Below, piece after piece: positions 1 to 64,000 of a stretch of DNA of 64,000 nucleotides (within the stretch, counting starts at the first letter, position 1; the number at the start of each line of letters is the position of its first letter). Below the pieces are notes generated by a model. The model ran no database searches. It was not told the DNA's origin and saw only the letters and a list, made by a program, of their open reading frames with translations. The DNA comes from Prosthecobacter sp. Lineage in GTDB: Bacteria; Verrucomicrobiota; Verrucomicrobiia; Verrucomicrobiales; Verrucomicrobiaceae. The stretch is taken from positions 1 to 64,000 of the forward strand of contig JABARQ010000027.1 in NCBI GenBank assembly GCA_019186985.1, in the 5' to 3' direction. The position numbers and the translations under genes are program-made.

Positions 1-103
1 CCGCCTCGCGGCGACGCAGTTACTTCAAGTTCTCACCTGGAACACGGTTCCAGATGGCCGAGGTCTTCCACCCCGGAGGATCGTGACGCTTCACAGCGCA
101 CTA

Positions 104-215
104 GCCATCTCGCTCCGCGAGATGAGCTCGACGTCCGGCAGGCTCAACCATCCACGATCCCCGGACATGCTGATTTCCAGCCTAGCTTTCCGCTCATCTT
201 GCGGAGCAAGATGGC
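104..215. repeat. Inverted pair of covarying hairpins (BIME/MITE-like)
   Basis: Two 24-bp arms, 104-127 and 192-215, are inverted copies of each other. Each arm is itself a hairpin with an 8-bp stem and a 3-nt loop: CATCTCGC-tcc-GCGAGATG at 106-124 and, on the other strand, CATCTTGC-tcc-GCAAGATG from 213-195. The arms differ only at two positions that pair with each other, so both stems stay perfect. Between them GTCCGG at 133-138 pairs with CCGGAC at 161-166. The layout resembles paired REP (BIME) units or a miniature inverted-repeat element. No transposase is nearby. Confidence 0.6.
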
Positions 216-263
216 ACGTTGCTGACGCCGCCCTCGCTGCCTGTCGATGATGTTCCATTCAGA

Positions 264-285
264 AAGCCCCATCCTCCAGGGGCTT
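264..285 (-). terminator. Intrinsic terminator of the SNF2 helicase gene
   Basis: Read on the minus strand, a 7-bp stem AAGCCCC/GGGGCTT encloses an 8-nt loop and is followed by TCTG. It begins 7 bases after the helicase stop codon. The following T-tract is weak. Confidence 0.5.
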
Positions 286-292
286 CCTCTCC

Positions 293-3200
293 TCAGTCCT
301 CCTGACGCAGCTTCTCCTCGGCCTCCAGGTCGAAGAGGAACTCGAAGTCGCTCTTCTCCAGGCTGCGGGCGAAGCCGCCCTCGCCGAGGATGTTGGCGGA
401 CATGAGCTGCTTCTTCTGCTGCAGCAGCATGATCTTCTCCTCGATGCTGTTTTTTGTGATCATTCGATAGGCCATGACGGGCTGGGTCTGGCCGATGCGG
501 TGGGCGCGGTCGATCGCCTGGGCCTCGACCGCCGGGTTCCACCAGGGGTCGTAAAGGATGACGTAGCTGGCGGCGGTGAGGTTCAGACCGCTGCCGCCGG
601 CCTTGAGGCTGAGCAGGAAGACGCAGGCGTCCTCGTCGTTCTGAAACTGGTCCACCACCTCGCTGCGGTTCTGGGTGCTGCCGGTGAGCCAGTAATAGGG
701 GATGCTGAGCTCCTGCAACCGGTCGCGCAGGATCTCCAGCATGGAGACGAACTGGCTGAACAGCAGCACCTTGTGGCCCTCGGCATGCAGCTCCTCGATG
801 AGTTCCAGGGTGGCGGTGAGCTTGGCGCTCTCGGCAGCGTGGTTCGCGGCGTTGGCAAGCTGCGGATGACAGCAGATCTGGCGCAGCCGGGTCAGGGCCT
901 GCAGCACGGCGAAGCGCTTGCGCGTCAGCACCTCGAAGCTGGTGCTGGTGAGCAGCAGGTGCTGGGCGCGGGCCAGCTCCTCCTTGTAAAGCTGCGCCTG
1001 CTCCGGGCTCATCTCGCAAAGCATCGCCTCCTCGCTGCGAGACGGCAGGTCACGGGCGACCTGACTTTTGGTTCGGCGCAGCAGGAAGGGCCGAAGACGG
1101 GCTCCGAGCCGTTCGCTGGCCTTCTCGTCCTTCCGGCGGTCGAAGTTGCGCGTGAAGTAGGCGCGGTCGCCCAGGGCGCCGGGCATCGCGAAGGTCATCA
1201 GGCTCCAGAGGTCGAGCAGGCGGTTCTCCAGCGGCGTGCCGGTGAGGGCGAGGCGGTTTTCCGCCTTCAGCCTGCGGGCAGCCCGGGCGGCCTGGGAGTC
1301 CGGGTTCTTGATCTGCTGCGCCTCGTCGATGATGACGGCGAGCCACTTCACGGTCTCCAGATAATCAATGCAGCCGCGCATCTGGGCGTAGTTCATGACC
1401 AGGATCTGGACGTCGGACTTCAGGCGGTCGAGGTTCAGCTCCTCCTTGTCACGCAGGATCTGCACCCGCAGGCCCGGGGCGGCCTTGGCAAACTCGTTCG
1501 CCCAGACATCGAGCACGGACTTCGGACACACGACGAGGCAGGGCCAGGCGTTGCGGAAACGGCCGCGCAGCCAGAGGACCCAGCTGATGCTTTGAATGGT
1601 CTTCCCAAGGCCCATGTCGTCGGCCAGGATACCGCCGAACTTGTTCACGCTCAGGTAGGCGAGGAAATGATAGCCCTCGATCTGGTAGGGCCGCAGCGTG
1701 ACGCTCAGTCCTTCGGGGGGCGGCGGCTTCTCCTCCAGGCGCGCCTGCTCCATCCGCTGGGTGATGTTCTGCCAGGCCCGGGGATTGATCACCTCCTTGG
1801 CCTTGTCGCCCGCGAGCTGCCGCCAGTGAAGCTGATGCAACTCATCCGTGGGCGAGTCCAGGTCGATGCCGAGCTGGTCCATGAGGGCGATCTGCTCCTC
1901 GGTGAGTTCCAGCTTCACCCGCCGCCAGGTGCCGTCGGCGAGCTGCACAAAGCCGCCCTTGGCAGCCACCAGCTTGCGGATTTCCGCCGCCTTCAGGTCC
2001 GCTCCCTCGATTTCAAAGATCATGCGCAGGTCAAACCAGTCGATGATGGCGGTCTGCGTGGCTTCAAGCCGGACGCGGGCGATCAGAGGATCGGCCAGGA
2101 TGGTCTGCAGGCGGTCGTCCGTGGTCAGGCTGACACCGCCGGGCAGGCTGAAGGCCCAGGAATTGAACTGGTCGGGGAAGGCCTTGGTGAGGCGCACACG
2201 ATAGCCCTGCGCCTCGATGTCCCAGGTGGGATGCAGGTTGCGGATGTTCGTCTCCGCCACCTCCAGCGCCGCACGATCCCGGCAGACAATGGAATCATCA
2301 TCAGGAGCGCTGTGATCGAGCACCGGTGCCCAGCCTCCCGGACCGAGGCGTTCGCGCAGCCTGCCGTCCGGACTCACGGCCTCGGCCTGGAAGGTGGCGT
2401 ATTCAATGTTGGAACCCGGGGCCTTCTTCTGGCAGGCGGCGCGGATCTTCACCTCCAGGGACTCATGCTTCACCCGGCTGGCGATGCTTGGCGGCAGGGG
2501 CAGGCCGATCTTCTCCAGAAATTCGATGCCCTCCTGGGAGGTCAAAGCCGCCAGCGGGATGCTCAGGGCGCCGTCGATCTTCGAATCATCATGCATCCAG
2601 CGTGGTCCGGAAAAAACGGTGTCCTCGCCCAGGTAGAGCGTCTCAGAGCCATGCATCACGCGCAGCGGCCCCTTCGGCGCTTCGCCAGCTTCGGTGACCA
2701 GGCTGAGCTTCAACTGATTGACCTCCAGGTCCTCCACGGCCTGCCACTTCAACATCGTGGAGGAATGCTTGAAGGCGTGCTCATCAAGGGTGACCAGACG
2801 GCTGGCCAGCGCCGGCTGCTGGAACAGGCTGCCCAGCCACTGCCCATGGACGTCCAGGTCAAAACGGCAGACGTCCGCCGCAGCGGCCGAAGACTGACCG
2901 AGGGCGGACAAAAGCAGCAGCTCAGCCTCTGGCGGCACCAGCAGCCCCCCCCTGGACTGGGCTTCCTCCAGCTCGCGCAATTCCGCCCCGGTGATGGAGT
3001 GGTAGCGCTCCTGGTCGTCAAAACAGCCCTGAAGGCGGGCCTCGCCAGGGGTGATCAGCAGGCGCAGGTCGCCTTTCCGGCGCAGGCCGTCGCCGAGGCC
3101 GGAATCATCCCGCAGCAGGCGGCGGATTCGCTCCTTCCAAAGGGGGACGGTGCGTTCCTGACGCCACTCACGCAGACGCTCACGGACAGCGGTCAGGTCG

Positions 3201-3796
3201 GCGACATTGCGCAGAAAGCCGGGGATGGGCAGCCCGCGGTCCGTCAGGGCCAGCGCCACATAATCCCAGAACCCTCTCAGCGTCGTGGGCGCCTCCGGCC
3301 AGAGCGGCAGCGGATCGACGCTCTGAATGGTCCACTTGGGGTGCAGGCGGACCATGTCGTGGTCATAAATGGTGCCAGTCTGCTGCACGCGCTGGAAGCG
3401 CTTCTCCACCTTGCTCAGGTAGGCGTCCTCCTCGGGCGTCAGCTGACGGGCAAGGCGTTTTTCGATGACCTCCTGGAAGGGCACCTCCAGGTCCGCCGGC
3501 TTGAAGGCGGCCGGATCACGACGGGCCTTGCGTTCGATGGCGATCAACACCGCCGCCAGGGCCAGGTTGTGAAGGACACGGTCCTCGATGTCGGTCTCCC
3601 CCTGCCAGGCGCCGTCTTCAAAAACCCAGCGTGCATTGACGCTATGCTCGTCCATCCGCACCTCGGCCAGGGCCTCCCCGGCGGTGAGGTCAAGCCCCCG
3701 CACGGAATCCGCCTCCACAAGCTGCTCCGCCTCGGCGCGCAGGCGGGGTTCACAGCCGGAAAGAAGCGAGGAAATCTGGGAAAGGAGGTCGGACAT
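293..3796 (-). CDS. SNF2/Rad54-family DEAD/DEAH-type helicase
   Basis: This is a Swi2/Snf2-family ATP-dependent DNA translocase of about 1167 residues, thought to remodel protein-DNA complexes. The C-terminal half holds the two RecA-like lobes. Walker A lies in DDMGLGKT near residue 723, a DEAQ motif II in VIIDEAQQIKN near 823, LTGTPLENRL as motif III, and AHRIGQTQ as motif VI near 1098. The long N-terminal half of about 680 residues has no motif I recognise and may be a substrate-binding or SWIM-associated region. I chose the start at MSDLLSQIS because homology-like sequence begins there; the frame stays open upstream to 4168 but runs antisense to ndk. The gene is divergent from ndk. Confidence 0.9.
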   Translation of the reverse strand: MSDLLSQISSLLSGCEPRLRAEAEQLVEADSVRGLDLTAGEALAEVRMDEHSVNARWVFEDGAWQGETDIEDRVLHNLALAAVLIAIERKARRDPAAFKPADLEVPFQEVIEKRLARQLTPEEDAYLSKVEKRFQRVQQTGTIYDHDMVRLHPKWTIQSVDPLPLWPEAPTTLRGFWDYVALALTDRGLPIPGFLRNVADLTAVRERLREWRQERTVPLWKERIRRLLRDDSGLGDGLRRKGDLRLLITPGEARLQGCFDDQERYHSITGAELRELEEAQSRGGLLVPPEAELLLLSALGQSSAAAADVCRFDLDVHGQWLGSLFQQPALASRLVTLDEHAFKHSSTMLKWQAVEDLEVNQLKLSLVTEAGEAPKGPLRVMHGSETLYLGEDTVFSGPRWMHDDSKIDGALSIPLAALTSQEGIEFLEKIGLPLPPSIASRVKHESLEVKIRAACQKKAPGSNIEYATFQAEAVSPDGRLRERLGPGGWAPVLDHSAPDDDSIVCRDRAALEVAETNIRNLHPTWDIEAQGYRVRLTKAFPDQFNSWAFSLPGGVSLTTDDRLQTILADPLIARVRLEATQTAIIDWFDLRMIFEIEGADLKAAEIRKLVAAKGGFVQLADGTWRRVKLELTEEQIALMDQLGIDLDSPTDELHQLHWRQLAGDKAKEVINPRAWQNITQRMEQARLEEKPPPPEGLSVTLRPYQIEGYHFLAYLSVNKFGGILADDMGLGKTIQSISWVLWLRGRFRNAWPCLVVCPKSVLDVWANEFAKAAPGLRVQILRDKEELNLDRLKSDVQILVMNYAQMRGCIDYLETVKWLAVIIDEAQQIKNPDSQAARAARRLKAENRLALTGTPLENRLLDLWSLMTFAMPGALGDRAYFTRNFDRRKDEKASERLGARLRPFLLRRTKSQVARDLPSRSEEAMLCEMSPEQAQLYKEELARAQHLLLTSTSFEVLTRKRFAVLQALTRLRQICCHPQLANAANHAAESAKLTATLELIEELHAEGHKVLLFSQFVSMLEILRDRLQELSIPYYWLTGSTQNRSEVVDQFQNDEDACVFLLSLKAGGSGLNLTAASYVILYDPWWNPAVEAQAIDRAHRIGQTQPVMAYRMITKNSIEEKIMLLQQKKQLMSANILGEGGFARSLEKSDFEFLFDLEAEEKLRQED

Positions 3797-4025
3797 GTGC
3801 GTCGAAATCCCCCAGAAACCAGGCGGCATTGGAGGAATCGGAACCCATAGCACAAAGCCTCCCCGGCTGCCAGTCTTGTGTCGTGAAATCTGCCCGCTGC
3901 ATTTGACCGACATCCAGTTAGGCAGCCGCCGCACTGCACCAGCCTTCCTTTCACACCCACCATCGCCCCTTGACTTCCCTGGGGAGAGCCGCCAACCTCC
4001 GCCCCCCTTTTCCCCCCTCCGTGCC

Positions 4026-4451
4026 ATGGCCCAAGAAACCTCCCTGCTCCTGCTCAAGCCCGACTGCGTCGAAAAAGCCCTCAATGGCGAGGTCCTGCGC
4101 CGCCTGGAGGCCGAGGGTTTCCGCGTACGCGGCATCAAGATGATCCAGCTCACCGACGAGATCCTCAAGGAGCACTACGCCCACATCGCCGACAAGCCCT
4201 TCTTCCCCGACGTCGCCGGCTTCATGAAAAGCAAGCCCGTCATCGCCATCGCCCTCGCTGGTGAAAACGTCATCGCCCATGTCCGTGACCTGCTCGGCCC
4301 GACGGACTCCAAGGCCGCCCCCAAGGGCACCATCCGCGGCGACTATGGCAGCGACAAGATGACCAACGTCGTCCACGCCTCCGACTCCCCCGAAGCCGCC
4401 GCCGTCGAACTGCGCCGCTTCTTCAAGGAGGGCGAAATTTTCAGCTACTGA
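4026..4451 (+). CDS. ndk: Nucleoside diphosphate kinase
   Basis: This cytoplasmic enzyme transfers the gamma-phosphate of ATP to nucleoside diphosphates through a phosphohistidine. The protein has 141 residues, the usual length. It shows LLKPDCV at the N-terminus (Lys11) and the active-site histidine His117 in NVVHASDS, close to the family motif NxxHGSDS with Gly replaced by Ala. The start at MAQETSLLL matches the family. The ATG follows a run of C and T with no Shine-Dalgarno sequence. A TTGACT at 3970-3975 could be a -35 element. Confidence 0.95.
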   Translation: MAQETSLLLLKPDCVEKALNGEVLRRLEAEGFRVRGIKMIQLTDEILKEHYAHIADKPFFPDVAGFMKSKPVIAIALAGENVIAHVRDLLGPTDSKAAPKGTIRGDYGSDKMTNVVHASDSPEAAAVELRRFFKEGEIFSY

Positions 4452-4485
4452 TCCCCGGACAGCCCCGGATAGCCGATTTCACCGG

Positions 4486-4513
4486 TTGACGAACCGGGAG
4501 TGTCGGTTAATCT
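4486..4513 (+). promoter_or_regulatory. Candidate rpmB promoter
   Basis: TTGACG at 4486-4491 is followed after 16 bases by TAATCT at 4508-4513, and the rpmB start codon is 40 bases further on. The -35 is good and the -10 is weak. It lies just after the ndk stop, so rpmB may have its own promoter. Confidence 0.35.
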
Positions 4514-4553
4514 CGCGACCCTTTTCCCCCGAAACCTACAGCCCAAGCACCTT

Positions 4554-4817
4554 ATGGCCAAAGTTTGTCAAGTCACCGGAGTCACCGTCACACGTGGCCA
4601 TCACATCCATCGCAGCGGTAAAGCCAAGAAAGAAGGCGGTATCGGCAAGCACATCACCAAGCGTGTGAAGCGCGTCATCCTGCCGAACCTGCGCACCAAG
4701 CGCATCTGGGTTCCTGAGCTGAACAAGTTCGTCACCGTGAAGCTCACCGCCCGCGCCCTGAAGACCGTGAACAAGAACGGCGCCTTCAAGGTCCTCAAGG
4801 AAGCCGGCCTGATCTGA
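4554..4817 (+). CDS. rpmB: 50S ribosomal protein L28
   Basis: This is ribosomal protein bL28 of the large subunit, 87 residues and basic. The N-terminus MAKVCQVTG and the stretch HHIHRSGKAKK are typical of the family, as is NLRTKRIWVPE in the middle. The start was set at MAKVCQ; an upstream in-frame start would add 18 residues not seen in the family. It carries no Cys-pair zinc ribbon, only the single Cys5. A strong terminator follows, so the gene appears to be a single or final transcription unit. Confidence 0.95.
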   Translation: MAKVCQVTGVTVTRGHHIHRSGKAKKEGGIGKHITKRVKRVILPNLRTKRIWVPELNKFVTVKLTARALKTVNKNGAFKVLKEAGLI

Positions 4818-4852
4818 TCAGGCTCTCATTTTTCACCCCCCAAAACCACCTG

Positions 4853-4880
4853 AAGGCAGGCCGAAAGGCCTGCCTTTGGC
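4853..4880 (+). terminator. Terminator of rpmB
   Basis: A perfect 10-bp stem AAGGCAGGCC/GGCCTGCCTT closes a GAAA tetraloop at 4863-4866 and is followed by TTGG and then TTTCTT. It lies 35 bases after the rpmB stop. Confidence 0.8.
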
Positions 4881-4992
4881 GTTTCTTGGGGAGAACAGCC
4901 CGCATCCTGCGAGGCGCCACCCTGGGCTTGCGTTTCCTGTCCCCGCTGGCAAAGAAACCCTCCCTTTTTCCAACCTCTTTCCCCGACCGACT

Positions 4993-6114
4993 ATGAACCT
5001 GACTCGAACCGCCTACGGCACCTGGAGTGGTGGCCGCTTCATGCACTACGGTGAACAGCTTTCCGAGGAGCACTACATGCAGCTCATGCGCGACTCCTTC
5101 CACAAGGGCGTCCGCACCTTCGTCACGGCGGATGTCTATGGCGTGGGCCGGGCCGACGCCCTGCTCGGCGAGGCCCTGAAGGACATCCCCCGTGAGGAAT
5201 ACTGCCTCGTCGGCATCGTCGGCCACGACATTTATGAAGGCATCCGCCAGGGCTCCCGAGGCTACCCCCGCTTCACCGACCCCTCCCTGCGCGGTCCCGA
5301 CAAGTATTACGACTACCTCAAGATGGCCACGGAGAAGAGCCTCGAACGCTGCCAGAGCTCCAAATTTGACCTGCTCATGCTGCACAACCCGGACAGCATC
5401 AGCTACACCAGCGAAAAGGTCTGGGACGCCTTCACCCGCATCCGTGACGAAGGCATGACCGACCGCCTCGGCATCGCCCCCGGCCCCGCCAACGGCTTCA
5501 CCCTCGACATGATCGAGTGCTTCGAGCGCTATGGCGACCGCATGGACTGGGCGATGATCATCCTCAACCCCTTCGAACCCTGGCCGGGCCAGCACGTCCT
5601 CGCCGCCGCCGAAAAGAACAAGGTCGACATCCTCGCCCGCGTCGTTGACTACGGCGGCCTGTTCCATGATGACGTGAAGCCCGGTCATAAGTTCCGTGAC
5701 GGCGACCACCGCACCCATCGTCCGGGCGAGTGGATCGAGCACGGCGTGGAGCGCCTGGAAAAAGTCCGCCCCATCGCCCAGAAGCACGGCCTCAGCATGC
5801 TGCAGCTCGCCTGTCTCTGGACCCTGGGCAACACCGCCGTGAAGAGCGTCGTCCCCACCCTCATCCAAGAACATGGCGAAGGAGCCCGCAGCATCGAAAG
5901 CAAGCTCGACGACCTCGCCGCCCTGCCCGAACAATGCCTGAGCCGCGAGGAGATCGAAACGATCCGCCAGATCGGCGACAACACCGGCTGCATGGCCCTC
6001 AAAGGTGCCAGCAACCGTCATCCCGCCGACATGGAGCCCCGCGCCGACGAATGGGCCATGCGCGATGACCTCGTCAGCCTCGCCGGCCGCTACGGTCTGG
6101 AATGGGCCTGGTAA
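4993..6114 (+). CDS. Aldo/keto reductase-like protein
   Basis: This is a 373-residue TIM-barrel protein related to aldo/keto reductases, which normally reduce carbonyls with NADPH. Visible family features are the Asp/Tyr pair in TADVYGVGRAD (Asp47, Tyr49), the catalytic-type His in LLMLHNPD, and LGIAPGPANG in the nucleotide-binding side. The usual catalytic lysine after the third strand is not seen: the corresponding stretch reads CLVGIVGHD. Such family members may have lost reductase activity or changed chemistry. The start MNLTRTAYGTW was chosen because an upstream extension of 39 residues overlaps the rpmB terminator. It stands alone, with a hairpin after it. Confidence 0.75.
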   Translation: MNLTRTAYGTWSGGRFMHYGEQLSEEHYMQLMRDSFHKGVRTFVTADVYGVGRADALLGEALKDIPREEYCLVGIVGHDIYEGIRQGSRGYPRFTDPSLRGPDKYYDYLKMATEKSLERCQSSKFDLLMLHNPDSISYTSEKVWDAFTRIRDEGMTDRLGIAPGPANGFTLDMIECFERYGDRMDWAMIILNPFEPWPGQHVLAAAEKNKVDILARVVDYGGLFHDDVKPGHKFRDGDHRTHRPGEWIEHGVERLEKVRPIAQKHGLSMLQLACLWTLGNTAVKSVVPTLIQEHGEGARSIESKLDDLAALPEQCLSREEIETIRQIGDNTGCMALKGASNRHPADMEPRADEWAMRDDLVSLAGRYGLEWAW

Positions 6115-6143
6115 GGTTCGCGTGGCAAGGCAATGACCGCGTT

Positions 6144-6173
6144 TTCACAGACGCCCCTCAGGGCGTCTGTGAA
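6144..6173. terminator. Perfect 13-bp hairpin after the aldo/keto reductase gene
   Basis: TTCACAGACGCCC at 6144-6156 and GGGCGTCTGTGAA at 6161-6173 form a perfect stem with loop CTCA. It starts 29 bases after the stop codon at 6114. On the plus strand the stem is not followed by a T-tract, and TTTT precedes it. It may be a terminator lacking a U-tract, or a palindromic repeat unit. Confidence 0.5.
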
Positions 6174-6196
6174 TGTGTCGTGGTTGGCTGCAAGAA

Positions 6197-6460
6197 AATG
6201 ACCAAGGTTCAGGGAGCCAATGTCCAAGGAAGGCCCGAATTTCCCAGGATGAAGGCCTCACCGAGCGGCGGATCCTTCCATGCGGTCATGAGATCAAGTT
6301 CAAGCCCCCTTGGGCACCCTCGCGCCGACCAACCTTGGTATCTTGGGGCATTCCTTGGTCATTGGAGCCTGGTCATTGACCCTTTCCAATCCCGACCCGC
6401 TTGAACCTTGGTGTCTTGGGTCATTCCCTGGTCATTGGAGCTTGGACATTGATCCTTCCA
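6197..6460. repeat. Diverged tandem and inverted copies of a ~58-bp 'GGTCATTGGAG' repeat
   Basis: Two direct copies at 6331-6388 and 6404-6460, with a 73-bp period, share AACCTTGGT.TCTTGGG, ATTCC.TGGTCATTGGAG and a matching 3' end with only a few differences. A partial inverted copy lies at 6197-6233, since its complement contains CCTTGGACATTGG and CCTTGGTCATT. All frames are arbitrary, and conceptual translation gives peptides such as LVIGAWSL. Similar intergenic families are, to my knowledge, common in Verrucomicrobia and Planctomycetes. The 6115-6468 gap holds nothing else I can identify besides the hairpin at 6144. Confidence 0.65.
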
Positions 6461-6468
6461 CCCTCGTC

Positions 6469-8007
6469 TCACGGATTCCCCGGCTCAAATTTGATCGAGT
6501 AAAGATCCGCGTCCTTCAGCGCAAAACGCAACCTTACGGCCTTGCCGGCCAGCGAGCTGACATCGCCGCCGTTCTTCCACACAACGGTGCGCTGAAGCGA
6601 ATCGCCAAACTGCTCCTCGCAATCCGCCAGGCTGAAACCAGGGAGGGCCATGCCTTCCGCGTCCTGGATTTCCACCCGCACCCCACCGGCGACGGAGCTG
6701 GCAAAGTTCAACGTCAGCATCCTGCCGGTGAAGGTCAGTGGTTTAGTGATCAACTCGCCGCCGCTCATCGGCGCATGGATGGACACAAACCCGTCCTGTC
6801 GAAGCGTGTAGCGGCGCAGGACGCTGCTTTTGCCCGTCCAGTAGCTCTCGGTCGCATACAGGCTCAGCTCATCGGGCGCCCCCTCCAGCGCCGACCTCGT
6901 CTCCACCAGATGCCAGGCGATGTATTGATGACCATAGTTCCAGGTGCCTGGCCGCTCGATGCCCGGCGGCAGGAAGGCCTCGTTCCAGCGCTTGAAATTC
7001 ACACCGTCACGGCTGGCCATGAACAGACCCTCCGTCACCGCCATGCCGTAGCGGTCGCTGGCCTTCGAACGCCATTCGCGATGCTCGCGCTCCGGCAGGG
7101 AGCGCAGGCTCTCCGACCAGCCGCGCTCCACATACCGCGTTGGGAAACCCAGCAGCAGGTGCGGCGCACGGGCATAAGGCTTCACCTGGTTGGTGTAGAG
7201 CTGCTCGCTGGGGGAATCCACATAGGCCAGGTCATGTGGGTTTTCCCAGTGCAGGAAGTCCTTCGAGGTGGCCGTGCGGATGGCGCGATCGCCCGCCGGC
7301 TTCCAGTTTTTCTCATCCGTCACTCCGCCCGTGAAATAGCGCCAGTAGGCCCGGTAGAGCCCGGCGCTGGCATCCCAGAACGCCAGGTTTTGGGAGTCAA
7401 AGGCCCCGTCGGTGATCACCGGCTTCTCCTGCATCGGCGACCAGCGAAGGCCGTCCGGCGAATGGAAGGCGAGCAGGCCCTTGGGCGAATCCGAGCGCAC
7501 GATGGCCTTGTAGCGCGACTCGGGTTTCGCGGCGGGATTGTCATCCTTGAACACGGCGATGTGCCCCGGATCAGGCTTCGCGGCCCCCATCATTCCGGGC
7601 GCCAGCACGATGTTGTTGGCCTTCGACCCCTTGTATTCAAACAGACCCAGCTCCGGCTTGCACCAGTGGATGCCGTCCTCGCTTTCCGCATAGCAGGTGA
7701 AGAGCGGATGCTCGCCCGTGTTCACCTTGCCGGCTGTCACCGTCAGCTGCCAGGCCTTGTAATACATCCGGTATTTGCCGCCGTCGCGGAAGACGCTGTG
7801 GTAGCCGGTGCCGCTGCCCTCCCAGGGAGCGTCATGGGTGAGGGCGACCTCCCGCGGCTGCGGTTGATGCAAACGTTGTTCGGCCCTGCCCGTCAGGCTG
7901 CCGATGAGGTGATCGTCCACGAAAAGCTCACGCCGGGAGCCCATCGGAATGACATCAGCGGCGAGGAGCGAAGTGGCGGACGCAAGGAGGAGCAGGACTC
8001 GTTTCAT
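6469..8007 (-). CDS. Secreted glycosidase-like five-bladed beta-propeller protein
   Basis: This 512-residue protein has a signal peptide (MKRVLLLLASATSLLAAD) and is probably exported. The body contains recurring strands such as YRMYYKAW, LFTCYAESEDGIHW, RYKAIVRSD, LLAFHSPDGLRW and EGLFMASRDGVNFKRW. These are typical of GH32/GH43/GH62-like propellers, in which SxDG.xW repeats mark the blades. The last 110 residues look like a beta-sandwich. Close relatives in this phylum are annotated as hypothetical or glycosyl hydrolase-like, and I cannot name a substrate. The catalytic carboxylates cannot be assigned by eye. It is divergent from the ROK kinase gene. Confidence 0.7.
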   Translation of the reverse strand: MKRVLLLLASATSLLAADVIPMGSRRELFVDDHLIGSLTGRAEQRLHQPQPREVALTHDAPWEGSGTGYHSVFRDGGKYRMYYKAWQLTVTAGKVNTGEHPLFTCYAESEDGIHWCKPELGLFEYKGSKANNIVLAPGMMGAAKPDPGHIAVFKDDNPAAKPESRYKAIVRSDSPKGLLAFHSPDGLRWSPMQEKPVITDGAFDSQNLAFWDASAGLYRAYWRYFTGGVTDEKNWKPAGDRAIRTATSKDFLHWENPHDLAYVDSPSEQLYTNQVKPYARAPHLLLGFPTRYVERGWSESLRSLPEREHREWRSKASDRYGMAVTEGLFMASRDGVNFKRWNEAFLPPGIERPGTWNYGHQYIAWHLVETRSALEGAPDELSLYATESYWTGKSSVLRRYTLRQDGFVSIHAPMSGGELITKPLTFTGRMLTLNFASSVAGGVRVEIQDAEGMALPGFSLADCEEQFGDSLQRTVVWKNGGDVSSLAGKAVRLRFALKDADLYSIKFEPGNP

Positions 8008-8180
8008 GGGCGGAACTACGCAGGAATCAGCTCGCGGCTTGCCGGTTCCAGCCTGGTCCCAGAACGGGACTTCCAGGCCCGCCCCCGCCTGCCGGACGTT
8101 GTCGAACAGACGGCTGGCAGCCTTGTTTTGCCCTTGCGCGCCAACGGGCCAGCGGCATCCTCCGCGCCCCCTTTCTTCCC

Positions 8181-9125
8181 ATGTCTGATCCCCAGCGCAC
8201 CACCGTCGGCATCGATTTCGGCGGCACCTTTGTGAAAATCGGCGTCTGCCGCGGCGGCGAGCTCCTGTTCACCGACGAGCCCATCCCGACCTCCAGCTAC
8301 GCCGGCCCCGCCGCCCTGATCACCGAAATGGCGGCGCGTGTGGAAAAGCTCCGCAAGGCCTACCCGGACATCTGCGCCATCGGAGTCGGCGTGCCCGGCC
8401 TGGTGGACTTCGAGCACGGATTCATCCACATCCTCACCAACGTGCCCGGCTGGAAGCATGTGCCGCTGAAGGCCATCCTGGGTGAGAAGACCGGACTTCC
8501 TGTGGTGGTGGAAAACGACGCCAACGCCATGGCCTGGGCCGAGTTCCGCTACGGGGCCGGACGTGGCCTGAACAACGTCGTCGCACTTACCATGGGCACC
8601 GGCATCGGCGGCGCGCTCGTCCTCAACGGCCAGATGTATCGCGGCAGCGGCTGCGCGGCCGGCGAGGTCGGCCAGATGAGCATCGACTGCGACGGCAGGG
8701 CCGGCCACTACGGCAACCTGGGCGCCCTGGAAAAATACACCGGCAACAAGGAGATCGCCGAACACGCCGTGCAGCGCTACGCCGAGGCCCACATCACCAA
8801 GAGCGTGGAGGACTGCACGCCCAAGAAGATCGCCGAGGCCGCCAAGGCCGGCGATGACATCGCCCGCCAGGTCTGGGACGAGATCGCCGACTGGCTCGGC
8901 ACCGCCATCTCCAGCATCGCCTGGCTGCTCAATCCGGACGCCTTCATCATCGGCGGCGGCGTGGCCCAGGCCGGCGACCTGATCTTTGACCCCCTCAAGC
9001 GCAAGGTGCAATCCATACTCAGCACCGTCGTCTGGGAACGCCTGCAGATCCTGCCCGCCAAGTTCAGCAACGAGGCCGGCATCATCGGCAACGCCGCCCT
9101 GGCCGCCGACGCTGTCTCGGCGTAA
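8181..9125 (+). CDS. ROK-family sugar kinase (glucokinase-like)
   Basis: This 314-residue protein is a ROK-family sugar kinase. The phosphate-binding motif IDFGGTFVKIG is at residues 11-21, VENDANAMAWAE carries the catalytic Asp, MGTGIGGALVLNG is the second nucleotide motif, and NPDAFIIGGGV lies near the C-terminus. The zinc-binding CxCGxxGC motif usual in ROK proteins is absent; the corresponding stretch reads DCDGRAGHYGNLGALE with a single Cys. Glucokinase is the most likely activity, but fructokinase or N-acetylhexosamine kinase cannot be excluded. nadC follows 9 bases later, so the two are probably cotranscribed. Confidence 0.85.
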   Translation: MSDPQRTTVGIDFGGTFVKIGVCRGGELLFTDEPIPTSSYAGPAALITEMAARVEKLRKAYPDICAIGVGVPGLVDFEHGFIHILTNVPGWKHVPLKAILGEKTGLPVVVENDANAMAWAEFRYGAGRGLNNVVALTMGTGIGGALVLNGQMYRGSGCAAGEVGQMSIDCDGRAGHYGNLGALEKYTGNKEIAEHAVQRYAEAHITKSVEDCTPKKIAEAAKAGDDIARQVWDEIADWLGTAISSIAWLLNPDAFIIGGGVAQAGDLIFDPLKRKVQSILSTVVWERLQILPAKFSNEAGIIGNAALAADAVSA

Positions 9126-9134
9126 GCTCCCCTC

Positions 9135-9974
9135 ATGGACCTCGCCACCGAATCCCTCATCCAGGCCGCCCTCGCGGAGGACATCGGCCCTGGCGACGTC
9201 ACCTCGGCCTATTTCGTCCCGGAAACCCTTGCCTCCTCGGCCGTCATCGTCGCCCGCGAGCCGGGCGTCATGTCCGGCATGGACGTCGCCCGGCGCGTGT
9301 TTGAACTCGTCGACGACCATCTGCTGACCCGCCCATTGAAACAGGACGGCGAGGCCTTCGAAAAGGGCGATGTCGTCCTGGAAATCCAGGGACCGACCCG
9401 TGGCATCCTGACCGGCGAGCGCACGGCCCTGAACTTCCTCCAGCACCTCTGCGGCATCGCCGCCCAGACGCGCCGTTATGTGGAAGCCGTCCGCCCGCAT
9501 CCCGTCCAGATCTGGGACACCCGCAAGACCACCCCCGGCTGGCGTCTGCTGGAAAAGGCCGCCGTGAAGGCAGGCGGCGGCACCAATCATCGCATGGGCC
9601 TTTACGACCATGTGATGGTGAAGGACAACCACATCGCCGCCAACGGCTCCAATGAAGCCCTTCAGGCCGCCATCGACCATGTGCGCACCGACCGCCCCGG
9701 CACCCGCATCCAGCTGGAATGCGACACCCTGGAGCAGATGCAGCGTTTCCTGAACCTGCGCGGGGTCGACATGCTCCTGCTCGACAACATGGGCTGTGAA
9801 CGCCTGCGCCAGGCGGTCGCCCTCAACGCCGGCAGGCTGTGGCTGGAAGCCAGCGGCGGCATCACCCTGGAAACCATCCGTGAAGTCGCCGCCACCGGCG
9901 TGAACGCCATCTCCGTCGGCGCCCTCACCCACACCGTGCGGGCCCTGGACCTCGGGCTCGATTTCCTGGCCTGA
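9135..9974 (+). CDS. nadC: Nicotinate-nucleotide pyrophosphorylase (carboxylating)
   Basis: This quinolinate phosphoribosyltransferase makes nicotinate mononucleotide from quinolinate and PRPP in de novo NAD synthesis. It has 279 residues, the normal length. Signature stretches are GERTALNFLQHLCGIA, DTRKTTPGWRLLEK, AVKAGGGTNHRMGLYD, VMVKDNHI and LEASGGITLETI, which hold the substrate-binding Arg, His and Lys residues. It sits directly after the ROK kinase. nadA and nadB are not in the window. Confidence 0.95.
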   Translation: MDLATESLIQAALAEDIGPGDVTSAYFVPETLASSAVIVAREPGVMSGMDVARRVFELVDDHLLTRPLKQDGEAFEKGDVVLEIQGPTRGILTGERTALNFLQHLCGIAAQTRRYVEAVRPHPVQIWDTRKTTPGWRLLEKAAVKAGGGTNHRMGLYDHVMVKDNHIAANGSNEALQAAIDHVRTDRPGTRIQLECDTLEQMQRFLNLRGVDMLLLDNMGCERLRQAVALNAGRLWLEASGGITLETIREVAATGVNAISVGALTHTVRALDLGLDFLA

Positions 9975-10026
9975 CCCGACGGCAATCTTTGTCACAGCAG
10001 CGGTTCCTGAGGCTACTGGCAAAGAG

Positions 10027-10482
10027 ATGCCGTTGTCCCGCCTATCCATCTGTTTGGTCATCGCCACCCTTTTGGCTGGCTGCAAAAGCAGGCCCGCCCC
10101 CGAAAAGCCCGTGCAGGCACTGGCGGAGACGGAGTATTTCCTCCGCTACATCAAGCCGCTCTTCGCCACACGCTGCGTCGCCTGTCATCGCGGTGCAGCC
10201 GCCCCGGCAGGCCTTTCCCTGGTGCAACGAAGCGGTCTGTTCGCCCCCCGCAAACGCGACCGGGCCTTTGTGGTGCCCGGTGATCCCTCCGCCAGCCTGC
10301 TGCTGACCTCGGTCGAAGCCAGCGGCAGCCATCCCCGCACCATCCCCAGGGTCCGTGGCACGTTGACAGATTGGGAACTGGGTGCCCTTCATGAGTGGAT
10401 CGAGGACGGTGCCTTCTGGCCCGACAATCCAGACGGCTTCATCCAGCCGGTGGATCCGTTGCTGGGCAAGGTGCAGCGCTGA
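10027..10482 (+). CDS. Cytochrome c-like lipoprotein (planctomycete-type)
   Basis: This 151-residue protein has a lipoprotein signal ending in LLAGC, with Cys19 the likely lipidation site. It has a single heme-binding motif CVACH at residues 50-54, preceded by YFLRYIKPLFATR. The pattern of I.P.F..RCV.CH followed by G.L.L, a PG.P..S.L pattern and a terminal L..WI..GA.WP is that of PSCyt1-type cytochrome c domains. A role in periplasmic electron transfer is inferred. The next gene encodes a small membrane protein 22 bases downstream, so the two may form a unit. Confidence 0.8.
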   Translation: MPLSRLSICLVIATLLAGCKSRPAPEKPVQALAETEYFLRYIKPLFATRCVACHRGAAAPAGLSLVQRSGLFAPRKRDRAFVVPGDPSASLLLTSVEASGSHPRTIPRVRGTLTDWELGALHEWIEDGAFWPDNPDGFIQPVDPLLGKVQR

Positions 10483-10504
10483 CCCCGGCGCCCCGCCCGC
10501 CATC

Positions 10505-11071
10505 ATGAACCTGCTCTACCCCCGCCTGACCCTGCGTCAGTTCCTCTGGATGATCGTCTTCGGCTTCGGCGGAGCCCTGATTGCCGGGGTCTACGGCATC
10601 CTCCACGATCAGGTCACCTTCGAAATCGGGCCCGAGTACTTCACCGAGTTCAAGTTCCAGCAGTTCCATGACCTCTCCAAAGCCCAGCCCGAACGGGTCG
10701 TTGTGGCCGAAATTGGCTTCCTGGCCACCTGGTGGGTCGGCTTCTTCGCGGGTTGGTTCATGGGCCGGGTTTCCCTGCCCCATCTACAGCTCCAAAAAGC
10801 CGCCCGGCTGAGCTTGAAAGGGGTCGCCGTGATGATGCTGACCGCCCTGGTCTTCGCCACCGCCTCCTACCTCATGGCCCCTGCCAGTCCCGACGATCCC
10901 CGGATGGACACCTGGGAACGAATGCTGGCCGGGAGGGACGTCATCGACCCCGTGGCCTTTGTTCAGGTGGCCTACATTCACAACGCCAGCTACCTGGGCG
11001 GGCTGGTGGGGCTGATCGTCGCCCTCATGTGGATGCGAAAAGCTCGAACATCAGCCGCAAACTCCGCCTGA
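10505..11071 (+). CDS. Conserved membrane protein with about four TM segments
   Basis: I do not recognise a named family for this 188-residue protein. Hydrophobic segments are visible near residues 15-33 (IVFGFGGALIAGVYG), 63-85 (IGFLATWWVGFFAGWF), 102-121 (VAVMMLTALVFATASYL) and 163-181 (YLGGLVGLIVALMWM). The loop between the first two is polar and probably extracytoplasmic. The start at MNLLYPRLTL was chosen because it leads directly into the first TM segment and follows the cytochrome gene by 22 bases. It may be the membrane partner of the cytochrome, but this is inference from adjacency. Confidence 0.6.
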   Translation: MNLLYPRLTLRQFLWMIVFGFGGALIAGVYGILHDQVTFEIGPEYFTEFKFQQFHDLSKAQPERVVVAEIGFLATWWVGFFAGWFMGRVSLPHLQLQKAARLSLKGVAVMMLTALVFATASYLMAPASPDDPRMDTWERMLAGRDVIDPVAFVQVAYIHNASYLGGLVGLIVALMWMRKARTSAANSA

Positions 11072-11115
11072 ATCCCCTCTTCCCCAGAGAAGGTCCAAAG
11101 CCCGGCCTGCCGAGC

Positions 11116-11133
11116 TTGTGAAATTTTTCACAA
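11116..11133. promoter_or_regulatory. 18-bp palindrome upstream of nuoD
   Basis: TTGTGAAA-TT-TTTCACAA is a perfect palindrome with a 2-bp centre, 57 bases upstream of the nuoD start codon in an AT-rich patch. It resembles an operator for a dimeric regulator. A weak promoter (TTGCTG at 11141, TAGAAT at 11161) follows with a short 14-base spacer. The regulator is not identifiable. Confidence 0.45.
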
Positions 11134-11190
11134 ATTCGCCTTGCTGGTAAATTTGCCGCGTAGAATACTGCCAAATCCCCCCAAAACCTG

Positions 11191-12450
11191 ATGCCCACAG
11201 TCACGCGAGAGTACGAAGCCCCTGATGTCGCCGCCAAGGCAGCGATGCAGGCCGAGGGCATGGACGCCGCCGCCAAGGACATTGTCGGCGAAAAGCTGGT
11301 GCTCAACATGGGCCCCTCCCACCCGGCCACCCACGGGGTGCTGCGCCTGATCCTGGAGCTGGACGGTGAAGTCGTGAGCAAGGCCGAGCCCGATGTCGGC
11401 TTCCTGCATCGCGGCGATGAAAAGATCGCCGAAAACATGCACTACAACCAGTTCGTGCCCTACACGGACCGGCTGGATTACCTCGCCCCCCTGGCCAACA
11501 ACGTCGCCTACGCCCTCGCCGTCGAGAAGCTGATGGGCTGGGAGGTTCCTGAACGGGGCCAGGCCATCCGAGTGCTCTGCTGCGAACTGGCCCGCATTTC
11601 CGCCCACCTGCTCGGCGTTGGCGTGTTCGCCATGGACGTCGGGGCGATGACCGTCTTCCTCTACACCTTCACGGAGCGCGAGAAGATCTACAATCTCAGC
11701 GAGCAGCTCACCGGCGCCCGCTTCACCACCAGCTACACCCGCGTCGGCGGCCAGGTGCGTGACCTGCCTCCGGGCTTCGTTGAAGCCGTCCGCACTTTCC
11801 TGAACGAACTGGAGCCGGTGATCGACGAGGTGGACAAGCTGCTCACCCGCAACGCCATCTTCATCGCCCGCACCCAGGGCCTCGGCGTCATCTCCAAGGC
11901 CGACGCCATCGCCTGGGGTATCAGCGGCCCCAATCTGCGAGGCTCCGGCGTCGAACACGACCTGCGCAAGGCCAACCCCTACCTTGGCTACGAGAAGTAC
12001 GACTTCGACATCCCGGTCGGCACCACGGGTGACTGTTTTGACCGCTACCTCGTCCGCATGGAGGAGATGCGTCAGAGCGTCCGCATCCTGCGCCAGGTGC
12101 TCGACACGCTTCCCGGCGGCCCCATCAATGTCAGCGAGGCCAAGGGCCTTCTTCCCGCCAAGGAAAAGGTGCTCATGAAGATGGAGGAGCTCATCCACCA
12201 CTTCATCATCGCCACCCAGGGCATCGACGCGCCGGCCGGTGAAGTTTACTTCGGAGCCGAAAACCCCAAGGGGGAACTGGGCTTCTACATCCACAGCAAG
12301 GGCGGCGGCGTCCCCTACCGCCTGAAGATCCGCAGCCCCTCCTTCATCAACCTGAGCATCCTGCCGAAAATGCTCCCAGGCCACCTGCTCAGTGACATTC
12401 CTTCGGTGCTCGGCAGCCTCGACTTCGTGATGGGTGAGTGTGACCGCTGA
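11191..12450 (+). CDS. nuoD: NADH-quinone oxidoreductase subunit D
   Basis: This 49-kDa subunit of respiratory complex I forms part of the quinone site in the peripheral arm. It has 419 residues with family hallmarks NMGPSHPATHGVLR, ADPDVGFLHRG-like EPDVGFLHRG, YTDRLDYL, RTQGLGVIS and the C-terminal PSF.NL.IL..ML.GH. The start follows an AT-rich patch with a palindrome. nuoE follows 40 bases later, but no other nuo gene is in the window: nuoA-C would normally precede it and nuoF-N follow. Confidence 0.95.
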   Translation: MPTVTREYEAPDVAAKAAMQAEGMDAAAKDIVGEKLVLNMGPSHPATHGVLRLILELDGEVVSKAEPDVGFLHRGDEKIAENMHYNQFVPYTDRLDYLAPLANNVAYALAVEKLMGWEVPERGQAIRVLCCELARISAHLLGVGVFAMDVGAMTVFLYTFTEREKIYNLSEQLTGARFTTSYTRVGGQVRDLPPGFVEAVRTFLNELEPVIDEVDKLLTRNAIFIARTQGLGVISKADAIAWGISGPNLRGSGVEHDLRKANPYLGYEKYDFDIPVGTTGDCFDRYLVRMEEMRQSVRILRQVLDTLPGGPINVSEAKGLLPAKEKVLMKMEELIHHFIIATQGIDAPAGEVYFGAENPKGELGFYIHSKGGGVPYRLKIRSPSFINLSILPKMLPGHLLSDIPSVLGSLDFVMGECDR

Positions 12451-12490
12451 CCCCCATCACCCCAACCAATCCTTCCCCCCGCGCATCCCG

Positions 12491-12994
12491 ATGGCCCTCG
12501 AAATCCCCGCCGAACTCGAACGCAAGATCGACGAGGTCATCACGCACTACCCGGTGTCCAAACGGAGTGCCGTGCTGCCGCTGCTGCACCTCCTCCAGCA
12601 TCACTTCCGCCACATCACCGATGAAGCCGTCAACTGGGTCGCCGCCAAGCTTGGCCTCGAGCCCATCCAGGTGCTGGAAGTCGTCACCTTCTACCCCGGC
12701 TTCCGCCAGTCCGCCCCGGGTCGGTTCCACATCCGTGTCTGCCGCACCCTGTCCTGCGCCATGGCCGGCAGCTATGAGCTGATGGACTCCCTCTGCGCCG
12801 CCGCCAAGATCGACCGCAGCCACACCGACCATCACCACCCCATCGCGGTCAGCGAAGACGGCAAGTACAGCATCGAGTTTGCCGAATGCCTGGCCAGCTG
12901 CGGCTTCGGCCCCGTCTGCATGGTCGAGGACGACTTCTACGAGAAGGTCGATCCCGCCAAGGCCGCCGAACTGCTGGCGCGCTACAACGCCTGA
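12491..12994 (+). CDS. nuoE: NADH-quinone oxidoreductase subunit E
   Basis: This 24-kDa subunit of complex I has 167 residues and carries the N1a [2Fe-2S] cluster. The thioredoxin-like fold ligands are visible as Cys84-x4-Cys89 in CRTLSC and Cys133-x3-Cys137 in CLASC. The helical N-terminal region with ALLPLLHLLQ-like sequence is also typical. I chose the start MALEIPAELE; a longer frame overlapping nuoD adds 19 unlikely residues. It is followed by a terminator, so the transcript ends after nuoDE. The neighbouring genes expected on the same operon are missing here. Confidence 0.93.
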   Translation: MALEIPAELERKIDEVITHYPVSKRSAVLPLLHLLQHHFRHITDEAVNWVAAKLGLEPIQVLEVVTFYPGFRQSAPGRFHIRVCRTLSCAMAGSYELMDSLCAAAKIDRSHTDHHHPIAVSEDGKYSIEFAECLASCGFGPVCMVEDDFYEKVDPAKAAELLARYNA

Positions 12995-13004
12995 TCAAAA
13001 AATG

Positions 13005-13030
13005 GGCCGGAGGTTTCCCCCCGGCCTTTT
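13005..13030 (+). terminator. Terminator after nuoE
   Basis: GGCCGG at 13005-13010 pairs with CCGGCC at 13021-13026, with an inner AGG/CCC extension, and is followed by TTTT. It lies 10 bases after the nuoE stop. Confidence 0.75.
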
Positions 13031-13043
13031 CGTGGATCGTTGA

Positions 13044-13059
13044 GACGGCATTTGCCGTC
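13044..13059 (-). terminator. Small hairpin downstream of the aldolase gene
   Basis: GACGGC at 13044-13049 pairs with GCCGTC at 13054-13059 around ATTT, 4 bases after the aldolase stop on the minus strand. There is no clear T-tract, so termination is only possible. Confidence 0.35.
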
Positions 13060-13063
13060 GTGA

Positions 13064-13894
13064 TTATTTGATCAGGCTCAGCGCCTTCTTCACGCTGGCA
13101 CCGTCATGCACCATGGCCATGAGCGCCTGGGTGATGCCCTTGGGCTTCGGATGCTGGATGACGTTGCGGCCATAGACAATGCCCGCCGCGCCCTGCTCCA
13201 GCAGGCCCTGGGTTCGCTCCAGGATCTCCTTGTCGCTCACCCGGCCGCCGCCGCGCACGAGCACGGGAATGCCGCCGGCGGTCTCGACCACCTTGTGATA
13301 AACGCTCACGTCATCGGTCGGATCGGCCTTGATGATGTCGGCGCCGAGCTCCACGGCCTGGCGGACCAGGTGCATGATGGCGGTCAGGTCGCCGTTCACC
13401 ATGTAGCCGCCCGCCTTTTCGTTAGGCTGGAAGACCAGCGGCTCCACCATCATCGGCATGCCGTAGTAGTCGGCCTGGGGCTTGAGGCGGAGGATGTTGT
13501 CCACGCACTGCTCATGAACCTCGGGCGCGCCGGGAATCTGGAACAGGTTCACGCACACGCAGGCGGCGTCATAGCGCACGGCCTGGAGCATGGTCTCCTC
13601 GATCATCAGGCTGAAGCGCGAGGACGGCAGCTCCTTGCCATAAATGTTGGCCACATCGGTGCGCAGCACAAGGCTGGGCTTGAAGCGGCCGGGCACCTCC
13701 TGCAGGTGGCGCGCCTGGCCAAGCGTGAGCTGGATGGCGTCAGGCGCGGCGTCCACGAGGGTCTTCACGACCTTGCGCATGTCCTCGATGCCCTGGAGGA
13801 AACCGGGCTGGTTGAAGAAGCCGTGGTCCACGGCCACGTCAAAGCAGCGGCCGGACTTGGCGTTAAAGAGGCGGTTGAGACGATATTGTTTCAT
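13064..13894 (-). CDS. Class I aldolase, DhnA/FbaB/LacD type
   Basis: This 276-residue protein is a Schiff-base aldolase of the DeoC/FbaB superfamily. The likely lysine is Lys189 in GADIIKADPTDD, and the phosphate-binding loop is VRGGGRVSDKE near the C-terminus. DVAVDHGFF near the N-terminus is also typical. Substrates in the family include fructose 1,6-bisphosphate, tagatose 1,6-bisphosphate and other ketose phosphates. Lying 31 bases after the xylose isomerase gene in the same direction, it may cleave the phosphorylated product of that isomerase. The start at MKQYRLNRLF was preferred over a start 14 codons upstream that overlaps the preceding gene. Confidence 0.8.
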   Translation of the reverse strand: MKQYRLNRLFNAKSGRCFDVAVDHGFFNQPGFLQGIEDMRKVVKTLVDAAPDAIQLTLGQARHLQEVPGRFKPSLVLRTDVANIYGKELPSSRFSLMIEETMLQAVRYDAACVCVNLFQIPGAPEVHEQCVDNILRLKPQADYYGMPMMVEPLVFQPNEKAGGYMVNGDLTAIMHLVRQAVELGADIIKADPTDDVSVYHKVVETAGGIPVLVRGGGRVSDKEILERTQGLLEQGAAGIVYGRNVIQHPKPKGITQALMAMVHDGASVKKALSLIK

Positions 13895-13925
13895 CAGAGT
13901 GGGTTGGGGGGATGGGAGGTTGGGA

Positions 13926-14969
13926 TCAGCGGACACCCATGATGTGCTTCATCACGGCAAGTTCCAGCGCTTCGTAGTCGCGGGCGTCGATCAACTGCTG
14001 CTCAAGCTTGCGGTCCCAGGAGCGGACCTTGGCCACCAGATGGTTGAAGATCTCAAGGCTGCCGGTGAGGTGGGCGGTGACACCCTTGCCCTTCTGCGTG
14101 CGCATGGCCTTCACGTCCAGGCCGATAAACTCGCCGCGGCGGCCGTAACCCGCCTCCTCCAGCACACGCACCTGGTTGAAGGCGGCACGCAGGTTGGCGG
14201 AACCGAAGTTCTTGTCCTGGTCGTACTTGAGGCCGTTCTGGTCGTTCAGGTGCACGCTGCCCAGCTTGTCATGGGCCAGTGCGAAGGCCATCTCGTCACT
14301 CGGATCCAGGCCGGCGAGCTGGGCGTGGGCGGTCTCAATGAGGCCTTTGACGCGCTTCGGATCACTGGAGGCGTAGGCCAGCGCCACGGCATGGCCGATG
14401 GTCGGCACATAAGCGGCGTCGGTGGGCTCGTTCGGCTTCGGCTCGATCCAGATCTCGATGTCCTTGTCATGGGCAAGCATGGCATTGAGCGTCTCCAGGA
14501 TGCGCTGGTAGGCGAGACGGGCGTTCTTGCTTTCACGGATGTAGCTGCCTTCACGGGCCAGCCAGAGCACCATCGCGCCGCAGCCGATCTCGCGGGCCAC
14601 GTCAATGCTGCGCAGGGTGCGCTCGAGGGCGTATCGACGGTCCTTGGCGCTGTTGGCCGTGTAGCCGCCGTCAATGGTCTGGGGCGCGAACCAAAGACGT
14701 GGCGCGACGAACTCGGGAACCAGCCCCTGGTTGTCGAGCATCTTCTTCACCTTGGCGCACTGCCTGGAAATCTGCGCGGGCGTCAGGCCGTCGATGCCGG
14801 GCACGACATCGTCGTCATGAAACTGCACGCCCTCAAAGCCCATCGGGCGGTAGAGCGCGAACTTCTTCTCGTGCGGAAACACGGGACGCACTTCAGGGCC
14901 GAAGGGGTCGGCGCCCTCGCTGATGTTCCAGGGGCCGAAGGAAAAACGATACTTGGTGGGTTTGCTCAT
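13926..14969 (-). CDS. xylA: Xylose isomerase-like sugar isomerase
   Basis: This 347-residue TIM-barrel protein resembles the short (actinobacterial) class of D-xylose isomerase. The N-terminal FSFGPWNISEGADPFG and VQFHDDDVVP (His51, Asp54) match that class, as do EPKPNEP near residue 177 and the stretch GLKYDQDKNFG followed by LRAAFNQVRVLEEAGY. A metal-ligand stretch LDVKAMRT occurs near the C-terminus. Interconversion of xylose and xylulose, or of a related aldose and ketose, is inferred. It is transcribed with the downstream aldolase and divergently from an AraC regulator that probably controls it. No sugar kinase is adjacent. Confidence 0.85.
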   Translation of the reverse strand: MSKPTKYRFSFGPWNISEGADPFGPEVRPVFPHEKKFALYRPMGFEGVQFHDDDVVPGIDGLTPAQISRQCAKVKKMLDNQGLVPEFVAPRLWFAPQTIDGGYTANSAKDRRYALERTLRSIDVAREIGCGAMVLWLAREGSYIRESKNARLAYQRILETLNAMLAHDKDIEIWIEPKPNEPTDAAYVPTIGHAVALAYASSDPKRVKGLIETAHAQLAGLDPSDEMAFALAHDKLGSVHLNDQNGLKYDQDKNFGSANLRAAFNQVRVLEEAGYGRRGEFIGLDVKAMRTQKGKGVTAHLTGSLEIFNHLVAKVRSWDRKLEQQLIDARDYEALELAVMKHIMGVR

Positions 14970-15031
14970 GGCGGCCTGATTAAAGCAGGATCGCCGGCTT
15001 CGGCGCTACGTCTCCAGTCTCCGCAACTTCG

Positions 15032-15082
15032 ACTATCGTCTCAATGAACCCTGGCTCACAGCGGAATTCGTGTCACGATAGT
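15032..15082. promoter_or_regulatory. Inverted repeat between xylA and the AraC-type regulator gene
   Basis: ACTATCGT at 15032-15039 and ACGATAGT at 15075-15082 form a perfect 8-bp inverted repeat separated by 35 bases. It lies in the divergent intergenic region, the usual place for an AraC-family operator. The right half ends 4 bases before the regulator's start codon. Confidence 0.45.
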
Positions 15083-15086
15083 GCCC

Positions 15087-15980
15087 ATGCGTGTCGAGCG
15101 TGAAAAAATCCAGATGCCGGGCGGACACTCGTTCCGGGTGCTGCGCTGGTCACGCACGCTGCGTGAGGTCGAATGCCTGCTGGCTCCCGGCCGGGCCGAG
15201 AAGCTCACGGGCGAAGGAACGCACTGGCACTTTCACACGGAGATGGAGCTGACGCTTTTCCGCGAGGGTCAGGGCACTCGCTTTGTCGGCGACCACATCG
15301 GCGCCTTTGAGGCGGGCGATCTTGTGCTGCTGGGCAGCAAGCTGCCTCATTACTGGCACACCCGGGCTCATTCGAGCGGCCTGTCCGTGCAGTGGCATTT
15401 TCCTGAAGGCCACCCGTTTTGGGCCTTTCCGGAGTCACTGCCGATACGCACGCTCTTTGAGCAGAGCGGACACGGATTGCGCCTGAGCGGCCTGACCGCC
15501 GCCCGCGTCGCCACCCTCATGCAGGAAATGACGACGGCCCAGGGGGTCGAGCAGCTCGCCCTGCTGCTGCGCGTGCTGGCGGTCATTCACACGGCTCCGG
15601 CCAGGGAACGGGTCCGCCTGTCGGCACGTTCCTTCGCCCTGGCCGCCGAATCCCACTACCAGCAGGCCATCGCCCGGGCGCTGCGCCATGTGATCGCACG
15701 CTTCCGGGAGCCTGTGCGGCTTGAGGAGGTGCTGGCCGTCAGCGGCCTCAGCCGGCCCACCTTTGCACGTCAGTTCAAAAAGCACGCCGGCAGGACCCTG
15801 AGCGAGTTTTTAAACCACCTCCGCCTCCAGGCCGCCTGCCGTGAACTGGTGGAGAGCGACCGCGGCGTGCTGGAAATCGCCCTGGGCTGCGGTTTCACCC
15901 AGGTCTCCTTTTTCAACCGCCTCTTCCGCCGCCTGCAAAAGTGCAGCCCGACGGAATACCGGGCCCGCAGGAGGGGCTGA
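15087..15980 (+). CDS. AraC-family transcriptional regulator (cupin plus HTH)
   Basis: This 297-residue regulator has an N-terminal cupin-like sensor with THWHFHTEMELTLF and GDLVLLGSKLPHYWHT near residues 50-100. The C-terminal 100 residues form a double helix-turn-helix domain, with VRLEEVLAVSGLSRPTFAR as the first HTH and ALGCGFTQVSFFNRLFRR as the second. It is divergent from the xylA/aldolase operon and likely senses the sugar substrate. A GTG two codons upstream could also be the start; I chose the ATG. Confidence 0.85.
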   Translation: MRVEREKIQMPGGHSFRVLRWSRTLREVECLLAPGRAEKLTGEGTHWHFHTEMELTLFREGQGTRFVGDHIGAFEAGDLVLLGSKLPHYWHTRAHSSGLSVQWHFPEGHPFWAFPESLPIRTLFEQSGHGLRLSGLTAARVATLMQEMTTAQGVEQLALLLRVLAVIHTAPARERVRLSARSFALAAESHYQQAIARALRHVIARFREPVRLEEVLAVSGLSRPTFARQFKKHAGRTLSEFLNHLRLQAACRELVESDRGVLEIALGCGFTQVSFFNRLFRRLQKCSPTEYRARRRG

Positions 15981-16020
15981 CCGAGGTTTTTGAAGCCTCC
16001 GCCGCATTGACGCCCGTAGT

Positions 16021-16049
16021 TTGACAAGGGTCCCTGCCGCCTCTTGATT
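16021..16049 (+). promoter_or_regulatory. Candidate clpP promoter giving a leaderless mRNA
   Basis: TTGACA at 16021-16026 is a perfect -35 hexamer, with a poor -10 candidate TTGATT at 16044-16049 after 17 bases. The ATG is at 16056, only 30 bases after the -35, so transcription would start at or next to the start codon. Confidence 0.35.
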
Positions 16050-16055
16050 CCCCTC

Positions 16056-16709
16056 ATGTCCCACCACCCTGCCGACTTTCCCTCCTCGCCCCTCACACCG
16101 CCCTCGAACTTCATCGTGCCGACGGTGATTGAAAACGAAGGCCGCGTCGAACGCGCCTACGACATCTACTCCCGCCTGCTGAAGGACCGCATCATCTTCC
16201 TCGGCACGGACGTGAACGACCAGGTCGCCAACGTCATCATCGCCCAGTTCCTCTTCCTTCAGATGCAGGACCCGAAGAAGGACATCCACTTCTACATCAA
16301 CAGCCCGGGCGGGTCCGTGACCGCCGGCCTGGCCATCTATGACACCATGCAGTTCGTCACCTGCGACGTGAACACCTACTGCATCGGCATCTGCGCCAGC
16401 ATGGGGGCCGTGCTGCTTTCCGCCGGCACCAAGGGCAAGCGCTACGCCCTGCCGAACAGCGACATCATGATCCACCAGGTCTCCGGCGGCGCCCGAGGCA
16501 CGGCCAGCGATGTCGAACGCACGGTGGACTTCATGTACAAGCTGAAGCGCCGCCTGAACCGCATCCTTGCCCACCACTGCGGCAAGACCCCGGAGATCAT
16601 CGAGAAGGACGCCGATCGCGACAACTACATGACCGCCGAGGAAGCCTGTGCCTACGGTCTCGTTGACAAGGTGCTGCAGAGCAACCGTGAGCTTCAGCCA
16701 GTTGTCTGA
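16056..16709 (+). CDS. clpP: ATP-dependent Clp protease proteolytic subunit
   Basis: This 217-residue serine peptidase forms the ClpP chamber that degrades proteins fed by Clp ATPases. The catalytic triad is visible as Ser115 in ICASMGAV, His140 in IMIHQ and Asp189 in KDADRDNY. The residue before the Ala-Ser-Met motif is Cys rather than the common Ala. An N-terminal stretch of about 20 residues before FIVPTVIE is likely a propeptide removed by self-cleavage. I preferred the ATG at 16056 over an upstream TTG. No clpX follows. Confidence 0.95.
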
Positions 16710-16730
16710 CCGACAGAACCATCCCGCATG

Positions 16731-16763
16731 AAGGGCGGCCGATGAGGCCGCCCTTTTTCTTTG
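16731..16763 (+). terminator. Terminator of clpP
   Basis: AAGGGCGGCC at 16731-16740 pairs with GGCCGCCCTT at 16746-16755 across GATGA, followed by a TTTCTTT tract. Confidence 0.85.
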
Positions 16764-16814
16764 CGGCCAGCCCTGGCGTGCATCGGCTGCAAAGTGTGCC
16801 AGAATCCACCCCCC

Positions 16815-17825
16815 ATGCGAACTCTCCTCCTCGCTCTCGCCCTTGGCCTTGGCGTCTGCCCGGCCCACGCCCAGACGCTGGACCTGCGCCTGCCCACCGA
16901 CAACGACTCTCTCCTCAAGGGCGGCGGTCCTGCCTACTTTCAATTTGTGGACCGCAACTTCGAAGGCCAGGTCAGCTACCCTTGGGAGGGCGGCCAGTTC
17001 GGCTTCTGGCGGGATCCCCGCCGTGTCGGAGAGGGCATTGCCTATGCCCGTTTTCATGAAGGCATGGACGTGAAGCCCCTGCAACGTGACGCCCGGGGTG
17101 AACCTCTGGATGAGGTGCACGCCATCCTCGCCGGAGAAGTCGTGCATGTCGCCCCTCCGGGAAAAAGCAACTACGGCAGCTACATCGTCATCCGCCACGA
17201 CTGGGGCGAGGGGCCGTTTTATTCGCTCTACGCCCACCTGAAGGAATATCGGGCCGATGCCGGACAGAAGGTGGCCGCAGGCCAGGTCATCGCACGCATG
17301 GGCTACACGGGCAGCGGCATCGACCAGCGGCGCGCCCATGTGCATGTCGAGCTGAACATCATGCTCTCCACCGAGTTCGACCTCTGGCACAGCACGGGCT
17401 TCCGCTCGCCTAACCATCATGGCATCTACAACGGCATGAACCTCCTGGGGCTGGACATCCAGGACCTTTACCTGGCCCATGCCAAAAACCCGGCCCTCTC
17501 GGTGGCTGCCTCTGTGAAGCAGTCCGAGGCCCGGTTTGAAGTCACCGTGCCCGGGACGGCGAAGATGGAAATCCTCAGGCGCTATCCCTGGCTGCGTGAA
17601 GCCGGCGGCAGCCCGGGACGGCCCGCCTCCTGGAAGATCCGCTGCAACCGCTGGGGCCTTCCCCTCTCCGTGACCGCCTCTTCGGAACCCACCGGCGGAG
17701 CCGACCTGACCTGGCTGGCCAAAAGCAGCACGCCTCACTACTACCAGACACGAGGCCTGATCAGCAACAGCGGCAAGCTGACCGTCGAAGGGCTTCGTTT
17801 TGTCCAGCTCATGGCCGGCCTGTGA
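16815..17825 (+). CDS. Secreted M23-family metallopeptidase
   Basis: This 336-residue protein has a signal peptide (MRTLLLALALGLGVCPAHAQ). An M23/LytM endopeptidase domain has zinc-ligand motifs HEGMD (His81, Asp85) and HVHVE (His175 and His177), matching HxxxD and HxH. It probably cuts peptidoglycan cross-bridges or acts as a scaffold in the periplasm. The C-terminal 110 residues have no recognised domain. tsaD follows 80 bases downstream. I set the start at the signal peptide, as a longer frame runs into the clpP terminator. Confidence 0.85.
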   Translation: MRTLLLALALGLGVCPAHAQTLDLRLPTDNDSLLKGGGPAYFQFVDRNFEGQVSYPWEGGQFGFWRDPRRVGEGIAYARFHEGMDVKPLQRDARGEPLDEVHAILAGEVVHVAPPGKSNYGSYIVIRHDWGEGPFYSLYAHLKEYRADAGQKVAAGQVIARMGYTGSGIDQRRAHVHVELNIMLSTEFDLWHSTGFRSPNHHGIYNGMNLLGLDIQDLYLAHAKNPALSVAASVKQSEARFEVTVPGTAKMEILRRYPWLREAGGSPGRPASWKIRCNRWGLPLSVTASSEPTGGADLTWLAKSSTPHYYQTRGLISNSGKLTVEGLRFVQLMAGL

Positions 17826-17905
17826 GAGAATCTGCTGGCAGCGCAGCCCGGTTGCCTGGATGAATGCGACCCTCGGGAAAGCCTTCGCCTCCCGCCCGAT
17901 GCATC

Positions 17906-18907
17906 ATGCTCCTCGCCCTTGAATCCTCCTGTGACGAAACCGCCGCCGCCATCTGCACGGTGGAGGGTGAGATTCTGGCTTCAGCCGTGGCCTCCCAGGT
18001 CGAAATCCATCGTCGCTACGGCGGTGTTGTTCCCGAAGTCGCCTCGCGTAACCACATCCTCCATGTACGCCCCCTGGTGGAGCAGGTGCTTGAGGAAGCC
18101 GGGGTGCGGCTGGCTGACATCGACGCCTTTGCCGCCACCAGCGGTCCCGGCCTGGTCAGCAGCCTGCTGATCGGAACCAGCATGGCCAAGGCCCTGGCGG
18201 TCGCGGAACGCAAGCCCTTCCTGGCGGTCAATCACATGGAGGGCCACCTCCTCTCCCCCTTCATGGCCGGCAACGGACCGCCCCGCCGCAGCGTGGCCCT
18301 GATCGTCAGCGGCGGACACACGATGCTGGTCCGCATGAACGGCGTCGGCGACTACCGATTGTTAGGCCAGACACGTGATGACGCCGCCGGCGAGGCCTTT
18401 GACAAGATCGCCAAGATGATCGGCCTGCCCTATCCCGGAGGTCCGGAAATCGACAAGCTGGCGTGCCTGGGCCGGGGGGACGCCCATGATTTTCCGCGCA
18501 GCTTCCTCGACGGACACAGCCTGGAGTTCAGCTTCAGCGGCCTGAAGACCGCCGTGCTCTATGAACTGCCTCGCCTCAAGCTCGAGGATCCCGCCGTGCT
18601 GGCCGATGTCTGCGCCAGCGTTCAGGAGGCCATCTGCGAGGTGCTGGTTGAGAAGCTGGTGCTTGCCGCCAGGCAGGCTGGTGAAAAGCTCGTGACCGTC
18701 AGCGGCGGCGTCAGCTGCAACCGCGGCCTGAGGACCAGGCTGGCCGCGCGCTGCGAGCAGGAAGGTCTCATCCTGCTGCTTGCCCGGCCGGACCTGAGCA
18801 CGGACAACGCGGCGATGATCGCCTACGCCGCCGCACAGCGCTACAAGCTGGGACAGACATCCGCCCTGGAGGCGGATGTGGATCCCAACCTGCCTCTCGT
18901 GGCCTGA
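17906..18907 (+). CDS. tsaD: tRNA N6-threonylcarbamoyladenosine transferase TsaD
   Basis: TsaD transfers the threonylcarbamoyl group to A37 of ANN-decoding tRNAs as t6A. The 333-residue protein has the ASKHA-type N-terminus LALESSCDETAAAI, the metal-binding histidines in NHMEGH, the SGGHTMLV phosphate motif, and DNAAMIAYAA near the C-terminus. The gene ends 9 bases before the convergent lysA stop. The ATG at 17906 gives the standard N-terminus. tsaB and tsaE are not in the window. Confidence 0.95.
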   Translation: MLLALESSCDETAAAICTVEGEILASAVASQVEIHRRYGGVVPEVASRNHILHVRPLVEQVLEEAGVRLADIDAFAATSGPGLVSSLLIGTSMAKALAVAERKPFLAVNHMEGHLLSPFMAGNGPPRRSVALIVSGGHTMLVRMNGVGDYRLLGQTRDDAAGEAFDKIAKMIGLPYPGGPEIDKLACLGRGDAHDFPRSFLDGHSLEFSFSGLKTAVLYELPRLKLEDPAVLADVCASVQEAICEVLVEKLVLAARQAGEKLVTVSGGVSCNRGLRTRLAARCEQEGLILLLARPDLSTDNAAMIAYAAAQRYKLGQTSALEADVDPNLPLVA

Positions 18908-18916
18908 AGAACGGCC

Positions 18917-20209
18917 TCAGATCACCTTCTCGCCCTTGAGCACGTCCTCAAGGGTCTGGCGCTCGCGAGCCACATGCGCCTGATCGCCGTCGACGAGGAT
19001 CTCGGCGGGCATTGGACGGGTGTTGTAGTTGGAGGCCATGCTGAAGCCGTAGGCGCCTGCGCTCATCGCCGCGATGAAATCACCGGCCTTCACCGGCGCC
19101 ACCTCACGGTTCTGGGCCAGGTAGTCCCCGGTCTCGCAGATGGGACCGACGATGTCCGCCAGCTCGGCGGCGCCCGGGGTCTCCCTGAGCGGCACGATCT
19201 GGTGCCAGCCTTCGTAAAGCGTCGGCCGGATGAGGTCGTTCATGCCCGCGTCCACGATCTTGAAGGTCTTGGCCGCGCCGCGCTTCTCGTAAAGGACCTG
19301 GGTGATCAGGGCACCGGCGTTGCCCACCATGAAACGTCCGGGCTCGCACAGGATGCGCAGGCCGAGCGGCTTCAGCAACGGCACGACGGACTCGGCGTAC
19401 TTCTGAATGGTCAGCGGGTGCTGTTCGGCGCTGTTCTTCTCCCACCAGGAGGCGTCGCCGGAATCCAGGCTCTGACGGTAGTTGATGCCGATGCCGCCGC
19501 CGATGCTGAAGAACTCCAGGCTGTACTTCGCCTTCATCTCCGCCACAAGCGGCGCAACCTTCTTCACGGCCTCCACGAAGGGGTCCACGCTGGTGAGCTG
19601 GCTGCCGATGTGCATCTGCAGGCCCTTGATGACCAGGTTGGGCATCTCCGCGGCAATGCGTGCATAGACGGCCTGGATGCGGTCGAAGTCGATGCCGAAC
19701 TTGTTCTCGCTCTTGCCCGTGGTGATCTTTGCATGGGTCTTGGCATCCACGTTGGGATTCACGCGCACCGCCACCGGGGCCTTCTTGCCCAGGCTTCCAG
19801 CGACTTCATTGATGAATTCCAGCTCGGCCTCGGACTCGGCGTTGAAGCAGTAGATGCCCTGGTTCAGCGCGTAAGCGATCTCGTCGCGGGTCTTGCCCAC
19901 GCCGGCAAACGTGCACTTGCCGGCATCGCCGCCTGCCTTGATCACCCGATAAAGCTCACCGGCGGAGACGATGTCAAAACCGCCGCCCAGGCGGGCGATC
20001 GTGGCCAGCACGGAGAGGTTGGAATTGGCCTTCACCGCATAGCAGATCAGGTGGTTCAGCTCGCCAAGGGCGGCGTCCAGGCGCTGGAAATGGTCCGTGA
20101 TGGTGCCCTTGGAATAAACATACAGCGGCGTGCCGTGCTTTTCCGCCAGCGACTGAAGGCTGACGTTTTCACAGAAGAGCTGACCCTGGTTGTAGTGGAA
20201 GCGGTGCAT
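18917..20209 (-). CDS. lysA: Diaminopimelate decarboxylase
   Basis: This PLP enzyme makes lysine from meso-diaminopimelate. The 430-residue protein has the Schiff-base lysine Lys60 in YAVKANSN, HIGSQLTS, the glycine loop SIGGGIGINY, the CEPGRFMV motif, and the CETGD substrate-binding motif. The length is normal for the family. It is convergent with tsaD. The gene sits before an unknown lipoprotein gene on the same strand, with a 129-base gap. Confidence 0.95.
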   Translation of the reverse strand: MHRFHYNQGQLFCENVSLQSLAEKHGTPLYVYSKGTITDHFQRLDAALGELNHLICYAVKANSNLSVLATIARLGGGFDIVSAGELYRVIKAGGDAGKCTFAGVGKTRDEIAYALNQGIYCFNAESEAELEFINEVAGSLGKKAPVAVRVNPNVDAKTHAKITTGKSENKFGIDFDRIQAVYARIAAEMPNLVIKGLQMHIGSQLTSVDPFVEAVKKVAPLVAEMKAKYSLEFFSIGGGIGINYRQSLDSGDASWWEKNSAEQHPLTIQKYAESVVPLLKPLGLRILCEPGRFMVGNAGALITQVLYEKRGAAKTFKIVDAGMNDLIRPTLYEGWHQIVPLRETPGAAELADIVGPICETGDYLAQNREVAPVKAGDFIAAMSAGAYGFSMASNYNTRPMPAEILVDGDQAHVARERQTLEDVLKGEKVI

Positions 20210-20338
20210 GAGAGGGCGCGTTTGATAGGCGGAAAACCGGCAAGCGCAAGGGGCGGAGGAATGCCGTCCCAGGTCATGAACCGAAGGCGGGCCCCTGCTA
20301 GACAGGAAAGCCCTGGCCGGAGGCGAAGCAGCCCTTGG

Positions 20339-20854
20339 TCAGCCCCGCCAGTTGCCCTCGATCACCGGACCGGGCTCCACCTTCATGACACCGTTGCTTC
20401 CCGTGACCTTCCACTTCCGCCGCTGGAAGCTCTTTTTGTAGGACCAGGCGGCCTCGTATTCCCAGGCGTCCCCTGCCGTCTGCCGCATCGTCCGCACCTG
20501 GATGACATAGACCGGCACCCGGTAGTCCGGATCAATCGCGACATTGTCCGGAGGCGTCGTGGCGAGGACGCTCGGGCTGATGATGCGAAGCTTCAGGTCA
20601 TCAAACCGCTTCATGAACGGCACGCTGGCAGGCGTGAAGTCCCGGCCGCGGATGATCTCGCCCAGGGCGATCGAATGGCTCTTCTGCACCCCGGGGTTCA
20701 AATCCGGCAGGGTCTTCAGGATCTCACGCACCAGGGCCTCGGTGGAGGCGGATTCATATTCGGCAAGGGACATGCCCTCCCGGTCCACCGGGCCGCAGGA
20801 GGAGAGAAGAAAGGCCGGCAGAGCGGCGGCAAATAGAAGGATTCGGCGTGTCAC
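20339..20854 (-). CDS. Putative lipoprotein of unknown function
   Basis: This is a 171-residue protein with a lipobox LLSSC ending at Cys20, so it should be a lipoprotein. I recognise no domain. It is rich in charged residues, with a C-terminal segment containing VYVIQVRTMRQTAG and KWKVTGSNG that could be a small beta-structure of the SH3 or NTF2 type. It is transcribed in the same direction as lysA and the Ig-domain protein but is separated from both, and the terminator at 20894 lies upstream. Confidence 0.6.
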   Translation of the reverse strand: MTRRILLFAAALPAFLLSSCGPVDREGMSLAEYESASTEALVREILKTLPDLNPGVQKSHSIALGEIIRGRDFTPASVPFMKRFDDLKLRIISPSVLATTPPDNVAIDPDYRVPVYVIQVRTMRQTAGDAWEYEAAWSYKKSFQRRKWKVTGSNGVMKVEPGPVIEGNWRG

Positions 20855-20884
20855 ACGGCTTCTCTGGCACGAAACAGCACGACT

Positions 20885-20920
20885 TGCAAAACAAACGGCC
20901 CGCCGGTGAGGCGGGCCGTT
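20885..20920 (-). terminator. Terminator of the Ig-domain protein gene
   Basis: On the minus strand an 11-bp stem AACGGCCCGCC/GGCGGGCCGTT with loop TCACC is followed by TGTTTTG. It lies 56 bases after the stop of the Ig-domain gene. Confidence 0.85.
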
Positions 20921-20976
20921 GAAACGATTGAATGAACAAAATCCTGACCAGGATGAACCTGGAATTCAGAAACCGG

Positions 20977-23900
20977 TCAGCGGCTGCCGCTGATTCGGAA
21001 ATCCTTGAAGATGATGGAGGCTCCGCTGGCGGTGGCATCAGCACCCAGGTCCCAGACACCAAAGATCTCACCATAGCTGCCGCCCTTTTCCAAAGGCACC
21101 GGCTTCGTGAGGGTCACACCATCCATGGAAACGGTCCAGCTTGAGGATTCACCATCCACATCAATCACAAAGTAATGAGCGCCGGCGCCGGGAGTCATGC
21201 GCTGGGTCGCGGCATGGACCGTGCCGTCGGGTTCGACCAGACGGATGCCTCCGCTGGCGGTGTCAACCCACAGGGCTCCCATTGACTTGCCGGTCGAATC
21301 GCTGACCTGCCAGGAGAACTGATCATCTCCACCAGCAGCACCTGCTTCGAGGCTCATGGTGAACCCGGCCGTCACATGGCCGCTGGCATCCAGGGCATCA
21401 CCCACCTTGTCGCTCCAGATCACCACAGGCTCGGAACCTGACTGCTGGCTGCCTCCGAAGCGCAGGGCCTTGCCACTTGAATCATCAAGCGCCGTCAACA
21501 CCGCTTCCGCCGAGGAATCCCACGAGGATGCATCTTCTGTGGACGATTTGGCGGACGAAGCGGACGCCGTGGGGATCGTGGAACTTGAGCTAGACAAAGC
21601 AGTTATGTTAACCGTAAGATGAAAAGCACCTACTCCAGTTAGGCCAATCCCGACAGGATTACTGGAAAAAACCATGACCAAAAGATACTGATCGTCAAAA
21701 TCGGTGTTAAATGCCACCTGCTCGGAGATGTTGCCAATGATGTTTGACGCACTTTGAAAAGCTTGGGGGAAAGTCACAACCCCTTCAGGCCCTCTGTTAG
21801 ACCCCGGGCCTTGACGCCAGACTTGCAAGGCAGGGTCCATATAAGTTCCAGCCGAAGCCACATAATCGCCATCGCAACCAATAATCACCGTCGAGCGTTT
21901 GGGAACCCTGATGTAATAAAACACCCGACCCACAAAATCAATCAAAGACACAACAGTGTTGTCACCTGGACGAATGATCGATGTCCCTGAAGCACCAGGG
22001 AGAATGGTGGCATTCGACAGGTCATTCACATAAGTCAGCGTTCGTTCAAACAGGTTGGTTGTCAGGGTTTCTCCTCCACCCACGGAGGTGGAGTCCTTGC
22101 CCTTGGTCACCACCTTGATGGCCGTCGGCACCGTCGGCGCGTCCGACGGAACGGTCAGCAGCAGGGAATCATTCGATTCCTGAACAAAGGTCGCCCTTTT
22201 GTCTCCAAAATAAGCCTCGGCGACATAGTTCAAGTTGGAACCAAAGAGCCTGACCTTGTCACCCGCCATCGCCCTTTGTGGGAAAAACTCCACGGTTGAA
22301 ACCCCGGGCTTGGGACCCAGCGTGGCCGAAGGAATGGGCAGGACCGAAACAACCACATCATTGGAATAAGTCTCCCCAAAGACGTTGTAGGCGGCACAGC
22401 GGTAGGTGCCGTCATCCGTGATTCTGACCTTGGTGAAGGTCAGTTTCTGAGTTGTTTTGCCCGCCACGTCGGACCAAGTGAACGGTGCAGCAGCCCCCGA
22501 ACGCCTCTGCCACTTGTATTTAACCGGAGTGGGGTGCGTGGCGGTGAATCCCACGGCGGTCTCCACCTTGGCTTCTTCGATGCCTCCGGCGGTGGCGCTG
22601 GGTTGAATCACGGCCACGGGCGGCCCACTGACGATAACGGAAAGGCTGTTGCTGATGGCAGTGCCGGAAAAGTTGGAAACGATGCAGCGATATTTTCCCG
22701 TGTCGGCAACCACGGCGTTGTCGATGACAAAGTCCGGAGATGTCGCCCCTGTGATGTCCACGTTGTTCTTCTGCCACTGATATTTCAGCGGGTTGGCGGG
22801 CGCATCCGGGGTGGCTGCCGGACGATGAGTGCCGGACGCCACCACAAGCAGATGCAGCTTGTTGTTGAGCATGATGCTGGTCGAAGGGGTGTCCGTGCCG
22901 TCAACCTTGGTCTGGGTCACGATCTTGGGCGCATCATCCACCTGAACGAAAACAGGCACGGATTCAACACTGCCAAGGCTGGGTTTGGCGGTGCTGGTGA
23001 CGACACACTTGTATTCGCCGGTATTGGTGGTCTTGAGGGCGGAGAGGGACAGCGTGGCGGTCTTGCCCACCACATTCGCGCCGTAATCCGGGGCTCCGAC
23101 AGGCTTGAAGAACCATTCAAACTTCAGCGGCGCCGTGCCTCCGCCAACGACATTGACCTTGACACTTCCCTTGGTCGCACCAAAGACCGGACCCGTGCTC
23201 TGGCTGATGATCAGAGGAGGCGAGATGACATTCAAAACTCCGGGAGTGCTGGTCACGGACCCCACCTCGTTTCTGATCAGCACCTTGTAGCTGCCCCGGT
23301 CCTGCCAGATCACGGAGGGGAAGTTGATCGTGCTGGTCGCAGATCCTGGACCTCCGTAGGGCTTGTTGTCCTTGAACCACTGGTAGGTGAAGGTGCCGAC
23401 ATCATTGCCCGTGGCGTCCATGACCACGCTGAAACTGTGGGCTGCCGGCCCGCCGACGATGTTGATGTCCTTCTTTTTCTCAGGCTGGGTGGCAATCTTT
23501 GGCTTCCGGATCACGCGAACCACCGAGGCCACGCTTTCGGTATAAACAGGGGTATCAGTCTCGACATCAGGCGTGTAAATGTTGGTGATGCGGACGCGAT
23601 ACTGCCCCGGCCCCTCGGCCACGCCACCGGCGAGGTTGTCATTGCCCTTGATGGTCAGGCTCGACTTGTTGGACTTCGGGATCGGCACGTTGTTCTTCAG
23701 CCATTCGAAGGTCATCGGGCTGTTGCCCGCAGCCACCACCTTCAAGGTTCCCGAAGCTCCAAAGGCAATGTTCAGGGCGGGGGCATGGGAAGTCGTGATG
23801 ACCGGCCTGGAGTTGAGCTTCAGCACGATGTCCTTGCTGATGGCAACCACCGTCGACAGGGTGGAGGAGATCCTGACCCGGTAGGTGCCTGCATCCGCAA

Positions 23901-24474
23901 GCGTGAGGTTGTTGATGGTGAAGGTGTCGGTCAGCGCAGCGTTGGTGACCGTCCTCTGGGTGACATAAGTCGAGCCGACCTTTTTCTGCCAGGCATAAGT
24001 AAAGTCAGGCGTGCTTGCCGGGTCGATCGTCACGGTGAAATCAACGCTGTCTCCGTCACGCTTCATCACCGTCGGAGCCACAGGCTGCTGGATGATCTTG
24101 GGACTGGTGATCACCGTCACCGTGGCCGTGTTGGAAGTGACCGTGACAGCCGGGTTTTGATTGGTTTCTGAAATCTCCACACGATAGACCCCTGCGTTGG
24201 CAGCCGTCACCTTGGGGATCACCAGCTTGTTGCTCGTTCCAGGTGAGCTGGCGGGATCAAAGTTCGCTCCGTTTTGCTTGAACCATTGATAAATGAGCGG
24301 ATTTGCCGGCACCGAGGTGCTGCTTGCCGTCACCTGCAGCGTCAAGGTCGTCCCATCGGTCACAGTCGTATTGACAGGATGGTTGGAGAGCAGGATTCCC
24401 GCATGAGCTGCGGACGTGTGCAGAATCAAAAGGCCGAGGCAGGTCAGAATACGCTGCAAAAAAGGCTGCTTCAT
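20977..24474 (-). CDS. Large secreted protein with seven Ig-like domains and IPT/TIG and lectin-like domains
   Basis: This 1165-residue protein begins with a signal peptide (residues 1-24, ending AHA). Seven immunoglobulin-like repeats follow over about 700 residues, each ending in a Y+(V/C) pattern such as GVYRVEIS, GTYRVRIS, GQYRVRIT, GSYKVLIR, GEYKCVVT, GKYRCIVS and GTYRCAAY. Only the last three keep a Cys in the final strand. Next come an IPT/TIG-like domain (VEFFPQRAMAGDKVRLFGSN), a beta-rich region resembling PPC domains, a Ser/Thr-rich linker, and a C-terminal LamG-like domain (TMSLEAGAAGGDDQFSWQVS). It is probably an adhesin or surface protein. No sortase or PEP-CTERM tag is seen. Start: MKQPFLQRIL, at the signal peptide. 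Confidence 0.75.
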   Translation of the reverse strand: MKQPFLQRILTCLGLLILHTSAAHAGILLSNHPVNTTVTDGTTLTLQVTASSTSVPANPLIYQWFKQNGANFDPASSPGTSNKLVIPKVTAANAGVYRVEISETNQNPAVTVTSNTATVTVITSPKIIQQPVAPTVMKRDGDSVDFTVTIDPASTPDFTYAWQKKVGSTYVTQRTVTNAALTDTFTINNLTLADAGTYRVRISSTLSTVVAISKDIVLKLNSRPVITTSHAPALNIAFGASGTLKVVAAGNSPMTFEWLKNNVPIPKSNKSSLTIKGNDNLAGGVAEGPGQYRVRITNIYTPDVETDTPVYTESVASVVRVIRKPKIATQPEKKKDINIVGGPAAHSFSVVMDATGNDVGTFTYQWFKDNKPYGGPGSATSTINFPSVIWQDRGSYKVLIRNEVGSVTSTPGVLNVISPPLIISQSTGPVFGATKGSVKVNVVGGGTAPLKFEWFFKPVGAPDYGANVVGKTATLSLSALKTTNTGEYKCVVTSTAKPSLGSVESVPVFVQVDDAPKIVTQTKVDGTDTPSTSIMLNNKLHLLVVASGTHRPAATPDAPANPLKYQWQKNNVDITGATSPDFVIDNAVVADTGKYRCIVSNFSGTAISNSLSVIVSGPPVAVIQPSATAGGIEEAKVETAVGFTATHPTPVKYKWQRRSGAAAPFTWSDVAGKTTQKLTFTKVRITDDGTYRCAAYNVFGETYSNDVVVSVLPIPSATLGPKPGVSTVEFFPQRAMAGDKVRLFGSNLNYVAEAYFGDKRATFVQESNDSLLLTVPSDAPTVPTAIKVVTKGKDSTSVGGGETLTTNLFERTLTYVNDLSNATILPGASGTSIIRPGDNTVVSLIDFVGRVFYYIRVPKRSTVIIGCDGDYVASAGTYMDPALQVWRQGPGSNRGPEGVVTFPQAFQSASNIIGNISEQVAFNTDFDDQYLLVMVFSSNPVGIGLTGVGAFHLTVNITALSSSSSTIPTASASSAKSSTEDASSWDSSAEAVLTALDDSSGKALRFGGSQQSGSEPVVIWSDKVGDALDASGHVTAGFTMSLEAGAAGGDDQFSWQVSDSTGKSMGALWVDTASGGIRLVEPDGTVHAATQRMTPGAGAHYFVIDVDGESSSWTVSMDGVTLTKPVPLEKGGSYGEIFGVWDLGADATASGASIIFKDFRISGSR

Positions 24475-24505
24475 GGGGAGGGACTGGGTTTTGGGGTTTT
24501 TAAAG

Positions 24506-24534
24506 TTTATCATCTTCAAGGATCGCAAATACAA
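24506..24534 (-). promoter_or_regulatory. Candidate promoter of the Ig-domain gene
   Basis: On the minus strand TTGTAT (24534-24529) and GATAAA (24511-24506) are 17 bases apart, in an AT-rich stretch that stands out from the surrounding GC-rich DNA. ATCTTCAAGG occurs at 24512-24521 and again at 24546-24555, a direct repeat 34 bases apart that may bind a regulator. Confidence 0.4.
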
Positions 24535-24624
24535 AGACAATACAAATCTTCAAGGTTCGGTAAACAATTGATGCCAAACCGGAATAATTCTGAACAAGAC
24601 AAGCAAATAACAGCAGGAGCCGCC

Positions 24625-26088
24625 TCAACCGAGGACTTTTTTGCGCACGATTTCAGTCACCATTTTGGGATTTGCCTTGCCCTGGCTGGCTTTCATGGCC
24701 TGCCCAGTGAACCAGTTCATGGCCTTCTCATTGCCACCCCGGACTTCGGCGACCTTGTCCGGGTTGCCCGCAAGAATCTGATCAACGATCGCCTCCAGCG
24801 CGCCGGTGTCACTGACCTGCTCAAAGCCCTTGGCCTTGACGATCTCGGCCGCACTTCCGCCGGCGGCAAACATCTCGGCAAAGACCTCCTTGGCCTGATT
24901 GTTCGATATCTTGCCTGCCTCAACGATGCCCACGAGGGCGGTCAGAGCTTCAGGTTTGACAAGGCAGCCTGAAATGCCGCCCTCACTGTCCTTGATCTGG
25001 CCGAGAAGGTCGTTGATGACCCAGTTGGCGATCTTTTTGGCGGGCACGGCGGGGTCGGCGGCCACGGCGGTCTCATAATAGAGGGCCAGTTCCTTTTCAC
25101 TGGCCAGCACACCGGCATCGTAGGCGCTGCAGCCGTAATCACGCTCAAACCGGGCGCGCTTCTCATGCGGCAGTTCGGGGACCTGCGGGCGGACGCGCTC
25201 CAGCAGCGGGGCGGTGCGCAGAGGGATCAGGTCCGGGTCCGGGAAATAGCGGTAGTCGTGTGCGTCCTCCTTGGTGCGCATGAGGGTGGTTTCACCACGG
25301 TCGTCATCCCAGCGGCGGGTGCTCTGGATGATCTTCTCGCCACGTTCCAGGCAGTCGATCTGGCGCTCGGTCTCAAACTTGATGGCCCGGCGCACGGCGG
25401 ACATGGAGTTGAGGTTCTTGAGCTCAACCTTGGAACCCAGTTCCTTCTGTCCTTCAGGACGGACGGAAATGTTCACATCACAGCGCATGTTGCCCTTTTC
25501 CATGTCGGCATCACTGACACCGCCATAAATGAGGATCTGACGAAGGCTGCCGAGGTAGGCAAAGGCCTCCTCGGCGCTGTCGATGTCAGGCTCCGACACG
25601 ATCTCCATGAGCGGGGTGCCGGCACGGTTGAAGTCGATGGTGGTGAACTTGTCGTGGTGGGTGCTTTTGGCGACATCCTCCTCCAGGTGGATGCGGGTGA
25701 GCTTCACGACCTTGCCTGGGCTGGCGATGCTCTTCTGGGCGTCCTTGGGGTAGGCCAGGTCATAGAGCGGCACTCCGCCACCGATGCACAGCGGCAGGTC
25801 AAACTGCGTGATCTGGTAGTTCTTCGGCATGTCCGGATAGAAGTAGTTCTTGCGGTCCCACTTCACGACCGGCGGGGTTTCGCAGCCGAGCATCATGCCG
25901 GTGAGCAGGGTCCTTTCGATGGCGCCTTCATTCAGCACCGGCAGCGCCCCTGGCAGCCCCAGGCAGGTGGGGCAGGTGTGCGTGTTCGGCTCGGCGCCAA
26001 ACTCGACCGGACAGGCGCAGAACATCTTGCTGCGCGTGGTGAGCTGCGCGTGAACTTCGAGGCCGATGGTGACGATGTACTTGGGCAT
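24625..26088 (-). CDS. gatB: Aspartyl/glutamyl-tRNA(Asn/Gln) amidotransferase subunit B
   Basis: GatB of 487 residues is the tRNA-binding subunit of the GatCAB transamidosome, which converts mischarged Glu-tRNA(Gln) or Asp-tRNA(Asn). Family features are IGLEVHAQL at the N-terminus, the cysteine-rich MFCACP...CPTCLG zinc motif, KNYFYPDMPKNYQITQ, and the C-terminal YqeY-like helical tail ending with RKKVLG. gatA and gatC are not nearby. It is downstream of the hflKC genes with a gap of 115 bases. Confidence 0.95.
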   Translation of the reverse strand: MPKYIVTIGLEVHAQLTTRSKMFCACPVEFGAEPNTHTCPTCLGLPGALPVLNEGAIERTLLTGMMLGCETPPVVKWDRKNYFYPDMPKNYQITQFDLPLCIGGGVPLYDLAYPKDAQKSIASPGKVVKLTRIHLEEDVAKSTHHDKFTTIDFNRAGTPLMEIVSEPDIDSAEEAFAYLGSLRQILIYGGVSDADMEKGNMRCDVNISVRPEGQKELGSKVELKNLNSMSAVRRAIKFETERQIDCLERGEKIIQSTRRWDDDRGETTLMRTKEDAHDYRYFPDPDLIPLRTAPLLERVRPQVPELPHEKRARFERDYGCSAYDAGVLASEKELALYYETAVAADPAVPAKKIANWVINDLLGQIKDSEGGISGCLVKPEALTALVGIVEAGKISNNQAKEVFAEMFAAGGSAAEIVKAKGFEQVSDTGALEAIVDQILAGNPDKVAEVRGGNEKAMNWFTGQAMKASQGKANPKMVTEIVRKKVLG

Positions 26089-26203
26089 GACGGGCGGCGA
26101 TAGTGGAATCCATCCCGCCCGATGGCAAGCGTCAGGTCAGGGCTGGTGCGAGATCAGCCCTTGCCCAGGAAGGAATGAAGCGTCCGCACGCCAGACCGCC
26201 CCC

Positions 26204-27253
26204 TTACTGCTTCACCATGTCCAGCAGGCTGGGCAGGCTCCTGAGGGGGTCAGAAACCACCGCTCCCTGGCTGCCGGCTCCGCCTTCATCATCGGCCGAC
26301 TTCAGATAGCGGAGAAAGCGGCTGTCGGTGCTGAGGATGAGGCTGGTGTCCGGGGTGATCACCGCTTTATAAGCCTCCATGGTCTTGAGGAACTCGAACA
26401 GCCCGGCGGCCTCGGCGTCCTGGTTGTAGGCCTTGGCATAGATCTCCGTGGCCCTGGCGTCGGCCGCGCCCTCGATCTCCTGCACTTTTCGATAGGCCTC
26501 GGACTCAATCTGCTTCAGCTCACGTTCACGCTGGCCGAGGATCTTCGCCGCCTCCCCCGCCCCCTCCGACTTGAAGCGCTCGGCGATCTGGGTGCGCTCG
26601 CTGACCATGCGCTGGTAGATGGTCTGGCTGACGGCGGGGGTGTAGTTGATGCGCTTGAACCGGATGTCGATGAGCTCGATGCCGAAGCCCTTCACCTTCG
26701 GGGCGGCGTTGGTGAAGATCTCCTTTTCCAGCTCGGAGCGGCCCTTCATGATGGGCGGCAGGGTGCCGATGCGGGAGTCGGCCAGCGACGAGCCCACGCC
26801 CGCCGCCACCTCCTTAGCCACCTTGCGGTCCTTGGTGTTGCGGATGGCCTCGATGAAGTCGTGCCGGGCGATGACGTTGCGCGTCTCGCTGCCGACGATG
26901 TCGGTCAGACGCGACTCGGCGCCGCGTTCATCACGCAGGTTTTCAAAGAACACCCGCGGGTCGCTGATCCGCCATCGGGCGAAGCTGTCCACCACGATGT
27001 AGAGCTTGTCGCGGGTGGGCATGTTCACCGGCGGGCCGTCCCACTCCAGGATGCGCTTGTCGAAGCGGTTCACATGCTGGATGAAGGGCGTCTTGAAGTG
27101 GAGGCCGGCGTCCTTGATGGTGTCGCCCACGGGCTTGCCAAACTGGGTGATGATCACCTGCTCGGTCTCGCTGACCGAATAAAGGCTGGCGCTGCCCAGG
27201 ATGTAGAGCGCGAAGCCGGCCAGGAGGATGAGGAGGGAAAGAACGGATTTCAT
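26204..27253 (-). CDS. hflC: HflC protease modulator
   Basis: HflC and HflK form a SPFH/band-7 inner-membrane complex that modulates the FtsH protease. This 349-residue protein has an N-terminal TM segment (VLSLLILLAGFALYILG), a band-7 domain starting with ETEQVIITQFGKP, and the family signature KGFGIELIDIRFKRINY. An alanine- and glutamate-rich coiled-coil region follows. Its start overlaps the hflK stop by 4 bases, so the two are translated in tandem. Confidence 0.93.
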   Translation of the reverse strand: MKSVLSLLILLAGFALYILGSASLYSVSETEQVIITQFGKPVGDTIKDAGLHFKTPFIQHVNRFDKRILEWDGPPVNMPTRDKLYIVVDSFARWRISDPRVFFENLRDERGAESRLTDIVGSETRNVIARHDFIEAIRNTKDRKVAKEVAAGVGSSLADSRIGTLPPIMKGRSELEKEIFTNAAPKVKGFGIELIDIRFKRINYTPAVSQTIYQRMVSERTQIAERFKSEGAGEAAKILGQRERELKQIESEAYRKVQEIEGAADARATEIYAKAYNQDAEAAGLFEFLKTMEAYKAVITPDTSLILSTDSRFLRYLKSADDEGGAGSQGAVVSDPLRSLPSLLDMVKQ

Positions 27254-28260
27254 CGGGCGGCTGGAGCAGGGGTGGATGCAGGCTTGGGCTGCTGAAGGTG
27301 CATCAGCGGCAGGAACTGAGGCACCCTGTCATCGACGATGATCTTGCCCGGCACCGTGGGCAGCACCTCGCCGAGCGTTTCCAGGTAAATGCGCTTCTTC
27401 GTCACCTCGGGAGCCTTCTTGTATTCCGTCAGCAGGGCGTTGAAGCGGGTGGCGTCGCCCTCGGCACGGTTGACGCGCTCGGTGGCATAGCCTTCGGCCT
27501 GGCTGATGCTCTGCTCCGCCTTGCCTCGCGCCTCGGGGATGACGCGGTTGTATTCCCCGTTGGCGGCGTTGATGGCGGCCTCGCGCTGCTGCTGGGCCCG
27601 GTTGACCTCGTCAAAGCTGTCCTTCACCTGGGAGGGGGGGTTGACATTGCCAAGCTGCACCTGGTCGATGTGAACGCCCATGCTCAGCGTGCTGGCGATC
27701 AACTGAAGCCTTTCCAGCGCCTTCACCTCCATCTCCTGGCGGCCCACGGTGAGCACCTCGTCGATCGTCCGGTCGCCCACCACCTCGCGCATCACCGACT
27801 CGGAGAGGTCGCGCAGCGTGGCCTGGGGCTCGATGAAATTGAAGACGAAGGCACGCGCGTCGCTGATGTGAAACTGAACCACCCACTCCACGACCGCCGC
27901 GTTGAGGTCGCCGGTGACCATGTTTTTCTCCAGCTCCATGTCCTCGAAATCGTGGTTGAACTGGAATTCATTGGTCGCACCCCGGGAGCCGTAGCCAAAC
28001 TCGAGCTTCAACTGCCGTTTCGTCTCCACCAGCGTCACCACGTCAATGCCCCAGGGCAGCTTGAAATGCAGCCCAGGCTGGGTGATCTGCTGAAACTTGC
28101 CAAAGCGCTGCACGATGGCCTCCGAATTGATCGGCACCTGGTAGAAGCTGGAGAACAGCCCGATGGCCAGTACCAGGGCGACGACGCCCATCAGGACCTT
28201 CACGGGATTGAAGCTGAACCGGCCGGGTTCAGGAAAAGGCAGCGTGGCTCTCACAGACAT
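27250..28260 (-). CDS. hflK: HflK protease modulator
   Basis: Partner of HflC, 336 residues, an SPFH/band-7 protein. The N-terminus is cytoplasmic and proline-containing, followed by a TM segment (MGVVALVLAIGLFSSFY) and NSEAIVQRFGKF. VGDRTIDEVLTVGR and GVHIDQVQLGNVNPP are typical. The C-terminus is proline-rich. A 9-bp inverted repeat sits directly before the start codon (28262-28315). It follows pdhA, possibly on the same transcript. Confidence 0.93.
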   Translation of the reverse strand: MSVRATLPFPEPGRFSFNPVKVLMGVVALVLAIGLFSSFYQVPINSEAIVQRFGKFQQITQPGLHFKLPWGIDVVTLVETKRQLKLEFGYGSRGATNEFQFNHDFEDMELEKNMVTGDLNAAVVEWVVQFHISDARAFVFNFIEPQATLRDLSESVMREVVGDRTIDEVLTVGRQEMEVKALERLQLIASTLSMGVHIDQVQLGNVNPPSQVKDSFDEVNRAQQQREAAINAANGEYNRVIPEARGKAEQSISQAEGYATERVNRAEGDATRFNALLTEYKKAPEVTKKRIYLETLGEVLPTVPGKIIVDDRVPQFLPLMHLQQPKPASTPAPAAR

Positions 28261-28261
28261 G

Positions 28262-28315
28262 GCCGGAGGCTACTCGTGCGACGGCTTGTTGTCCAAACAC
28301 AATGTCGCCTCCGGC
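28262..28315 (-). promoter_or_regulatory. Inverted repeat abutting the hflK start codon
   Basis: GCCGGAGGC at 28262-28270 and GCCTCCGGC at 28307-28315 are perfect inverted copies with a 36-base loop. The repeat ends 2 bases before the hflK start codon, so if transcribed it forms a stem across the ribosome-binding zone. On the minus strand the copy nearest the start codon reads GCCTCCGGC. Confidence 0.4.
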
Positions 28316-28331
28316 AGAGGAACTCCTCAGG

Positions 28332-29408
28332 TCAGTCGTTGAAGAAGTGACGGCCGGTCTGGCCCGCCTCGGTCTTGTTGTCGACCTCCCAATAGACGTC
28401 GTCAAAGATGGACTCGGGCTCAGGATAGGGGCTGGCCTTGGCGAATTCGCCGGACGCCTCGGCCTCGGCCTGGGCTTCACGGTCGATCTTCTTGAGCTGC
28501 TCCTCGGTGGCCACGCCCTCATGGATCAGGACGCCCTTCCAGACCTGGATGGGATCATGCTCGCGCTGGAAGCGCTCGACCTCCTCCTTGGTGCGGTACT
28601 TGAGCTTGTTGGCATCGGCGACGGAATGACCTTCCCAGCGATAGGTGGCAATCTCCAGGATGCTGGGCTTGCTTTCCTCATGGGCGCGCTGGATGGCGGC
28701 CCCCACACGGGCGCGGACTTCGTAGAGGTTTTCGCCGAGGAAATGATCCCAGGCCATGCCGTAGCCTTCGGCGCGCTTGGCGAGGCATTCATCAAAGGCC
28801 GAGCTGCGGGCCTGGCTGGTGCCCATTGAGTAGCCGTTGTTTTCGATCACATAGATCACCGGCAGGTCCCAGAGAGCGGCGATGTTGAGGGATTCATGGA
28901 AGGCGCCCTGGTTGACGGCACCATCCCCCAGGAAGCAGAGGGCCGCCCCCTTCAAGCCGCGATATTTAAGCCCATAGGCGAGACCGAGGCCAAGCGGGGT
29001 CTGGCCGGCGACGATGCCGTGACCGCCCCAGTAGTTCTTTTCCGGAGCAAAGTAGTGCATGGAGCCGCCCTTGCCCTTGGAGCAGCCGGTGGCCTTGCCG
29101 AAAAGCTCAGCCATGCACTCGTTCATGCCCATGCCGACGGCGAGGGCGTGCCCATGATCACGGTAGGCGGTGATGACGTGGTCATTTTCCCCCATCAGGG
29201 AGACGCAGCCCACGGCCACGGATTCCTGGCCGATGTAAAGGTGCAGGAAGCCACCCATGCGCCCGGCCTGGTAGTGCTGAAGGGACACCTGCTCGAACCG
29301 GCGAATGCGGACCATCTTGCGATAAAGCTCGATCTTGTCTTCAGCGGTGAGCTGCTGGTTGATCGGAGCGGCGGCGGGGTTCGGCGTGGGGGCTTTTGCG
29401 AGGGCCAT
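28332..29408 (-). CDS. pdhA: Pyruvate dehydrogenase E1 component, alpha subunit
   Basis: This 358-residue thiamine diphosphate enzyme subunit belongs to the E1-alpha family of 2-oxoacid dehydrogenases. The TPP motif runs from GDGAVNQGAFHES to VIENNGYSMG, and ITAYRDHGHALAVG and GKGGSMH are also typical. The start MALAKAPTPNPAAAP was chosen because upstream sequence is antisense to the TPR gene. The beta subunit and E2 are not adjacent, so the E1-beta gene must lie elsewhere. hflK follows 71 bases later. Confidence 0.9.
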   Translation of the reverse strand: MALAKAPTPNPAAAPINQQLTAEDKIELYRKMVRIRRFEQVSLQHYQAGRMGGFLHLYIGQESVAVGCVSLMGENDHVITAYRDHGHALAVGMGMNECMAELFGKATGCSKGKGGSMHYFAPEKNYWGGHGIVAGQTPLGLGLAYGLKYRGLKGAALCFLGDGAVNQGAFHESLNIAALWDLPVIYVIENNGYSMGTSQARSSAFDECLAKRAEGYGMAWDHFLGENLYEVRARVGAAIQRAHEESKPSILEIATYRWEGHSVADANKLKYRTKEEVERFQREHDPIQVWKGVLIHEGVATEEQLKKIDREAQAEAEASGEFAKASPYPEPESIFDDVYWEVDNKTEAGQTGRHFFND

Positions 29409-29527
29409 AGAGAGGGCGGCGAGAGTAACGGCAGATGCCGGGTGCGCAAGCGGGGAGGCGAAGACAAACCGCTTGTCCACCGCCCCGCCCTGTTGTTCAC
29501 ATGACCGGGAAAAGCAGCACACACACC

Positions 29528-30007
29528 ATGACTGAGTGGGATCGCCGCATTGTGGCCGCACAGGGCTATGTCGAACTCGACCTCCATGACGAGGCCCGGA
29601 GGGAGCTCCTGCACCTGCCTCCCGACCAGCAAAACCGGGTCGATGTCATCGAGATCCGGGTTCTCTGCCACATGCATGAGCAGCAGTGGGCGGAAGCCTT
29701 GAAGCTGTCCCAAAAGCTCTGCCGCCTCCAGCCTGACGAGCCCGGGGGCTTCATCCATGCCGCCTTCTGCCTTCACGAGCTCGGCCGCACCGAGGAGGCG
29801 CTGGATCTGCTCTCCCGCGGCCCCTCCTCCCTGAGGACCAAGCCGGTTTATTACTACAATCTGGGCTGCTACCTGGCACGCCTTGGCCAGGAGGAAAAGG
29901 CGCTCCAGCTTCTGAAACAGTCCTTCGAAATGGACGGCGACCTGCGACGCGACGCCCGCCGTGACCCTGACCTGCACAACCTCCGTCAGCACTTGGAAAA
30001 CATCTGA
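29528..30007 (+). CDS. Tetratricopeptide-repeat protein
   Basis: This 159-residue cytoplasmic protein consists of TPR-like helical hairpins: AAQGYVELDLHDEARREL, EQQWAEALKLSQKLCRLQP, AAFCLHELGRTEEALDLL and YYNLGCYLARLGQEEKALQL. TPR units mediate protein-protein contacts, and the partner is unknown. It lies 24 bases upstream of a serine hydrolase gene, so cotranscription is likely. An in-frame start 9 codons upstream (29501) is possible. Confidence 0.75.
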   Translation: MTEWDRRIVAAQGYVELDLHDEARRELLHLPPDQQNRVDVIEIRVLCHMHEQQWAEALKLSQKLCRLQPDEPGGFIHAAFCLHELGRTEEALDLLSRGPSSLRTKPVYYYNLGCYLARLGQEEKALQLLKQSFEMDGDLRRDARRDPDLHNLRQHLENI

Positions 30008-30031
30008 CTGCGCCAGGCCGCCCCCTTCTTC

Positions 30032-31210
30032 ATGTTCCGCCCCTCCCCAGACCATCTTGAAGCCGTCACCCGATGGTTTGAGGACAATTTCCGCAGCCGC
30101 GGAGAACTGGGGGCCTCGGTGTCCATCTGGCAGTCCGGGGTGGAAATCCTCAGCCTGGCCCATGGCCATGCTGATCGTTCCCAGTCGCGGCCCTGGACGA
30201 CTGAGACACTGGCTCCCGTATGGTCGGCCACCAAGGGAGCCGCCGCTGTTTGCGCCCTGATGGCCATGGAGGAAGCCTCGCTGCCCATCGACGCCCTGGT
30301 GTCTGAAATCTGGCCGGAATTTGCCTCCGGCGGCAAGGAGAACCTGTCCTTCGCCCATCTCTTCTCCCACACCGCCGGACTTTGCGCCCTGGATGAGCGT
30401 GTCTCCATTCTCAACTACGAGGCTGTCATCAAGGCGCTGGAGCATCAGCAGCCGCTGTGGGAGCCGGGTGTGAAGCAGGGCTATCACGCCCGCACCTTCG
30501 GCTTCCTGATGGATGAAATCGTCCGCCGCGTCATCGGTGCCGACTCCCTGGGCGAATACTTCCGTGAAGCCATCGGCTGCCCGCTCGGTCTCGACTTCTG
30601 GATCGGCCTGCCCAGCGCCCAGCACAGTCGAGTGGCCACAATCTACCCCGGCAAGATCAGCATTGCCGACGGCGACCGGCCTTTTTTGAAGGCCTTCAGC
30701 ACCTCCGGCAGCCTCACCCAGCGCACCTTCAGCTCCCCCCTTGGACTGAACGCCGTCCAGGATTTCAACCAGCCCGAGACCTGGCAGCGTGGCTTTGCCA
30801 GCATGGGCGGGGTCGGCAGCGCCAGCGGCCTCGGTAAGTTTTACGCCATGCTCGCCCAGGACGGTGTCTGGGGCGGGCGGCAGATCGTCCCTTCCGCCGT
30901 CGTCCGCCGGCTGAGCAGGACGCTTTCCGAGCAGGAGGATCTCGTTCTTTGCGCACCCATCGCCTTTGGAGCGGGCGTCATGAAGGATCCTCTGCAAACC
31001 GGCCCCGAACTGCCGCCCGGCAAACTGCGCCGTCATTACGGTCCTTCCCTCCAGGCTTTTGGCCACCCCGGTGCAGGGGGGTGCCTGGCCTTTGCCGATC
31101 CGGAAAACCAGATCAGCTTTGCCTACACCATGAACCAGATGGAAACCGGCGCCCTGCCCGGCCCCAAATCCATCGGGCTCATCGACCGCCTCTACGGCCT
31201 CGAAAGCTGA
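30032..31210 (+). CDS. Beta-lactamase-family serine hydrolase
   Basis: This 392-residue protein belongs to the class C beta-lactamase / esterase family (penicillin-binding fold). The SxxK motif is Ser65-Ala-Thr-Lys68 (SATK). A tyrosine motif, GYHARTFGFL near residue 150, fits the YxN position, and GHPGAGG near the C-terminus corresponds to the HxG/KTG-type third motif. No signal peptide is seen, suggesting a cytoplasmic esterase or peptidase rather than resistance. Function is not determinable from sequence. Confidence 0.8.
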   Translation: MFRPSPDHLEAVTRWFEDNFRSRGELGASVSIWQSGVEILSLAHGHADRSQSRPWTTETLAPVWSATKGAAAVCALMAMEEASLPIDALVSEIWPEFASGGKENLSFAHLFSHTAGLCALDERVSILNYEAVIKALEHQQPLWEPGVKQGYHARTFGFLMDEIVRRVIGADSLGEYFREAIGCPLGLDFWIGLPSAQHSRVATIYPGKISIADGDRPFLKAFSTSGSLTQRTFSSPLGLNAVQDFNQPETWQRGFASMGGVGSASGLGKFYAMLAQDGVWGGRQIVPSAVVRRLSRTLSEQEDLVLCAPIAFGAGVMKDPLQTGPELPPGKLRRHYGPSLQAFGHPGAGGCLAFADPENQISFAYTMNQMETGALPGPKSIGLIDRLYGLES

Positions 31211-31231
31211 ACCCAGGGTGCGGTCATTGCT

Positions 31232-32092
31232 TCATTTTTTCGTACTCAGCTCACGCATCCATTCACTGGGCGAGCAGCCTTTTTCAGCACGGAAGGCCTG
31301 GCTGAAGTGGCTCAGGCTGCGGTAGCCCACCTCCAGGGCGGCCTCGCTGACGTTCATGCGTCCGGATGACATCCACTCGGCCGCCTTTTCGATCCGCAGC
31401 CGGCGCAGAAACAGGCTGATCGTCATGCCTGCGGCCTCTGAAAAGGTGCGGGACAGATAATGCGGATGACAACCGCAGAGGCGCGCCAGCTCCTCCAGCG
31501 GCGGCGGATTTTCCAGGTCCTGCAGCAGCACCTCGCGCACCTTGGCCACACGGTCGAGCGCCAGGCGCCGGGTGCGTGTGCAGACCGGATCCTCAGCACG
31601 CGTCTCCGCGAACACCTTGCGGAAGAAAAACTCGCTCATGCGGCTGCCTTCAAGCAGCCGCCTGGCCTCGGAACAGAGCGTGGAGGCCATCAGGCCGCGC
31701 GCCCACATCCGGTCCTCGGGCTCGAGCGCACGGCAGATCATGGACGCTGCCGCTTCCTGCGTCAGAAACAGGTCGTGCAGATCCGGGGAAAGCTGGTCCC
31801 TCAGGCCGGCCAGCATGCCCTGAACCCAGGGCACCGGGTAAGAGAGCAGGAGCACCTCGGGATCCGTCCGCCCGATCACTCCACAGCGGTCAGGCCGGCC
31901 TGCGGCCATGCTCAGCCAGGCCAGTTGTCCCGCACGCATCTCCTGCGCCAGCCGCCCCGGCCAGCCAAGCTGCAGCCCGCCCTCCAGCACCAGGACTCCC
32001 AGGATGCGGCCTTCCTTGCAGTCCGACAGCCAGGAGCCTGAACCCCAGGCGTCCCGGCCTAACCAACGGCTCTGAAAATCCGGTGTCTGCAT
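31232..32092 (-). CDS. AraC-family regulator, last gene of the iron/flavin operon
   Basis: This 286-residue protein ends with a clear AraC DNA-binding domain: PPPLEELARLCGCHPHYLSR as the first HTH and EVGYRSLSHFSQAFR as the second. The N-terminal half has no obvious cupin motif but has a ligand-binding-like region. It lies 20 bases downstream of apbE on the same strand, and the iron-linked operon above suggests a PchR-like activator of iron or heme uptake. This role is inference from context. Confidence 0.8.
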   Translation of the reverse strand: MQTPDFQSRWLGRDAWGSGSWLSDCKEGRILGVLVLEGGLQLGWPGRLAQEMRAGQLAWLSMAAGRPDRCGVIGRTDPEVLLLSYPVPWVQGMLAGLRDQLSPDLHDLFLTQEAAASMICRALEPEDRMWARGLMASTLCSEARRLLEGSRMSEFFFRKVFAETRAEDPVCTRTRRLALDRVAKVREVLLQDLENPPPLEELARLCGCHPHYLSRTFSEAAGMTISLFLRRLRIEKAAEWMSSGRMNVSEAALEVGYRSLSHFSQAFRAEKGCSPSEWMRELSTKK

Positions 32093-32112
32093 GACGGGGA
32101 ACCATCCCGGCT

Positions 32113-32985
32113 TCAGGCGGGAAACAACACCTGCTCCCCCTTCGTCGTCAGCAGCAGCGCCACGCTGTCCCGGGCGGCCAGCACCTGGTTCCAGAGCTTC
32201 TGGGGCGCAAGCAGCACGGCCTTCGTCAGGGCGTCCGCCTCGATGCAGGTGCGGGCGAAGACGCTGACGCTCAGGTTGCTCTTCATCGGCCGGCCGGTGC
32301 GTGGATGCATGATGGCGGTGGTTTTTTTCAATCCACCCGCCGCACGCACAAAATAGGCCGCGCTCGTCGCCAGCGCCGGACGCAGCATGACGCCGGGGAC
32401 GGCGGCGCGATGAGGGTCCCTGGGATCACGGATCGCCACCCGGCTGTCGATCCGCCCCAGCACCCGCAGATCGCCGCCCGCGTTCACGATGGCGCCCTCA
32501 AGCCCGAGGGTGCTCAGGTATTCCACCGCCTTGTCCACGGCAAAACCCTTGGCGATGCCGCCCAGGTCCACCTGAAGCGGCCGCCGGAAGGAGACCGCCC
32601 GGCCTCCGTGAAGGTCGATCTCCTCCCAGCGCCCCGCCTCAGCCAGGGAGGTCAGCGAGCCATGCCGTGGCAGCAGGCCGCTGCGCACCAGCCGGGGAGC
32701 CACGGTGATGTCAAAGGCACCCTCGGTCTCGCGGCTGAGCTTCACGGCCTCCTCCAGCACATGGTACGTCCAGGGATGCACCTGAAGCGGTGCCAGGTGG
32801 CCGCATCGGTTCAACCGGCTGATGTCGCTGTCCGGGTCGTGGAAGCTCATCATTCGCTGCACGCAGCGGATCATCTCAAAGGCCTTGCCGGCATGCTGGT
32901 GCAGACGTTCTTCAGCCGCCTTGCCGGTGAGGGTGATCTCCACAAAGGTGCCCAGGAGGGGCTGGCAGCGTTTGATCGTGTTCAT
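32113..32985 (-). CDS. apbE: FAD:protein FMN transferase (ApbE)
   Basis: ApbE covalently attaches FMN from FAD to a Thr/Ser of target proteins. The 290-residue protein has the N-terminal LGTFVEITL, the motif QVDLGGIAKGFAVDKA and the NAGGDLRVLG loop, all typical. The conserved C-terminal stretch GRPMKSNLSVSVFA is present. The start MNTIKRCQPL was chosen to leave 5 bases to the upstream FMN-binding gene. Its target is likely that adjacent FMN-binding protein. No lipobox or signal peptide is evident, so it may act in the cytoplasm or rely on another export route. Confidence 0.92.
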   Translation of the reverse strand: MNTIKRCQPLLGTFVEITLTGKAAEERLHQHAGKAFEMIRCVQRMMSFHDPDSDISRLNRCGHLAPLQVHPWTYHVLEEAVKLSRETEGAFDITVAPRLVRSGLLPRHGSLTSLAEAGRWEEIDLHGGRAVSFRRPLQVDLGGIAKGFAVDKAVEYLSTLGLEGAIVNAGGDLRVLGRIDSRVAIRDPRDPHRAAVPGVMLRPALATSAAYFVRAAGGLKKTTAIMHPRTGRPMKSNLSVSVFARTCIEADALTKAVLLAPQKLWNQVLAARDSVALLLTTKGEQVLFPA

Positions 32986-32990
32986 GGCGG

Positions 32991-33521
32991 TCAGGCGAGA
33001 TGGCGGAGCACCTGCTCCCAGGTGCACACCAGGCGCTTCACGCCCCGCGTGATGCCCTGGCTGCTGAGGGTGGCTCCGGAGATGTTGTCGATGTCCTTGT
33101 GCAGTTTCAGCTTCGAATCCGCCCTCTTGCCCTGGAACTGGCGGCGCCACTCCGGGCTGCGGACTTCATAGCCATAAATTTCCCGGTAGGTCAGGATCTC
33201 GACCCCGCGCACCTCACCCTCGGCATTGATGGCCACGGCGATGTCGATGGCCTCATACCTGCCCATGACCGTGTCAAACACCAGCCAGCTGCCATCTGCG
33301 GCCTTCCAGGCCTGCAGCTCGGCCTTTCCCACTTCCACCCCTGAGGCAGCCTCGATCCGCTTCCTGTCCTTTTTCTCCAGGAAAACCGTGCGTGGCTCAG
33401 CAGCACCAGAAAGCAAAACCGCCCTGGCCTGCTCCCGGCTCAGATAGACCTGCGCGTGCAGCCCTCCTGGTGCCAGAAGCAGGGCAGGCGCAAATTTTTG
33501 AATGAGGCAACGACGGCGCAT
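32991..33521 (-). CDS. FMN-binding domain protein, likely ApbE substrate
   Basis: This 176-residue protein carries an FMN_bind domain of the NqrC/RnfG type. A signal-like N-terminus (FAPALLLAPGGLHAQ) suggests export. The flavinylation motif is SGAT with Thr151, in DIDNISGATLSS, which fits the consensus [ST]GAT for covalent FMN attachment. FDTVMGRYEAIDIAVAIN and EVRGVEILTYREIYGYEV match the domain. It probably transfers electrons with bound FMN in the periplasm. A Fur-like box pair lies directly upstream. Confidence 0.85.
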   Translation of the reverse strand: MRRRCLIQKFAPALLLAPGGLHAQVYLSREQARAVLLSGAAEPRTVFLEKKDRKRIEAASGVEVGKAELQAWKAADGSWLVFDTVMGRYEAIDIAVAINAEGEVRGVEILTYREIYGYEVRSPEWRRQFQGKRADSKLKLHKDIDNISGATLSSQGITRGVKRLVCTWEQVLRHLA

Positions 33522-33532
33522 GGTGACCTAAA

Positions 33533-33569
33533 CGAGAAATAATCTCACTACATATGAAAATGAATCTCA
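33533..33569 (-). promoter_or_regulatory. Two tandem Fur-like boxes upstream of the FMN-binding gene
   Basis: Two 7-1-7 sites at 33533-33547 and 33555-33569 share the half-site AATCTCA and are centred 22 bp apart. On the minus strand they read TGAGATTATTTCTCG and TGAGATTCATTTTCA, the second very close to the Fur consensus. They lie 12 to 48 bases upstream of the FMN-binding gene start. Confidence 0.55.
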
Positions 33570-33664
33570 ATTGCTATGAATCAAGCGCTTTCTTTGACGA
33601 TGAATTGCGATTTTGACGCCTGTCCTTCTCCTTCCCTTTTTACCCTCAGGAAGTGCGGACGAAG

Positions 33665-33692
33665 CCCCCGGCCGCCTCGTGGCGGCCGGGGG
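33665..33692 (-). terminator. GC-rich hairpin after the TonB receptor gene
   Basis: CCCCCGGCCGCC at 33665-33676 pairs perfectly with GGCGGCCGGGGG at 33681-33692 around TCGT, 22 bases after the receptor stop. No T-tract follows, so it is a terminator-like hairpin of uncertain efficiency. Confidence 0.5.
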
Positions 33693-33714
33693 AGATGCAA
33701 AAGCAATCCCGAGA

Positions 33715-35994
33715 TCAGAACCTCACCGTCACGGCCACACGACCATTGATGCCTGGCTGCGTGAACTGGTCCAGACGGTCGCTCGTCGGTGCCTGCCCCC
33801 GCACATCCTGGTAGAGCCACATCTTCTGATGGGTCAGGTTGTAGAGGCCGGCGGTGAGGGAGACATTGCGCGAGATGTCCCAGCGCCCGATGAGGTCCAC
33901 CACATAAGCGCTCGGCGTTTCAAACTGCGTCGTGCTGTCGGCAACCCGGTTCTGACCGGCATAATAAGTGCCGACCAGCTCCACCGTCACCTTGTCACGA
34001 CGATAGCGCAGACCGGTCACGAGCTTGAGCGGGTCGATGGAGTTGAGCGGCTGGTCGTTCTGGTCATCCCATCCCTGCTGCCATCCCAGGTTGCCGAAGA
34101 GGCTGACGTTGCTCAGCGCCTCATTCACGAAGTCGAGCGAGGCCTCGCCCTTGAACTCGACACCATAAATCTCGGCGGAGGAAAGGTTGCGGCTCTGGAA
34201 GATGAGAGGGTCGCCGGGAGCCCCCGTGCCACCGACGCCGGCGAAGAGCTCGATGAAGTCCTCGTAGTAGTTGTAGAAGCCTGCGAGGCTCCAGGAGCGC
34301 CGCTCATGGTTGCCGCGAAGGCCAAGCTCAAAGCTGTGGCTGACCTCGTTCTGCAGCCCGGGATTCGGGATGGTCTGGTAGTTGAAGGCCAGGTTGGTCA
34401 CCGTGGCGTTCAGGTCCTCCGGCGTTGGATTGCGGAAGCCCATGCTGTATTGGAACCAGGCGCTGTGATGGTCGTCCAGCTTGGTCAGGAAGCCCAGCTT
34501 CGGCGCCACGGCGACCTGATCGTAGTCCTGCGGACGAAGGCCGCCGCTGGCGCGCAGATACAGGTCGTCGGCATCCGTCGTCACTTCGTAATAATCGAAC
34601 CGGATGCCGGGCGTCAGCGTGTAGCGGTCATTGTCTCCCCAGGTGATCTGATCCTGGATGTAAAGGCCCGCACGCAGCGTGGTGCTGTCCGGCATGTCCT
34701 TCAGCGGGAAGGTGTCCGGGCTGATGACGTTCGTGCTCGTGCCGGTGGTGAAGTTGAACTCACGGGCGTCACGCACACGACGGCTGAAGCTGCGGATCAG
34801 CTCGCCGCCATAGCTGAGCTGATGCCTGAAGCGCCCCGTCTCAAACTCGCTCACCAGGTTCAGCGCAGCGCCCAGGTGGTTCTGGGAAAAGAGATGGTCG
34901 CGCACCCGGAACCGGTCCTGCGCCGTCGGCAGCACTCGGTCGCGATCCTCGTCGATGTGCTCGGTCGTGCGGCTGTCCTGATAATAGATGTTCCAGTCCA
35001 GCCGGTCGAAGAACAGGCCGAGGTCGCTGGCGTCAAACTGATGCCCGAGGCTGACACGGTAGCGGGTGACCTCGTCGTCGAGCAGCAGCTCGCTCACCCG
35101 GAAGACAGAGGGGCCGGACACCACGTTGCGGCGGGAGCTCACCAGATCGTTCTCACTCGTGCGCTCAAAGAACTCGCCGGTGAGCTTGAAGGTGTTCCGG
35201 TCGTCCGGACGCCAGACCAGCTTGCCCAGCCAGTTGTGGCTCTCCCAGTCCATCGGATCCGGCGCATAACCACCCCGGTTGTCCATCTCCTGCCCCTGGC
35301 GGTAGGTGTAGAGCAGCATCATCTCGACCGGCCCGCCACGCACGGCCCCGGCGATGGTCTGGCCCAGGCTTTCATCCATGCCCTGGTAGCGGCTGACGGA
35401 TTCAAAACCCCAGTCATTGCCGTCGTCGCCGATGATGTCGGAGGGATCCTTGGTGACAAAGGAGACCACACCGCCCAGGGCGTCGCTGCCATACAGGGAC
35501 GAGGCCGAACCCTTGACGACCTCGACCCGCTTCAGCGCGTCCACATCCAGATAATCACGCCCGACGCTCGTCGTGCCGCCAAAGGTGAAAAGGTCGCCCT
35601 GGCGGATGCCGTCGACCTGCATGAGCACACGGTTGCCGTCAAGACCGCGGATGTTGATGCCCTGGGTGCCGCTGCGGCTGTTGCGTCCCGGTCCCTGGCC
35701 GCCGACACCGAAAGGCAGGCTCACACCGGGCTCGTAGCGCTGATAGTCACGCATCGAAGTGCCGAGCGTGAAGATGCTGTCATTGGCGTCCAGCACGGCC
35801 GTGGAGGCCGCGACATCCTGCGTCCTCCTTTCCGTGCGCGTCGCCACAACGATGATTTCCGGCACCAACTCCGCCGAGGCGCCGGCGGCAATGGTGGCGC
35901 TGTCCTGCGCGGGCTTGGTGGCGGCTTCCTGCTGCGCGAAGACGGAACCTGTCAGCAGGCAGAGGAGAGGAAGAAGAGGCGGGTGTTTTTTCAT
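33715..35994 (-). CDS. TonB-dependent outer-membrane receptor (heme type)
   Basis: This 759-residue receptor begins with a signal peptide (MKKHPPLLPLLCLLTGSVFAQQ). It has a plug domain with IIVVATRTER, INIRGLDGNRVLMQVDG, VEVVKGSASSLYGSDALGG, and a C-terminal beta-barrel ending in aromatic Phe (VAVTVRF). The stretches YSMGFRNPTPEDLN and IPNPGLQNE match the FRAP- and NPxL-type motifs of heme/hemoglobin receptors. It probably imports heme or a similar iron source through TonB. The start was placed at the signal peptide. It is upstream of the FMN-binding/apbE/AraC genes on the same strand. Confidence 0.85.
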   Translation of the reverse strand: MKKHPPLLPLLCLLTGSVFAQQEAATKPAQDSATIAAGASAELVPEIIVVATRTERRTQDVAASTAVLDANDSIFTLGTSMRDYQRYEPGVSLPFGVGGQGPGRNSRSGTQGINIRGLDGNRVLMQVDGIRQGDLFTFGGTTSVGRDYLDVDALKRVEVVKGSASSLYGSDALGGVVSFVTKDPSDIIGDDGNDWGFESVSRYQGMDESLGQTIAGAVRGGPVEMMLLYTYRQGQEMDNRGGYAPDPMDWESHNWLGKLVWRPDDRNTFKLTGEFFERTSENDLVSSRRNVVSGPSVFRVSELLLDDEVTRYRVSLGHQFDASDLGLFFDRLDWNIYYQDSRTTEHIDEDRDRVLPTAQDRFRVRDHLFSQNHLGAALNLVSEFETGRFRHQLSYGGELIRSFSRRVRDAREFNFTTGTSTNVISPDTFPLKDMPDSTTLRAGLYIQDQITWGDNDRYTLTPGIRFDYYEVTTDADDLYLRASGGLRPQDYDQVAVAPKLGFLTKLDDHHSAWFQYSMGFRNPTPEDLNATVTNLAFNYQTIPNPGLQNEVSHSFELGLRGNHERRSWSLAGFYNYYEDFIELFAGVGGTGAPGDPLIFQSRNLSSAEIYGVEFKGEASLDFVNEALSNVSLFGNLGWQQGWDDQNDQPLNSIDPLKLVTGLRYRRDKVTVELVGTYYAGQNRVADSTTQFETPSAYVVDLIGRWDISRNVSLTAGLYNLTHQKMWLYQDVRGQAPTSDRLDQFTQPGINGRVAVTVRF

Positions 35995-36206
35995 GCGGGA
36001 CGATTCATCACCACCGGCCGCCCCAGCCCGCTGCGGACCGTTTGACATGGACTGTCGCTCGTTTGTCCCAAAGCTCCAAGCCCCTCATTCCACCGACAGT
36101 GGCGCGCAAATGACCGACAACGCGGCGATCACCTGCCGGAAAAGCAGGGCCGCCCGCTTCATCCACCCGCGATAGATTGCCGGCACCAACGCGTTTCCGC
36201 GCCCCC

Positions 36207-37562
36207 ATGCGTCTTCTGGTTCTCCTCAGCCTTCTTGGTTTCATCCTCCAGTCCGCTGCCGGTGCGGCGACCGGGCAGGCATCTGCCGCCCGCCCCAACA
36301 TCCTGGTGTTGTATCTCGATGACATGGGCTGGGCCCAGCCAGGAGCCTATGGCGGCAGGCTGGCGCCGACACCCCACATGGACTCCATTGCCACAACCGG
36401 CGTGCGTTTCACCAACGGTTATTCCAGCGGCTGCGTCTGCTCGCCCGGCCGCGTCGGCCTGATAACCGGACGTTATCAGGCCCGAACCGGCCACGACGCC
36501 AACCCCACCCGGCCGGGCCGTGAGCTGCTGCTGAGCGAGAAGACCCTGGCCCAGCACCTCAAGCCCGCCGGCTACACCACCGGCATCGTCGGCAAATGGC
36601 ATCTCGGCGACACAGGCCCCGAATTCATGCCCCTCTCGCGCGGCTTTGACTTTGCCATGGGAACCGTCGGCAACCTCGGCGAAGGCTCCGGCCCTTCGTT
36701 CTACCGGGGTAATGAGCTCGTCCAGGAACTCCAGGGCTCACCCGTCACCTCACCGGTCTATGCCCGTGAAGCCTGCGGATTCATTGAGGCAAACAAGGAC
36801 CGGCCCTTTTTCCTCTGCCTGTCCTTCAACGCCGTGCATTCACCCATCGTCGCCTCCCCGCACTGGCTGGAAAAGTTCAAGCATCTGCCGAAACGTGAAC
36901 AGGCCTACGCGGCGCTTGTGGGCGAGGCGGATGAGGCGATTGGCACCGTCATGGCCCGGCTGCGTGAGCTGAAGCTGGAGGAAAACACGCTGATCTTCTG
37001 CATCAGCGACAACGGCGGCGCCTCCAGGGAGGCTGAGCAACTGGGCCTGCGCGGCTCCAAATGGTTTGTCTGGGAAGGCGGCATCCGCGTGACCTGGATG
37101 GCCCGGTGGAAGGGCCGGATTCCCGGCGGCCGGGTGCTGAACGACCCCGTCATCCAGCTCGACGTGCTGCCCACCGTCCTCGCCGCAGCCGGCGTTGAAA
37201 AACCTTCGCTGGCACTGGATGGCGTCAATCTTCTGCCGCTCCTGGAGGGCAAAGCCGACAGGCTTGAACCACGCGAACTCTATTTCCGCTTCGGCGTCCA
37301 GCACGCCGTCCGCCAGGGCGACTGGAAGCTGGTGAAAGCCTCCCAGGCCATGGAGCCCATGCTGGTGAACCTCGCCACCGATCCCGGGGAGCAGAAGGAT
37401 CTGAGCGCCGAAAATCCCGCCAAAAAGGCTGAGCTGACCATCCTCTTCAGCACCTGGAACACCTCCATGCAGCCCCCGCGCTGGGAGGACCAGCGCTGGA
37501 ACGGCGACCCTGACCGCAAGGCGGACAAGAAGAAGATGAAGAAATCCAAAAAGCGAAAGTGA
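36207..37562 (+). CDS. Secreted sulfatase (arylsulfatase family)
   Basis: This 451-residue protein has a signal peptide (MRLLVLLSLLGFILQSAAGA). The sulfatase active-site motif CSPGR (Cys78-x-Pro-x-Arg82), where Cys is converted to formylglycine, lies in VCSPGRVGLITG. Metal-binding stretches ILVLYLDDMGWAQ, VGKWHLGD and FCISDNGG are present. It should remove sulfate esters from a polysaccharide or glycan. The C-terminus is a run of lysines (KADKKKMKKSKKRK). A start 10 codons upstream is possible, but the signal peptide begins here. It is divergent from the TonB receptor gene. Confidence 0.88.
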   Translation: MRLLVLLSLLGFILQSAAGAATGQASAARPNILVLYLDDMGWAQPGAYGGRLAPTPHMDSIATTGVRFTNGYSSGCVCSPGRVGLITGRYQARTGHDANPTRPGRELLLSEKTLAQHLKPAGYTTGIVGKWHLGDTGPEFMPLSRGFDFAMGTVGNLGEGSGPSFYRGNELVQELQGSPVTSPVYAREACGFIEANKDRPFFLCLSFNAVHSPIVASPHWLEKFKHLPKREQAYAALVGEADEAIGTVMARLRELKLEENTLIFCISDNGGASREAEQLGLRGSKWFVWEGGIRVTWMARWKGRIPGGRVLNDPVIQLDVLPTVLAAAGVEKPSLALDGVNLLPLLEGKADRLEPRELYFRFGVQHAVRQGDWKLVKASQAMEPMLVNLATDPGEQKDLSAENPAKKAELTILFSTWNTSMQPPRWEDQRWNGDPDRKADKKKMKKSKKRK

Positions 37563-37622
37563 GGCCGCCGACGCGGAATGGCCTGCCCGCCAGCAGTAGA
37601 TCCAAACGCCTGGGTGCGGACT

Positions 37623-38480
37623 TCAGCCCTGGGCGGCCAGGGCGGCGGCGGCCCTGGCCTTGGCCTGTTCGGCCTTGCGCAGGATTTCGTCGGGTGAGGG
37701 AAGCGAGGCGAGCACGTCGGCGGGGATGAAGCCGTCTCCGACCAGCTTGGTCAGGCACTTCTTGCGCTCATCCAGCGCCTTGTCGGGGCTGCGCTCCTTG
37801 CTGAAACGTGACTTGGCGGCGGCACTGCGGTCCTTCAAGGCCGAGTAAATGTCGCCGCCGAGCAGCGAGGAGATGTCCACCTTGATCTTTTCGCGGCCAG
37901 CCTCGGCCGGATTCACCTCGTCGCCGTTGATCGGGCCGGCCTGATACTTGGGGAACATGATGGCCACCTCGGGGCAGACACGGGAGCAGGCCGGGCAGTT
38001 GGTCTTGCAGTTGTCGTTGTTCTGCACCTGGATCTTGTGGTCGGAGCTGACGCCATAGACGTCGAACAGGCAGAAGCTCAGGCACTGCATGCAGTTGGTG
38101 CAGCGAGTGTAGTCGATGACGGGGAACCAGGGCTTCCAGCGGCCGGGCTCGTTCATGGGGGTGTCGCCCCGGCTTTTCTCCACCAGGCCGACGACCTCCT
38201 CGACCTCCAGCCCCGCGATGTCCCGCGCCTCAACCTTCACCAGGCCGGTGACGTCCTCGATCTGCGGTGCTTTTTGTTCGGGGAAAAGTCCCAGCACGAG
38301 CAGGCTGCGTTCGTCATGGGGCATCATGGCCGGGGCGCCGCCGCCTCCGGTCCGGGTGACCGCGTAACCCTTGTCGAGGAGGGCGGCCATGACCCTGGCC
38401 CTGGCCTCGGACGGCAGCGGGATGGCGCCGGAGCCTTCGTAGAGCACAACGCGCAGGGGACGATGGGTGTGGGTGATCAT
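37623..38480 (-). CDS. 2x[4Fe-4S] ferredoxin with N-terminal extra domain
   Basis: This 285-residue protein has eight cysteines in two [4Fe-4S] patterns: Cys127, 130, 133, 137 (CTNCMQCLSFC) and Cys158, 162, 165, 169 (CKTNCPACSRVC). The N-terminal 100 residues start LRVVLYEGSGAIPL and resemble the beginning of a biotin-protein-ligase-like or flavodoxin-like domain, but I am unsure. A lysine-rich C-terminal helix follows. It lies 21 bases downstream of the HdrA-like gene, so they form an operon. A role as electron carrier is likely, and the partner reaction is unknown. Confidence 0.7.
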   Translation of the reverse strand: MITHTHRPLRVVLYEGSGAIPLPSEARARVMAALLDKGYAVTRTGGGGAPAMMPHDERSLLVLGLFPEQKAPQIEDVTGLVKVEARDIAGLEVEEVVGLVEKSRGDTPMNEPGRWKPWFPVIDYTRCTNCMQCLSFCLFDVYGVSSDHKIQVQNNDNCKTNCPACSRVCPEVAIMFPKYQAGPINGDEVNPAEAGREKIKVDISSLLGGDIYSALKDRSAAAKSRFSKERSPDKALDERKKCLTKLVGDGFIPADVLASLPSPDEILRKAEQAKARAAAALAAQG

Positions 38481-38501
38481 GGGTGAGGCTGGAAGGTTCG
38501 T

Positions 38502-38831
38502 TCAGGACTGGACCATGGCGCCGACGACCTCAGGAGCCGTGAGGGTGCGCATGTTGAGGATTTCGACATCCTCGGCCAGCGGCGCGCCTGCCTGCTGGAA
38601 GAGGCCCTTCACGGCCCGCGGGTAGCAGGCGGCGATCCTGAGCTTTCCACAGGCGGCGAGGGCGGTAAGGCGCGGGTCGCGATGCGCCGCCATTTCGCAG
38701 AGGTCGGACACGCTTTCAAAGCTGGCCCCGGAATCGCAGAGACCCTGCAGGACCTCGTTCTTCACGCCATTGGGGACGACCTGGGCGTAGGCGCAGCGGC
38801 AGTAGAGGAGCGTGGGGGGGGATTCAGGCAT
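38502..38831 (-). CDS. Small Cys-rich protein resembling the HdrA N-terminal domain
   Basis: This 109-residue protein has six cysteines (11, 13, 32, 45, 61, 69). The stretches LLYCRCAYAQVVPNGV and KLRIAACYPRAVKGLF followed by EILNMRT resemble the iron-sulfur-binding N-terminal domain of heterodisulfide reductase subunit HdrA (ICHCG..., VVVAACSPR.....FR, MANIRE). It contains no FAD-binding domain. With the ferredoxin gene downstream it probably forms a two-protein electron transfer unit. The assignment rests on pattern resemblance only. Confidence 0.5.
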   Translation of the reverse strand: MPESPPTLLYCRCAYAQVVPNGVKNEVLQGLCDSGASFESVSDLCEMAAHRDPRLTALAACGKLRIAACYPRAVKGLFQQAGAPLAEDVEILNMRTLTAPEVVGAMVQS

Positions 38832-38886
38832 GGACGGGGGCGCGGATCATGGCGGCAGGCGGGGCACGCGCAAGGCCGTGTGTGAA

Positions 38887-38920
38887 AACGAACAAGGCGG
38901 ACTTTTCAGTCCGCCTTGTT
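38887..38920 (-). terminator. Terminator of the small exported protein gene
   Basis: On the minus strand a 12-bp stem AACAAGGCGGAC/GTCCGCCTTGTT with loop TGAAAA is followed by CGTTTTC. It lies 25 bases after the stop at 38946. Confidence 0.75.
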
Positions 38921-38945
38921 GAAGAAAAAATTTCTGAAACGGGAA

Positions 38946-39383
38946 TCAGCGCACGGGGATCGACGAGCGGGTGGGGCGCGGGGCGTCGTAGAGCCAGAAG
39001 GCCACGTTGCCGTCACTCACCAGGGCACGCGCCTCGGCGATGGCCACGCCGTCGGAGAGCGGCTTGCCGTAAAGATGATGGGGAGAGGAGTAAAGAGTCG
39101 CGTAGGTGACCGGCACGGACCAGTAGTACTCACCCTGGAACTTCTCCACGACCGGCTGGCCGTAGCCGATGATGATGTCACGCGTGATGCTGGTCTCGTG
39201 ACGCTTCATGCTGCGGTTGAGGGCGCGGTAGCCGCCAAAGATGGACTTGGAGGGCTTGGTTCCGGCCACGCTCTGCGAATCCGGCGAATGGTCAGGATTG
39301 CTGGGGGAGGTGGCGTTCTGGGGGGCGGCAAGGCTGCTGCCGACGATGGCAAGGCTGAGCAGAAGAGGGATGAGGAATTTCAT
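38946..39383 (-). CDS. Small secreted protein of unknown function
   Basis: This 145-residue protein has a signal peptide (MKFLIPLLLSLAIVGSSLAAPQ). It has no domain that I recognise. The middle contains HETSITRDIIIGYGQPVVEKFQGEY, and the C-terminus WLYDAPRPTRSS. The start at MKFLIPLLLS was chosen for the signal peptide, as a longer frame would begin in the promoter region of pgsA. It ends with a strong terminator. Confidence 0.65.
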   Translation of the reverse strand: MKFLIPLLLSLAIVGSSLAAPQNATSPSNPDHSPDSQSVAGTKPSKSIFGGYRALNRSMKRHETSITRDIIIGYGQPVVEKFQGEYYWSVPVTYATLYSSPHHLYGKPLSDGVAIAEARALVSDGNVAFWLYDAPRPTRSSIPVR

Positions 39384-39492
39384 GACGAGGGAATATAATC
39401 TAGGAGATCGGTAGTTCGGCAAGCAGGAAATGTTCCCAACTCCAGGGCTTCCCTGGAAAGGAGGCAATTTTGTCACTTGTCCCAGCCGTTGT

Positions 39493-39521
39493 TTGACAGG
39501 CGGGCGAGTCCCCCGTTACAC
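39493..39521 (+). promoter_or_regulatory. Candidate pgsA promoter
   Basis: TTGACA at 39493-39498 and TTACAC at 39516-39521 are 17 bases apart, and the start codon is 16 bases after the -10. This predicts a transcript with a leader of only about 10 bases. Confidence 0.45.
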
Positions 39522-39537
39522 AGCATGACCAAGTTCG

Positions 39538-40116
39538 ATGAACCTACCTAACAAGCTCACCGTCGCCCGCCTGATCCTCACGGGCGTGTTCGTGGTGTGT
39601 TTTTACATCCCCTGGGACCAGGCCATGACGGCCGCGCTTCTGATCTTCTCGGCGGCCTCCATCACGGACTATCTCGACGGCAGGATCGCCCGCGCCCGCG
39701 GCCTGGTGACAAACTTTGGCAAGCTGTTCGACCCCCTGGCAGACAAGGTTCTGATCGCAGCTGCCTTCATCCTGCTTGTGGAAAGGACGGAGATGAAGGC
39801 CTGGATCGCCATCGCCATCCTCGGCCGTGAGTTCTTCGTCACGGGCATCCGGCTGATCGCGGCCCAGAAGGGCGTCGTCCTCGCCGCAGAGCGCCTTGGC
39901 AAGCACAAGATGGCCTGGCAGATCATCACGGTGCTCTACTTCCTGCTCACGGCGGCTTCAGAGGAAAGCATGTTCGGCTTCCTGCGCCCCTGGCTGGAGC
40001 CTTCCCCGGCGCACTGGTGGGCCGGCGCCTCGATCGTGGGCTTCACCACCTTCCTCACCGTGGTCTCCGGCTTCAGCTATTTCTGGAAAAACCGCCGCCT
40101 CTTTGATGACGCCTGA
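39538..40116 (+). CDS. pgsA: CDP-diacylglycerol-glycerol-3-phosphate 3-phosphatidyltransferase
   Basis: PgsA makes phosphatidylglycerophosphate from CDP-diacylglycerol and glycerol 3-phosphate in the inner membrane. The 192-residue protein contains the CDP-alcohol phosphotransferase signature DYLDGRIARARGLVTNFG...DPLADK, with the DxxDGxxAR...GxxxDxxxD spacing. It has several TM segments, as expected. The gene is at the usual length and preceded by a TTGACA hexamer. Confidence 0.95.
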   Translation: MNLPNKLTVARLILTGVFVVCFYIPWDQAMTAALLIFSAASITDYLDGRIARARGLVTNFGKLFDPLADKVLIAAAFILLVERTEMKAWIAIAILGREFFVTGIRLIAAQKGVVLAAERLGKHKMAWQIITVLYFLLTAASEESMFGFLRPWLEPSPAHWWAGASIVGFTTFLTVVSGFSYFWKNRRLFDDA

Positions 40117-40175
40117 GGTTTTGGATTGAGCCGGAGCCGCAGGCCTGACAGCATCAGCGCGAATCCTTCACCACC

Positions 40176-40637
40176 ATGTCCGCAGAAGCCCAACTCTCCT
40201 CCCTCGGCCTCAGCCTGCCCCCCGCCCCGCCCAAGGGCGGCGTTTACAAGCCCGTCGTGATCATCGGCGGTGTGGCCTATGTTTCCGGGCACGGCCCCTA
40301 CCTCCCTGACGGTGGCATGATCCGCGGCAGGGTCGGCGAGGACCTTGACCTGGCCCAGGGCCACGCCGCCGCCCGCCAGACCGGGCTGGCGATGCTGGCG
40401 ACGCTGAAGAAGGAGCTGGGCAGCCTCGACCGGGTGAAGCGCGTCATCAAGCTGCTCGGCATGGTCAACAGCACGCCGGAGTTCGCCGATCATCCCAAGG
40501 TCATCAACGGCTGCAGCGAACTCTTCGCCCAGGTCTGGGGCGATGATGCCGGTGTCGGCGCACGCAGCGCCGTCGGCATGGGGTCGCTGCCCGGCAACAT
40601 CGCCGTGGAGATCGAGGGCATTTTTGAAATCGACTAA
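40176..40637 (+). CDS. RidA/YjgF-family protein
   Basis: This 153-residue protein belongs to the RidA family, which hydrolyses reactive enamine/imine intermediates. YVSGHGPYLPDG at the N-terminal side and RSAVGMGSLPGNIAVEIEGI at the C-terminus are typical, including the Arg residue that binds the substrate carboxylate. The gene starts 59 bases after pgsA and could be cotranscribed. Members of the subgroup with a longer N-terminus have unknown substrates. Confidence 0.85.
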   Translation: MSAEAQLSSLGLSLPPAPPKGGVYKPVVIIGGVAYVSGHGPYLPDGGMIRGRVGEDLDLAQGHAAARQTGLAMLATLKKELGSLDRVKRVIKLLGMVNSTPEFADHPKVINGCSELFAQVWGDDAGVGARSAVGMGSLPGNIAVEIEGIFEID

Positions 40638-40680
40638 CCCGGACGTCCGTCGACCTTGACCATCCCTTGCCGGACCGCCG

Positions 40681-41475
40681 TCAGGGGATGCCGAACAGCC
40701 TCCGGTGGTTCTCGGCAATCACGGCTTCCAGCACCTCCACGGTCATGCCACGCACCTTCGCCAGCAGCTCGTAGCTGACCCGCAGGTTCGCAGGATGATT
40801 CACAGGCCTACCCTCCACCTGAAGCGGGTTCGGGTTCAGCTCGTCCGGCGGCCACATGTCCGGCGCATCCGTCTCGACCAGCAGCCTGTCCAGGGGCATG
40901 GCGGCGAACACGGCCAGCTGACGCGCCTTGCGCTCATGGCCGAAGTAGGGTGACAGGGAAAAATAGGCGCCGAGGCTGGCAAGGCACGGGATCATCTCCT
41001 CCGGGCCTCCATAGGAATGCAGAAGAAATCCCCGTTTCGGCAGGACGGCCGCCCGAAGCTGCTCCTCCAGAAGGCCCCAGGCGCGCAGGCAATGAACCGT
41101 GGCCGGGCGGTTCAGCTCGACGGCCAGCGCAAGCTGAAGCCTAAGGCATTGCACCTGGGCGTCGATGTCGGGATTTTCGATCCAACGATCCAGGCCGACT
41201 TCACCCACGGGCGCCTGCGGAAACTCCGTCAGGTAGCGCCGGAGCGTCACCAGCCAGGCATCGCTGCGCTCCTTCACATACCAGGGATGCAGGCCAAAGG
41301 CGGGCCGCACCCAGGGATGTTCGCGGGCGATCCTGGCGACGTCCTCCCAGTCCTCCTCCGCCGATCCATTCACCACGACCTCCGCCACTCCCAGCCGGGG
41401 TAGAAGACGCATCAGTTCCGGCCTCACGGCATCCAGCCGGTGATCCTGAAGATGGTTGTGCGCGTCAAAGAGCAT
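40681..41475 (-). CDS. TatD-family metal-dependent hydrolase
   Basis: This 264-residue TIM-barrel hydrolase has the metal motif FDAHNHLQD (HxH) at its N-terminus, GEVGLDRW with the bridging Glu, a His in TVHCLRAWG, and LLVETDAPD with the Asp near the C-terminus. TatD-family members are deoxyribonucleases or exopeptidases in most bacteria. The start MLFDAHNHL was chosen because the barrel begins there. Its start lies 5 bases after the SufE gene stop. Confidence 0.88.
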   Translation of the reverse strand: MLFDAHNHLQDHRLDAVRPELMRLLPRLGVAEVVVNGSAEEDWEDVARIAREHPWVRPAFGLHPWYVKERSDAWLVTLRRYLTEFPQAPVGEVGLDRWIENPDIDAQVQCLRLQLALAVELNRPATVHCLRAWGLLEEQLRAAVLPKRGFLLHSYGGPEEMIPCLASLGAYFSLSPYFGHERKARQLAVFAAMPLDRLLVETDAPDMWPPDELNPNPLQVEGRPVNHPANLRVSYELLAKVRGMTVEVLEAVIAENHRRLFGIP

Positions 41476-41480
41476 GTGCT

Positions 41481-41912
41481 TCAACTCCACTGCTGCGCGA
41501 GCGTCCTGATCCTGGCCCGCACGGCGGCGAGCCCGTTCAGCCGTGTCGGCGAAAGGATCCGGGTGAAGCCGCAGCGGATCCACAGCTCCGGCTCAACCGC
41601 GGCCGCCTCCGCTGGCAGGGCGCCGCTGTAAAGGTCGCACAGCACGGCGACAAGGCCGGCGACCATCGGTGAATCAGCCTCGCAGCGAAAACGGGTGAGG
41701 CCGTCCTGAAGCTCCCCAAGCACCCAGACGCGGGAGACGCAGCCGGGCACGATGAGGGCATCGTCCTTCAGCTCCGCGGGCAGCCTCGTTTTCGCCACAT
41801 AACTGGTTAGTGCGGCGAGGCGCTCATGGACGTTCTCGATGAGGCTGAGGCCTTCGATGAGCTCGTTCTGTCGGGCGGCGAGGGACATTCGGTGCATGGG
41901 CTGGATCATCAT
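41481..41912 (-). CDS. sufE: SufE-family Fe-S assembly protein
   Basis: SufE accepts sulfur from the SufS cysteine desulfurase on a conserved cysteine. The 143-residue protein has Cys58 in VPGCVSRVWV, the expected position. ALCDLYSGALPAEA-like sequence near the C-terminus matches the family. Its start overlaps the stop of the upstream AsmA-like gene by 4 bases, so they are coupled. No sufS or sufBCD is in the window. Another start (MHRMSL) six codons later is possible. Confidence 0.85.
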   Translation of the reverse strand: MMIQPMHRMSLAARQNELIEGLSLIENVHERLAALTSYVAKTRLPAELKDDALIVPGCVSRVWVLGELQDGLTRFRCEADSPMVAGLVAVLCDLYSGALPAEAAAVEPELWIRCGFTRILSPTRLNGLAAVRARIRTLAQQWS

Positions 41913-43483
41913 CTGCCGAGCAGGCCGCCACCAACGCCCTTGAGCAGGTCGAGGCCTTTTTCAGCGGCGTCCGAGGCCTTTTTCAAGGTGTCGGAGGGAT
42001 TCGTGATCATCTCGGTGGCGCCCTTCAGCACCTCGCCGGGCTTCTTCGCCAGGTCCTCGCCAACAACGGGCTTCAGCAGGGTTTCACCCACGGCGCCCGC
42101 CGCCTCGGCAGGGGCGTTGAGCAGGGCCCTGCCGGCCCCGCCGAGCAGACGTGCGGTGAGATCCTCCTCGGGCCTGTCGACGGTGCCGGTGATGCGCAGG
42201 GGCGTCCACAGCATGCCGGCGGCCGCGCCCGGCTGGCTGCTGGTGAAGACATGCTGCCTGGCGCCGGGGATCCATGTCAGCGTCTCGGGCGTGACCCCCA
42301 GCATGAACCACCCGTCAAGCCGTCCGCCGGTGGTGTCCAGCCTGCCTTCGAGGCGTAACAAACCATTCGACTGAATGACGATGTCCTCAAACCTGCGCGC
42401 CTGCCCGCCGCCGCTGACGCGGGTGGTGGCGATGTCTAGCACGAGGCGCTTGAAGCGTTCGACGTTGGTGTAGGCGGCCAGCCTGCCGAGCAGCGGCACG
42501 GCGGTGAGGACGGCGTCCTTCAGCCGCACCGTCCCCTTCACGCCGGGTTCGGCCCCCGCCCTGCCGGCAATGTCCAGATCTCCCTCCAGCAGGCCGGTGA
42601 GCCGGAGCTTCCAGTCATCACTGACGATCTCCCTCAAGGGGACGCCGGAGAAGTGCGTGCTGATCTCCCAGCTCTTCTCCCGGGGACGCACATGGCCGCT
42701 GGTGGTGATCTCGCTGTCGCCCATCCAGGTGAGGGTGGCGTGGGTGAGATGCAGGTCGTCCCGGCTCATGCGTGCGGTGGCGCGGACGAGGTTGAACTTC
42801 ATCGGATGAACCTGCGCCGGCAGCTTGACCGGGGTCTCCAGAATGCCGTCCTCCACCGTCGCCTGGATGGAAGACTCCCCCTGCTGCCAGGTGCCCAGGC
42901 GAAGCTTGGAGCCGGTGAGGCGCCAGGGGCCGGGGTAGCTCAGGGCAAAGCTGTCAAAGCGGACGCCGTCGATCTCCGTCCGGTCGGGCAGGTAGCCCTT
43001 CAGCCATCCCGGAACGGAGCTTTTCGCGGGCGGCTTTTCACCAGCATCCACCTCTGCTTCAACAGGGCCGGAGCCAGCCGCCTTCAGGCCCTTGGCGCCG
43101 CCATCAAAGGAAAGCGCGAGCGAGTCGGCCCCGGTTTCAATGATCCTCCACCGGCGGTCGCGGAACGCATTCCAGTCGAGCGCCAGGCGCAGGGCGCCGA
43201 CCTCGGCCTTCCAGCCGCTGCCGGTGCTGGCCGTCAGGCTGCGGGTGGTCACCTCATCCCCCGACCAGCGCAGCGGCTCAAGCGTGACGCCGCCCTTCAC
43301 CTGCACTCCGAGGAACTGCTCCATGCGGCTGCGGAACTCGTCCTTCTGCAGGTAGCCGCGCACCCAGCTCATGACCAGCATGGGCGCCAGCAGCAGGACA
43401 AGCCCGGCCGTCAGGCCAAGCCCGGCCAGGGCCAGCATCCAGCGGGGGACCTGGCGGGAGCGGCGGCGGGAACGGGTGGACAT
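41909..43483 (-). CDS. AsmA-like membrane-anchored protein
   Basis: This 524-residue protein has a basic N-terminus, a TM segment near residues 16-38 (MLALAGLGLTAGLVLLLAP), and a long periplasmic part. The beta-strand-rich repeating sequence (e.g. EVTTRSLTAS, GVRFDSFALSYPG, GLLRLEGRLDTTGG) resembles AsmA/TamB-type proteins that may move lipids to the outer membrane. A helical, Lys/Ala-rich tail with KASDAAEKGLDLLKG ends it. The assignment is by overall pattern and is not certain. Confidence 0.55.
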   Translation of the reverse strand: MSTRSRRRSRQVPRWMLALAGLGLTAGLVLLLAPMLVMSWVRGYLQKDEFRSRMEQFLGVQVKGGVTLEPLRWSGDEVTTRSLTASTGSGWKAEVGALRLALDWNAFRDRRWRIIETGADSLALSFDGGAKGLKAAGSGPVEAEVDAGEKPPAKSSVPGWLKGYLPDRTEIDGVRFDSFALSYPGPWRLTGSKLRLGTWQQGESSIQATVEDGILETPVKLPAQVHPMKFNLVRATARMSRDDLHLTHATLTWMGDSEITTSGHVRPREKSWEISTHFSGVPLREIVSDDWKLRLTGLLEGDLDIAGRAGAEPGVKGTVRLKDAVLTAVPLLGRLAAYTNVERFKRLVLDIATTRVSGGGQARRFEDIVIQSNGLLRLEGRLDTTGGRLDGWFMLGVTPETLTWIPGARQHVFTSSQPGAAAGMLWTPLRITGTVDRPEEDLTARLLGGAGRALLNAPAEAAGAVGETLLKPVVGEDLAKKPGEVLKGATEMITNPSDTLKKASDAAEKGLDLLKGVGGGLLGR

Positions 43484-43522
43484 GGGTTGCGAAGATGCTG
43501 GCGTTCGGGGCAGGCGCAAGCC

Positions 43523-44125
43523 TCAGGGAAGCCTGACCCGGCCATGCGGCACGCTGACATGCGGGTGGTTTGCGGCAAGAAAGCGCCACGGGCGGTCCAC
43601 CGCCCGGGAGATGCCGACGCGGATGTCGGTGACGACCACCGGTCGCATTCCGGAGGGGCGCAGCCCGCAGTCCTCCGGACGCCCCCGGCCCGCCATGCGC
43701 GTGCCATGATGCCCGCCCGTGACGCCCAGGGCCATGCCCGTCTTCCCCGGGCCGGAGCACAGGTCATGAACACACTTTTTGTTACGCCGTTGCATCATTT
43801 GTTCGACGCCCAGCCTGGGCTCCAGGGCGCGCACGAGGACCAGGCCGTCCCTGCCGCCGCCCTTCACCAGGAGGTTGAAGAGCCAGTACATGCCGTAGTT
43901 GAGGTAGACATAGGCGGCGCCGGGCGGCATGAGGCGAACGAACTCCCGCGCGCCCGGCCTGGAGAAGGTGTGGCAGGCCTCGTCATCCTCGGCGGCATAC
44001 GCCTCGGTCTCGACGATGATTCCCGAGCAGCCCCGCCAGACCAGCTCCACACCGATGAGGTCATGCGCGACGGAAAGCACGTCGCGCTCAAAGAAGCCGG
44101 GCTTCAGAAAAGGGGCCGTCTTCAT
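43523..44125 (-). CDS. DNA-3-methyladenine glycosylase (AAG/MPG family)
   Basis: This 200-residue enzyme removes alkylated bases from DNA by base flipping. Signature stretches are IIVETEAYAAEDD (catalytic Glu), MPPGAAYVYLNYGMYW, LVRALEP and the C-terminal PHGRV. The start MKTAPFLKPGFFERD matches family N-termini. The gene lies 4 bases after the Nif3-like gene, with the AsmA-like gene downstream, so it may be in a common transcript. Confidence 0.9.
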   Translation of the reverse strand: MKTAPFLKPGFFERDVLSVAHDLIGVELVWRGCSGIIVETEAYAAEDDEACHTFSRPGAREFVRLMPPGAAYVYLNYGMYWLFNLLVKGGGRDGLVLVRALEPRLGVEQMMQRRNKKCVHDLCSGPGKTGMALGVTGGHHGTRMAGRGRPEDCGLRPSGMRPVVVTDIRVGISRAVDRPWRFLAANHPHVSVPHGRVRLP

Positions 44126-44129
44126 GGCT

Positions 44130-44891
44130 TCACAGGCCGGTGGGATGGTCGACAAAGCACCATGGCAGGCCGAACTGCCGCTCCAGATGCACGGCCAGGG
44201 CCTTCACGCCGAAGGTCTCCGTGGCGTAGTGGCCGCCGTAAAGGACGTTGATGCCAAGCTCCTCCGCCAGCGTGTAGCTCCAGTGCGGCCCCTCGCCGGT
44301 GATGAAGGTGTCCACGCCGGCCCTCGCGGCGGCGGCGATTTCAGAACCGCCGCCTCCGGACGAGATGCCGATGCGCCGGGTGATCCGGGGGCCTCCGGCG
44401 CAGACATGCACACGGCCGCCGCCGAGGGCCTGGGTGAAGCGGGCCACCACATCTTCAAGCGCCAGCCCAGCCTCGCACATCACGCCCACGGACATGCCCT
44501 TGTATTCCAAAAACCCACCGGAGGCCGCCAGACCCATGGCGTTGGCGATGCAGGCGTTGTTGCCAAGCGTGGGGTGGGCGTCGAGAGGCAGGTGCGCGCT
44601 GTAGATCGCGAGGTTGTTCTCCAGCGCCAGGCCCATCCTTTCAAAGGTGCCGCCCGTCCAGGGCTGCAGGCCGGACCAGAACATGCCGTGATGCACGATG
44701 AGCAGGTCCGCGCGCGTGGCCACGGCCTTTTTCACGACCGGCAGGGTGGCGTCCACCGCCGCGGCGATGCGCGTCACCTGGCCGCTGCGGTTCTGAAGCT
44801 GAAGGCCGTTCACGGCGTTCGAATAGTCCGGCAGTTCGTTGATGCGCAGCGTGCTGTCGAGATGGGCGGTGATGGCGGAAAGTGAAGGCAT
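44130..44891 (-). CDS. Nif3-like dinuclear metal-centre protein
   Basis: This 253-residue protein belongs to the Nif3/YbgI family with a dinuclear metal site. HHGMFW near residue 67, IYSAHLPLDAHPTLGNN and GEGPHWSYTLAEELGINVLYGGHYATE carry the conserved His and Glu ligands. The cellular role is unclear; some members act as GTP cyclohydrolase-like enzymes. I chose the start MPSLSAITAHLD because family proteins begin just before this; an upstream frame is open to 45029. Confidence 0.88.
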   Translation of the reverse strand: MPSLSAITAHLDSTLRINELPDYSNAVNGLQLQNRSGQVTRIAAAVDATLPVVKKAVATRADLLIVHHGMFWSGLQPWTGGTFERMGLALENNLAIYSAHLPLDAHPTLGNNACIANAMGLAASGGFLEYKGMSVGVMCEAGLALEDVVARFTQALGGGRVHVCAGGPRITRRIGISSGGGGSEIAAAARAGVDTFITGEGPHWSYTLAEELGINVLYGGHYATETFGVKALAVHLERQFGLPWCFVDHPTGL

Positions 44892-45046
44892 GACGGTATG
44901 AGGATCGGCCTTATCTCGCATGAATGTGCCACCCTGTTCAAGCCATCGCTTGGTCAGAAGTCCGTCCACAGCGTCCGGAAGTCTTGACTTGCGGCTTTTC
45001 CAGTCCTGTGGTTGCCAGTCCTTAAACACCGCCTAGTCTCGATTCC

Positions 45047-45859
45047 GTGATCGCCATCGCAACGGCCAGCCAGAAGGGAGGCGTGGGTAAAACCACGCTC
45101 TGCATCAACCTCGCCTACTCACTCGCCCGCCGCGGGTGGACGACGCTGCTCGTGGACACGGACCCCCAGGGCGGGGTCGGCCTGTCCCTGGCCAGGTCCA
45201 CACGCGCCCGGCCAGGCTTTTACGACTTTCTCTGCGGGGCTGAGCGCGACCTGAACCGCCTGGTGCTCTCCACCCGCCTGCCGGAGCTGCAGATTCTCCC
45301 CGGCGGCCAGTATGATGCGGCGGCACGGCGCGGCTGGTCCTCCCAGGAGGTGCCTTCGCGCCTGGCCGACCTGCTGCGCGCCGCCGAACTGCGTGGCGTG
45401 GACTGCCTGATCATGGACACGGCCGCAGGCCTGAATGCGATGACGGAATCCGTCGTGAAGGCCTGTGACTACGTCGTCCTGCCCCAGCAGGCGGAGCCTC
45501 TCGCCGTGCGCAGCGTGCCACACATGCTGGAAACGCTGTCCCGCTTCCGCAGCGAAGGCGCCGGGGTCAAGGTCGCGGGCATCCTCATGACCATGGTCGC
45601 CGGTGAAAGCCAGGTCAGCCAGAAGGTGGTTTCCGAGCTGCGCGCCCTGCTGCCCGCAGACCTGCTTTTCGACCAGGCCGTGCCGCGCCTGAACTCCTTC
45701 CTCGAAGCCAGCGCCATGGGGGTGCCGGTCGCCCTGTTGAAAAAGAACCCGCCTCCCGAGGCGCTGCTTTTTGACCAGCTCGCCGCCGAGATCGAACGCC
45801 GGACGGGCCTCCTCCAGGAACGCGAATCCAACCATGCCCATGCAAGTCTCCTGGATTGA
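45047..45859 (+). CDS. ParA/MinD-family ATPase
   Basis: This 270-residue ATPase has the deviant Walker A motif KGGVGKTT with signature Lys10 and Lys15, and a Walker A' DTDPQGGVG. VDCLIMDTAAGLN is the Walker B region. It starts with GTG at 45047. ParA-type proteins segregate chromosomes or position other complexes with a partner protein. No ParB is adjacent; instead an unknown protein overlaps the 3' end by 26 bases, so the two are probably coupled. The gene is divergent from the Nif3-like gene. Confidence 0.88.
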   Translation: MIAIATASQKGGVGKTTLCINLAYSLARRGWTTLLVDTDPQGGVGLSLARSTRARPGFYDFLCGAERDLNRLVLSTRLPELQILPGGQYDAAARRGWSSQEVPSRLADLLRAAELRGVDCLIMDTAAGLNAMTESVVKACDYVVLPQQAEPLAVRSVPHMLETLSRFRSEGAGVKVAGILMTMVAGESQVSQKVVSELRALLPADLLFDQAVPRLNSFLEASAMGVPVALLKKNPPPEALLFDQLAAEIERRTGLLQERESNHAHASLLD

Positions 45860-46625
45860 TGCCGATGAGGTCGGCGCCCTGCTTGGCAGGCTGCGTGACA
45901 CGCCGCCGGCCGCGGCTTCCACCGAGCTTGCAAATCATGAGGCCCCCGCCCTGCTCGTGGCCGATTTCGAGCCTGTCCAGGCCGAAGCGCCCGAGCCTTC
46001 AGCCAACGTGCCGCAAACGCCCGTAGAAACCTCTTCCGACTCGCATCACGACCTGGATCTTTTCAGGGCCCGCCTGCAGGCCATCCGTGAACGTGCCATG
46101 AACGCTGGCCTGCTTCCCGGCGATGCCCCGGCCCCCCAGGCCGTCGAACCAGACAGCCTGCCCGCCCATGAAGAAGAAGAGGAAATGGCCGGGGAACTGC
46201 CCATCGAGGGAACACCGCCAGGCTCCGATGAAGCACCCTCCTGGACCCCCTACCAGCCTTCCGGCAGTTCCGTGAACGAAAGGCTCGAGGGATTTGCCGC
46301 CTGGGCCCGGCCCTTGATGAACGGTTCAAGCCTCTTCGTCATTGATGACCAGGGAGATCTGCTCTGGGGACGGTCTTCTCATCAGGAACTTGTGGTTACG
46401 ACCGTCATGGCCTGGGTGGCCTTCTCCCGCATGAGCGGCGTCCTCGCCTTTGAACGGGTGCCCCTCCTTCATCAACGCATGGCGACAGGTGACCATCTGA
46501 CGGCCCTGCCCTGCCCGACACGCCTCGGCTTGCTGCACATCGCCATCACCGGAGATCATGCGGTGGCCGATGAGCATGTGCCCGAACTGCGCCAGGCCTT
46601 GATTGCCGCAATGGAGGCTTCCTGA
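45834..46625 (+). CDS. Unknown partner of the ParA-like ATPase
   Basis: This 263-residue protein has a short start-proximal segment, then an acidic, Pro- and Glu-rich region (about residues 25-160) that looks unstructured. The C-terminal 95 residues form a compact domain beginning SSLFVIDDQGDLLWG and ending with ELRQALIAAMEAS, which resembles Roadblock/LC7 domains (as in MglB) by pattern. This resemblance is weak. Overlap with the parA-like gene suggests it controls or localises that ATPase. The start could also be MQVSWIDADE two codons later. Confidence 0.6.
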   Translation: MPMQVSWIDADEVGALLGRLRDTPPAAASTELANHEAPALLVADFEPVQAEAPEPSANVPQTPVETSSDSHHDLDLFRARLQAIRERAMNAGLLPGDAPAPQAVEPDSLPAHEEEEEMAGELPIEGTPPGSDEAPSWTPYQPSGSSVNERLEGFAAWARPLMNGSSLFVIDDQGDLLWGRSSHQELVVTTVMAWVAFSRMSGVLAFERVPLLHQRMATGDHLTALPCPTRLGLLHIAITGDHAVADEHVPELRQALIAAMEAS

Positions 46626-46724
46626 GCCTCAATATCGGCACAAAAAGACCGGCTGCCATTCTAGTGGTTTCAAACTAACTGGGTTCTGGATCGTTACCTA
46701 GGTGCATCATCCTCTTCCTCCCCC

Positions 46725-47633
46725 ATGAAACCGCTCGACCTCCAGGTGAATGGCTACGCCGGCACCGACTTCAACCGTGAAGGACTGACCGCCGAAGCCC
46801 TGCATCATGCCTGCAAATGCCTCGTTGAAGACGGCTGCGACAGCATCCTGGCCACCTTCATCACCGATGACCTGGAAGCCATGGCGGCACGCATGGAAAC
46901 CCTGGTCAAACTGCGTGAACAGGACGGCCTGGCACGCAGTGTCATCGCGGGCATTCATATCGAAGGCCCCTTCATCAACCCGGAAAAGGGCTATGTCGGC
47001 GCCCATCCCCAGCAGCATGTCAAGCCCGCCACCCTGGAGAATGCCAAGCTTCTCCTGGATGCCGCAGGCGGTCTGGCACGCATCGTCACCCTGGCCCCGG
47101 AGCACGACGAGGGCTTCCACACCACGGAGTTCCTGGCCAACAACGGCGTGACGGTCTCGGCCGGCCATTGCAACCCCAGCCTGGAAGTTCTGCGCGCCGC
47201 CACGGAGCACGGGCTGAGCATGTTCACCCATGTCGGCAACGGCTGCCCGATGCAGATGCACCGCCACGACAACGTCATCCAGCGCGCCCTGGCCCTGCGT
47301 GACAAGCTCTGGCTCTGCTTCATCCCCGACGGTGTGCACATCGAGTTCTTCGCCCTGGCCAACTACCTGCGCGCCGCAGGGCTCGAGAAGACCATCTTTG
47401 TCACGGACGCCATCTCCGCCGCGCGCCTCGGCCCTGGCAAGTACAGCCTCGCCGGCTGGGACATCCTCATTGGCGAGGACCTCGTCGCCCGCAGCCCGGA
47501 CGGCTCCCACTTTGTCGGCAGCACGGTCACCATCCCGCGCATCCTGGTGAACGGCCAGCAGCAGCTCGGACTCAGCAAGGCCGAGCTGGCGCAGCTTCTG
47601 GATGCCAATCCGCGCAAGGCGGTCGGCCTGTAG
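46725..47633 (+). CDS. nagA: N-acetylglucosamine-6-phosphate deacetylase-like amidohydrolase
   Basis: This 302-residue protein matches NagA, which deacetylates GlcNAc-6-phosphate in amino-sugar use. It has GIHIEGPFINPEKGYVGAH with the conserved Glu ligand, SAGHC and FTHVGNG with His residues, and FVTDAISAA with the catalytic Asp. It is short compared with the usual 380 residues: it begins directly with LDLQVNGYAGTDFN and lacks the N-terminal beta-domain. nagB is not in the window. GlcNAc-type substrate is inferred. Confidence 0.82.
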   Translation: MKPLDLQVNGYAGTDFNREGLTAEALHHACKCLVEDGCDSILATFITDDLEAMAARMETLVKLREQDGLARSVIAGIHIEGPFINPEKGYVGAHPQQHVKPATLENAKLLLDAAGGLARIVTLAPEHDEGFHTTEFLANNGVTVSAGHCNPSLEVLRAATEHGLSMFTHVGNGCPMQMHRHDNVIQRALALRDKLWLCFIPDGVHIEFFALANYLRAAGLEKTIFVTDAISAARLGPGKYSLAGWDILIGEDLVARSPDGSHFVGSTVTIPRILVNGQQQLGLSKAELAQLLDANPRKAVGL

Positions 47634-47742
47634 GTCCCGGTAACCTGGGATTGACCCAATCCATTGTTCGTCCTTTGTTATGAACTGTGCGTATCCTGCG
47701 CACCCCTGACATCCATCCTTCACTCCAACCCACCCTTCCTTC

Positions 47743-48237
47743 ATGGCCCTCTCCGTCGGCTCCTCCGCTCCTGACTTCACCGTGACCACCCTCGGCGCCG
47801 GCGGCCCCGAGCTCTTCAAGCTGTCCGAACATGTCGGCGCCTCCAACATCCTCCTGCTCTTTGTGCCCATGGCCTTCACCGGCGTCTGCACCAAGGAGTT
47901 CTGCGAGCTGTCCAGCAGCATCAACGAATACAAGTCCCTGAACGCCGCCGTCATCGGCATCAGCGGCGACAACCCCTTCGCCCAGAAGGCCTGGGCCGAG
48001 AAGGAGGGCATCACCCTTCAGCTCCTCAGCGACTACGACCACAAGGTCACCACGGCCTACGGCGTCGCTTATGACAGCTTCCTTCCAGCCAAAAACCTGA
48101 TCATGGGCGGCGTGCCGAAGCGCTCCGCCTTCATCATCGACAAGGCCGGCGTCATCCAGTACGCCGAAGTCCTCGAAAGCCCCGGTGACCTGCCCAACTT
48201 CGCCGCCATCAAGGCGAAGCTCGCCGAACTGGGCTGA
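47743..48237 (+). CDS. Peroxiredoxin (AhpE/Bcp-type)
   Basis: This 164-residue thiol peroxidase reduces peroxides. The peroxidatic cysteine is Cys49 in PMAFTGVCT, with a second Cys54 five residues later in EFCEL. VGSSAPDFTV at the N-terminus and the WAEKEGITLQLLSDYD segment are typical. The position of a resolving cysteine is unusual, so the mechanism (1-Cys or atypical 2-Cys) is open. A strong terminator follows. Confidence 0.9.
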   Translation: MALSVGSSAPDFTVTTLGAGGPELFKLSEHVGASNILLLFVPMAFTGVCTKEFCELSSSINEYKSLNAAVIGISGDNPFAQKAWAEKEGITLQLLSDYDHKVTTAYGVAYDSFLPAKNLIMGGVPKRSAFIIDKAGVIQYAEVLESPGDLPNFAAIKAKLAELG

Positions 48238-48266
48238 GCTGACCTAACCTCAAGCATGTTTGATTT

Positions 48267-48300
48267 GCGGCGGGCCCCCGGTGGCCCGCCGCCTCTTTTT
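48267..48300 (+). terminator. Terminator of the peroxiredoxin gene
   Basis: GCGGCGGGCC at 48267-48276 pairs with GGCCCGCCGC at 48283-48292 around CCCGGT, followed by CTCTTTTT. Confidence 0.85.
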
Positions 48301-48360
48301 GATCGACTCACCACCGACGATAGGATCATCTCGCGCCCTGCGTCCTCTCCTGTCCCAACC

Positions 48361-49119
48361 ATGATCCCCATCGACCTCAGCGGCAAAGTCGCCCTCATCA
48401 CCGGAGCCTCCCAGGGCATCGGCGCCCAGATCGCCCGCACCTTCCATCGGGCGGGAGCCACCGTGGTGCTCAACCATCCCGGCCTGGACAACACAGCGGC
48501 CGACGCCCAGGCGCTTGCGGATGAGCTCAACGTCCACCGCACCGACAGCGCCGTCGTCATCGCCGCCGATGTCTCCAGGCCGGATCAGGTGCAGGCCATG
48601 ATGGGCCAGGTCCAGGCGCAGTGCGGCGGGCTCGATTTCCTCGTCAACAACGCCGCCATCATCAAGGACCGTACCATCGCCAAAATGGGCCTCGATGAGT
48701 GGGACGCGGTGATCGACGTGAACCTCTCGGGCGTCTTCTACGGCTGCAAGTACGCCCTCGAGATCATGCGCGAGGGCGGGGCCATCGTCAGCTTCGGCAG
48801 CATCGCCGCCATCCAGGGATTCTTCGGCCAGGCCAATTATGCTTCCGCGAAGGCCGGCGTTCAGGCGATGATGCGAGTGCTCAGCCGTGAGGCCGCCAGA
48901 CGGAACATCCGCGCCAACGCGGTCGCTCCAGGCGTGATCGACACCAGCATGGCCGCCACCATCCCCGAGGCGGTGCGCGCCGAGATGATCAAGAACGTGC
49001 CGCTGGCCCGCTTCGGCACCACGGAGGAGGTGGCCAATGTGGTTCTCTTCCTCTGCTCGCCCCTGGCCAGCTACATCACCGGCCAGACCCTTGAGATCAA
49101 CGGAGGCTGGAGGGGCTGA
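48361..49119 (+). CDS. Short-chain dehydrogenase/reductase (FabG/3-hydroxybutyrate dehydrogenase type)
   Basis: This 252-residue SDR has the cofactor motif TGASQGIG at residues 14-21, NNAA at about 96-99, and the catalytic Ser147, Tyr160 and Lys164 in YASAKAG. It could reduce 3-oxoacyl groups or oxidise 3-hydroxybutyrate to acetoacetate. It is one base from the CoA-transferase gene and in an operon with a thiolase, which favours a ketone-body or acetoacetate role over fatty-acid synthesis. Cofactor choice cannot be read with confidence. Confidence 0.85.
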   Translation: MIPIDLSGKVALITGASQGIGAQIARTFHRAGATVVLNHPGLDNTAADAQALADELNVHRTDSAVVIAADVSRPDQVQAMMGQVQAQCGGLDFLVNNAAIIKDRTIAKMGLDEWDAVIDVNLSGVFYGCKYALEIMREGGAIVSFGSIAAIQGFFGQANYASAKAGVQAMMRVLSREAARRNIRANAVAPGVIDTSMAATIPEAVRAEMIKNVPLARFGTTEEVANVVLFLCSPLASYITGQTLEINGGWRG

Positions 49120-49120
49120 C

Positions 49121-50581
49121 ATGCGCGCTCCGGCGATTCTTGCCACCGCTGACCAGGCCGTCGCCGCCATTCCGGACGGCGCCACGATTGCCGTGGGCGG
49201 CTTCGTCGGCGCCGGCCATCCGGAGATGCTCACGGCCGCGCTCGAACGTCGCTTCCTGGAAACCGGCACGCCCCGCGACCTGACGCTCTACTACTGCGCA
49301 GGCCAGGGCGACCGCGGCGATCGCGGGCTGAATCATCTGGCGCACAAGGGGCTCGTCAAACGTGTCATCGGCGGCCACTGGAACCTGGCGCCCAGGCTCG
49401 GCACGCTCGCCCTCGCCAATGAGATCGAGGCCTACAACCTGCCCCAGGGCGTGCTCTGCTGCCTGCTTCGCGAAATCGCGGCCAAGCGCCCGGGCCTCAT
49501 CACCCAGGTGGGCCTCAACACCTTCATCGACCCTGTCATGTCGGGCGGCCGGATGAACGCACGCACGGTCGAACCTTTGGTTGAGCGCCTGGAGCTCGAC
49601 GGCCGGACCTGGCTTCGCTACAAGCCGGTGCCGGTCCATGTCGGCCTGATCCGGGCCACCTATGCCGATGCCCGCGGCAATCTCAGCATGGACTGTGAAG
49701 GCCTGGTGGGCGAGGTGCTGCCCATCGCGCAGGCGGCGAAAAACCACGGCGGCATCGTCATCGCCCAGGTGGAAAGCCTCGTCGATTCCCTGCCCGATCC
49801 AAAGTCGGTGCGCGTGCCGGGAATCCTGGTCGACTACATCGTCACCAGCGGCGGCGTGCAGCATGACCAGACCTTTGGCGAAACCTTCAGCGAGGAGTTT
49901 GTCGTCTCCCAGAGCGCGGGCTTTGAACTGCCCGCCATGCCCGAGTCCGAACGCAAGGTCATCGGCAGACGCGCGCTTCAGGAGGTCCGTGCCGGAGACA
50001 TCGTCAACCTCGGCATCGGCCTTCCCGAAAGCGTGGCCATGGTGGCGGCCGAGACGGGACGCCTGGGAGATTTCACCCTGACGGTGGAAAGCGGACCCAT
50101 CGGCGGCGTGCCGGCCTCGGGCCTGAGCTTCGGCTGCAGCCATTTCCCCGAGGCCATCATCGACCAGCCTGCCCAGTTCGATTTTTATGACGGCGGCGGC
50201 GTCGACATCGCGGTGCTCGGCGCCGTGGAGGTGGACGCCGAGGGCAGCGTCAACGTCACCAGCTTCGCCGACCGCTTCGCCGGCGTGGGCGGCTTTGTGA
50301 ACATCGCCCAGAGCGCGCGCCGTCTGGTCTTCTGCTGCACCTTTCTCGCCAGGGGCCAGCCCAAGTTTGTGAAGGCAATCCAGCACGTCTGCTTTCACGG
50401 CCCGACGGCGCTGGCGCACGGCCAGCAGGTGCTCTATGTCACCGAGCGCGCCGTGTTTGAACTCAGCCCCGGCGGCCTGAAGCTGGTGGAAATCCTCGGC
50501 GGCCATGACCTTCACCAGGATGTCCTCTCACAAATGCAGTTCCACCCCCTGGTCTCCGATTCCCTGATTCATCCGCCATGA
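49121..50581 (+). CDS. Acyl-CoA:3-ketoacid CoA transferase (SCOT-like, fused)
   Basis: This 486-residue class I CoA transferase has fused alpha and beta halves. The N-terminal IAVGGFVGAGHPEML is the CoA-binding glycine region, and the second half has the catalytic-type Glu in TVESGPIGG near residue 323. VNLGIGLPESVAMVAAE begins the beta-half, and DFYDGGGVDIAVLGAVEVD is typical. It should activate acetoacetate or another acid with acyl-CoA. A good Shine-Dalgarno (GGAGG) precedes the start, unlike most genes here, consistent with coupling to the SDR. Its stop overlaps the thiolase start by ATGA. Confidence 0.88.
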   Translation: MRAPAILATADQAVAAIPDGATIAVGGFVGAGHPEMLTAALERRFLETGTPRDLTLYYCAGQGDRGDRGLNHLAHKGLVKRVIGGHWNLAPRLGTLALANEIEAYNLPQGVLCCLLREIAAKRPGLITQVGLNTFIDPVMSGGRMNARTVEPLVERLELDGRTWLRYKPVPVHVGLIRATYADARGNLSMDCEGLVGEVLPIAQAAKNHGGIVIAQVESLVDSLPDPKSVRVPGILVDYIVTSGGVQHDQTFGETFSEEFVVSQSAGFELPAMPESERKVIGRRALQEVRAGDIVNLGIGLPESVAMVAAETGRLGDFTLTVESGPIGGVPASGLSFGCSHFPEAIIDQPAQFDFYDGGGVDIAVLGAVEVDAEGSVNVTSFADRFAGVGGFVNIAQSARRLVFCCTFLARGQPKFVKAIQHVCFHGPTALAHGQQVLYVTERAVFELSPGGLKLVEILGGHDLHQDVLSQMQFHPLVSDSLIHPP

Positions 50582-51717
50582 CTCCCGTTCACATTGTTGA
50601 TGCCCGTCGCTCCCCCATCGGCCGCTTCGGCGGCGGCCTGAAAGACCTCGCCGCCGTGGATCTCGCCTGCGCCGTCGCGGAGCAGGTGGTGCCCGCAGGA
50701 CTGCGCGCTCACATCGACCAGGTGATCCTCGGCCAGGTGCTTCAGGCCGGCGCGGGGATGAACGTGGCGCGTCAGGTCGGCCTGAAACTGGGTTTGCCCG
50801 AACAGGTGCCCGCCTTCACCGTCAACATGGCCTGCGGCTCCTCGCTGAAGGCCGTGGCGCTTGCGGCCGACGCCATCCGCTCCGGGGAAGCCGGGCTTGT
50901 GCTGGCGGGCGGAGTGGAGGTGATGAGCCGCGCACCACACTATGTCATGGACGCGCGCTTTGGCCGCAAGCTCGGCGACATCGCCATGCAGGACGCCCTG
51001 TTCGTGGACGGACTCAGCGACCCGCTGCTGAAGATCGGCATGGGCGAGACGGCGGAGCGCATCGCGGACAGGCTGGGCATCACACGCCGGGACCAGGATG
51101 CCTTCGCCGCCCTCAGCCAGGCCCGCGTCGTGGAGCATCGCCCGTCCCTGGCCCGTGAAATCCTGCCCGTCGCCGGTGTCGAGGCGGACGAGCACCCACG
51201 CGCCGACACCACGGCGGAGTCGCTCGCCAAGCTGAAGCCCGCCTTCCGCAAGGACGGCTCGGTCACCGCAGGCAACGCCTCCGGTATCAATGATGGTTCG
51301 GCCATGGTACTGCTGGCCGGCGGGGACGCCCTGCAGGCGCACGGCCTCGTCTCCCGGGCGCGCATCCTCGCATGCACGGCCGTCGGCTGCGATCCTGCCG
51401 TCATGGGCCTGGGCCCGGTCGGCGCCATCCGACGCCTCTGCGCGGTCACCGGCTGGAGCCTCGCTGAAGTCGAGGCGGTCGAGATCAACGAGGCCTTTGC
51501 CGTGCAAACCCTGGGCTGCGCCCGCGAACTCGGCCTGCCGCTCGAAAAGCTCAACCAACGAGGTGGCGCGATCGCCCTCGGCCATCCCATCGGCGCCAGC
51601 GGCGCCCGTGTCCTGGTGACCCTGCTGCACCTCATGGAGGACCGGAACCTTCGCCGCGGCATCGCCAGCCTCTGCATCGGCGGCGGCATGGGCATCGCCA
51701 TGGCCGTGGAAAGGTAG
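50578..51717 (+). CDS. Acetyl-CoA C-acetyltransferase (thiolase)
   Basis: This 379-residue thiolase has Cys86 in NMACGSSLKA as the nucleophile, GHPIGASGAR with the catalytic His, and CIGGGMGIA with the second Cys near the C-terminus. These are the three thiolase signatures. It would cleave acetoacetyl-CoA to acetyl-CoA or make it. Together with the SDR and CoA transferase upstream it forms a complete route from 3-hydroxybutyrate to acetyl-CoA. Confidence 0.95.
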   Translation: MTPVHIVDARRSPIGRFGGGLKDLAAVDLACAVAEQVVPAGLRAHIDQVILGQVLQAGAGMNVARQVGLKLGLPEQVPAFTVNMACGSSLKAVALAADAIRSGEAGLVLAGGVEVMSRAPHYVMDARFGRKLGDIAMQDALFVDGLSDPLLKIGMGETAERIADRLGITRRDQDAFAALSQARVVEHRPSLAREILPVAGVEADEHPRADTTAESLAKLKPAFRKDGSVTAGNASGINDGSAMVLLAGGDALQAHGLVSRARILACTAVGCDPAVMGLGPVGAIRRLCAVTGWSLAEVEAVEINEAFAVQTLGCARELGLPLEKLNQRGGAIALGHPIGASGARVLVTLLHLMEDRNLRRGIASLCIGGGMGIAMAVER

Positions 51718-51791
51718 CCTCCACGCAGACAGTTCGCTTTTCCCCGGCAAGTCCCCGAAATTCCCGCGTTATCCTCAGCCCAGCCTATTTT

Positions 51792-52415
51792 ATGAAACTG
51801 CTCCCCGCCTTCCTCTTTTCCGCCGTCACCGCCACCTGCGCGCTTGCCGACCCCGTCGCTCTTTTTGACGGACGCACCTTCACCGGCTGGGAGGGCAACA
51901 CCGGCAGCGTCTGGCGCATCGAGGACGGCGCCCTGGTGGCGGGCAGCCTGGAGAAGAAGCAGGAGAAGAACGACTTCCTGGCCACCACCAAGTCCTATTC
52001 AAACTTCGAGCTGACGCTGAAATGGAAGCTGGAGGGCACCGAAGGCTTCGTGAACGGAGGCGTTCAGTTCCGCACCAAGCGCATTCCCAACCACCATGAG
52101 GTCTCCGGCTACCAGGCGGACCTTGGCAAGGGCTATGACGGCGCGCTCTATGATGAAAGCCGCCGCAAGAAGATGCTCGCCCAGCCCTCTCCGGAAGTGC
52201 TGGAAAAGGCCCGCAAACCCCTGGGTGAATGGAACGACTACCGCATCCGCGCCGAGGGTCCGCGCATCCAGATCTGGCTCAACGGCGTCCAGACCGTCGA
52301 TTACACCGAGACCGAGCCGGGCATCGACATGAGCGGCATCATCGCCGTGCAGATCCATGGCGGCGCCACCTCCATCGTCCGCTACAAGGACCTCCGCATC
52401 GAGGAGCTGAGGTAA
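51792..52415 (+). CDS. DUF1080 protein (3-keto-disaccharide hydrolase type)
   Basis: This 207-residue protein has a signal peptide (MKLLPAFLFSAVTATCALA). The DUF1080/LamG-like fold is visible as LFDGRTFTGWEGNTGSVWRI near the start and EFKLHGGATSIVRYKDLRIEEL-like C-terminal sequence. Domain relatives act on 3-keto sugars or related glycosides in Planctomycetes and Verrucomicrobia. It sits alone between the thiolase and metX genes. Confidence 0.85.
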   Translation: MKLLPAFLFSAVTATCALADPVALFDGRTFTGWEGNTGSVWRIEDGALVAGSLEKKQEKNDFLATTKSYSNFELTLKWKLEGTEGFVNGGVQFRTKRIPNHHEVSGYQADLGKGYDGALYDESRRKKMLAQPSPEVLEKARKPLGEWNDYRIRAEGPRIQIWLNGVQTVDYTETEPGIDMSGIIAVQIHGGATSIVRYKDLRIEELR

Positions 52416-52478
52416 GGCGCCGCCCCGGGCTTTTCGGCCTTTGACATCCGGCCCTTTCTCAACTCCTCATCCCTGTTC

Positions 52479-53684
52479 ATGTCCAAAGGCCTCGGCGAAA
52501 CCCGCACCCAGTTCTTCCATCTCGGCAGCGCCGCCGAGCCGTTTGTCTTCGCCAACGGTGAGCAGCTTCCCGGCATCACGGTCGCCTACGAGATGTACGG
52601 CAGGCTGAACGCCCGCAAGACCAACGCCATCCTGCTCTTCCACGCCCTGTCCGGCAGCCAGCACGCCGCCGGTTACAACCCGGAGGTCCCGGGGCTCTTC
52701 GGACGCTGGACCGACGACGTGAAGCACGGCTGGTGGGACCTGTTCATCGGCCCGGGCAAGGCGCTCGACACCAACCGCTACTGCGTCATCTGCGCCAACT
52801 ACCTCGGCGGCTGCTACGGCAGCAGCGGGCCCGCCTCCCTGAACCCCGAGACTGGCAAACCTTACGGCGCCGACTTTCCGCCTGTGCTCAGCAGCGACGT
52901 GGTGCGCAGCCAGGCCGCGCTGCTGGATCATCTCGGCATCAAGAAGCTGCACGCCGTCATCGGCTCCTCCGTCGGCGGCCTGCTGGCGATCAACTTCGCC
53001 ACGCTCTATCCCGAGCGCGTGAAGATCGTCATGCCCGTGGCCACCGGCCTGCGCACCACGGTGCTGACACGCCTGACCTTGTTTGAGCAGGTGCTGGCCA
53101 TCGAAAACGACCCGCATTTCAAGGGCGGTGATTACTACGAGGGCGAGGCTCCCGAGTACGGCCTGGCGCTGGCCCGCATGATCTCGCACAAGACCTTCGT
53201 CCATCTCGACGCCATCGAGCGGCGCGCCCGCCAGACCGTGTCCCAGCCCAACGGCCAGCTCGCCTGGTACCAGGTCGGGCACAACGTCGAAAGCTACATG
53301 CTGCACCAGGGCAAGAAGTTCGTGAAGCGCTTCGATGCCAACGCCTACCTGCGCATCATCAACATGTGGCTGCGCTTCGACCCTCTGCGCGACGCCGGCG
53401 TGGACAGCTACGACGAGCTCTTCGCCCGCAGCCGCCAGGCGGGTCATCACTACCTCGTGTTCAGCATCGACAGCGACTTCTGCTTCTACCCCGAGGAGCA
53501 GGCCGAGATGGTCTCCGCCCTGGAGCGCGCCGACGTTTCGAGCATGCACATCACCGTGCACTCCGACAAGGGGCACGACTCCTTCCTGCTCGAGCCCCAG
53601 CTCTACACCCCCCACCTGGTTTACACCCTGGAAGGCCGCTGGCAGAAATCCTCCCTCGACGACCCCGTCAACGACGTGGAGTAG
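52479..53684 (+). CDS. metX: Homoserine O-acetyltransferase-like protein (MetX family)
   Basis: This 401-residue alpha/beta-hydrolase resembles MetX, which acetylates homoserine in methionine synthesis. The nucleophile elbow is IGSSVGG with Ser164, different from the usual GGSMGGM; oxyanion-type motifs NYLGGCYGSSGPASLNP and SIDSDFCFYP with Asp, and HDSFLLEP with His, complete the triad. YVVICANY-like sequence and GYNPEVPGLFGRWTD are family-like. The divergence leaves open a serine or other acetyl-acceptor. The start follows a TTGACA 33 bases upstream. It is convergent with dnaE, ending 31 bases away. Confidence 0.75.
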   Translation: MSKGLGETRTQFFHLGSAAEPFVFANGEQLPGITVAYEMYGRLNARKTNAILLFHALSGSQHAAGYNPEVPGLFGRWTDDVKHGWWDLFIGPGKALDTNRYCVICANYLGGCYGSSGPASLNPETGKPYGADFPPVLSSDVVRSQAALLDHLGIKKLHAVIGSSVGGLLAINFATLYPERVKIVMPVATGLRTTVLTRLTLFEQVLAIENDPHFKGGDYYEGEAPEYGLALARMISHKTFVHLDAIERRARQTVSQPNGQLAWYQVGHNVESYMLHQGKKFVKRFDANAYLRIINMWLRFDPLRDAGVDSYDELFARSRQAGHHYLVFSIDSDFCFYPEEQAEMVSALERADVSSMHITVHSDKGHDSFLLEPQLYTPHLVYTLEGRWQKSSLDDPVNDVE

Positions 53685-53715
53685 GCGGGAACGGCAGGGT
53701 AAATCGTCTGCTGCG

Positions 53716-56700
53716 CTACATCCAGATCATCAGCTGCTGGATCAGGTCCTTGGTCTGGGTGACGCGGAACTCGTCACCGGCCTGCAGGCGGACCTTGCTG
53801 CCGCCGTTGTAGGCGAATTCAAAGATCACCGGAAGCTCGCCGGGATGCTGGACCAGGACTTCGTGAATGCGTTCCAGGTCAATCTGCCCGTGACGCCGAC
53901 AGTCGAGGCGCAGGAGCAGGGGCTTCGGCGGCGCGGGCGGGGCGGCCGGCTTTTCCACCACGGTGGTCGCGGCGTTCGGGTTGCGGGCCTTCTTCGGCTG
54001 CAGCTCCTTGGCGTCGCCCAGGGTCACCCGGTTGCCCTCGGTGCGCTGGTCCTTCATGCAGCGGCAGCGCAGGCCGAGCACCTTGCCGGGCTGCAGCAGG
54101 TCCTTGAACTTCTCGTACTCCTCGCTCCAGGCCATCATCTCGATCTGGCCGGTGAAGTCTTCAAAGGTGAAGGTGGCGAAGGGCCGGTTGTCCTTCTTCG
54201 AATACTTCACCGCACAGGTGTTGATGATGCCCGCAATCCAGATCGTCTGCGGCTTCTGCTTGGTGTCCACCTCGTGGATGGCGGCGATCTTGGTGATCTT
54301 GGACGAGTCGAAATGGCCGCGGAAGTTGTCGAGCGGATGCCCGCTGACGTAGAAGCCGAGCAGCTCCTTCTCATTCGCCAGGATCTCGTCATGTGTCCAG
54401 GGCGTGACGGCAGACTGCGTCTCCTGCCGGACCGCGCCCTTCTTGGGCTTGCCGAGGTCAAAGTCGTCGAAGAGCCCGCCCTGCCCCGCCTTGCGGTCCT
54501 TCTGTATGGAGGCGGCGCTGGCCAGCACCTGGTCAAGCCGCGCAAACATGCTGGCGCGGTCCTCCTTGGTGAAGTCAAACGCGCCCGCCTTCACCAGCGA
54601 CTCCATGGTCTTCTTGTTCACCGACTTGGTGTCGAGCCGTGAGCAGAAGTCCTCGAGGCTGGTGAACGGCCCGTTCCTGCCGCGCTCCTCGATGGCCGAG
54701 GCCATGGCGGCCTCACCGACGTTCTTGATCGCCGCCAGACCGAAGCGGATGGCGTTCGGCACGCCCTCGGGCGTCTCCGCATCCCTGGTTCGCTCAGGGG
54801 CGAACACCAGCAGGCTGCGGTTCACGTCCGGCGGCAGGATGTCGATGCCCATGCGCTGGCACTCACTGACGAAGTTGGCGATCTTGTCGGTGTTGCTGAC
54901 CTCGAGGCTGAGCACGCCGGTCATGAACTCGACCGGGTAGTTCGCCTTCAAAAAGGCGGTGCGGTAGGTGACGATCCCGTAGGCGGCGGAGTGGGACTTG
55001 TTGAAGCCGTACTGGGCGAACTTCTCCAGCAAGTCGAAGATTTCGTTCGCCTGCTTGGAGCCGATGCCGTTGGTCTTTTCACAGCCCTCGACGAAGACAA
55101 GACGCTGGCGGGCCATCTCGGCGGCGTCCTTCTTGCCCATGGCGCGGCGGAGAAGGTCCGCCTGGCCGAGCGTGAACCCGGCGAGCAGGTTCGCCGCCTG
55201 CTGCACCTGCTCCTGATAAACCAGGATGCCGTAGGTCTCCCTGGCGATCTTCTCCAGCAGCGGGTGGGGATACTCAACCTTCTCCAGGCCCTTCTTGCGG
55301 TTGATGTAGTCGGGAATGAACTGCATCGGCCCCGGTCGGTACAGGGCCAGGATAGCGATGATTTCCTCGATCTTGTCCGGCCCCAGCTGCTTGCAGGTGT
55401 TGACCATGCCGCCGGATTCCATCTGGAACACGGCGACCGTCTCGCCTCTCTGGATCAGTTCGAAGGTTTTCAGGTCCTCCAGCGGCGCATCCGCCGCCCG
55501 GAAGCCGGGCACCCGCTTGTGAATCCACTTCTCCGCCTCCTCGATGACCGTCAGGGTCTTCAGGCCGAGGAAGTCCATCTTCAGCATGCCCAGCTCGGTG
55601 AGCGGCTTCATGGCAAACTGGGTGACGATTTCCTCCTCGTTGCCGCGGGTGAGGGCGATGAAGGTGGAGAGCGGCTTGTCGCCGATGACGATGCCGGCGG
55701 CATGGATGCCCGTGCCGCGCGTAGTTCCCTCCAGGAAGGTGGCGTGCTTCCAGAGCTCCTGCGCCGCCGAATCGGTCTCGAGCAGCGACTTCAGCTCGGG
55801 GTTCTTCTCCTGGGCGTCCTTGAGCTCGATGTTCAGCTCGTCCGGGATCATCTTCGCCAGCCGGTCGGAGTCGCCGTAGCTCCAGCCGAGCACGCGCCCG
55901 ACATCGCGGATGACGCTCTTGGCGCCCATGGTGCCGAAGGTGATGATGTGGCTAACGCTCAGCTCGCCATACTTTTCACGCACATACTGGATGACCTCCG
56001 GGCGGCGCGTCTGGCAGAAGTCGATGTCAATATCCGGAGGACTGACGCGCTCCGGGTTGAGGAAGCGCTCGAACACCAGCTCGAAACGAAGCGGGTCGAT
56101 GTCCGTGATGCCGAGCACATACGCGACGAGCGAACCGGCGGCGGAACCACGGCCCGGACCGACCGGAATGCCATGCTCCTTGGCCCAGTTGATGAAGTCC
56201 CAGACAATGAGGAAGTAGCTGGTGAAGTTCTTTTCGTTCAGCAGCGCCAGCTCGTAGTCCATGCGCTTGCGCAGCACCTCGTCATTCAGCGCCCGGTCCC
56301 GGCCGTAGCGCCGGATCAGCCCCTCCTCGCAGAGCTGGCGCAGGTAATGGCTCCGGTCCATCCCGTTCTCGGGGTTGTAGAGCGGGTAGCGGTCGATGCT
56401 GGTCGAGTCGAGCCGGATGTCCAGGTTGCACTTCTCGGCGATCTCCAGGGTGGCGTCACAGGCCTCGGGAATCTCGGCAAACAGGGCGCGCATCTCCTCC
56501 GCCGTCTTGAAGTAAACCTCGGGCGAGTAGGTCAGGCGGTTCTGGTCATGGACGTTCGCGCCGGTGCCGATGCAGATGAGCAGGTCATGGCTTTCATGAT
56601 CCTCGCGGTTCATGAAGTGCACGTCGTTGGTGGCGACCGTCTTCAGCCCGTAGCTTTTGCTCCATTCCAGGAGCTGGCGGGTCACGGTCCGCTGCTGCTC

Positions 56701-57297
56701 CATGCCGTGGTTCTGGAGTTCCAGGTAAAAGTTCTCCGGGCCGAAGATGTCAACGAACTCCCGCAGGCTCTTCTCCGCCTCGTCCTTGCGGTCGGTGAGC
56801 AGAAGCTGGTTGATCTCACCGTTGATGCAGCCGCTCAGGCAGATCAGGCCCTTGCTGTGCTGGCGCAGCAGGTCCTTGTCCATCCGGGGATGGTACCACT
56901 GGCCGAAGAGGTGGGCCTCGGTGACGATCTTGGACAGGTTTTCATAGCCCTCGTTGCTGGAGGCCAGCAGGGTCAGGTGGGAGGCCCGTTTCCGGCCGGG
57001 CACCTCCTTCTTCTCGTGCATCGAGCCGGGGGCCAGGTAGGCCTCGCACCCCAGGATGGGCTTGACGACTTTTTCCAGCTGCTCCGGGGTGGCCACCTCC
57101 CCCTTTTTCAGCTTTGGCTTCGTCTTCAGGGCGGCCATGTAGAAGTCGATGGCCGCGTACAGGTTGCCATGGTCGGTGATGGCCACCGCCGGCATTTTCA
57201 GCTTCTGGGCCCGCTTCACCAGGTCATCAATCCGGCAGGCCCCGTCGAGCAGGGAGAAGTCGGAGTGGACGTGGAGATGGACGAAGTTGTCTGCCAT
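53716..57297 (-). CDS. dnaE: DNA polymerase III subunit alpha
   Basis: DnaE is the replicative polymerase catalytic subunit, 1193 residues, a usual length for DnaE1. The N-terminal PHP domain starts FVHLHVHSDFSLLDGACR. The polymerase core has PDIDIDF (the catalytic Asp pair) near residue 425, and the helix-hairpin-helix and OB-fold regions follow in the C-terminal third. It is divergent from gltB with a 180-base intergenic region. Confidence 0.95.
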   Translation of the reverse strand: MADNFVHLHVHSDFSLLDGACRIDDLVKRAQKLKMPAVAITDHGNLYAAIDFYMAALKTKPKLKKGEVATPEQLEKVVKPILGCEAYLAPGSMHEKKEVPGRKRASHLTLLASSNEGYENLSKIVTEAHLFGQWYHPRMDKDLLRQHSKGLICLSGCINGEINQLLLTDRKDEAEKSLREFVDIFGPENFYLELQNHGMEQQRTVTRQLLEWSKSYGLKTVATNDVHFMNREDHESHDLLICIGTGANVHDQNRLTYSPEVYFKTAEEMRALFAEIPEACDATLEIAEKCNLDIRLDSTSIDRYPLYNPENGMDRSHYLRQLCEEGLIRRYGRDRALNDEVLRKRMDYELALLNEKNFTSYFLIVWDFINWAKEHGIPVGPGRGSAAGSLVAYVLGITDIDPLRFELVFERFLNPERVSPPDIDIDFCQTRRPEVIQYVREKYGELSVSHIITFGTMGAKSVIRDVGRVLGWSYGDSDRLAKMIPDELNIELKDAQEKNPELKSLLETDSAAQELWKHATFLEGTTRGTGIHAAGIVIGDKPLSTFIALTRGNEEEIVTQFAMKPLTELGMLKMDFLGLKTLTVIEEAEKWIHKRVPGFRAADAPLEDLKTFELIQRGETVAVFQMESGGMVNTCKQLGPDKIEEIIAILALYRPGPMQFIPDYINRKKGLEKVEYPHPLLEKIARETYGILVYQEQVQQAANLLAGFTLGQADLLRRAMGKKDAAEMARQRLVFVEGCEKTNGIGSKQANEIFDLLEKFAQYGFNKSHSAAYGIVTYRTAFLKANYPVEFMTGVLSLEVSNTDKIANFVSECQRMGIDILPPDVNRSLLVFAPERTRDAETPEGVPNAIRFGLAAIKNVGEAAMASAIEERGRNGPFTSLEDFCSRLDTKSVNKKTMESLVKAGAFDFTKEDRASMFARLDQVLASAASIQKDRKAGQGGLFDDFDLGKPKKGAVRQETQSAVTPWTHDEILANEKELLGFYVSGHPLDNFRGHFDSSKITKIAAIHEVDTKQKPQTIWIAGIINTCAVKYSKKDNRPFATFTFEDFTGQIEMMAWSEEYEKFKDLLQPGKVLGLRCRCMKDQRTEGNRVTLGDAKELQPKKARNPNAATTVVEKPAAPPAPPKPLLLRLDCRRHGQIDLERIHEVLVQHPGELPVIFEFAYNGGSKVRLQAGDEFRVTQTKDLIQQLMIWM

Positions 57298-57361
57298 GGG
57301 CCGGGGGGCACTCCCTGGGTCATGGGGAGGGCCCTGGCAATCCTAAAATCAGACCTAACCG

Positions 57362-57390
57362 ATTCGTCGAGAAGATTGTGAATAAGTCAA
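57362..57390 (-). promoter_or_regulatory. Candidate dnaE promoter
   Basis: On the minus strand TTGACT (57390-57385) and ACGAAT (57367-57362) are 17 bases apart, in a relatively AT-rich stretch. The -10 matches only half of the consensus. Confidence 0.3.
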
Positions 57391-57477
57391 AACCGGCAGG
57401 GGAAGTGCTCCCGGGGAGGATTCCAGCCTTGCGTTCCAGAAGCAACGCGCCTAAATGCGGCCCCCTTTTGCACAAAA

Positions 57478-60400
57478 ATGACCTCCCCAGGACTCTCCCA
57501 AAACGGTCTCCCGCCCGCCCAGGGCCTCTATGATCCACGCAATGAGCACGATGCGTGCGGCGTCGGCTTTGTCTGTCATATGAAGGGGAACAAATCCCAC
57601 AAGATCGTTGCGGACGCCCTGCAGATCCTGGAAAACCTCGACCACCGCGGCGCCTGCGTGGAGGAAAACACCGGCGACGGCGCCGGCATCCTCATCCAGA
57701 TGCCTCACAAGTTTCTCGCCAAGGTGGCAAAGGCCGGCGGCTTCGAGCTTCCCGAACCCGGCCGGTACGGTGTCGCCAACGTCTTCACCTCCCGCGATCC
57801 CGAAGCTCGGAAAAAGGGCCAGGCGACCTTTGAAAAGGTGGCCGCTGAAGAAGGCATGCCCGTCATCGGCTGGCGCGACCTGCCTACGGACAATTCCACC
57901 CTCGGCAAGTCCGCCAGGGCCAGCGAACCCGTGGTCCGCCAGGTTTTTGTGAAACGCCCCGCCTCCGCGGCGGACGACCTCGCCTTCGAACGCAAGCTTT
58001 ACGTCCTTCGCAAGGTCGCCCACAATGCCATCCGCGTGGCGAAGATCGACACCAGCTGGTACGCCCCCAGCATGAGCTGCCGCACCCTGGTGTACAAAGG
58101 CATGCTCACCCCGGCCCAGGTCGGCGGCTACTACCTCGACCTCAGCGACGCCGACATGAAGTCCGCCCTGGCCCTGGTGCACAGCCGCTTCTCCACCAAC
58201 ACCTTCCCCAACTGGGAGCGCTCCCACCCCTACCGCTACATCGCCCACAACGGCGAGATCAACACCCTGCGCGGCAACATCAACTGGATGCTCGCCCGCC
58301 AGTCCCTGTTCGCCTCCGAACTGTTCGGGGATGACATCCAGAAGATCAAGCCGGTCATCAACGTCGACGGCTCCGACTCGACCATCTTCGACAACTGCCT
58401 CGAGCTCCTCGTGCTCAGCGGCCGCTCGCTGCCTCATGCGATGATGATGATGATTCCTGAGCCCTGGAGCGGCCATGAATCCATGAGCGAGTCCAAGAAG
58501 GCCTTCTACGAGTATCATTCCTGCCTCATGGAGCCCTGGGACGGCCCCGCCTCCGTGGCCTTCACGGACGGCACCATGATGGGCGCCACCCTGGACCGCA
58601 ACGGCCTGCGCCCCTCCCGCTACTACGTCACCCACGATGACCTCGTCATCATGGGCTCCGAGGCCGGCGTGCTGCCCGTCGACCCCGCCAACGTCAAGCT
58701 CAAGGGCCGCCTGCAGCCCGGCAAGATGTTCATCGTCAACATGGAGGAGGGCCGCATCGTCCCCGACGACGAGATCAAGGAGAAGATCGCCGCCGAGAAG
58801 CCCTACCGCGATTGGCTCGACAAGAACCTCGTGAAGCTGGCGGACATCGCCGACGGAGCGCCCTGCCCCCTCCCCGACCATGAGACCATGCTGCAGCGCC
58901 AGCAGGCTTTTGGTTATACCTGGGAGGACCTGCGCATGCTCATGGTGCCGATGGCCCGTGACGGAGTCGAAGCCATCGGCTCGATGGGCACCGACATCCC
59001 CATCGCCGTGCTCTCCAGCAAGGCCAAGCTCCTTTACGACTACTTCAAGCAGCTCTTCGCCCAGGTCACCAACCCGCCGATCGACTGCATCCGCGAGGAG
59101 ATCGTCACCTCCCCCGTCACCACCATCGGCCGCGAGGGCAACCTGCTCGATCCGAAGCCGGAAAGCTGCCACCTGATCGAGCTGAAGACGCCGATCCTCA
59201 GCAACGAGGAGCTTTCCAAGCTCAAGTCCATCGCCGAAGGCGAGTTCGCCTCCGCCACCCTCGACATCACCTTTGATCCCAAAATGGGCGCAAAGGGCCT
59301 CGAAGCCGCCATGGACGCGCTCTGCGCCCAGGCTGACCAGCTCATCAAGCAGGGCCGCAACATCCTCATCCTCACGGACCGCGGCGTCAGCGCCGGCAAG
59401 GCCCCCATCCCGGCCCTGCTCGCCGTCGGCGGCCTGCACCATCACCTCATCCGCCAGGGCACCCGCACCCAGTGCGACATCGTGCTCGAGTCCGGCGAAC
59501 CGCGTGAGGTTCACCACTTCTGCACCCTCATCGGCTTTGGCTGCGGCGCGATCAACCCCTACCTCGCCTTTGAGACCCTCGACGACATGATCCGCCAGGG
59601 CCTCCTGGTGAACATCGACCACAAGAAGGCCGTTTACAATTTCATCAAGGCCGCAACGAAGGGCGTCATCAAGGTCGCCTCCAAGATCGGCATCTCCACG
59701 ATGCAGAGCTACCGCGGCGCCCAGATCTTTGAAGCCGTCGGCCTGTCCAAAAGCGTGGTCGACAAGTACTTCACCTGGACCGCCACCCGCGTGGAGGGCA
59801 GCGACATCAACGTCATCGCCGAGGAGGCCATCCAGCGCCATCAGCGCGGCTTCCCGGACCGCGACTCCCAGGTGCACGCCCTCGACGTCGGCGGCGACTA
59901 CCAGTGGCGCAAGGAGGGTGAGGCCCACCTGTTCAACCCGCTCACCATCCACACCCTGCAGAAGGCCGTCCGCACCGGCAGCTTTGACACCTTCAAGCAG
60001 TACTCCGCCCTGGTGAACACCCAGGTGAAGCAGCTCTACACCCTGCGCGGCCTGCTCGACTTCAAGGCGCAGACCCCGGTGCCGATCGACGAGGTCGAAA
60101 GCGTCGAAAGCATCATGAAGCGCTTCAAGACCGGCGCCATGAGCTATGGCTCCATCTCCAAGGAGGCCCACGAAACGCTCGCCATCGCCATGAACCGCAT
60201 CGGCGGCAAGTCGAACACCGGTGAAGGCGGCGAAGACCCCGAGCGCTACACCTGGACGAACGAAAAGGGTGACTCAAAGAACTCCGCCATCAAGCAGGTG
60301 GCCTCGGGCCGCTTTGGTGTCACCAGCCTCTACCTCAGCCAGGCACGCGAGATCCAGATCAAGATGGCCCAGGGCGCCAAGCCCGGTGAAGGCGGCCAGC

Positions 60401-62079
60401 TTCCCGGCTCCAAGGTGTATCCCTGGATCGCCAAGGTGCGCGGCTCCACGCCAGGCGTCGGCCTCATCTCGCCGCCTCCGCACCACGACATCTATTCCAT
60501 CGAGGACCTGGCCCAGCTCATCCACGACCTCAAGAACGCCAACCGCGCCGCACGCATCAGCGTCAAGCTCGTCTCCGAGGTCGGCGTCGGCACCATCGCC
60601 GCAGGCGTCGCCAAGGCCCACTCCGACGTCGTGCTCATCTCCGGTTACGACGGCGGCACCGGCGCCTCCCCGCAGACCTCCGTCAAACACGCCGGCCTGC
60701 CCTGGGAGCTCGGCCTTGCCGAAACCCACCAGACCCTGCTGCTGAACAACCTGCGCTCCAAGATCGTCGTCGAGGCCGACGGCCAGATGAAGACCGGACG
60801 CGATGTGGTCATCGCCGCCCTGCTCGGCGCCGAGGAGTTTGGCTTCGCCACCGCCCCGCTCGTCACGCTGGGCTGCATCATGATGCGCGTCTGCCATCTG
60901 AACACCTGCCCGGTCGGCGTCGCCACCCAGGACCCGCAGCTTCGTGCCAAATTCACCGGCGACCCCGAATACGCGGCGAACTTCATGAAGTTCATCGCCC
61001 AGGAAGTGCGCGAAATCATGGCCCAGCTCGGCTTCCGCAGGCTTGAGGACATGGTCGGACGCGTGGACGTGCTCGAGGCCCGCCAGGCCGTCGATCACTG
61101 GAAGGCCCGCGGCATCGACCTCAGCAGCCTGCTCTATCGTCCGAACGTCGGCCCCGAGGTCGGCACCTACTGCACCGAGGCCCAGGATCACGGCATCGAC
61201 CGCAGCCTGGACATCAACACCCTCCTGCCTCTCTGCCAGCCGGCCATCGAGAAGGGCGAAAAAGTCAGCGCCACGCTGCCCATCCGCAACGTCAACCGCA
61301 CCGTCGGCACCATCCTCGGCAACGAGATCACCAAGAAGCACTGGAACGGCCTGCCGGACGACACCGTCCGCCTGACCTTCCAGGGCAGCGCCGGCCAGAG
61401 CTTCGGCGCCTTTGTGCCGAAGGGCGTCACCCTCATCGTCGAAGGCGACGCCAACGACTACGTCGGCAAGGGCCTCAGCGGCGGCCGCATCATCGTCTAT
61501 CCGCCGGAGGGCAGCACCTTTGCCGCCGAGGAGAACATCATCGCCGGCAACACCGCCCTCTACGGCGCCACCGCCGGCCAGCTCTTCCTGCGCGGCGTCG
61601 CGGGCGAGCGCTTCGCCGTGCGTAACAGCGGCGTCGACGCCGTCGTCGAAGGCGTGGGTGACCACGGCTGCGAATACATGACCGGCGGCCGCGTCGTCAT
61701 CCTCGGCACCACCGGACGCAACTTTGCCGCGGGCATGTCCGGCGGCATCGCCTACGTCCTGGATGAGAAGGGTGATTTCAAGACCCGCTGCAACACCACC
61801 ATGAGCGACCTCCTCCCCCTCGAGGACAAGGAGGAGATCGACGCGCTGTACGAACTCATCAAGCAGCACGCCGAGGCCACGAAGAGCCAGAAGGCCTTCA
61901 AGGTGATCGCCCTCTGGGAGCAGAGCGTGAAGCAGTTCGTCAAGGTGCTGCCCCGCGACTATGCCCGCGTGCTCAAGGCCCTCGACAAGGCCAGGGCCGA
62001 CGGCCTCACCGGCGACGACGCCCTCATCGCCGCCTTTGAATCCAACTCGAAGGACGCCTCCCGCGTCGGCGGGGGTTGA
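57478..62079 (+). CDS. gltB: Glutamate synthase large subunit
   Basis: GltB (1533 residues) makes glutamate from glutamine and 2-oxoglutarate. A 26-residue propeptide precedes the catalytic Cys27 (EHDACGVGF), which becomes the N-terminus after cleavage. The amidotransferase domain contains [10 protein letters not shown]. The FMN domain starts at [15 protein letters not shown], and the [3Fe-4S] cysteines lie in [15 protein letters not shown] near residue 1132. The C-terminal GXGXG domain has [17 protein letters not shown]. The start codon follows a run TTTTGCACAAAA. gltD follows 66 bases later. Confidence 0.97.
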
Positions 62080-62145
62080 TTTCCCGGTCCGCCACGAACC
62101 GCAACCGCCTTCACGCATCACCCACACGCTTCATTGTTCTAGACC

Positions 62146-63624
62146 ATGGGAAAACCAACCGGCTTCATCGAATTCACCCGCGAACTGCCCGCCGACCGCG
62201 ATCCGCTTGAGCGCATCAAGGACTGGAAGGAGTTTCATCTCCACCTTCCCGAAGACCGCCTGAAGAAACAGGGCGCCCGCTGCATGGACTGCGGCATCCC
62301 GTTCTGCCACAGCGGCACCCTCATCAGCGGCATGGCCAGCGGCTGCCCGATCAACAACCTCATCCCCGAGTGGAACGACCTCGTCTTCCGCGGCCTCTGG
62401 CGCGAGGCGCTGGACCGCCTGCACAAGACGAACAACTTCCCCGAGTTCACCGGCCGCGTCTGCCCCGCCCCCTGCGAAGGCTCCTGCGTCCTCGGCATCC
62501 ACGAGCCTGCGGTGACCATCAAGAACATCGAGGTCAGCATCATCGACAAGGCCTGGGAGGAAGGCTGGGTCACCCCTCAGCCCCCGGAAAAACGCACCGG
62601 CAAGAAGGTCGCCGTCATCGGCTCCGGCCCCGCCGGACTCACCGCCGCCGCCCAGCTCAACAAGGCCGGCCACAGCGTCACCGTCTTTGAACGCGCCGAC
62701 CGCCCCGGCGGCCTGCTCATGTACGGCATCCCTAACATGAAGCTCGACAAGAAGGAGGTCGTCCTGCGCCGCATCCAGGTCCTGGAGGCCGAAGGCGTGG
62801 TCTTCAAGTGCGGCGTCAACGTCGGCACCGACATCACCGCCGAGCAGCTCCGCAAGGACTTCGACGCCGTCATCCTCGCCACCGGCGCCACCAAGCCGCG
62901 CGATCTTCCGATCCCCGGCCGTGAGCTCAGGGGCATCCACTTCGCGATGGACTTCCTCACCGCGAACACCAAGGCCGTGCTCGATCCCGGCAAGGACTAC
63001 ATCACCGCCGACAAGAAGGACGTCGTCATCATCGGCGGCGGCGACACCGGCACCGACTGCGTCGGCACCAGCGTCCGTCACGGCTGCAAGACCGTCACCC
63101 AGCTTGAGATCATGGCGAAGCCGCCCATGACCCGCGCCGCGAACAATCCGTGGCCCGAATGGCCGAAGACCTACAAGATGGACTACGGCCAGGAGGAGGC
63201 CGCCGCCAAGTTTGGCGACGATCCCCGCGTCTACCTCACCACCGCCACCCACTTTGAAGGCGACGAAAACGGCAACGTGAAGGCCGTGCACGTCGTCAAC
63301 GTCGAGTGGAAGAAGGATGACAAGGGCAACTTCGGCCCGCAGAAGATCCCCGGCACCGAGAAGGTCCTGCCCGCGCAGCTTGTCCTGCTCGCCATGGGCT
63401 TCCTCGGGCCCGAACAGCCTCTTCTCGAAGCCCTCGGCGTCGAGCGCGACGCCCGCAGCAACGTCAAGGCCGAGCACAACCAGTACACCACCAGCCTGCC
63501 CGGCGTCTTCGCCTGCGGCGACTGCCGTCGTGGCCAGTCCCTGGTCGTCTGGGCCTTCAACGAAGGCCGCGGCGCCGCCCGCGAATGCGACCGCTTCCTG
63601 ATGGGCGCCACGAGCCTGCCGTAA
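62146..63624 (+). CDS. gltD: Glutamate synthase small subunit
   Basis: GltD (492 residues) passes electrons from NAD(P)H to GltB. The N-terminal region has two [4Fe-4S] sets, in [12 protein letters not shown] and [10 protein letters not shown], then [10 protein letters not shown]. The FAD motif is [15 protein letters not shown] and the NADPH motif [12 protein letters not shown]. The family length is normal. It is cotranscribed with gltB. Confidence 0.95.
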
Positions 63625-63662
63625 GGCAGTCAGGACTGTCTCTGCCATTGGAAGTTTTTTTG

Positions 63663-63692
63663 TTGCGGCGCAGGCCTGGTCCTGCGCCGCAA
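63663..63692. terminator. Hairpin after gltD
   Basis: TTGCGGCGCAGG at 63663-63674 pairs perfectly with CCTGCGCCGCAA at 63681-63692 around CCTGGT, 38 bases after the gltD stop. The run of T bases lies upstream (63655-63662) instead of downstream, so its terminator activity on the plus strand is uncertain. Confidence 0.5.
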
Positions 63693-64000
63693 ATGTTATC
63701 TACCCTCATCGCCGTTGGCAGGAAAAATCACATGACCCAGCCAGCCAGGCCGCCGGACGCCAACCGCTTTCACAAGCTCCAGGCTGCCGTCACCACAAGC
63801 TGGATGAGGAGACCCTGCCAGGCGCCTCCTCCAAGTGCATGCAGCATCATCAAACCGGTTTGAACCTTGTCCGTCTTGGATGGAATCCGTCTACACAAGG
63901 GGTCTCTCTGACACGGCGATGAATACCACCATTTCCGCAAAAAGACCCGGCTAGGAGTCAGAAACTTGCGGCAGCAAGACTCACCTTCATGGGGCGGTTC
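63693..64000. other. Right-edge intergenic region with no recognised gene
   Basis: I see no convincing gene here. A short open frame starting at 63732 (MTQPARPPDAN) could encode 44 residues but resembles nothing I recognise and lacks supporting features. A neighbouring gene may begin beyond 64000. Confidence 0.4.

Follow-up and report, generated by a model that had tools for sequence, protein, structure and literature searches.

A putative Fur-regulated FMN_bind-ApbE gene pair encoding an ApbE-family protein with an altered active site

Four minus-strand genes in the window (the whole 64-kb stretch of DNA that was analyzed) encode a TonB-dependent receptor, an FMN_bind protein, an ApbE-family protein and an AraC-family regulator. 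We put at a little over one half (about 0.55) the probability that this locus is a Fur-repressed iron-assimilation module with a covalent-FMN carrier, a dedicated ApbE loader and an AraC activator; the FMN_bind protein would most likely serve iron assimilation by carrying electrons on its flavin, under Fur control. Judged by alignment, the ApbE-family protein is a member of a distinct, signal-less subfamily with a lysine at the metal-ligand site, and no prior description of this lysine-type subfamily, or of a cluster of FMN_bind with DUF6662, was found among the search listings of the open-licence PMC literature. An earlier note on this DNA had interpreted the locus as a periplasmic flavin-based reductase coupled to heme or iron uptake, and this interpretation is partly supported: the Fur-type site, the conserved FMN_bind-ApbE pair and the iron genes beside some relatives argue for a predicted exported flavoprotein tied to iron, and coupling to heme is not sustained.

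Results

The genes lie where the earlier note had placed them, in the order receptor, FMN_bind, ApbE and AraC, with intergenic gaps of 193, 5 and 20 bases, respectively; the two shorter gaps are those it had given, and its family assignments agree with the profile scores. The FMN_bind gene (32991-33521, minus strand) encodes a predicted exported flavoprotein of 176 aa which scores 45.4 bits against PF04205 (cut-off 22) in profile searches, and whose AlphaFold model (pLDDT 89.1) has an RnfG-like fold, matching RnfG 8ahx with a Z of 15.3 and an rmsd of 2.0 over 133 residues and NqrC with a Z of 12.5. The SGAT flavinylation motif with Thr151 as acceptor, as had been claimed, is present at 33069-33080 (minus strand), and [ST]GAT occurs in 38/38 rows of alignment A5, which includes the window and excludes the FMN proteins of L035, L047, L049 and L092; four of five plasmid relatives carry it, the fifth having SGGT. 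By its PF04205 score and its [ST]GAT motif the window protein is a predicted flavoprotein. It shares its fold and the SGAT threonine with the periplasmic FMN subunits RnfG and NqrC but differs in that no Rnf or Nqr genes were seen beside it and in that the scores against the RnfG and nqrC models are far under their cut-offs (35.4 bits versus 102 and 23.2 versus 144).

The protein begins MRRRCLIQKF, an RRxLI start matched by regular expression, and residues 1-23, MRRRCLIQKFAPALLLAPGGLHA (33453-33521, minus strand; cleavage site guessed), form a putative Tat-like signal sequence. An RRxLI start is also found in L024 to L026 and KRxLL/KRxFL in L027/L028, and a TatC gene is present in the window's own genome. 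Tat-like starts occur in only 8/38 FMN proteins; the others look Sec-type, yet ApbE is signal-less there too. Set against a signal-less ApbE in 36/36 loci, this count led us to reject the rule that a signal-less ApbE goes with an FMN protein bearing a Tat signal.

A predicted Fur-box-like site at 33554-33570 (minus strand), where this strand reads AATTGAGATTCATTTTCAT, is located 32 bases upstream of the FMN_bind start codon. In a consensus scan it was the best site of the 64-kb window for the 17-base consensus (12/16), while with a 19-base consensus it gave 13 matches and one other window site, at 21684, gave 14. The same core, with zero or one change, stands upstream of three genes elsewhere: FMN_bind in Brevifollis, the barrel gene in the LacPavin MAG, and AraC in genome G020. 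Scores of at least 12/16 were obtained for 19 of 31 cluster heads against 2 of 337 control upstream regions, and for 14/24 upon removal of seven near-relative heads; the 31 heads belong to the 36 related loci described below, the window locus standing outside them and L026, L041, L044, L045 and L047 being omitted because the head gene was cut or its start missing. Eight of the 31 heads scored below 11/16, including three Ralstonia loci (10) and L033 (9), and among four annotated plasmid heads only that of Ideonella attained 11. The window's own genome has three PF01475 Fur-family genes, which may be of the Fur, Zur or PerR type. The upstream site and these genes make the locus a putative member of a Fur regulon, and the FMN_bind-ApbE gene pair is probably iron-switched.

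The 36 related loci were found by FMN peptides and their gene content was read by six-frame scan. All 36 contain the FMN_bind-ApbE pair, with ApbE directly or closely downstream, a small cytochrome-b-like gene following the pair in 32 loci and an outer-membrane barrel or porin lying upstream in 33; five plasmid loci from another collection have the order FMN_bind, ApbE, cytochrome-b-like. We propose an ancestral unit with the order outer-membrane barrel, FMN_bind, ApbE and cytochrome b. FeoA-FeoB is situated about 140 bases downstream of the cluster in Noviherbaspirillum autotrophicum, and a ferritin and two TonB receptors lie beside it in the LacPavin MAG; TonB receptors are near only 4/36 loci, the flanks being of unequal length. 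Four His are invariant in 12/12 cytochrome-b-like rows, and for the member P0005 the cytochrome b561 profile gives 31.1 bits (cut-off 30.1) and that of DUF4405 21.7 bits, below the cut-off of 26.7; three other members scanned were not above any heme-family cut-off. Neither the family cytochrome b nor the DUF6662 barrel was found in the window's own genome (96% complete) or in Brevifollis, and PF03929 (PepSY_TM reductase) had 0 matches in the own genome, which encodes FeoB. This lineage probably lost the barrel and cytochrome b. Occurrence of a close FMN homologue is patchy (4/56 genomes, own included), and identity between the window and Brevifollis is 73% for FMN_bind and 86% for ApbE, with the motif residues kept.

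The AraC gene (31232-32092, minus strand) encodes 286 aa with a C-terminal HTH (HTH_18, 76.6 bits), identical at 57% to the homologue in L024, 63% in L087 and 55% in L088. That the regulator belongs to the locus is borne out within the genus, where the gene accompanies FMN_bind; it does so in the window, in Brevifollis and in the LacPavin MAG (second contig). In G020 (68% complete), in which the receptor, the Fur-type site and AraC are present and the FMN gene was not found, AraC adjoins the receptor. The model is weak (pLDDT 66), and its structural matches to ToxT, Rns and AraC identify it as "AraC-type" only.

The ApbE gene (32113-32985, minus strand) encodes 290 aa scoring 180.7 bits against PF02424 (cut-off 25.6). 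By sequence and hydropathy no signal peptide or lipobox was seen on it, and no strongly hydrophobic stretch occurs in frame upstream of the ApbE domain in 36/36 relatives. ApbE catalysis is described as magnesium-dependent and as involving an "absolutely conserved" histidine, and the H257G exchange in the V. cholerae enzyme is reported to nearly abolish transfer (PMC5655446). The equivalent of His257 (V. cholerae numbering) in the window protein is Ala224 (codon 32314-32316, minus strand), and in the larger of two alignments this position is non-His in 39/40 subfamily rows against His in 53/54 controls, the smaller alignment giving 36 non-His and 3 gaps. The metal-ligand Thr (E. coli T284) is replaced by Lys in 40/40 rows (Lys255 in the window, codon 32221-32223, minus strand) against Thr in 54/54 controls. 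The Ser241 and Asp285 equivalents are preserved in 39/40 and 40/40 rows and Asp251 (the E. coli D280 equivalent) in 40/40, and a Thr which might be an alternative metal ligand directly precedes the Lys position in 37/40. All controls come from within the phylum, the own genome included, two in the smaller alignment and one in the larger having no letter at the tested sites, and five carry Gly at the Asp; L041 was dropped as too short, L025 was replaced by its piece L088, and the plasmid set contributed four aligned ApbEs, its member L159 being inspected by eye. The absence of a signal peptide alone as the companion of His loss was rejected, since controls L023, L144 and L145, signal-less by eye, keep both His and Thr. 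What had been called a likely flavin transferase is an ApbE by profile, but one without either the His or the Thr of characterised enzymes, and the name calls for caution. The earlier note mentioned neither this altered site and the missing signal nor the Fur-like site and the Tat-like start of the FMN protein.

Discussion

Under iron limitation the small FMN_bind protein would be made and loaded with covalent FMN on Thr151, the adjacent ApbE-family protein probably being the dedicated loader. An ApbE without an export signal would act before substrate export, so that flavin loading would come before the FMN_bind protein leaves the cytosol, in this lineage probably as a folded protein via Tat. 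In the periplasm it could give electrons to ferric iron or to a ferric chelate imported by a receptor, the resulting Fe(II) entering by FeoB, and the AraC protein may be a further, probably ligand-responsive, activator. A Fur-repressed module is suggested by the pair in all 36 loci, the frequency of Fur-type heads (19/31 versus 2/337), the FeoAB and ferritin neighbours, the own FeoB, TatC and Fur-family genes and the RnfG/NqrC-like fold; Fur-regulated flavin clusters with another substrate have been published (PMC3751524, PMC8238504). Counted against it are the eight heads below 11/16 with just one of four annotated plasmid heads at 11, a genome with no family cytochrome b, DUF6662 barrel or PepSY_TM found, an ApbE without residues needed in characterised enzymes, and the low frequencies of Tat-like starts (8/38) and of nearby TonB receptors (4/36).

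The receptor (759 aa, 33715-35994, minus strand; plug 58-176 and barrel 264-720 by Pfam ranges, signal sequence judged by eye) is PhuR-like, exceeding in profile searches the cut-offs of TIGR01786 (361 bits versus 324) and TIGR01785 (328.5 versus 317) and having P. aeruginosa PhuR (PDB 8the, E 2.8e-94) as its best solved relative by sequence. These matches, the contiguity of the genes on one strand and the LacPavin MAG, where the receptor and FMN genes are about 3.8 kb apart, would fit a single co-regulated locus in which heme import by the receptor is coupled to a periplasmic reductase, the FMN protein; we consider this improbable. At the heme ligands of PhuR, which we take to be mature His124 and Tyr519, i.e., H137 and Y532 of chain 8the, the window receptor has Gly and Asn529. 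The plug Gly is conserved in the nine other relatives for which this domain was inspected, and L063 shares the Asn. The heme-type motifs reported in the earlier note have a degenerate form (FRNP, NPGL), and no His lies in the interval. The Fur-type site stands before FMN_bind and not before the receptor, upstream of which the best score is only 8/16. Comparison of gene order, the check which the earlier note had set itself, keeps FMN_bind and ApbE together and mostly separates the receptor from the FMN gene: a close FMN homologue is absent from 12 of 14 receptor-bearing genomes, and of the four genomes that do have one, two lack the receptor at E <= 1e-60, the own genome being included in both sets. 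The heme assignment of the receptor is thus weak.

As to the ApbE-family protein, the alignments leave either flavin transfer by an altered chemistry, perhaps before export of the Tat-like substrate, or a pseudo-enzyme. We tentatively suggest, with the odds against it, a cytosolic flavin transferase in which the general-base His is gone and the Lys perhaps replaces one magnesium ion, FMN being attached to an iron-starvation carrier before export and the folded holoprotein leaving via Tat in Verrucomicrobiaceae-type lineages. The usual order is export followed by periplasmic flavinylation, and this route, if true, would invert it. A pseudo-enzyme or FAD-binding helper, with another, exported ApbE flavinylating the FMN protein in the periplasm, is possible though doubtful: the loss of His and replacement of Thr, the nearly absent transfer of V. 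cholerae H257G (PMC5655446), the missing export signal and the four further ApbE genes of the own genome, of which at least two show an export signal on visual inspection, all speak for it, but the Ser241 and Asp285 equivalents are preserved, the Lys is invariant across two phyla, unlike decay, the pairing with FMN_bind is constant, and a missing triad residue does not have to imply an inactive protein, Gly being found at the Asp in five controls. Rather unlikely, in our view, is that FMN_bind and ApbE were left beside an unrelated receptor and AraC gene after loss of the barrel and cytochrome b and no longer form a reductase. The electron-transfer partners not found in the genome, the patchy occurrence and the missing FMN gene of the incomplete G020 are consistent with such a remnant; against it, the frames are open without stops, the Fur-type site is retained, identity to Brevifollis is high with motif residues kept, Brevifollis likewise has no barrel or cytochrome b, and other electron donors are possible.

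For the favored Fur-repressed module the nearest published parallels are DUF2271-DUF4198-ApbE clusters such as the Fur-regulated CC_3060-CC_3062 with CC_3063 of Caulobacter (PMC3751524) and the "PepSY-like systems" of Meheust et al., 2021, for which assimilatory iron reduction was proposed (PMC8238504). These clusters also place ApbE beside an exported flavinylation substrate under iron regulation, but in the window the substrate is FMN_bind, PepSY_TM is absent from the genome, and the ApbE is signal-less with changed active-site residues. With the ApbE/Ftp enzymes of V. cholerae, E. coli, T. pallidum and L. monocytogenes (FmnB) the window protein shares PF02424 and the Asp and Ser of the triad, and differs at the His257 equivalent, in having Lys for the metal-ligand Thr and in showing no lipobox or signal. 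The cytosolic ApbE of Klebsiella is described as having no signal peptide and a soluble fumarate reductase as substrate (PMC12052999); the window ApbE is likewise signal-less, but its substrate carries a predicted export signal.

In two phyla the lysine-type ApbE is still paired with its SGAT substrate; such a subfamily would make it possible to ask which residues are truly required for flavinylation, and could become a new tool for flavin tagging of proteins. The cluster as a whole also points to iron reduction under Fur control in Burkholderiales and Verrucomicrobiota. In the relatives' loci, as in the DUF4405 flavinylation-associated systems, apbE adjoins a small membrane b-type cytochrome; Huang et al., 2024, describe the DUF4405 cytochrome as six-helix and its cluster as often including genes for flavinylated Flavodoxin_4 (PMC11334425), whereas the cytochrome-b-like protein of the relatives is shorter, occurs with FMN_bind and was not found in the window genome. 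In four annotated plasmid records the cytochrome gene is labelled "hypothetical protein".

A probable iron link and Fur-type sites

The TonB-dependent receptor (33715-35994), FMN_bind protein (32991-33521), ApbE (32113-32985) and AraC regulator (31232-32092) described in the earlier note all lie on the minus strand, and positions and family scores agree with that description, the scores exceeding the TIGR01786/TIGR01785 cut-offs for the receptor and the curated FMN_bind (Pfam), ApbE (Pfam) and HTH_18 cut-offs for the others. Three features beyond its list are a Fur-type site, a Tat-like start of the FMN protein and an altered ApbE. We favor the reading that the FMN_bind-ApbE locus serves iron assimilation, at a probability of about 0.55; the proposal of an iron-linked flavin redox system holds in outline, and its heme part probably does not.

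Heads of the cluster (its first genes) were scored against a 17-base Fur consensus, from 150 bases before the head to 30 inside, and further genes from these loci and from the window served as controls. A score of at least 12/16 was reached by 19/31 heads and 2/337 controls, and at least 11/16 by 23/31 and 19/337; without seven heads of near relatives, 14/24 reached 12. The weak heads are three Ralstonia loci, L027, L028, L030 and L050, scoring 10, and L033, scoring 9 with a 13-match site further upstream; the four heads from annotated plasmids reach 8, 9, 10 and 11. In the window, the site directly before FMN_bind (33554-33570, 12 matches) is the best in all 64 kb, the next five having 11; against a 19-base consensus it matches at 13 positions and is exceeded once, at 21684 with 14. 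Its core, AATTGAGATTCATTTTCAT, recurs unchanged ahead of FMN_bind in Brevifollis gellanilyticus and with a single base change ahead of both the LacPavin MAG's barrel gene and the AraC gene of genome G020. The region upstream of the window receptor scores 8, which is background-like.

The genes flanking the window locus (by eye HflK/HflC-like, dehydrogenase E1-like, serine-hydrolase-like and sulfatase-like) show no iron link. The genome itself (5.9 Mb, 55 contigs, 96% complete) carries FeoB, three Fur-family genes and TatC. In Noviherbaspirillum autotrophicum, FeoA and FeoB lie downstream of FMN_bind-ApbE-cytochrome b (L043:10910-13117), and the LacPavin cluster is flanked by iron-related and receptor genes in the order PhuR-like receptor, ferritin, second TonB receptor, barrel-FMN-ApbE, contig end. 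A further LacPavin contig begins inside ApbE and continues with cytochrome b-AraC, and we infer that the two contigs were neighbors. The order is Fur-type site-FMN-ApbE-AraC, with no receptor, in Brevifollis, receptor-Fur-type site-AraC in G020, and receptor-Fur-type site-FMN-ApbE-AraC in the window. Taken together, these gene orders indicate that AraC is part of the FMN_bind-ApbE unit within the genus; it was not seen at the other 35 loci of the six-frame comparison. No barrel or cytochrome b of the cluster's families, nor PepSY_TM, was found in the window's genome, and the window/Brevifollis line has probably lost the first two.

The receptor and heme

The window receptor resembles Pseudomonas aeruginosa PhuR (E 2.8e-94). 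Positions H137 and Y532 of the PhuR chain, which by offset we take to be the mature heme ligands His124 and Tyr519, correspond to Gly and Asn529 in the alignment; nine other relatives in which the plug was read share its Gly, and the Asn recurs in L063. Heme-receptor features named in excerpts of the review PMC6449446 are His128, His461, FRAP and NPNL, and the window receptor has FRNP and NPGL with no His in between. The receptor occurs in 14/56 genomes, our own included and some of them incomplete, a close FMN homologue in 4/56 (the search matched 10 genomes, six being weak matches to other FMN_bind proteins) and both in 2. Changed ligand positions, motifs and mostly separate occurrence make the heme link of the locus weak, and the coupling to heme uptake proposed earlier, itself unproven, is probably wrong. 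In several members of the genus (L062, L063, L064, L065 and L071), the PhuR-like receptor has a divergently oriented kelch-like gene (by eye) upstream; the window has none there.

The FMN_bind-ApbE cluster

A single scan of genome contigs, built on four aligned FMN proteins, gathered 36 loci in Verrucomicrobiota and Proteobacteria, all near relatives of the window FMN protein, whose neighbors were compared in six frames. FMN_bind and ApbE were present in 36/36 (ApbE cut in L025 and L041), followed in 32/36 by a small cytochrome-b-like gene 3' of ApbE, which is missing from L024, L053 and, where the sequence ends, L025 and L041. FMN_bind is preceded by a DUF6662-type barrel in eight loci, a porin in 25 and neither in L024, L049 and L050, and ahead of the porin there is usually a MauG/MbnH-type di-heme gene (24/36). 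Because the loci were picked by FMN peptides, this recurrence of partner genes is not circular. The cytochrome label is based on one member, P0005, scoring above the cytochrome b561 cut-off (31.1 bits) and on four His invariant in 12/12 rows; three further members scanned exceeded no heme-family cut-off.

The FMN alignment matched 18 of 387 genomes drawn from the phylum (E <= 1e-12). The four strongest matches besides our own comprise three with the full barrel-FMN-ApbE-cytochrome order and one with FMN-ApbE only, within the 3.5 kb seen; among 13 weaker ones most have a porin before FMN_bind, several then PepSY, and ApbE, where seen, is of the exported type. Five plasmid loci (Novosphingobium, Sphingomonas, Methylocystis, Bradyrhizobium and Ideonella) share the order FMN_bind, ApbE, cytochrome-b-like; the Sphingomonas locus has DUF6662 ahead of these genes, and two genes upstream of the Ideonella one lies a cytochrome c peroxidase gene.

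In Burkholderiales (L032, L034-L044, L046-L048, L051-L059) the cluster opens with a MauG/MbnH-like di-heme gene, judged by eye to encode a lipoprotein, and with a Porin_O_P-type barrel. These heads mostly carry Fur-type sites (Ralstonia weak; L041, L044 and L047 outside the count), and an iron-starvation outer-membrane electron conduit is possible.

The FMN protein and an altered ApbE

An AlphaFold2 model of the FMN protein (38 rows, pLDDT 89.1) is closest among solved folds to RnfG (8ahx; Z 15.3, rmsd 2.0, 133 residues), then NqrC (Z 12.5). The [ST]GAT motif is present in 38/38 rows and 4/5 plasmid relatives, Sphingomonas having SGGT. Eight of the 38 begin with a Tat-like RRxLIxK (the window, L024-L028 and two Lysobacterales loci), the rest with plain Sec-type starts. 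None of the 36 ApbEs has a strongly hydrophobic stretch ahead of the first conserved motif, the highest 12-residue Kyte-Doolittle mean being 1.5, in frame parts overlapping the FMN gene.

A tree of 46 ApbEs places all 38 rows from the cluster in a single clade (100/100), outsiders having long branches. When 40 cluster rows were compared with 57 other ApbEs of the window's genome and phylum, the Vibrio cholerae His257 position was non-His in 39/40 (Ala 22, Pro 9, Ser 4, Gly 2, Gln 1, Val 1; His in L028 only), against His in 53 of 54 controls with a residue there; a first, smaller alignment gave 36 non-His and three gaps. The His-bearing loop is short or changed in several Burkholderiales, making the position less certain in those, whereas the window shows it plainly (TTAIMHPRTG vs YSHIIDPTTG). 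Four positions beyond the metal-binding Asp, 40/40 have Lys where 54/54 controls have Thr, the Asp itself is kept in 40/40 (controls 49/54, Gly in five) and the triad Ser in 39/40. The residue ahead of the Lys is Thr in 37/40, and mostly Ala (24) or Ser (9) in the first 37 controls. Five plasmid ApbEs all have the Lys; the four that were aligned carry Ala, Ala, Gly and Arg in place of the His.

In the excerpted literature His257 is termed absolutely conserved and H257G almost abolishes flavin transfer (PMC5655446), Asp285-Ser241-His257 is the proposed triad (PMC12052999), and T284 OG1 and D280 bind metal site 1 in Escherichia coli (PMC4767422). The window ApbE should not be classed as a canonical flavin transferase, because of the two defining residues tested it has neither, and the FMN protein could instead be flavinylated by the four other ApbEs of its genome. 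On the other side, that the new Lys is invariant and that Asp and Ser are retained speaks for altered chemistry and against decay. In its FAD complex, Listeria FmnB relies on Asp301 and on Ser304, the residue preceding Thr305, and changing these sites to alanine greatly reduces or abolishes activity (excerpts of PMC8906456); by analogy the D+3 Thr of this subfamily could still hold a metal, for which the Lys would not have to stand in. That this is a lysine-type cytosolic transferase loading its substrate before export is a tentative idea, which we consider rather unlikely.

Relation to known systems

Excerpts of the literature report a cytosolic ApbE serving soluble fumarate reductase in Klebsiella (PMC12052999), a predicted cytoplasmic one in Paracoccus (PMC7660919) and apbE-DUF4405 cytochromes (Huang et al., 2024; PMC11334425). 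Meheust et al. (2021; PMC8238504, in part) retained clusters in which one or more target genes had a predicted signal, and described flavinylation clusters associated with VIT1 and P19 as well as PepSY systems; clusters of the present sort may be within their supplements. The window pair may be likened in function to assimilatory flavin systems and is no member of the PepSY type. Its nearest iron-regulated analogue is the set of DUF2271-DUF4198-ApbE genes of Caulobacter, tabulated as iron-responsive and Fur-regulated (PMC3751524, in part).

Within the window's genome the only further FMN_bind protein (E <= 0.001) has 574 residues and two FMN_bind domains (G000:C5, L086:6717-8441), with no ApbE on its contig; four more genomes of the genus have frames alike in length and a weak FMN_bind match. 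A second ApbE with no visible signal (G000:C4, L019:227-2400) keeps the catalytic His, has Gly at the Asp285 position and lies beside a protein presumably resembling DUF3570. On the Methylocystis heyeri plasmid (L161:7861-9542) multicopper oxidase and ferritin-like genes follow the cluster. A Phragmitibacter MAG (L027:8299-8655) has a small four-helix-bundle-like gene, by eye, between FMN_bind and ApbE, and L033:8923-10083 holds two FMN_bind genes in tandem, both with the [ST]GAT motif.
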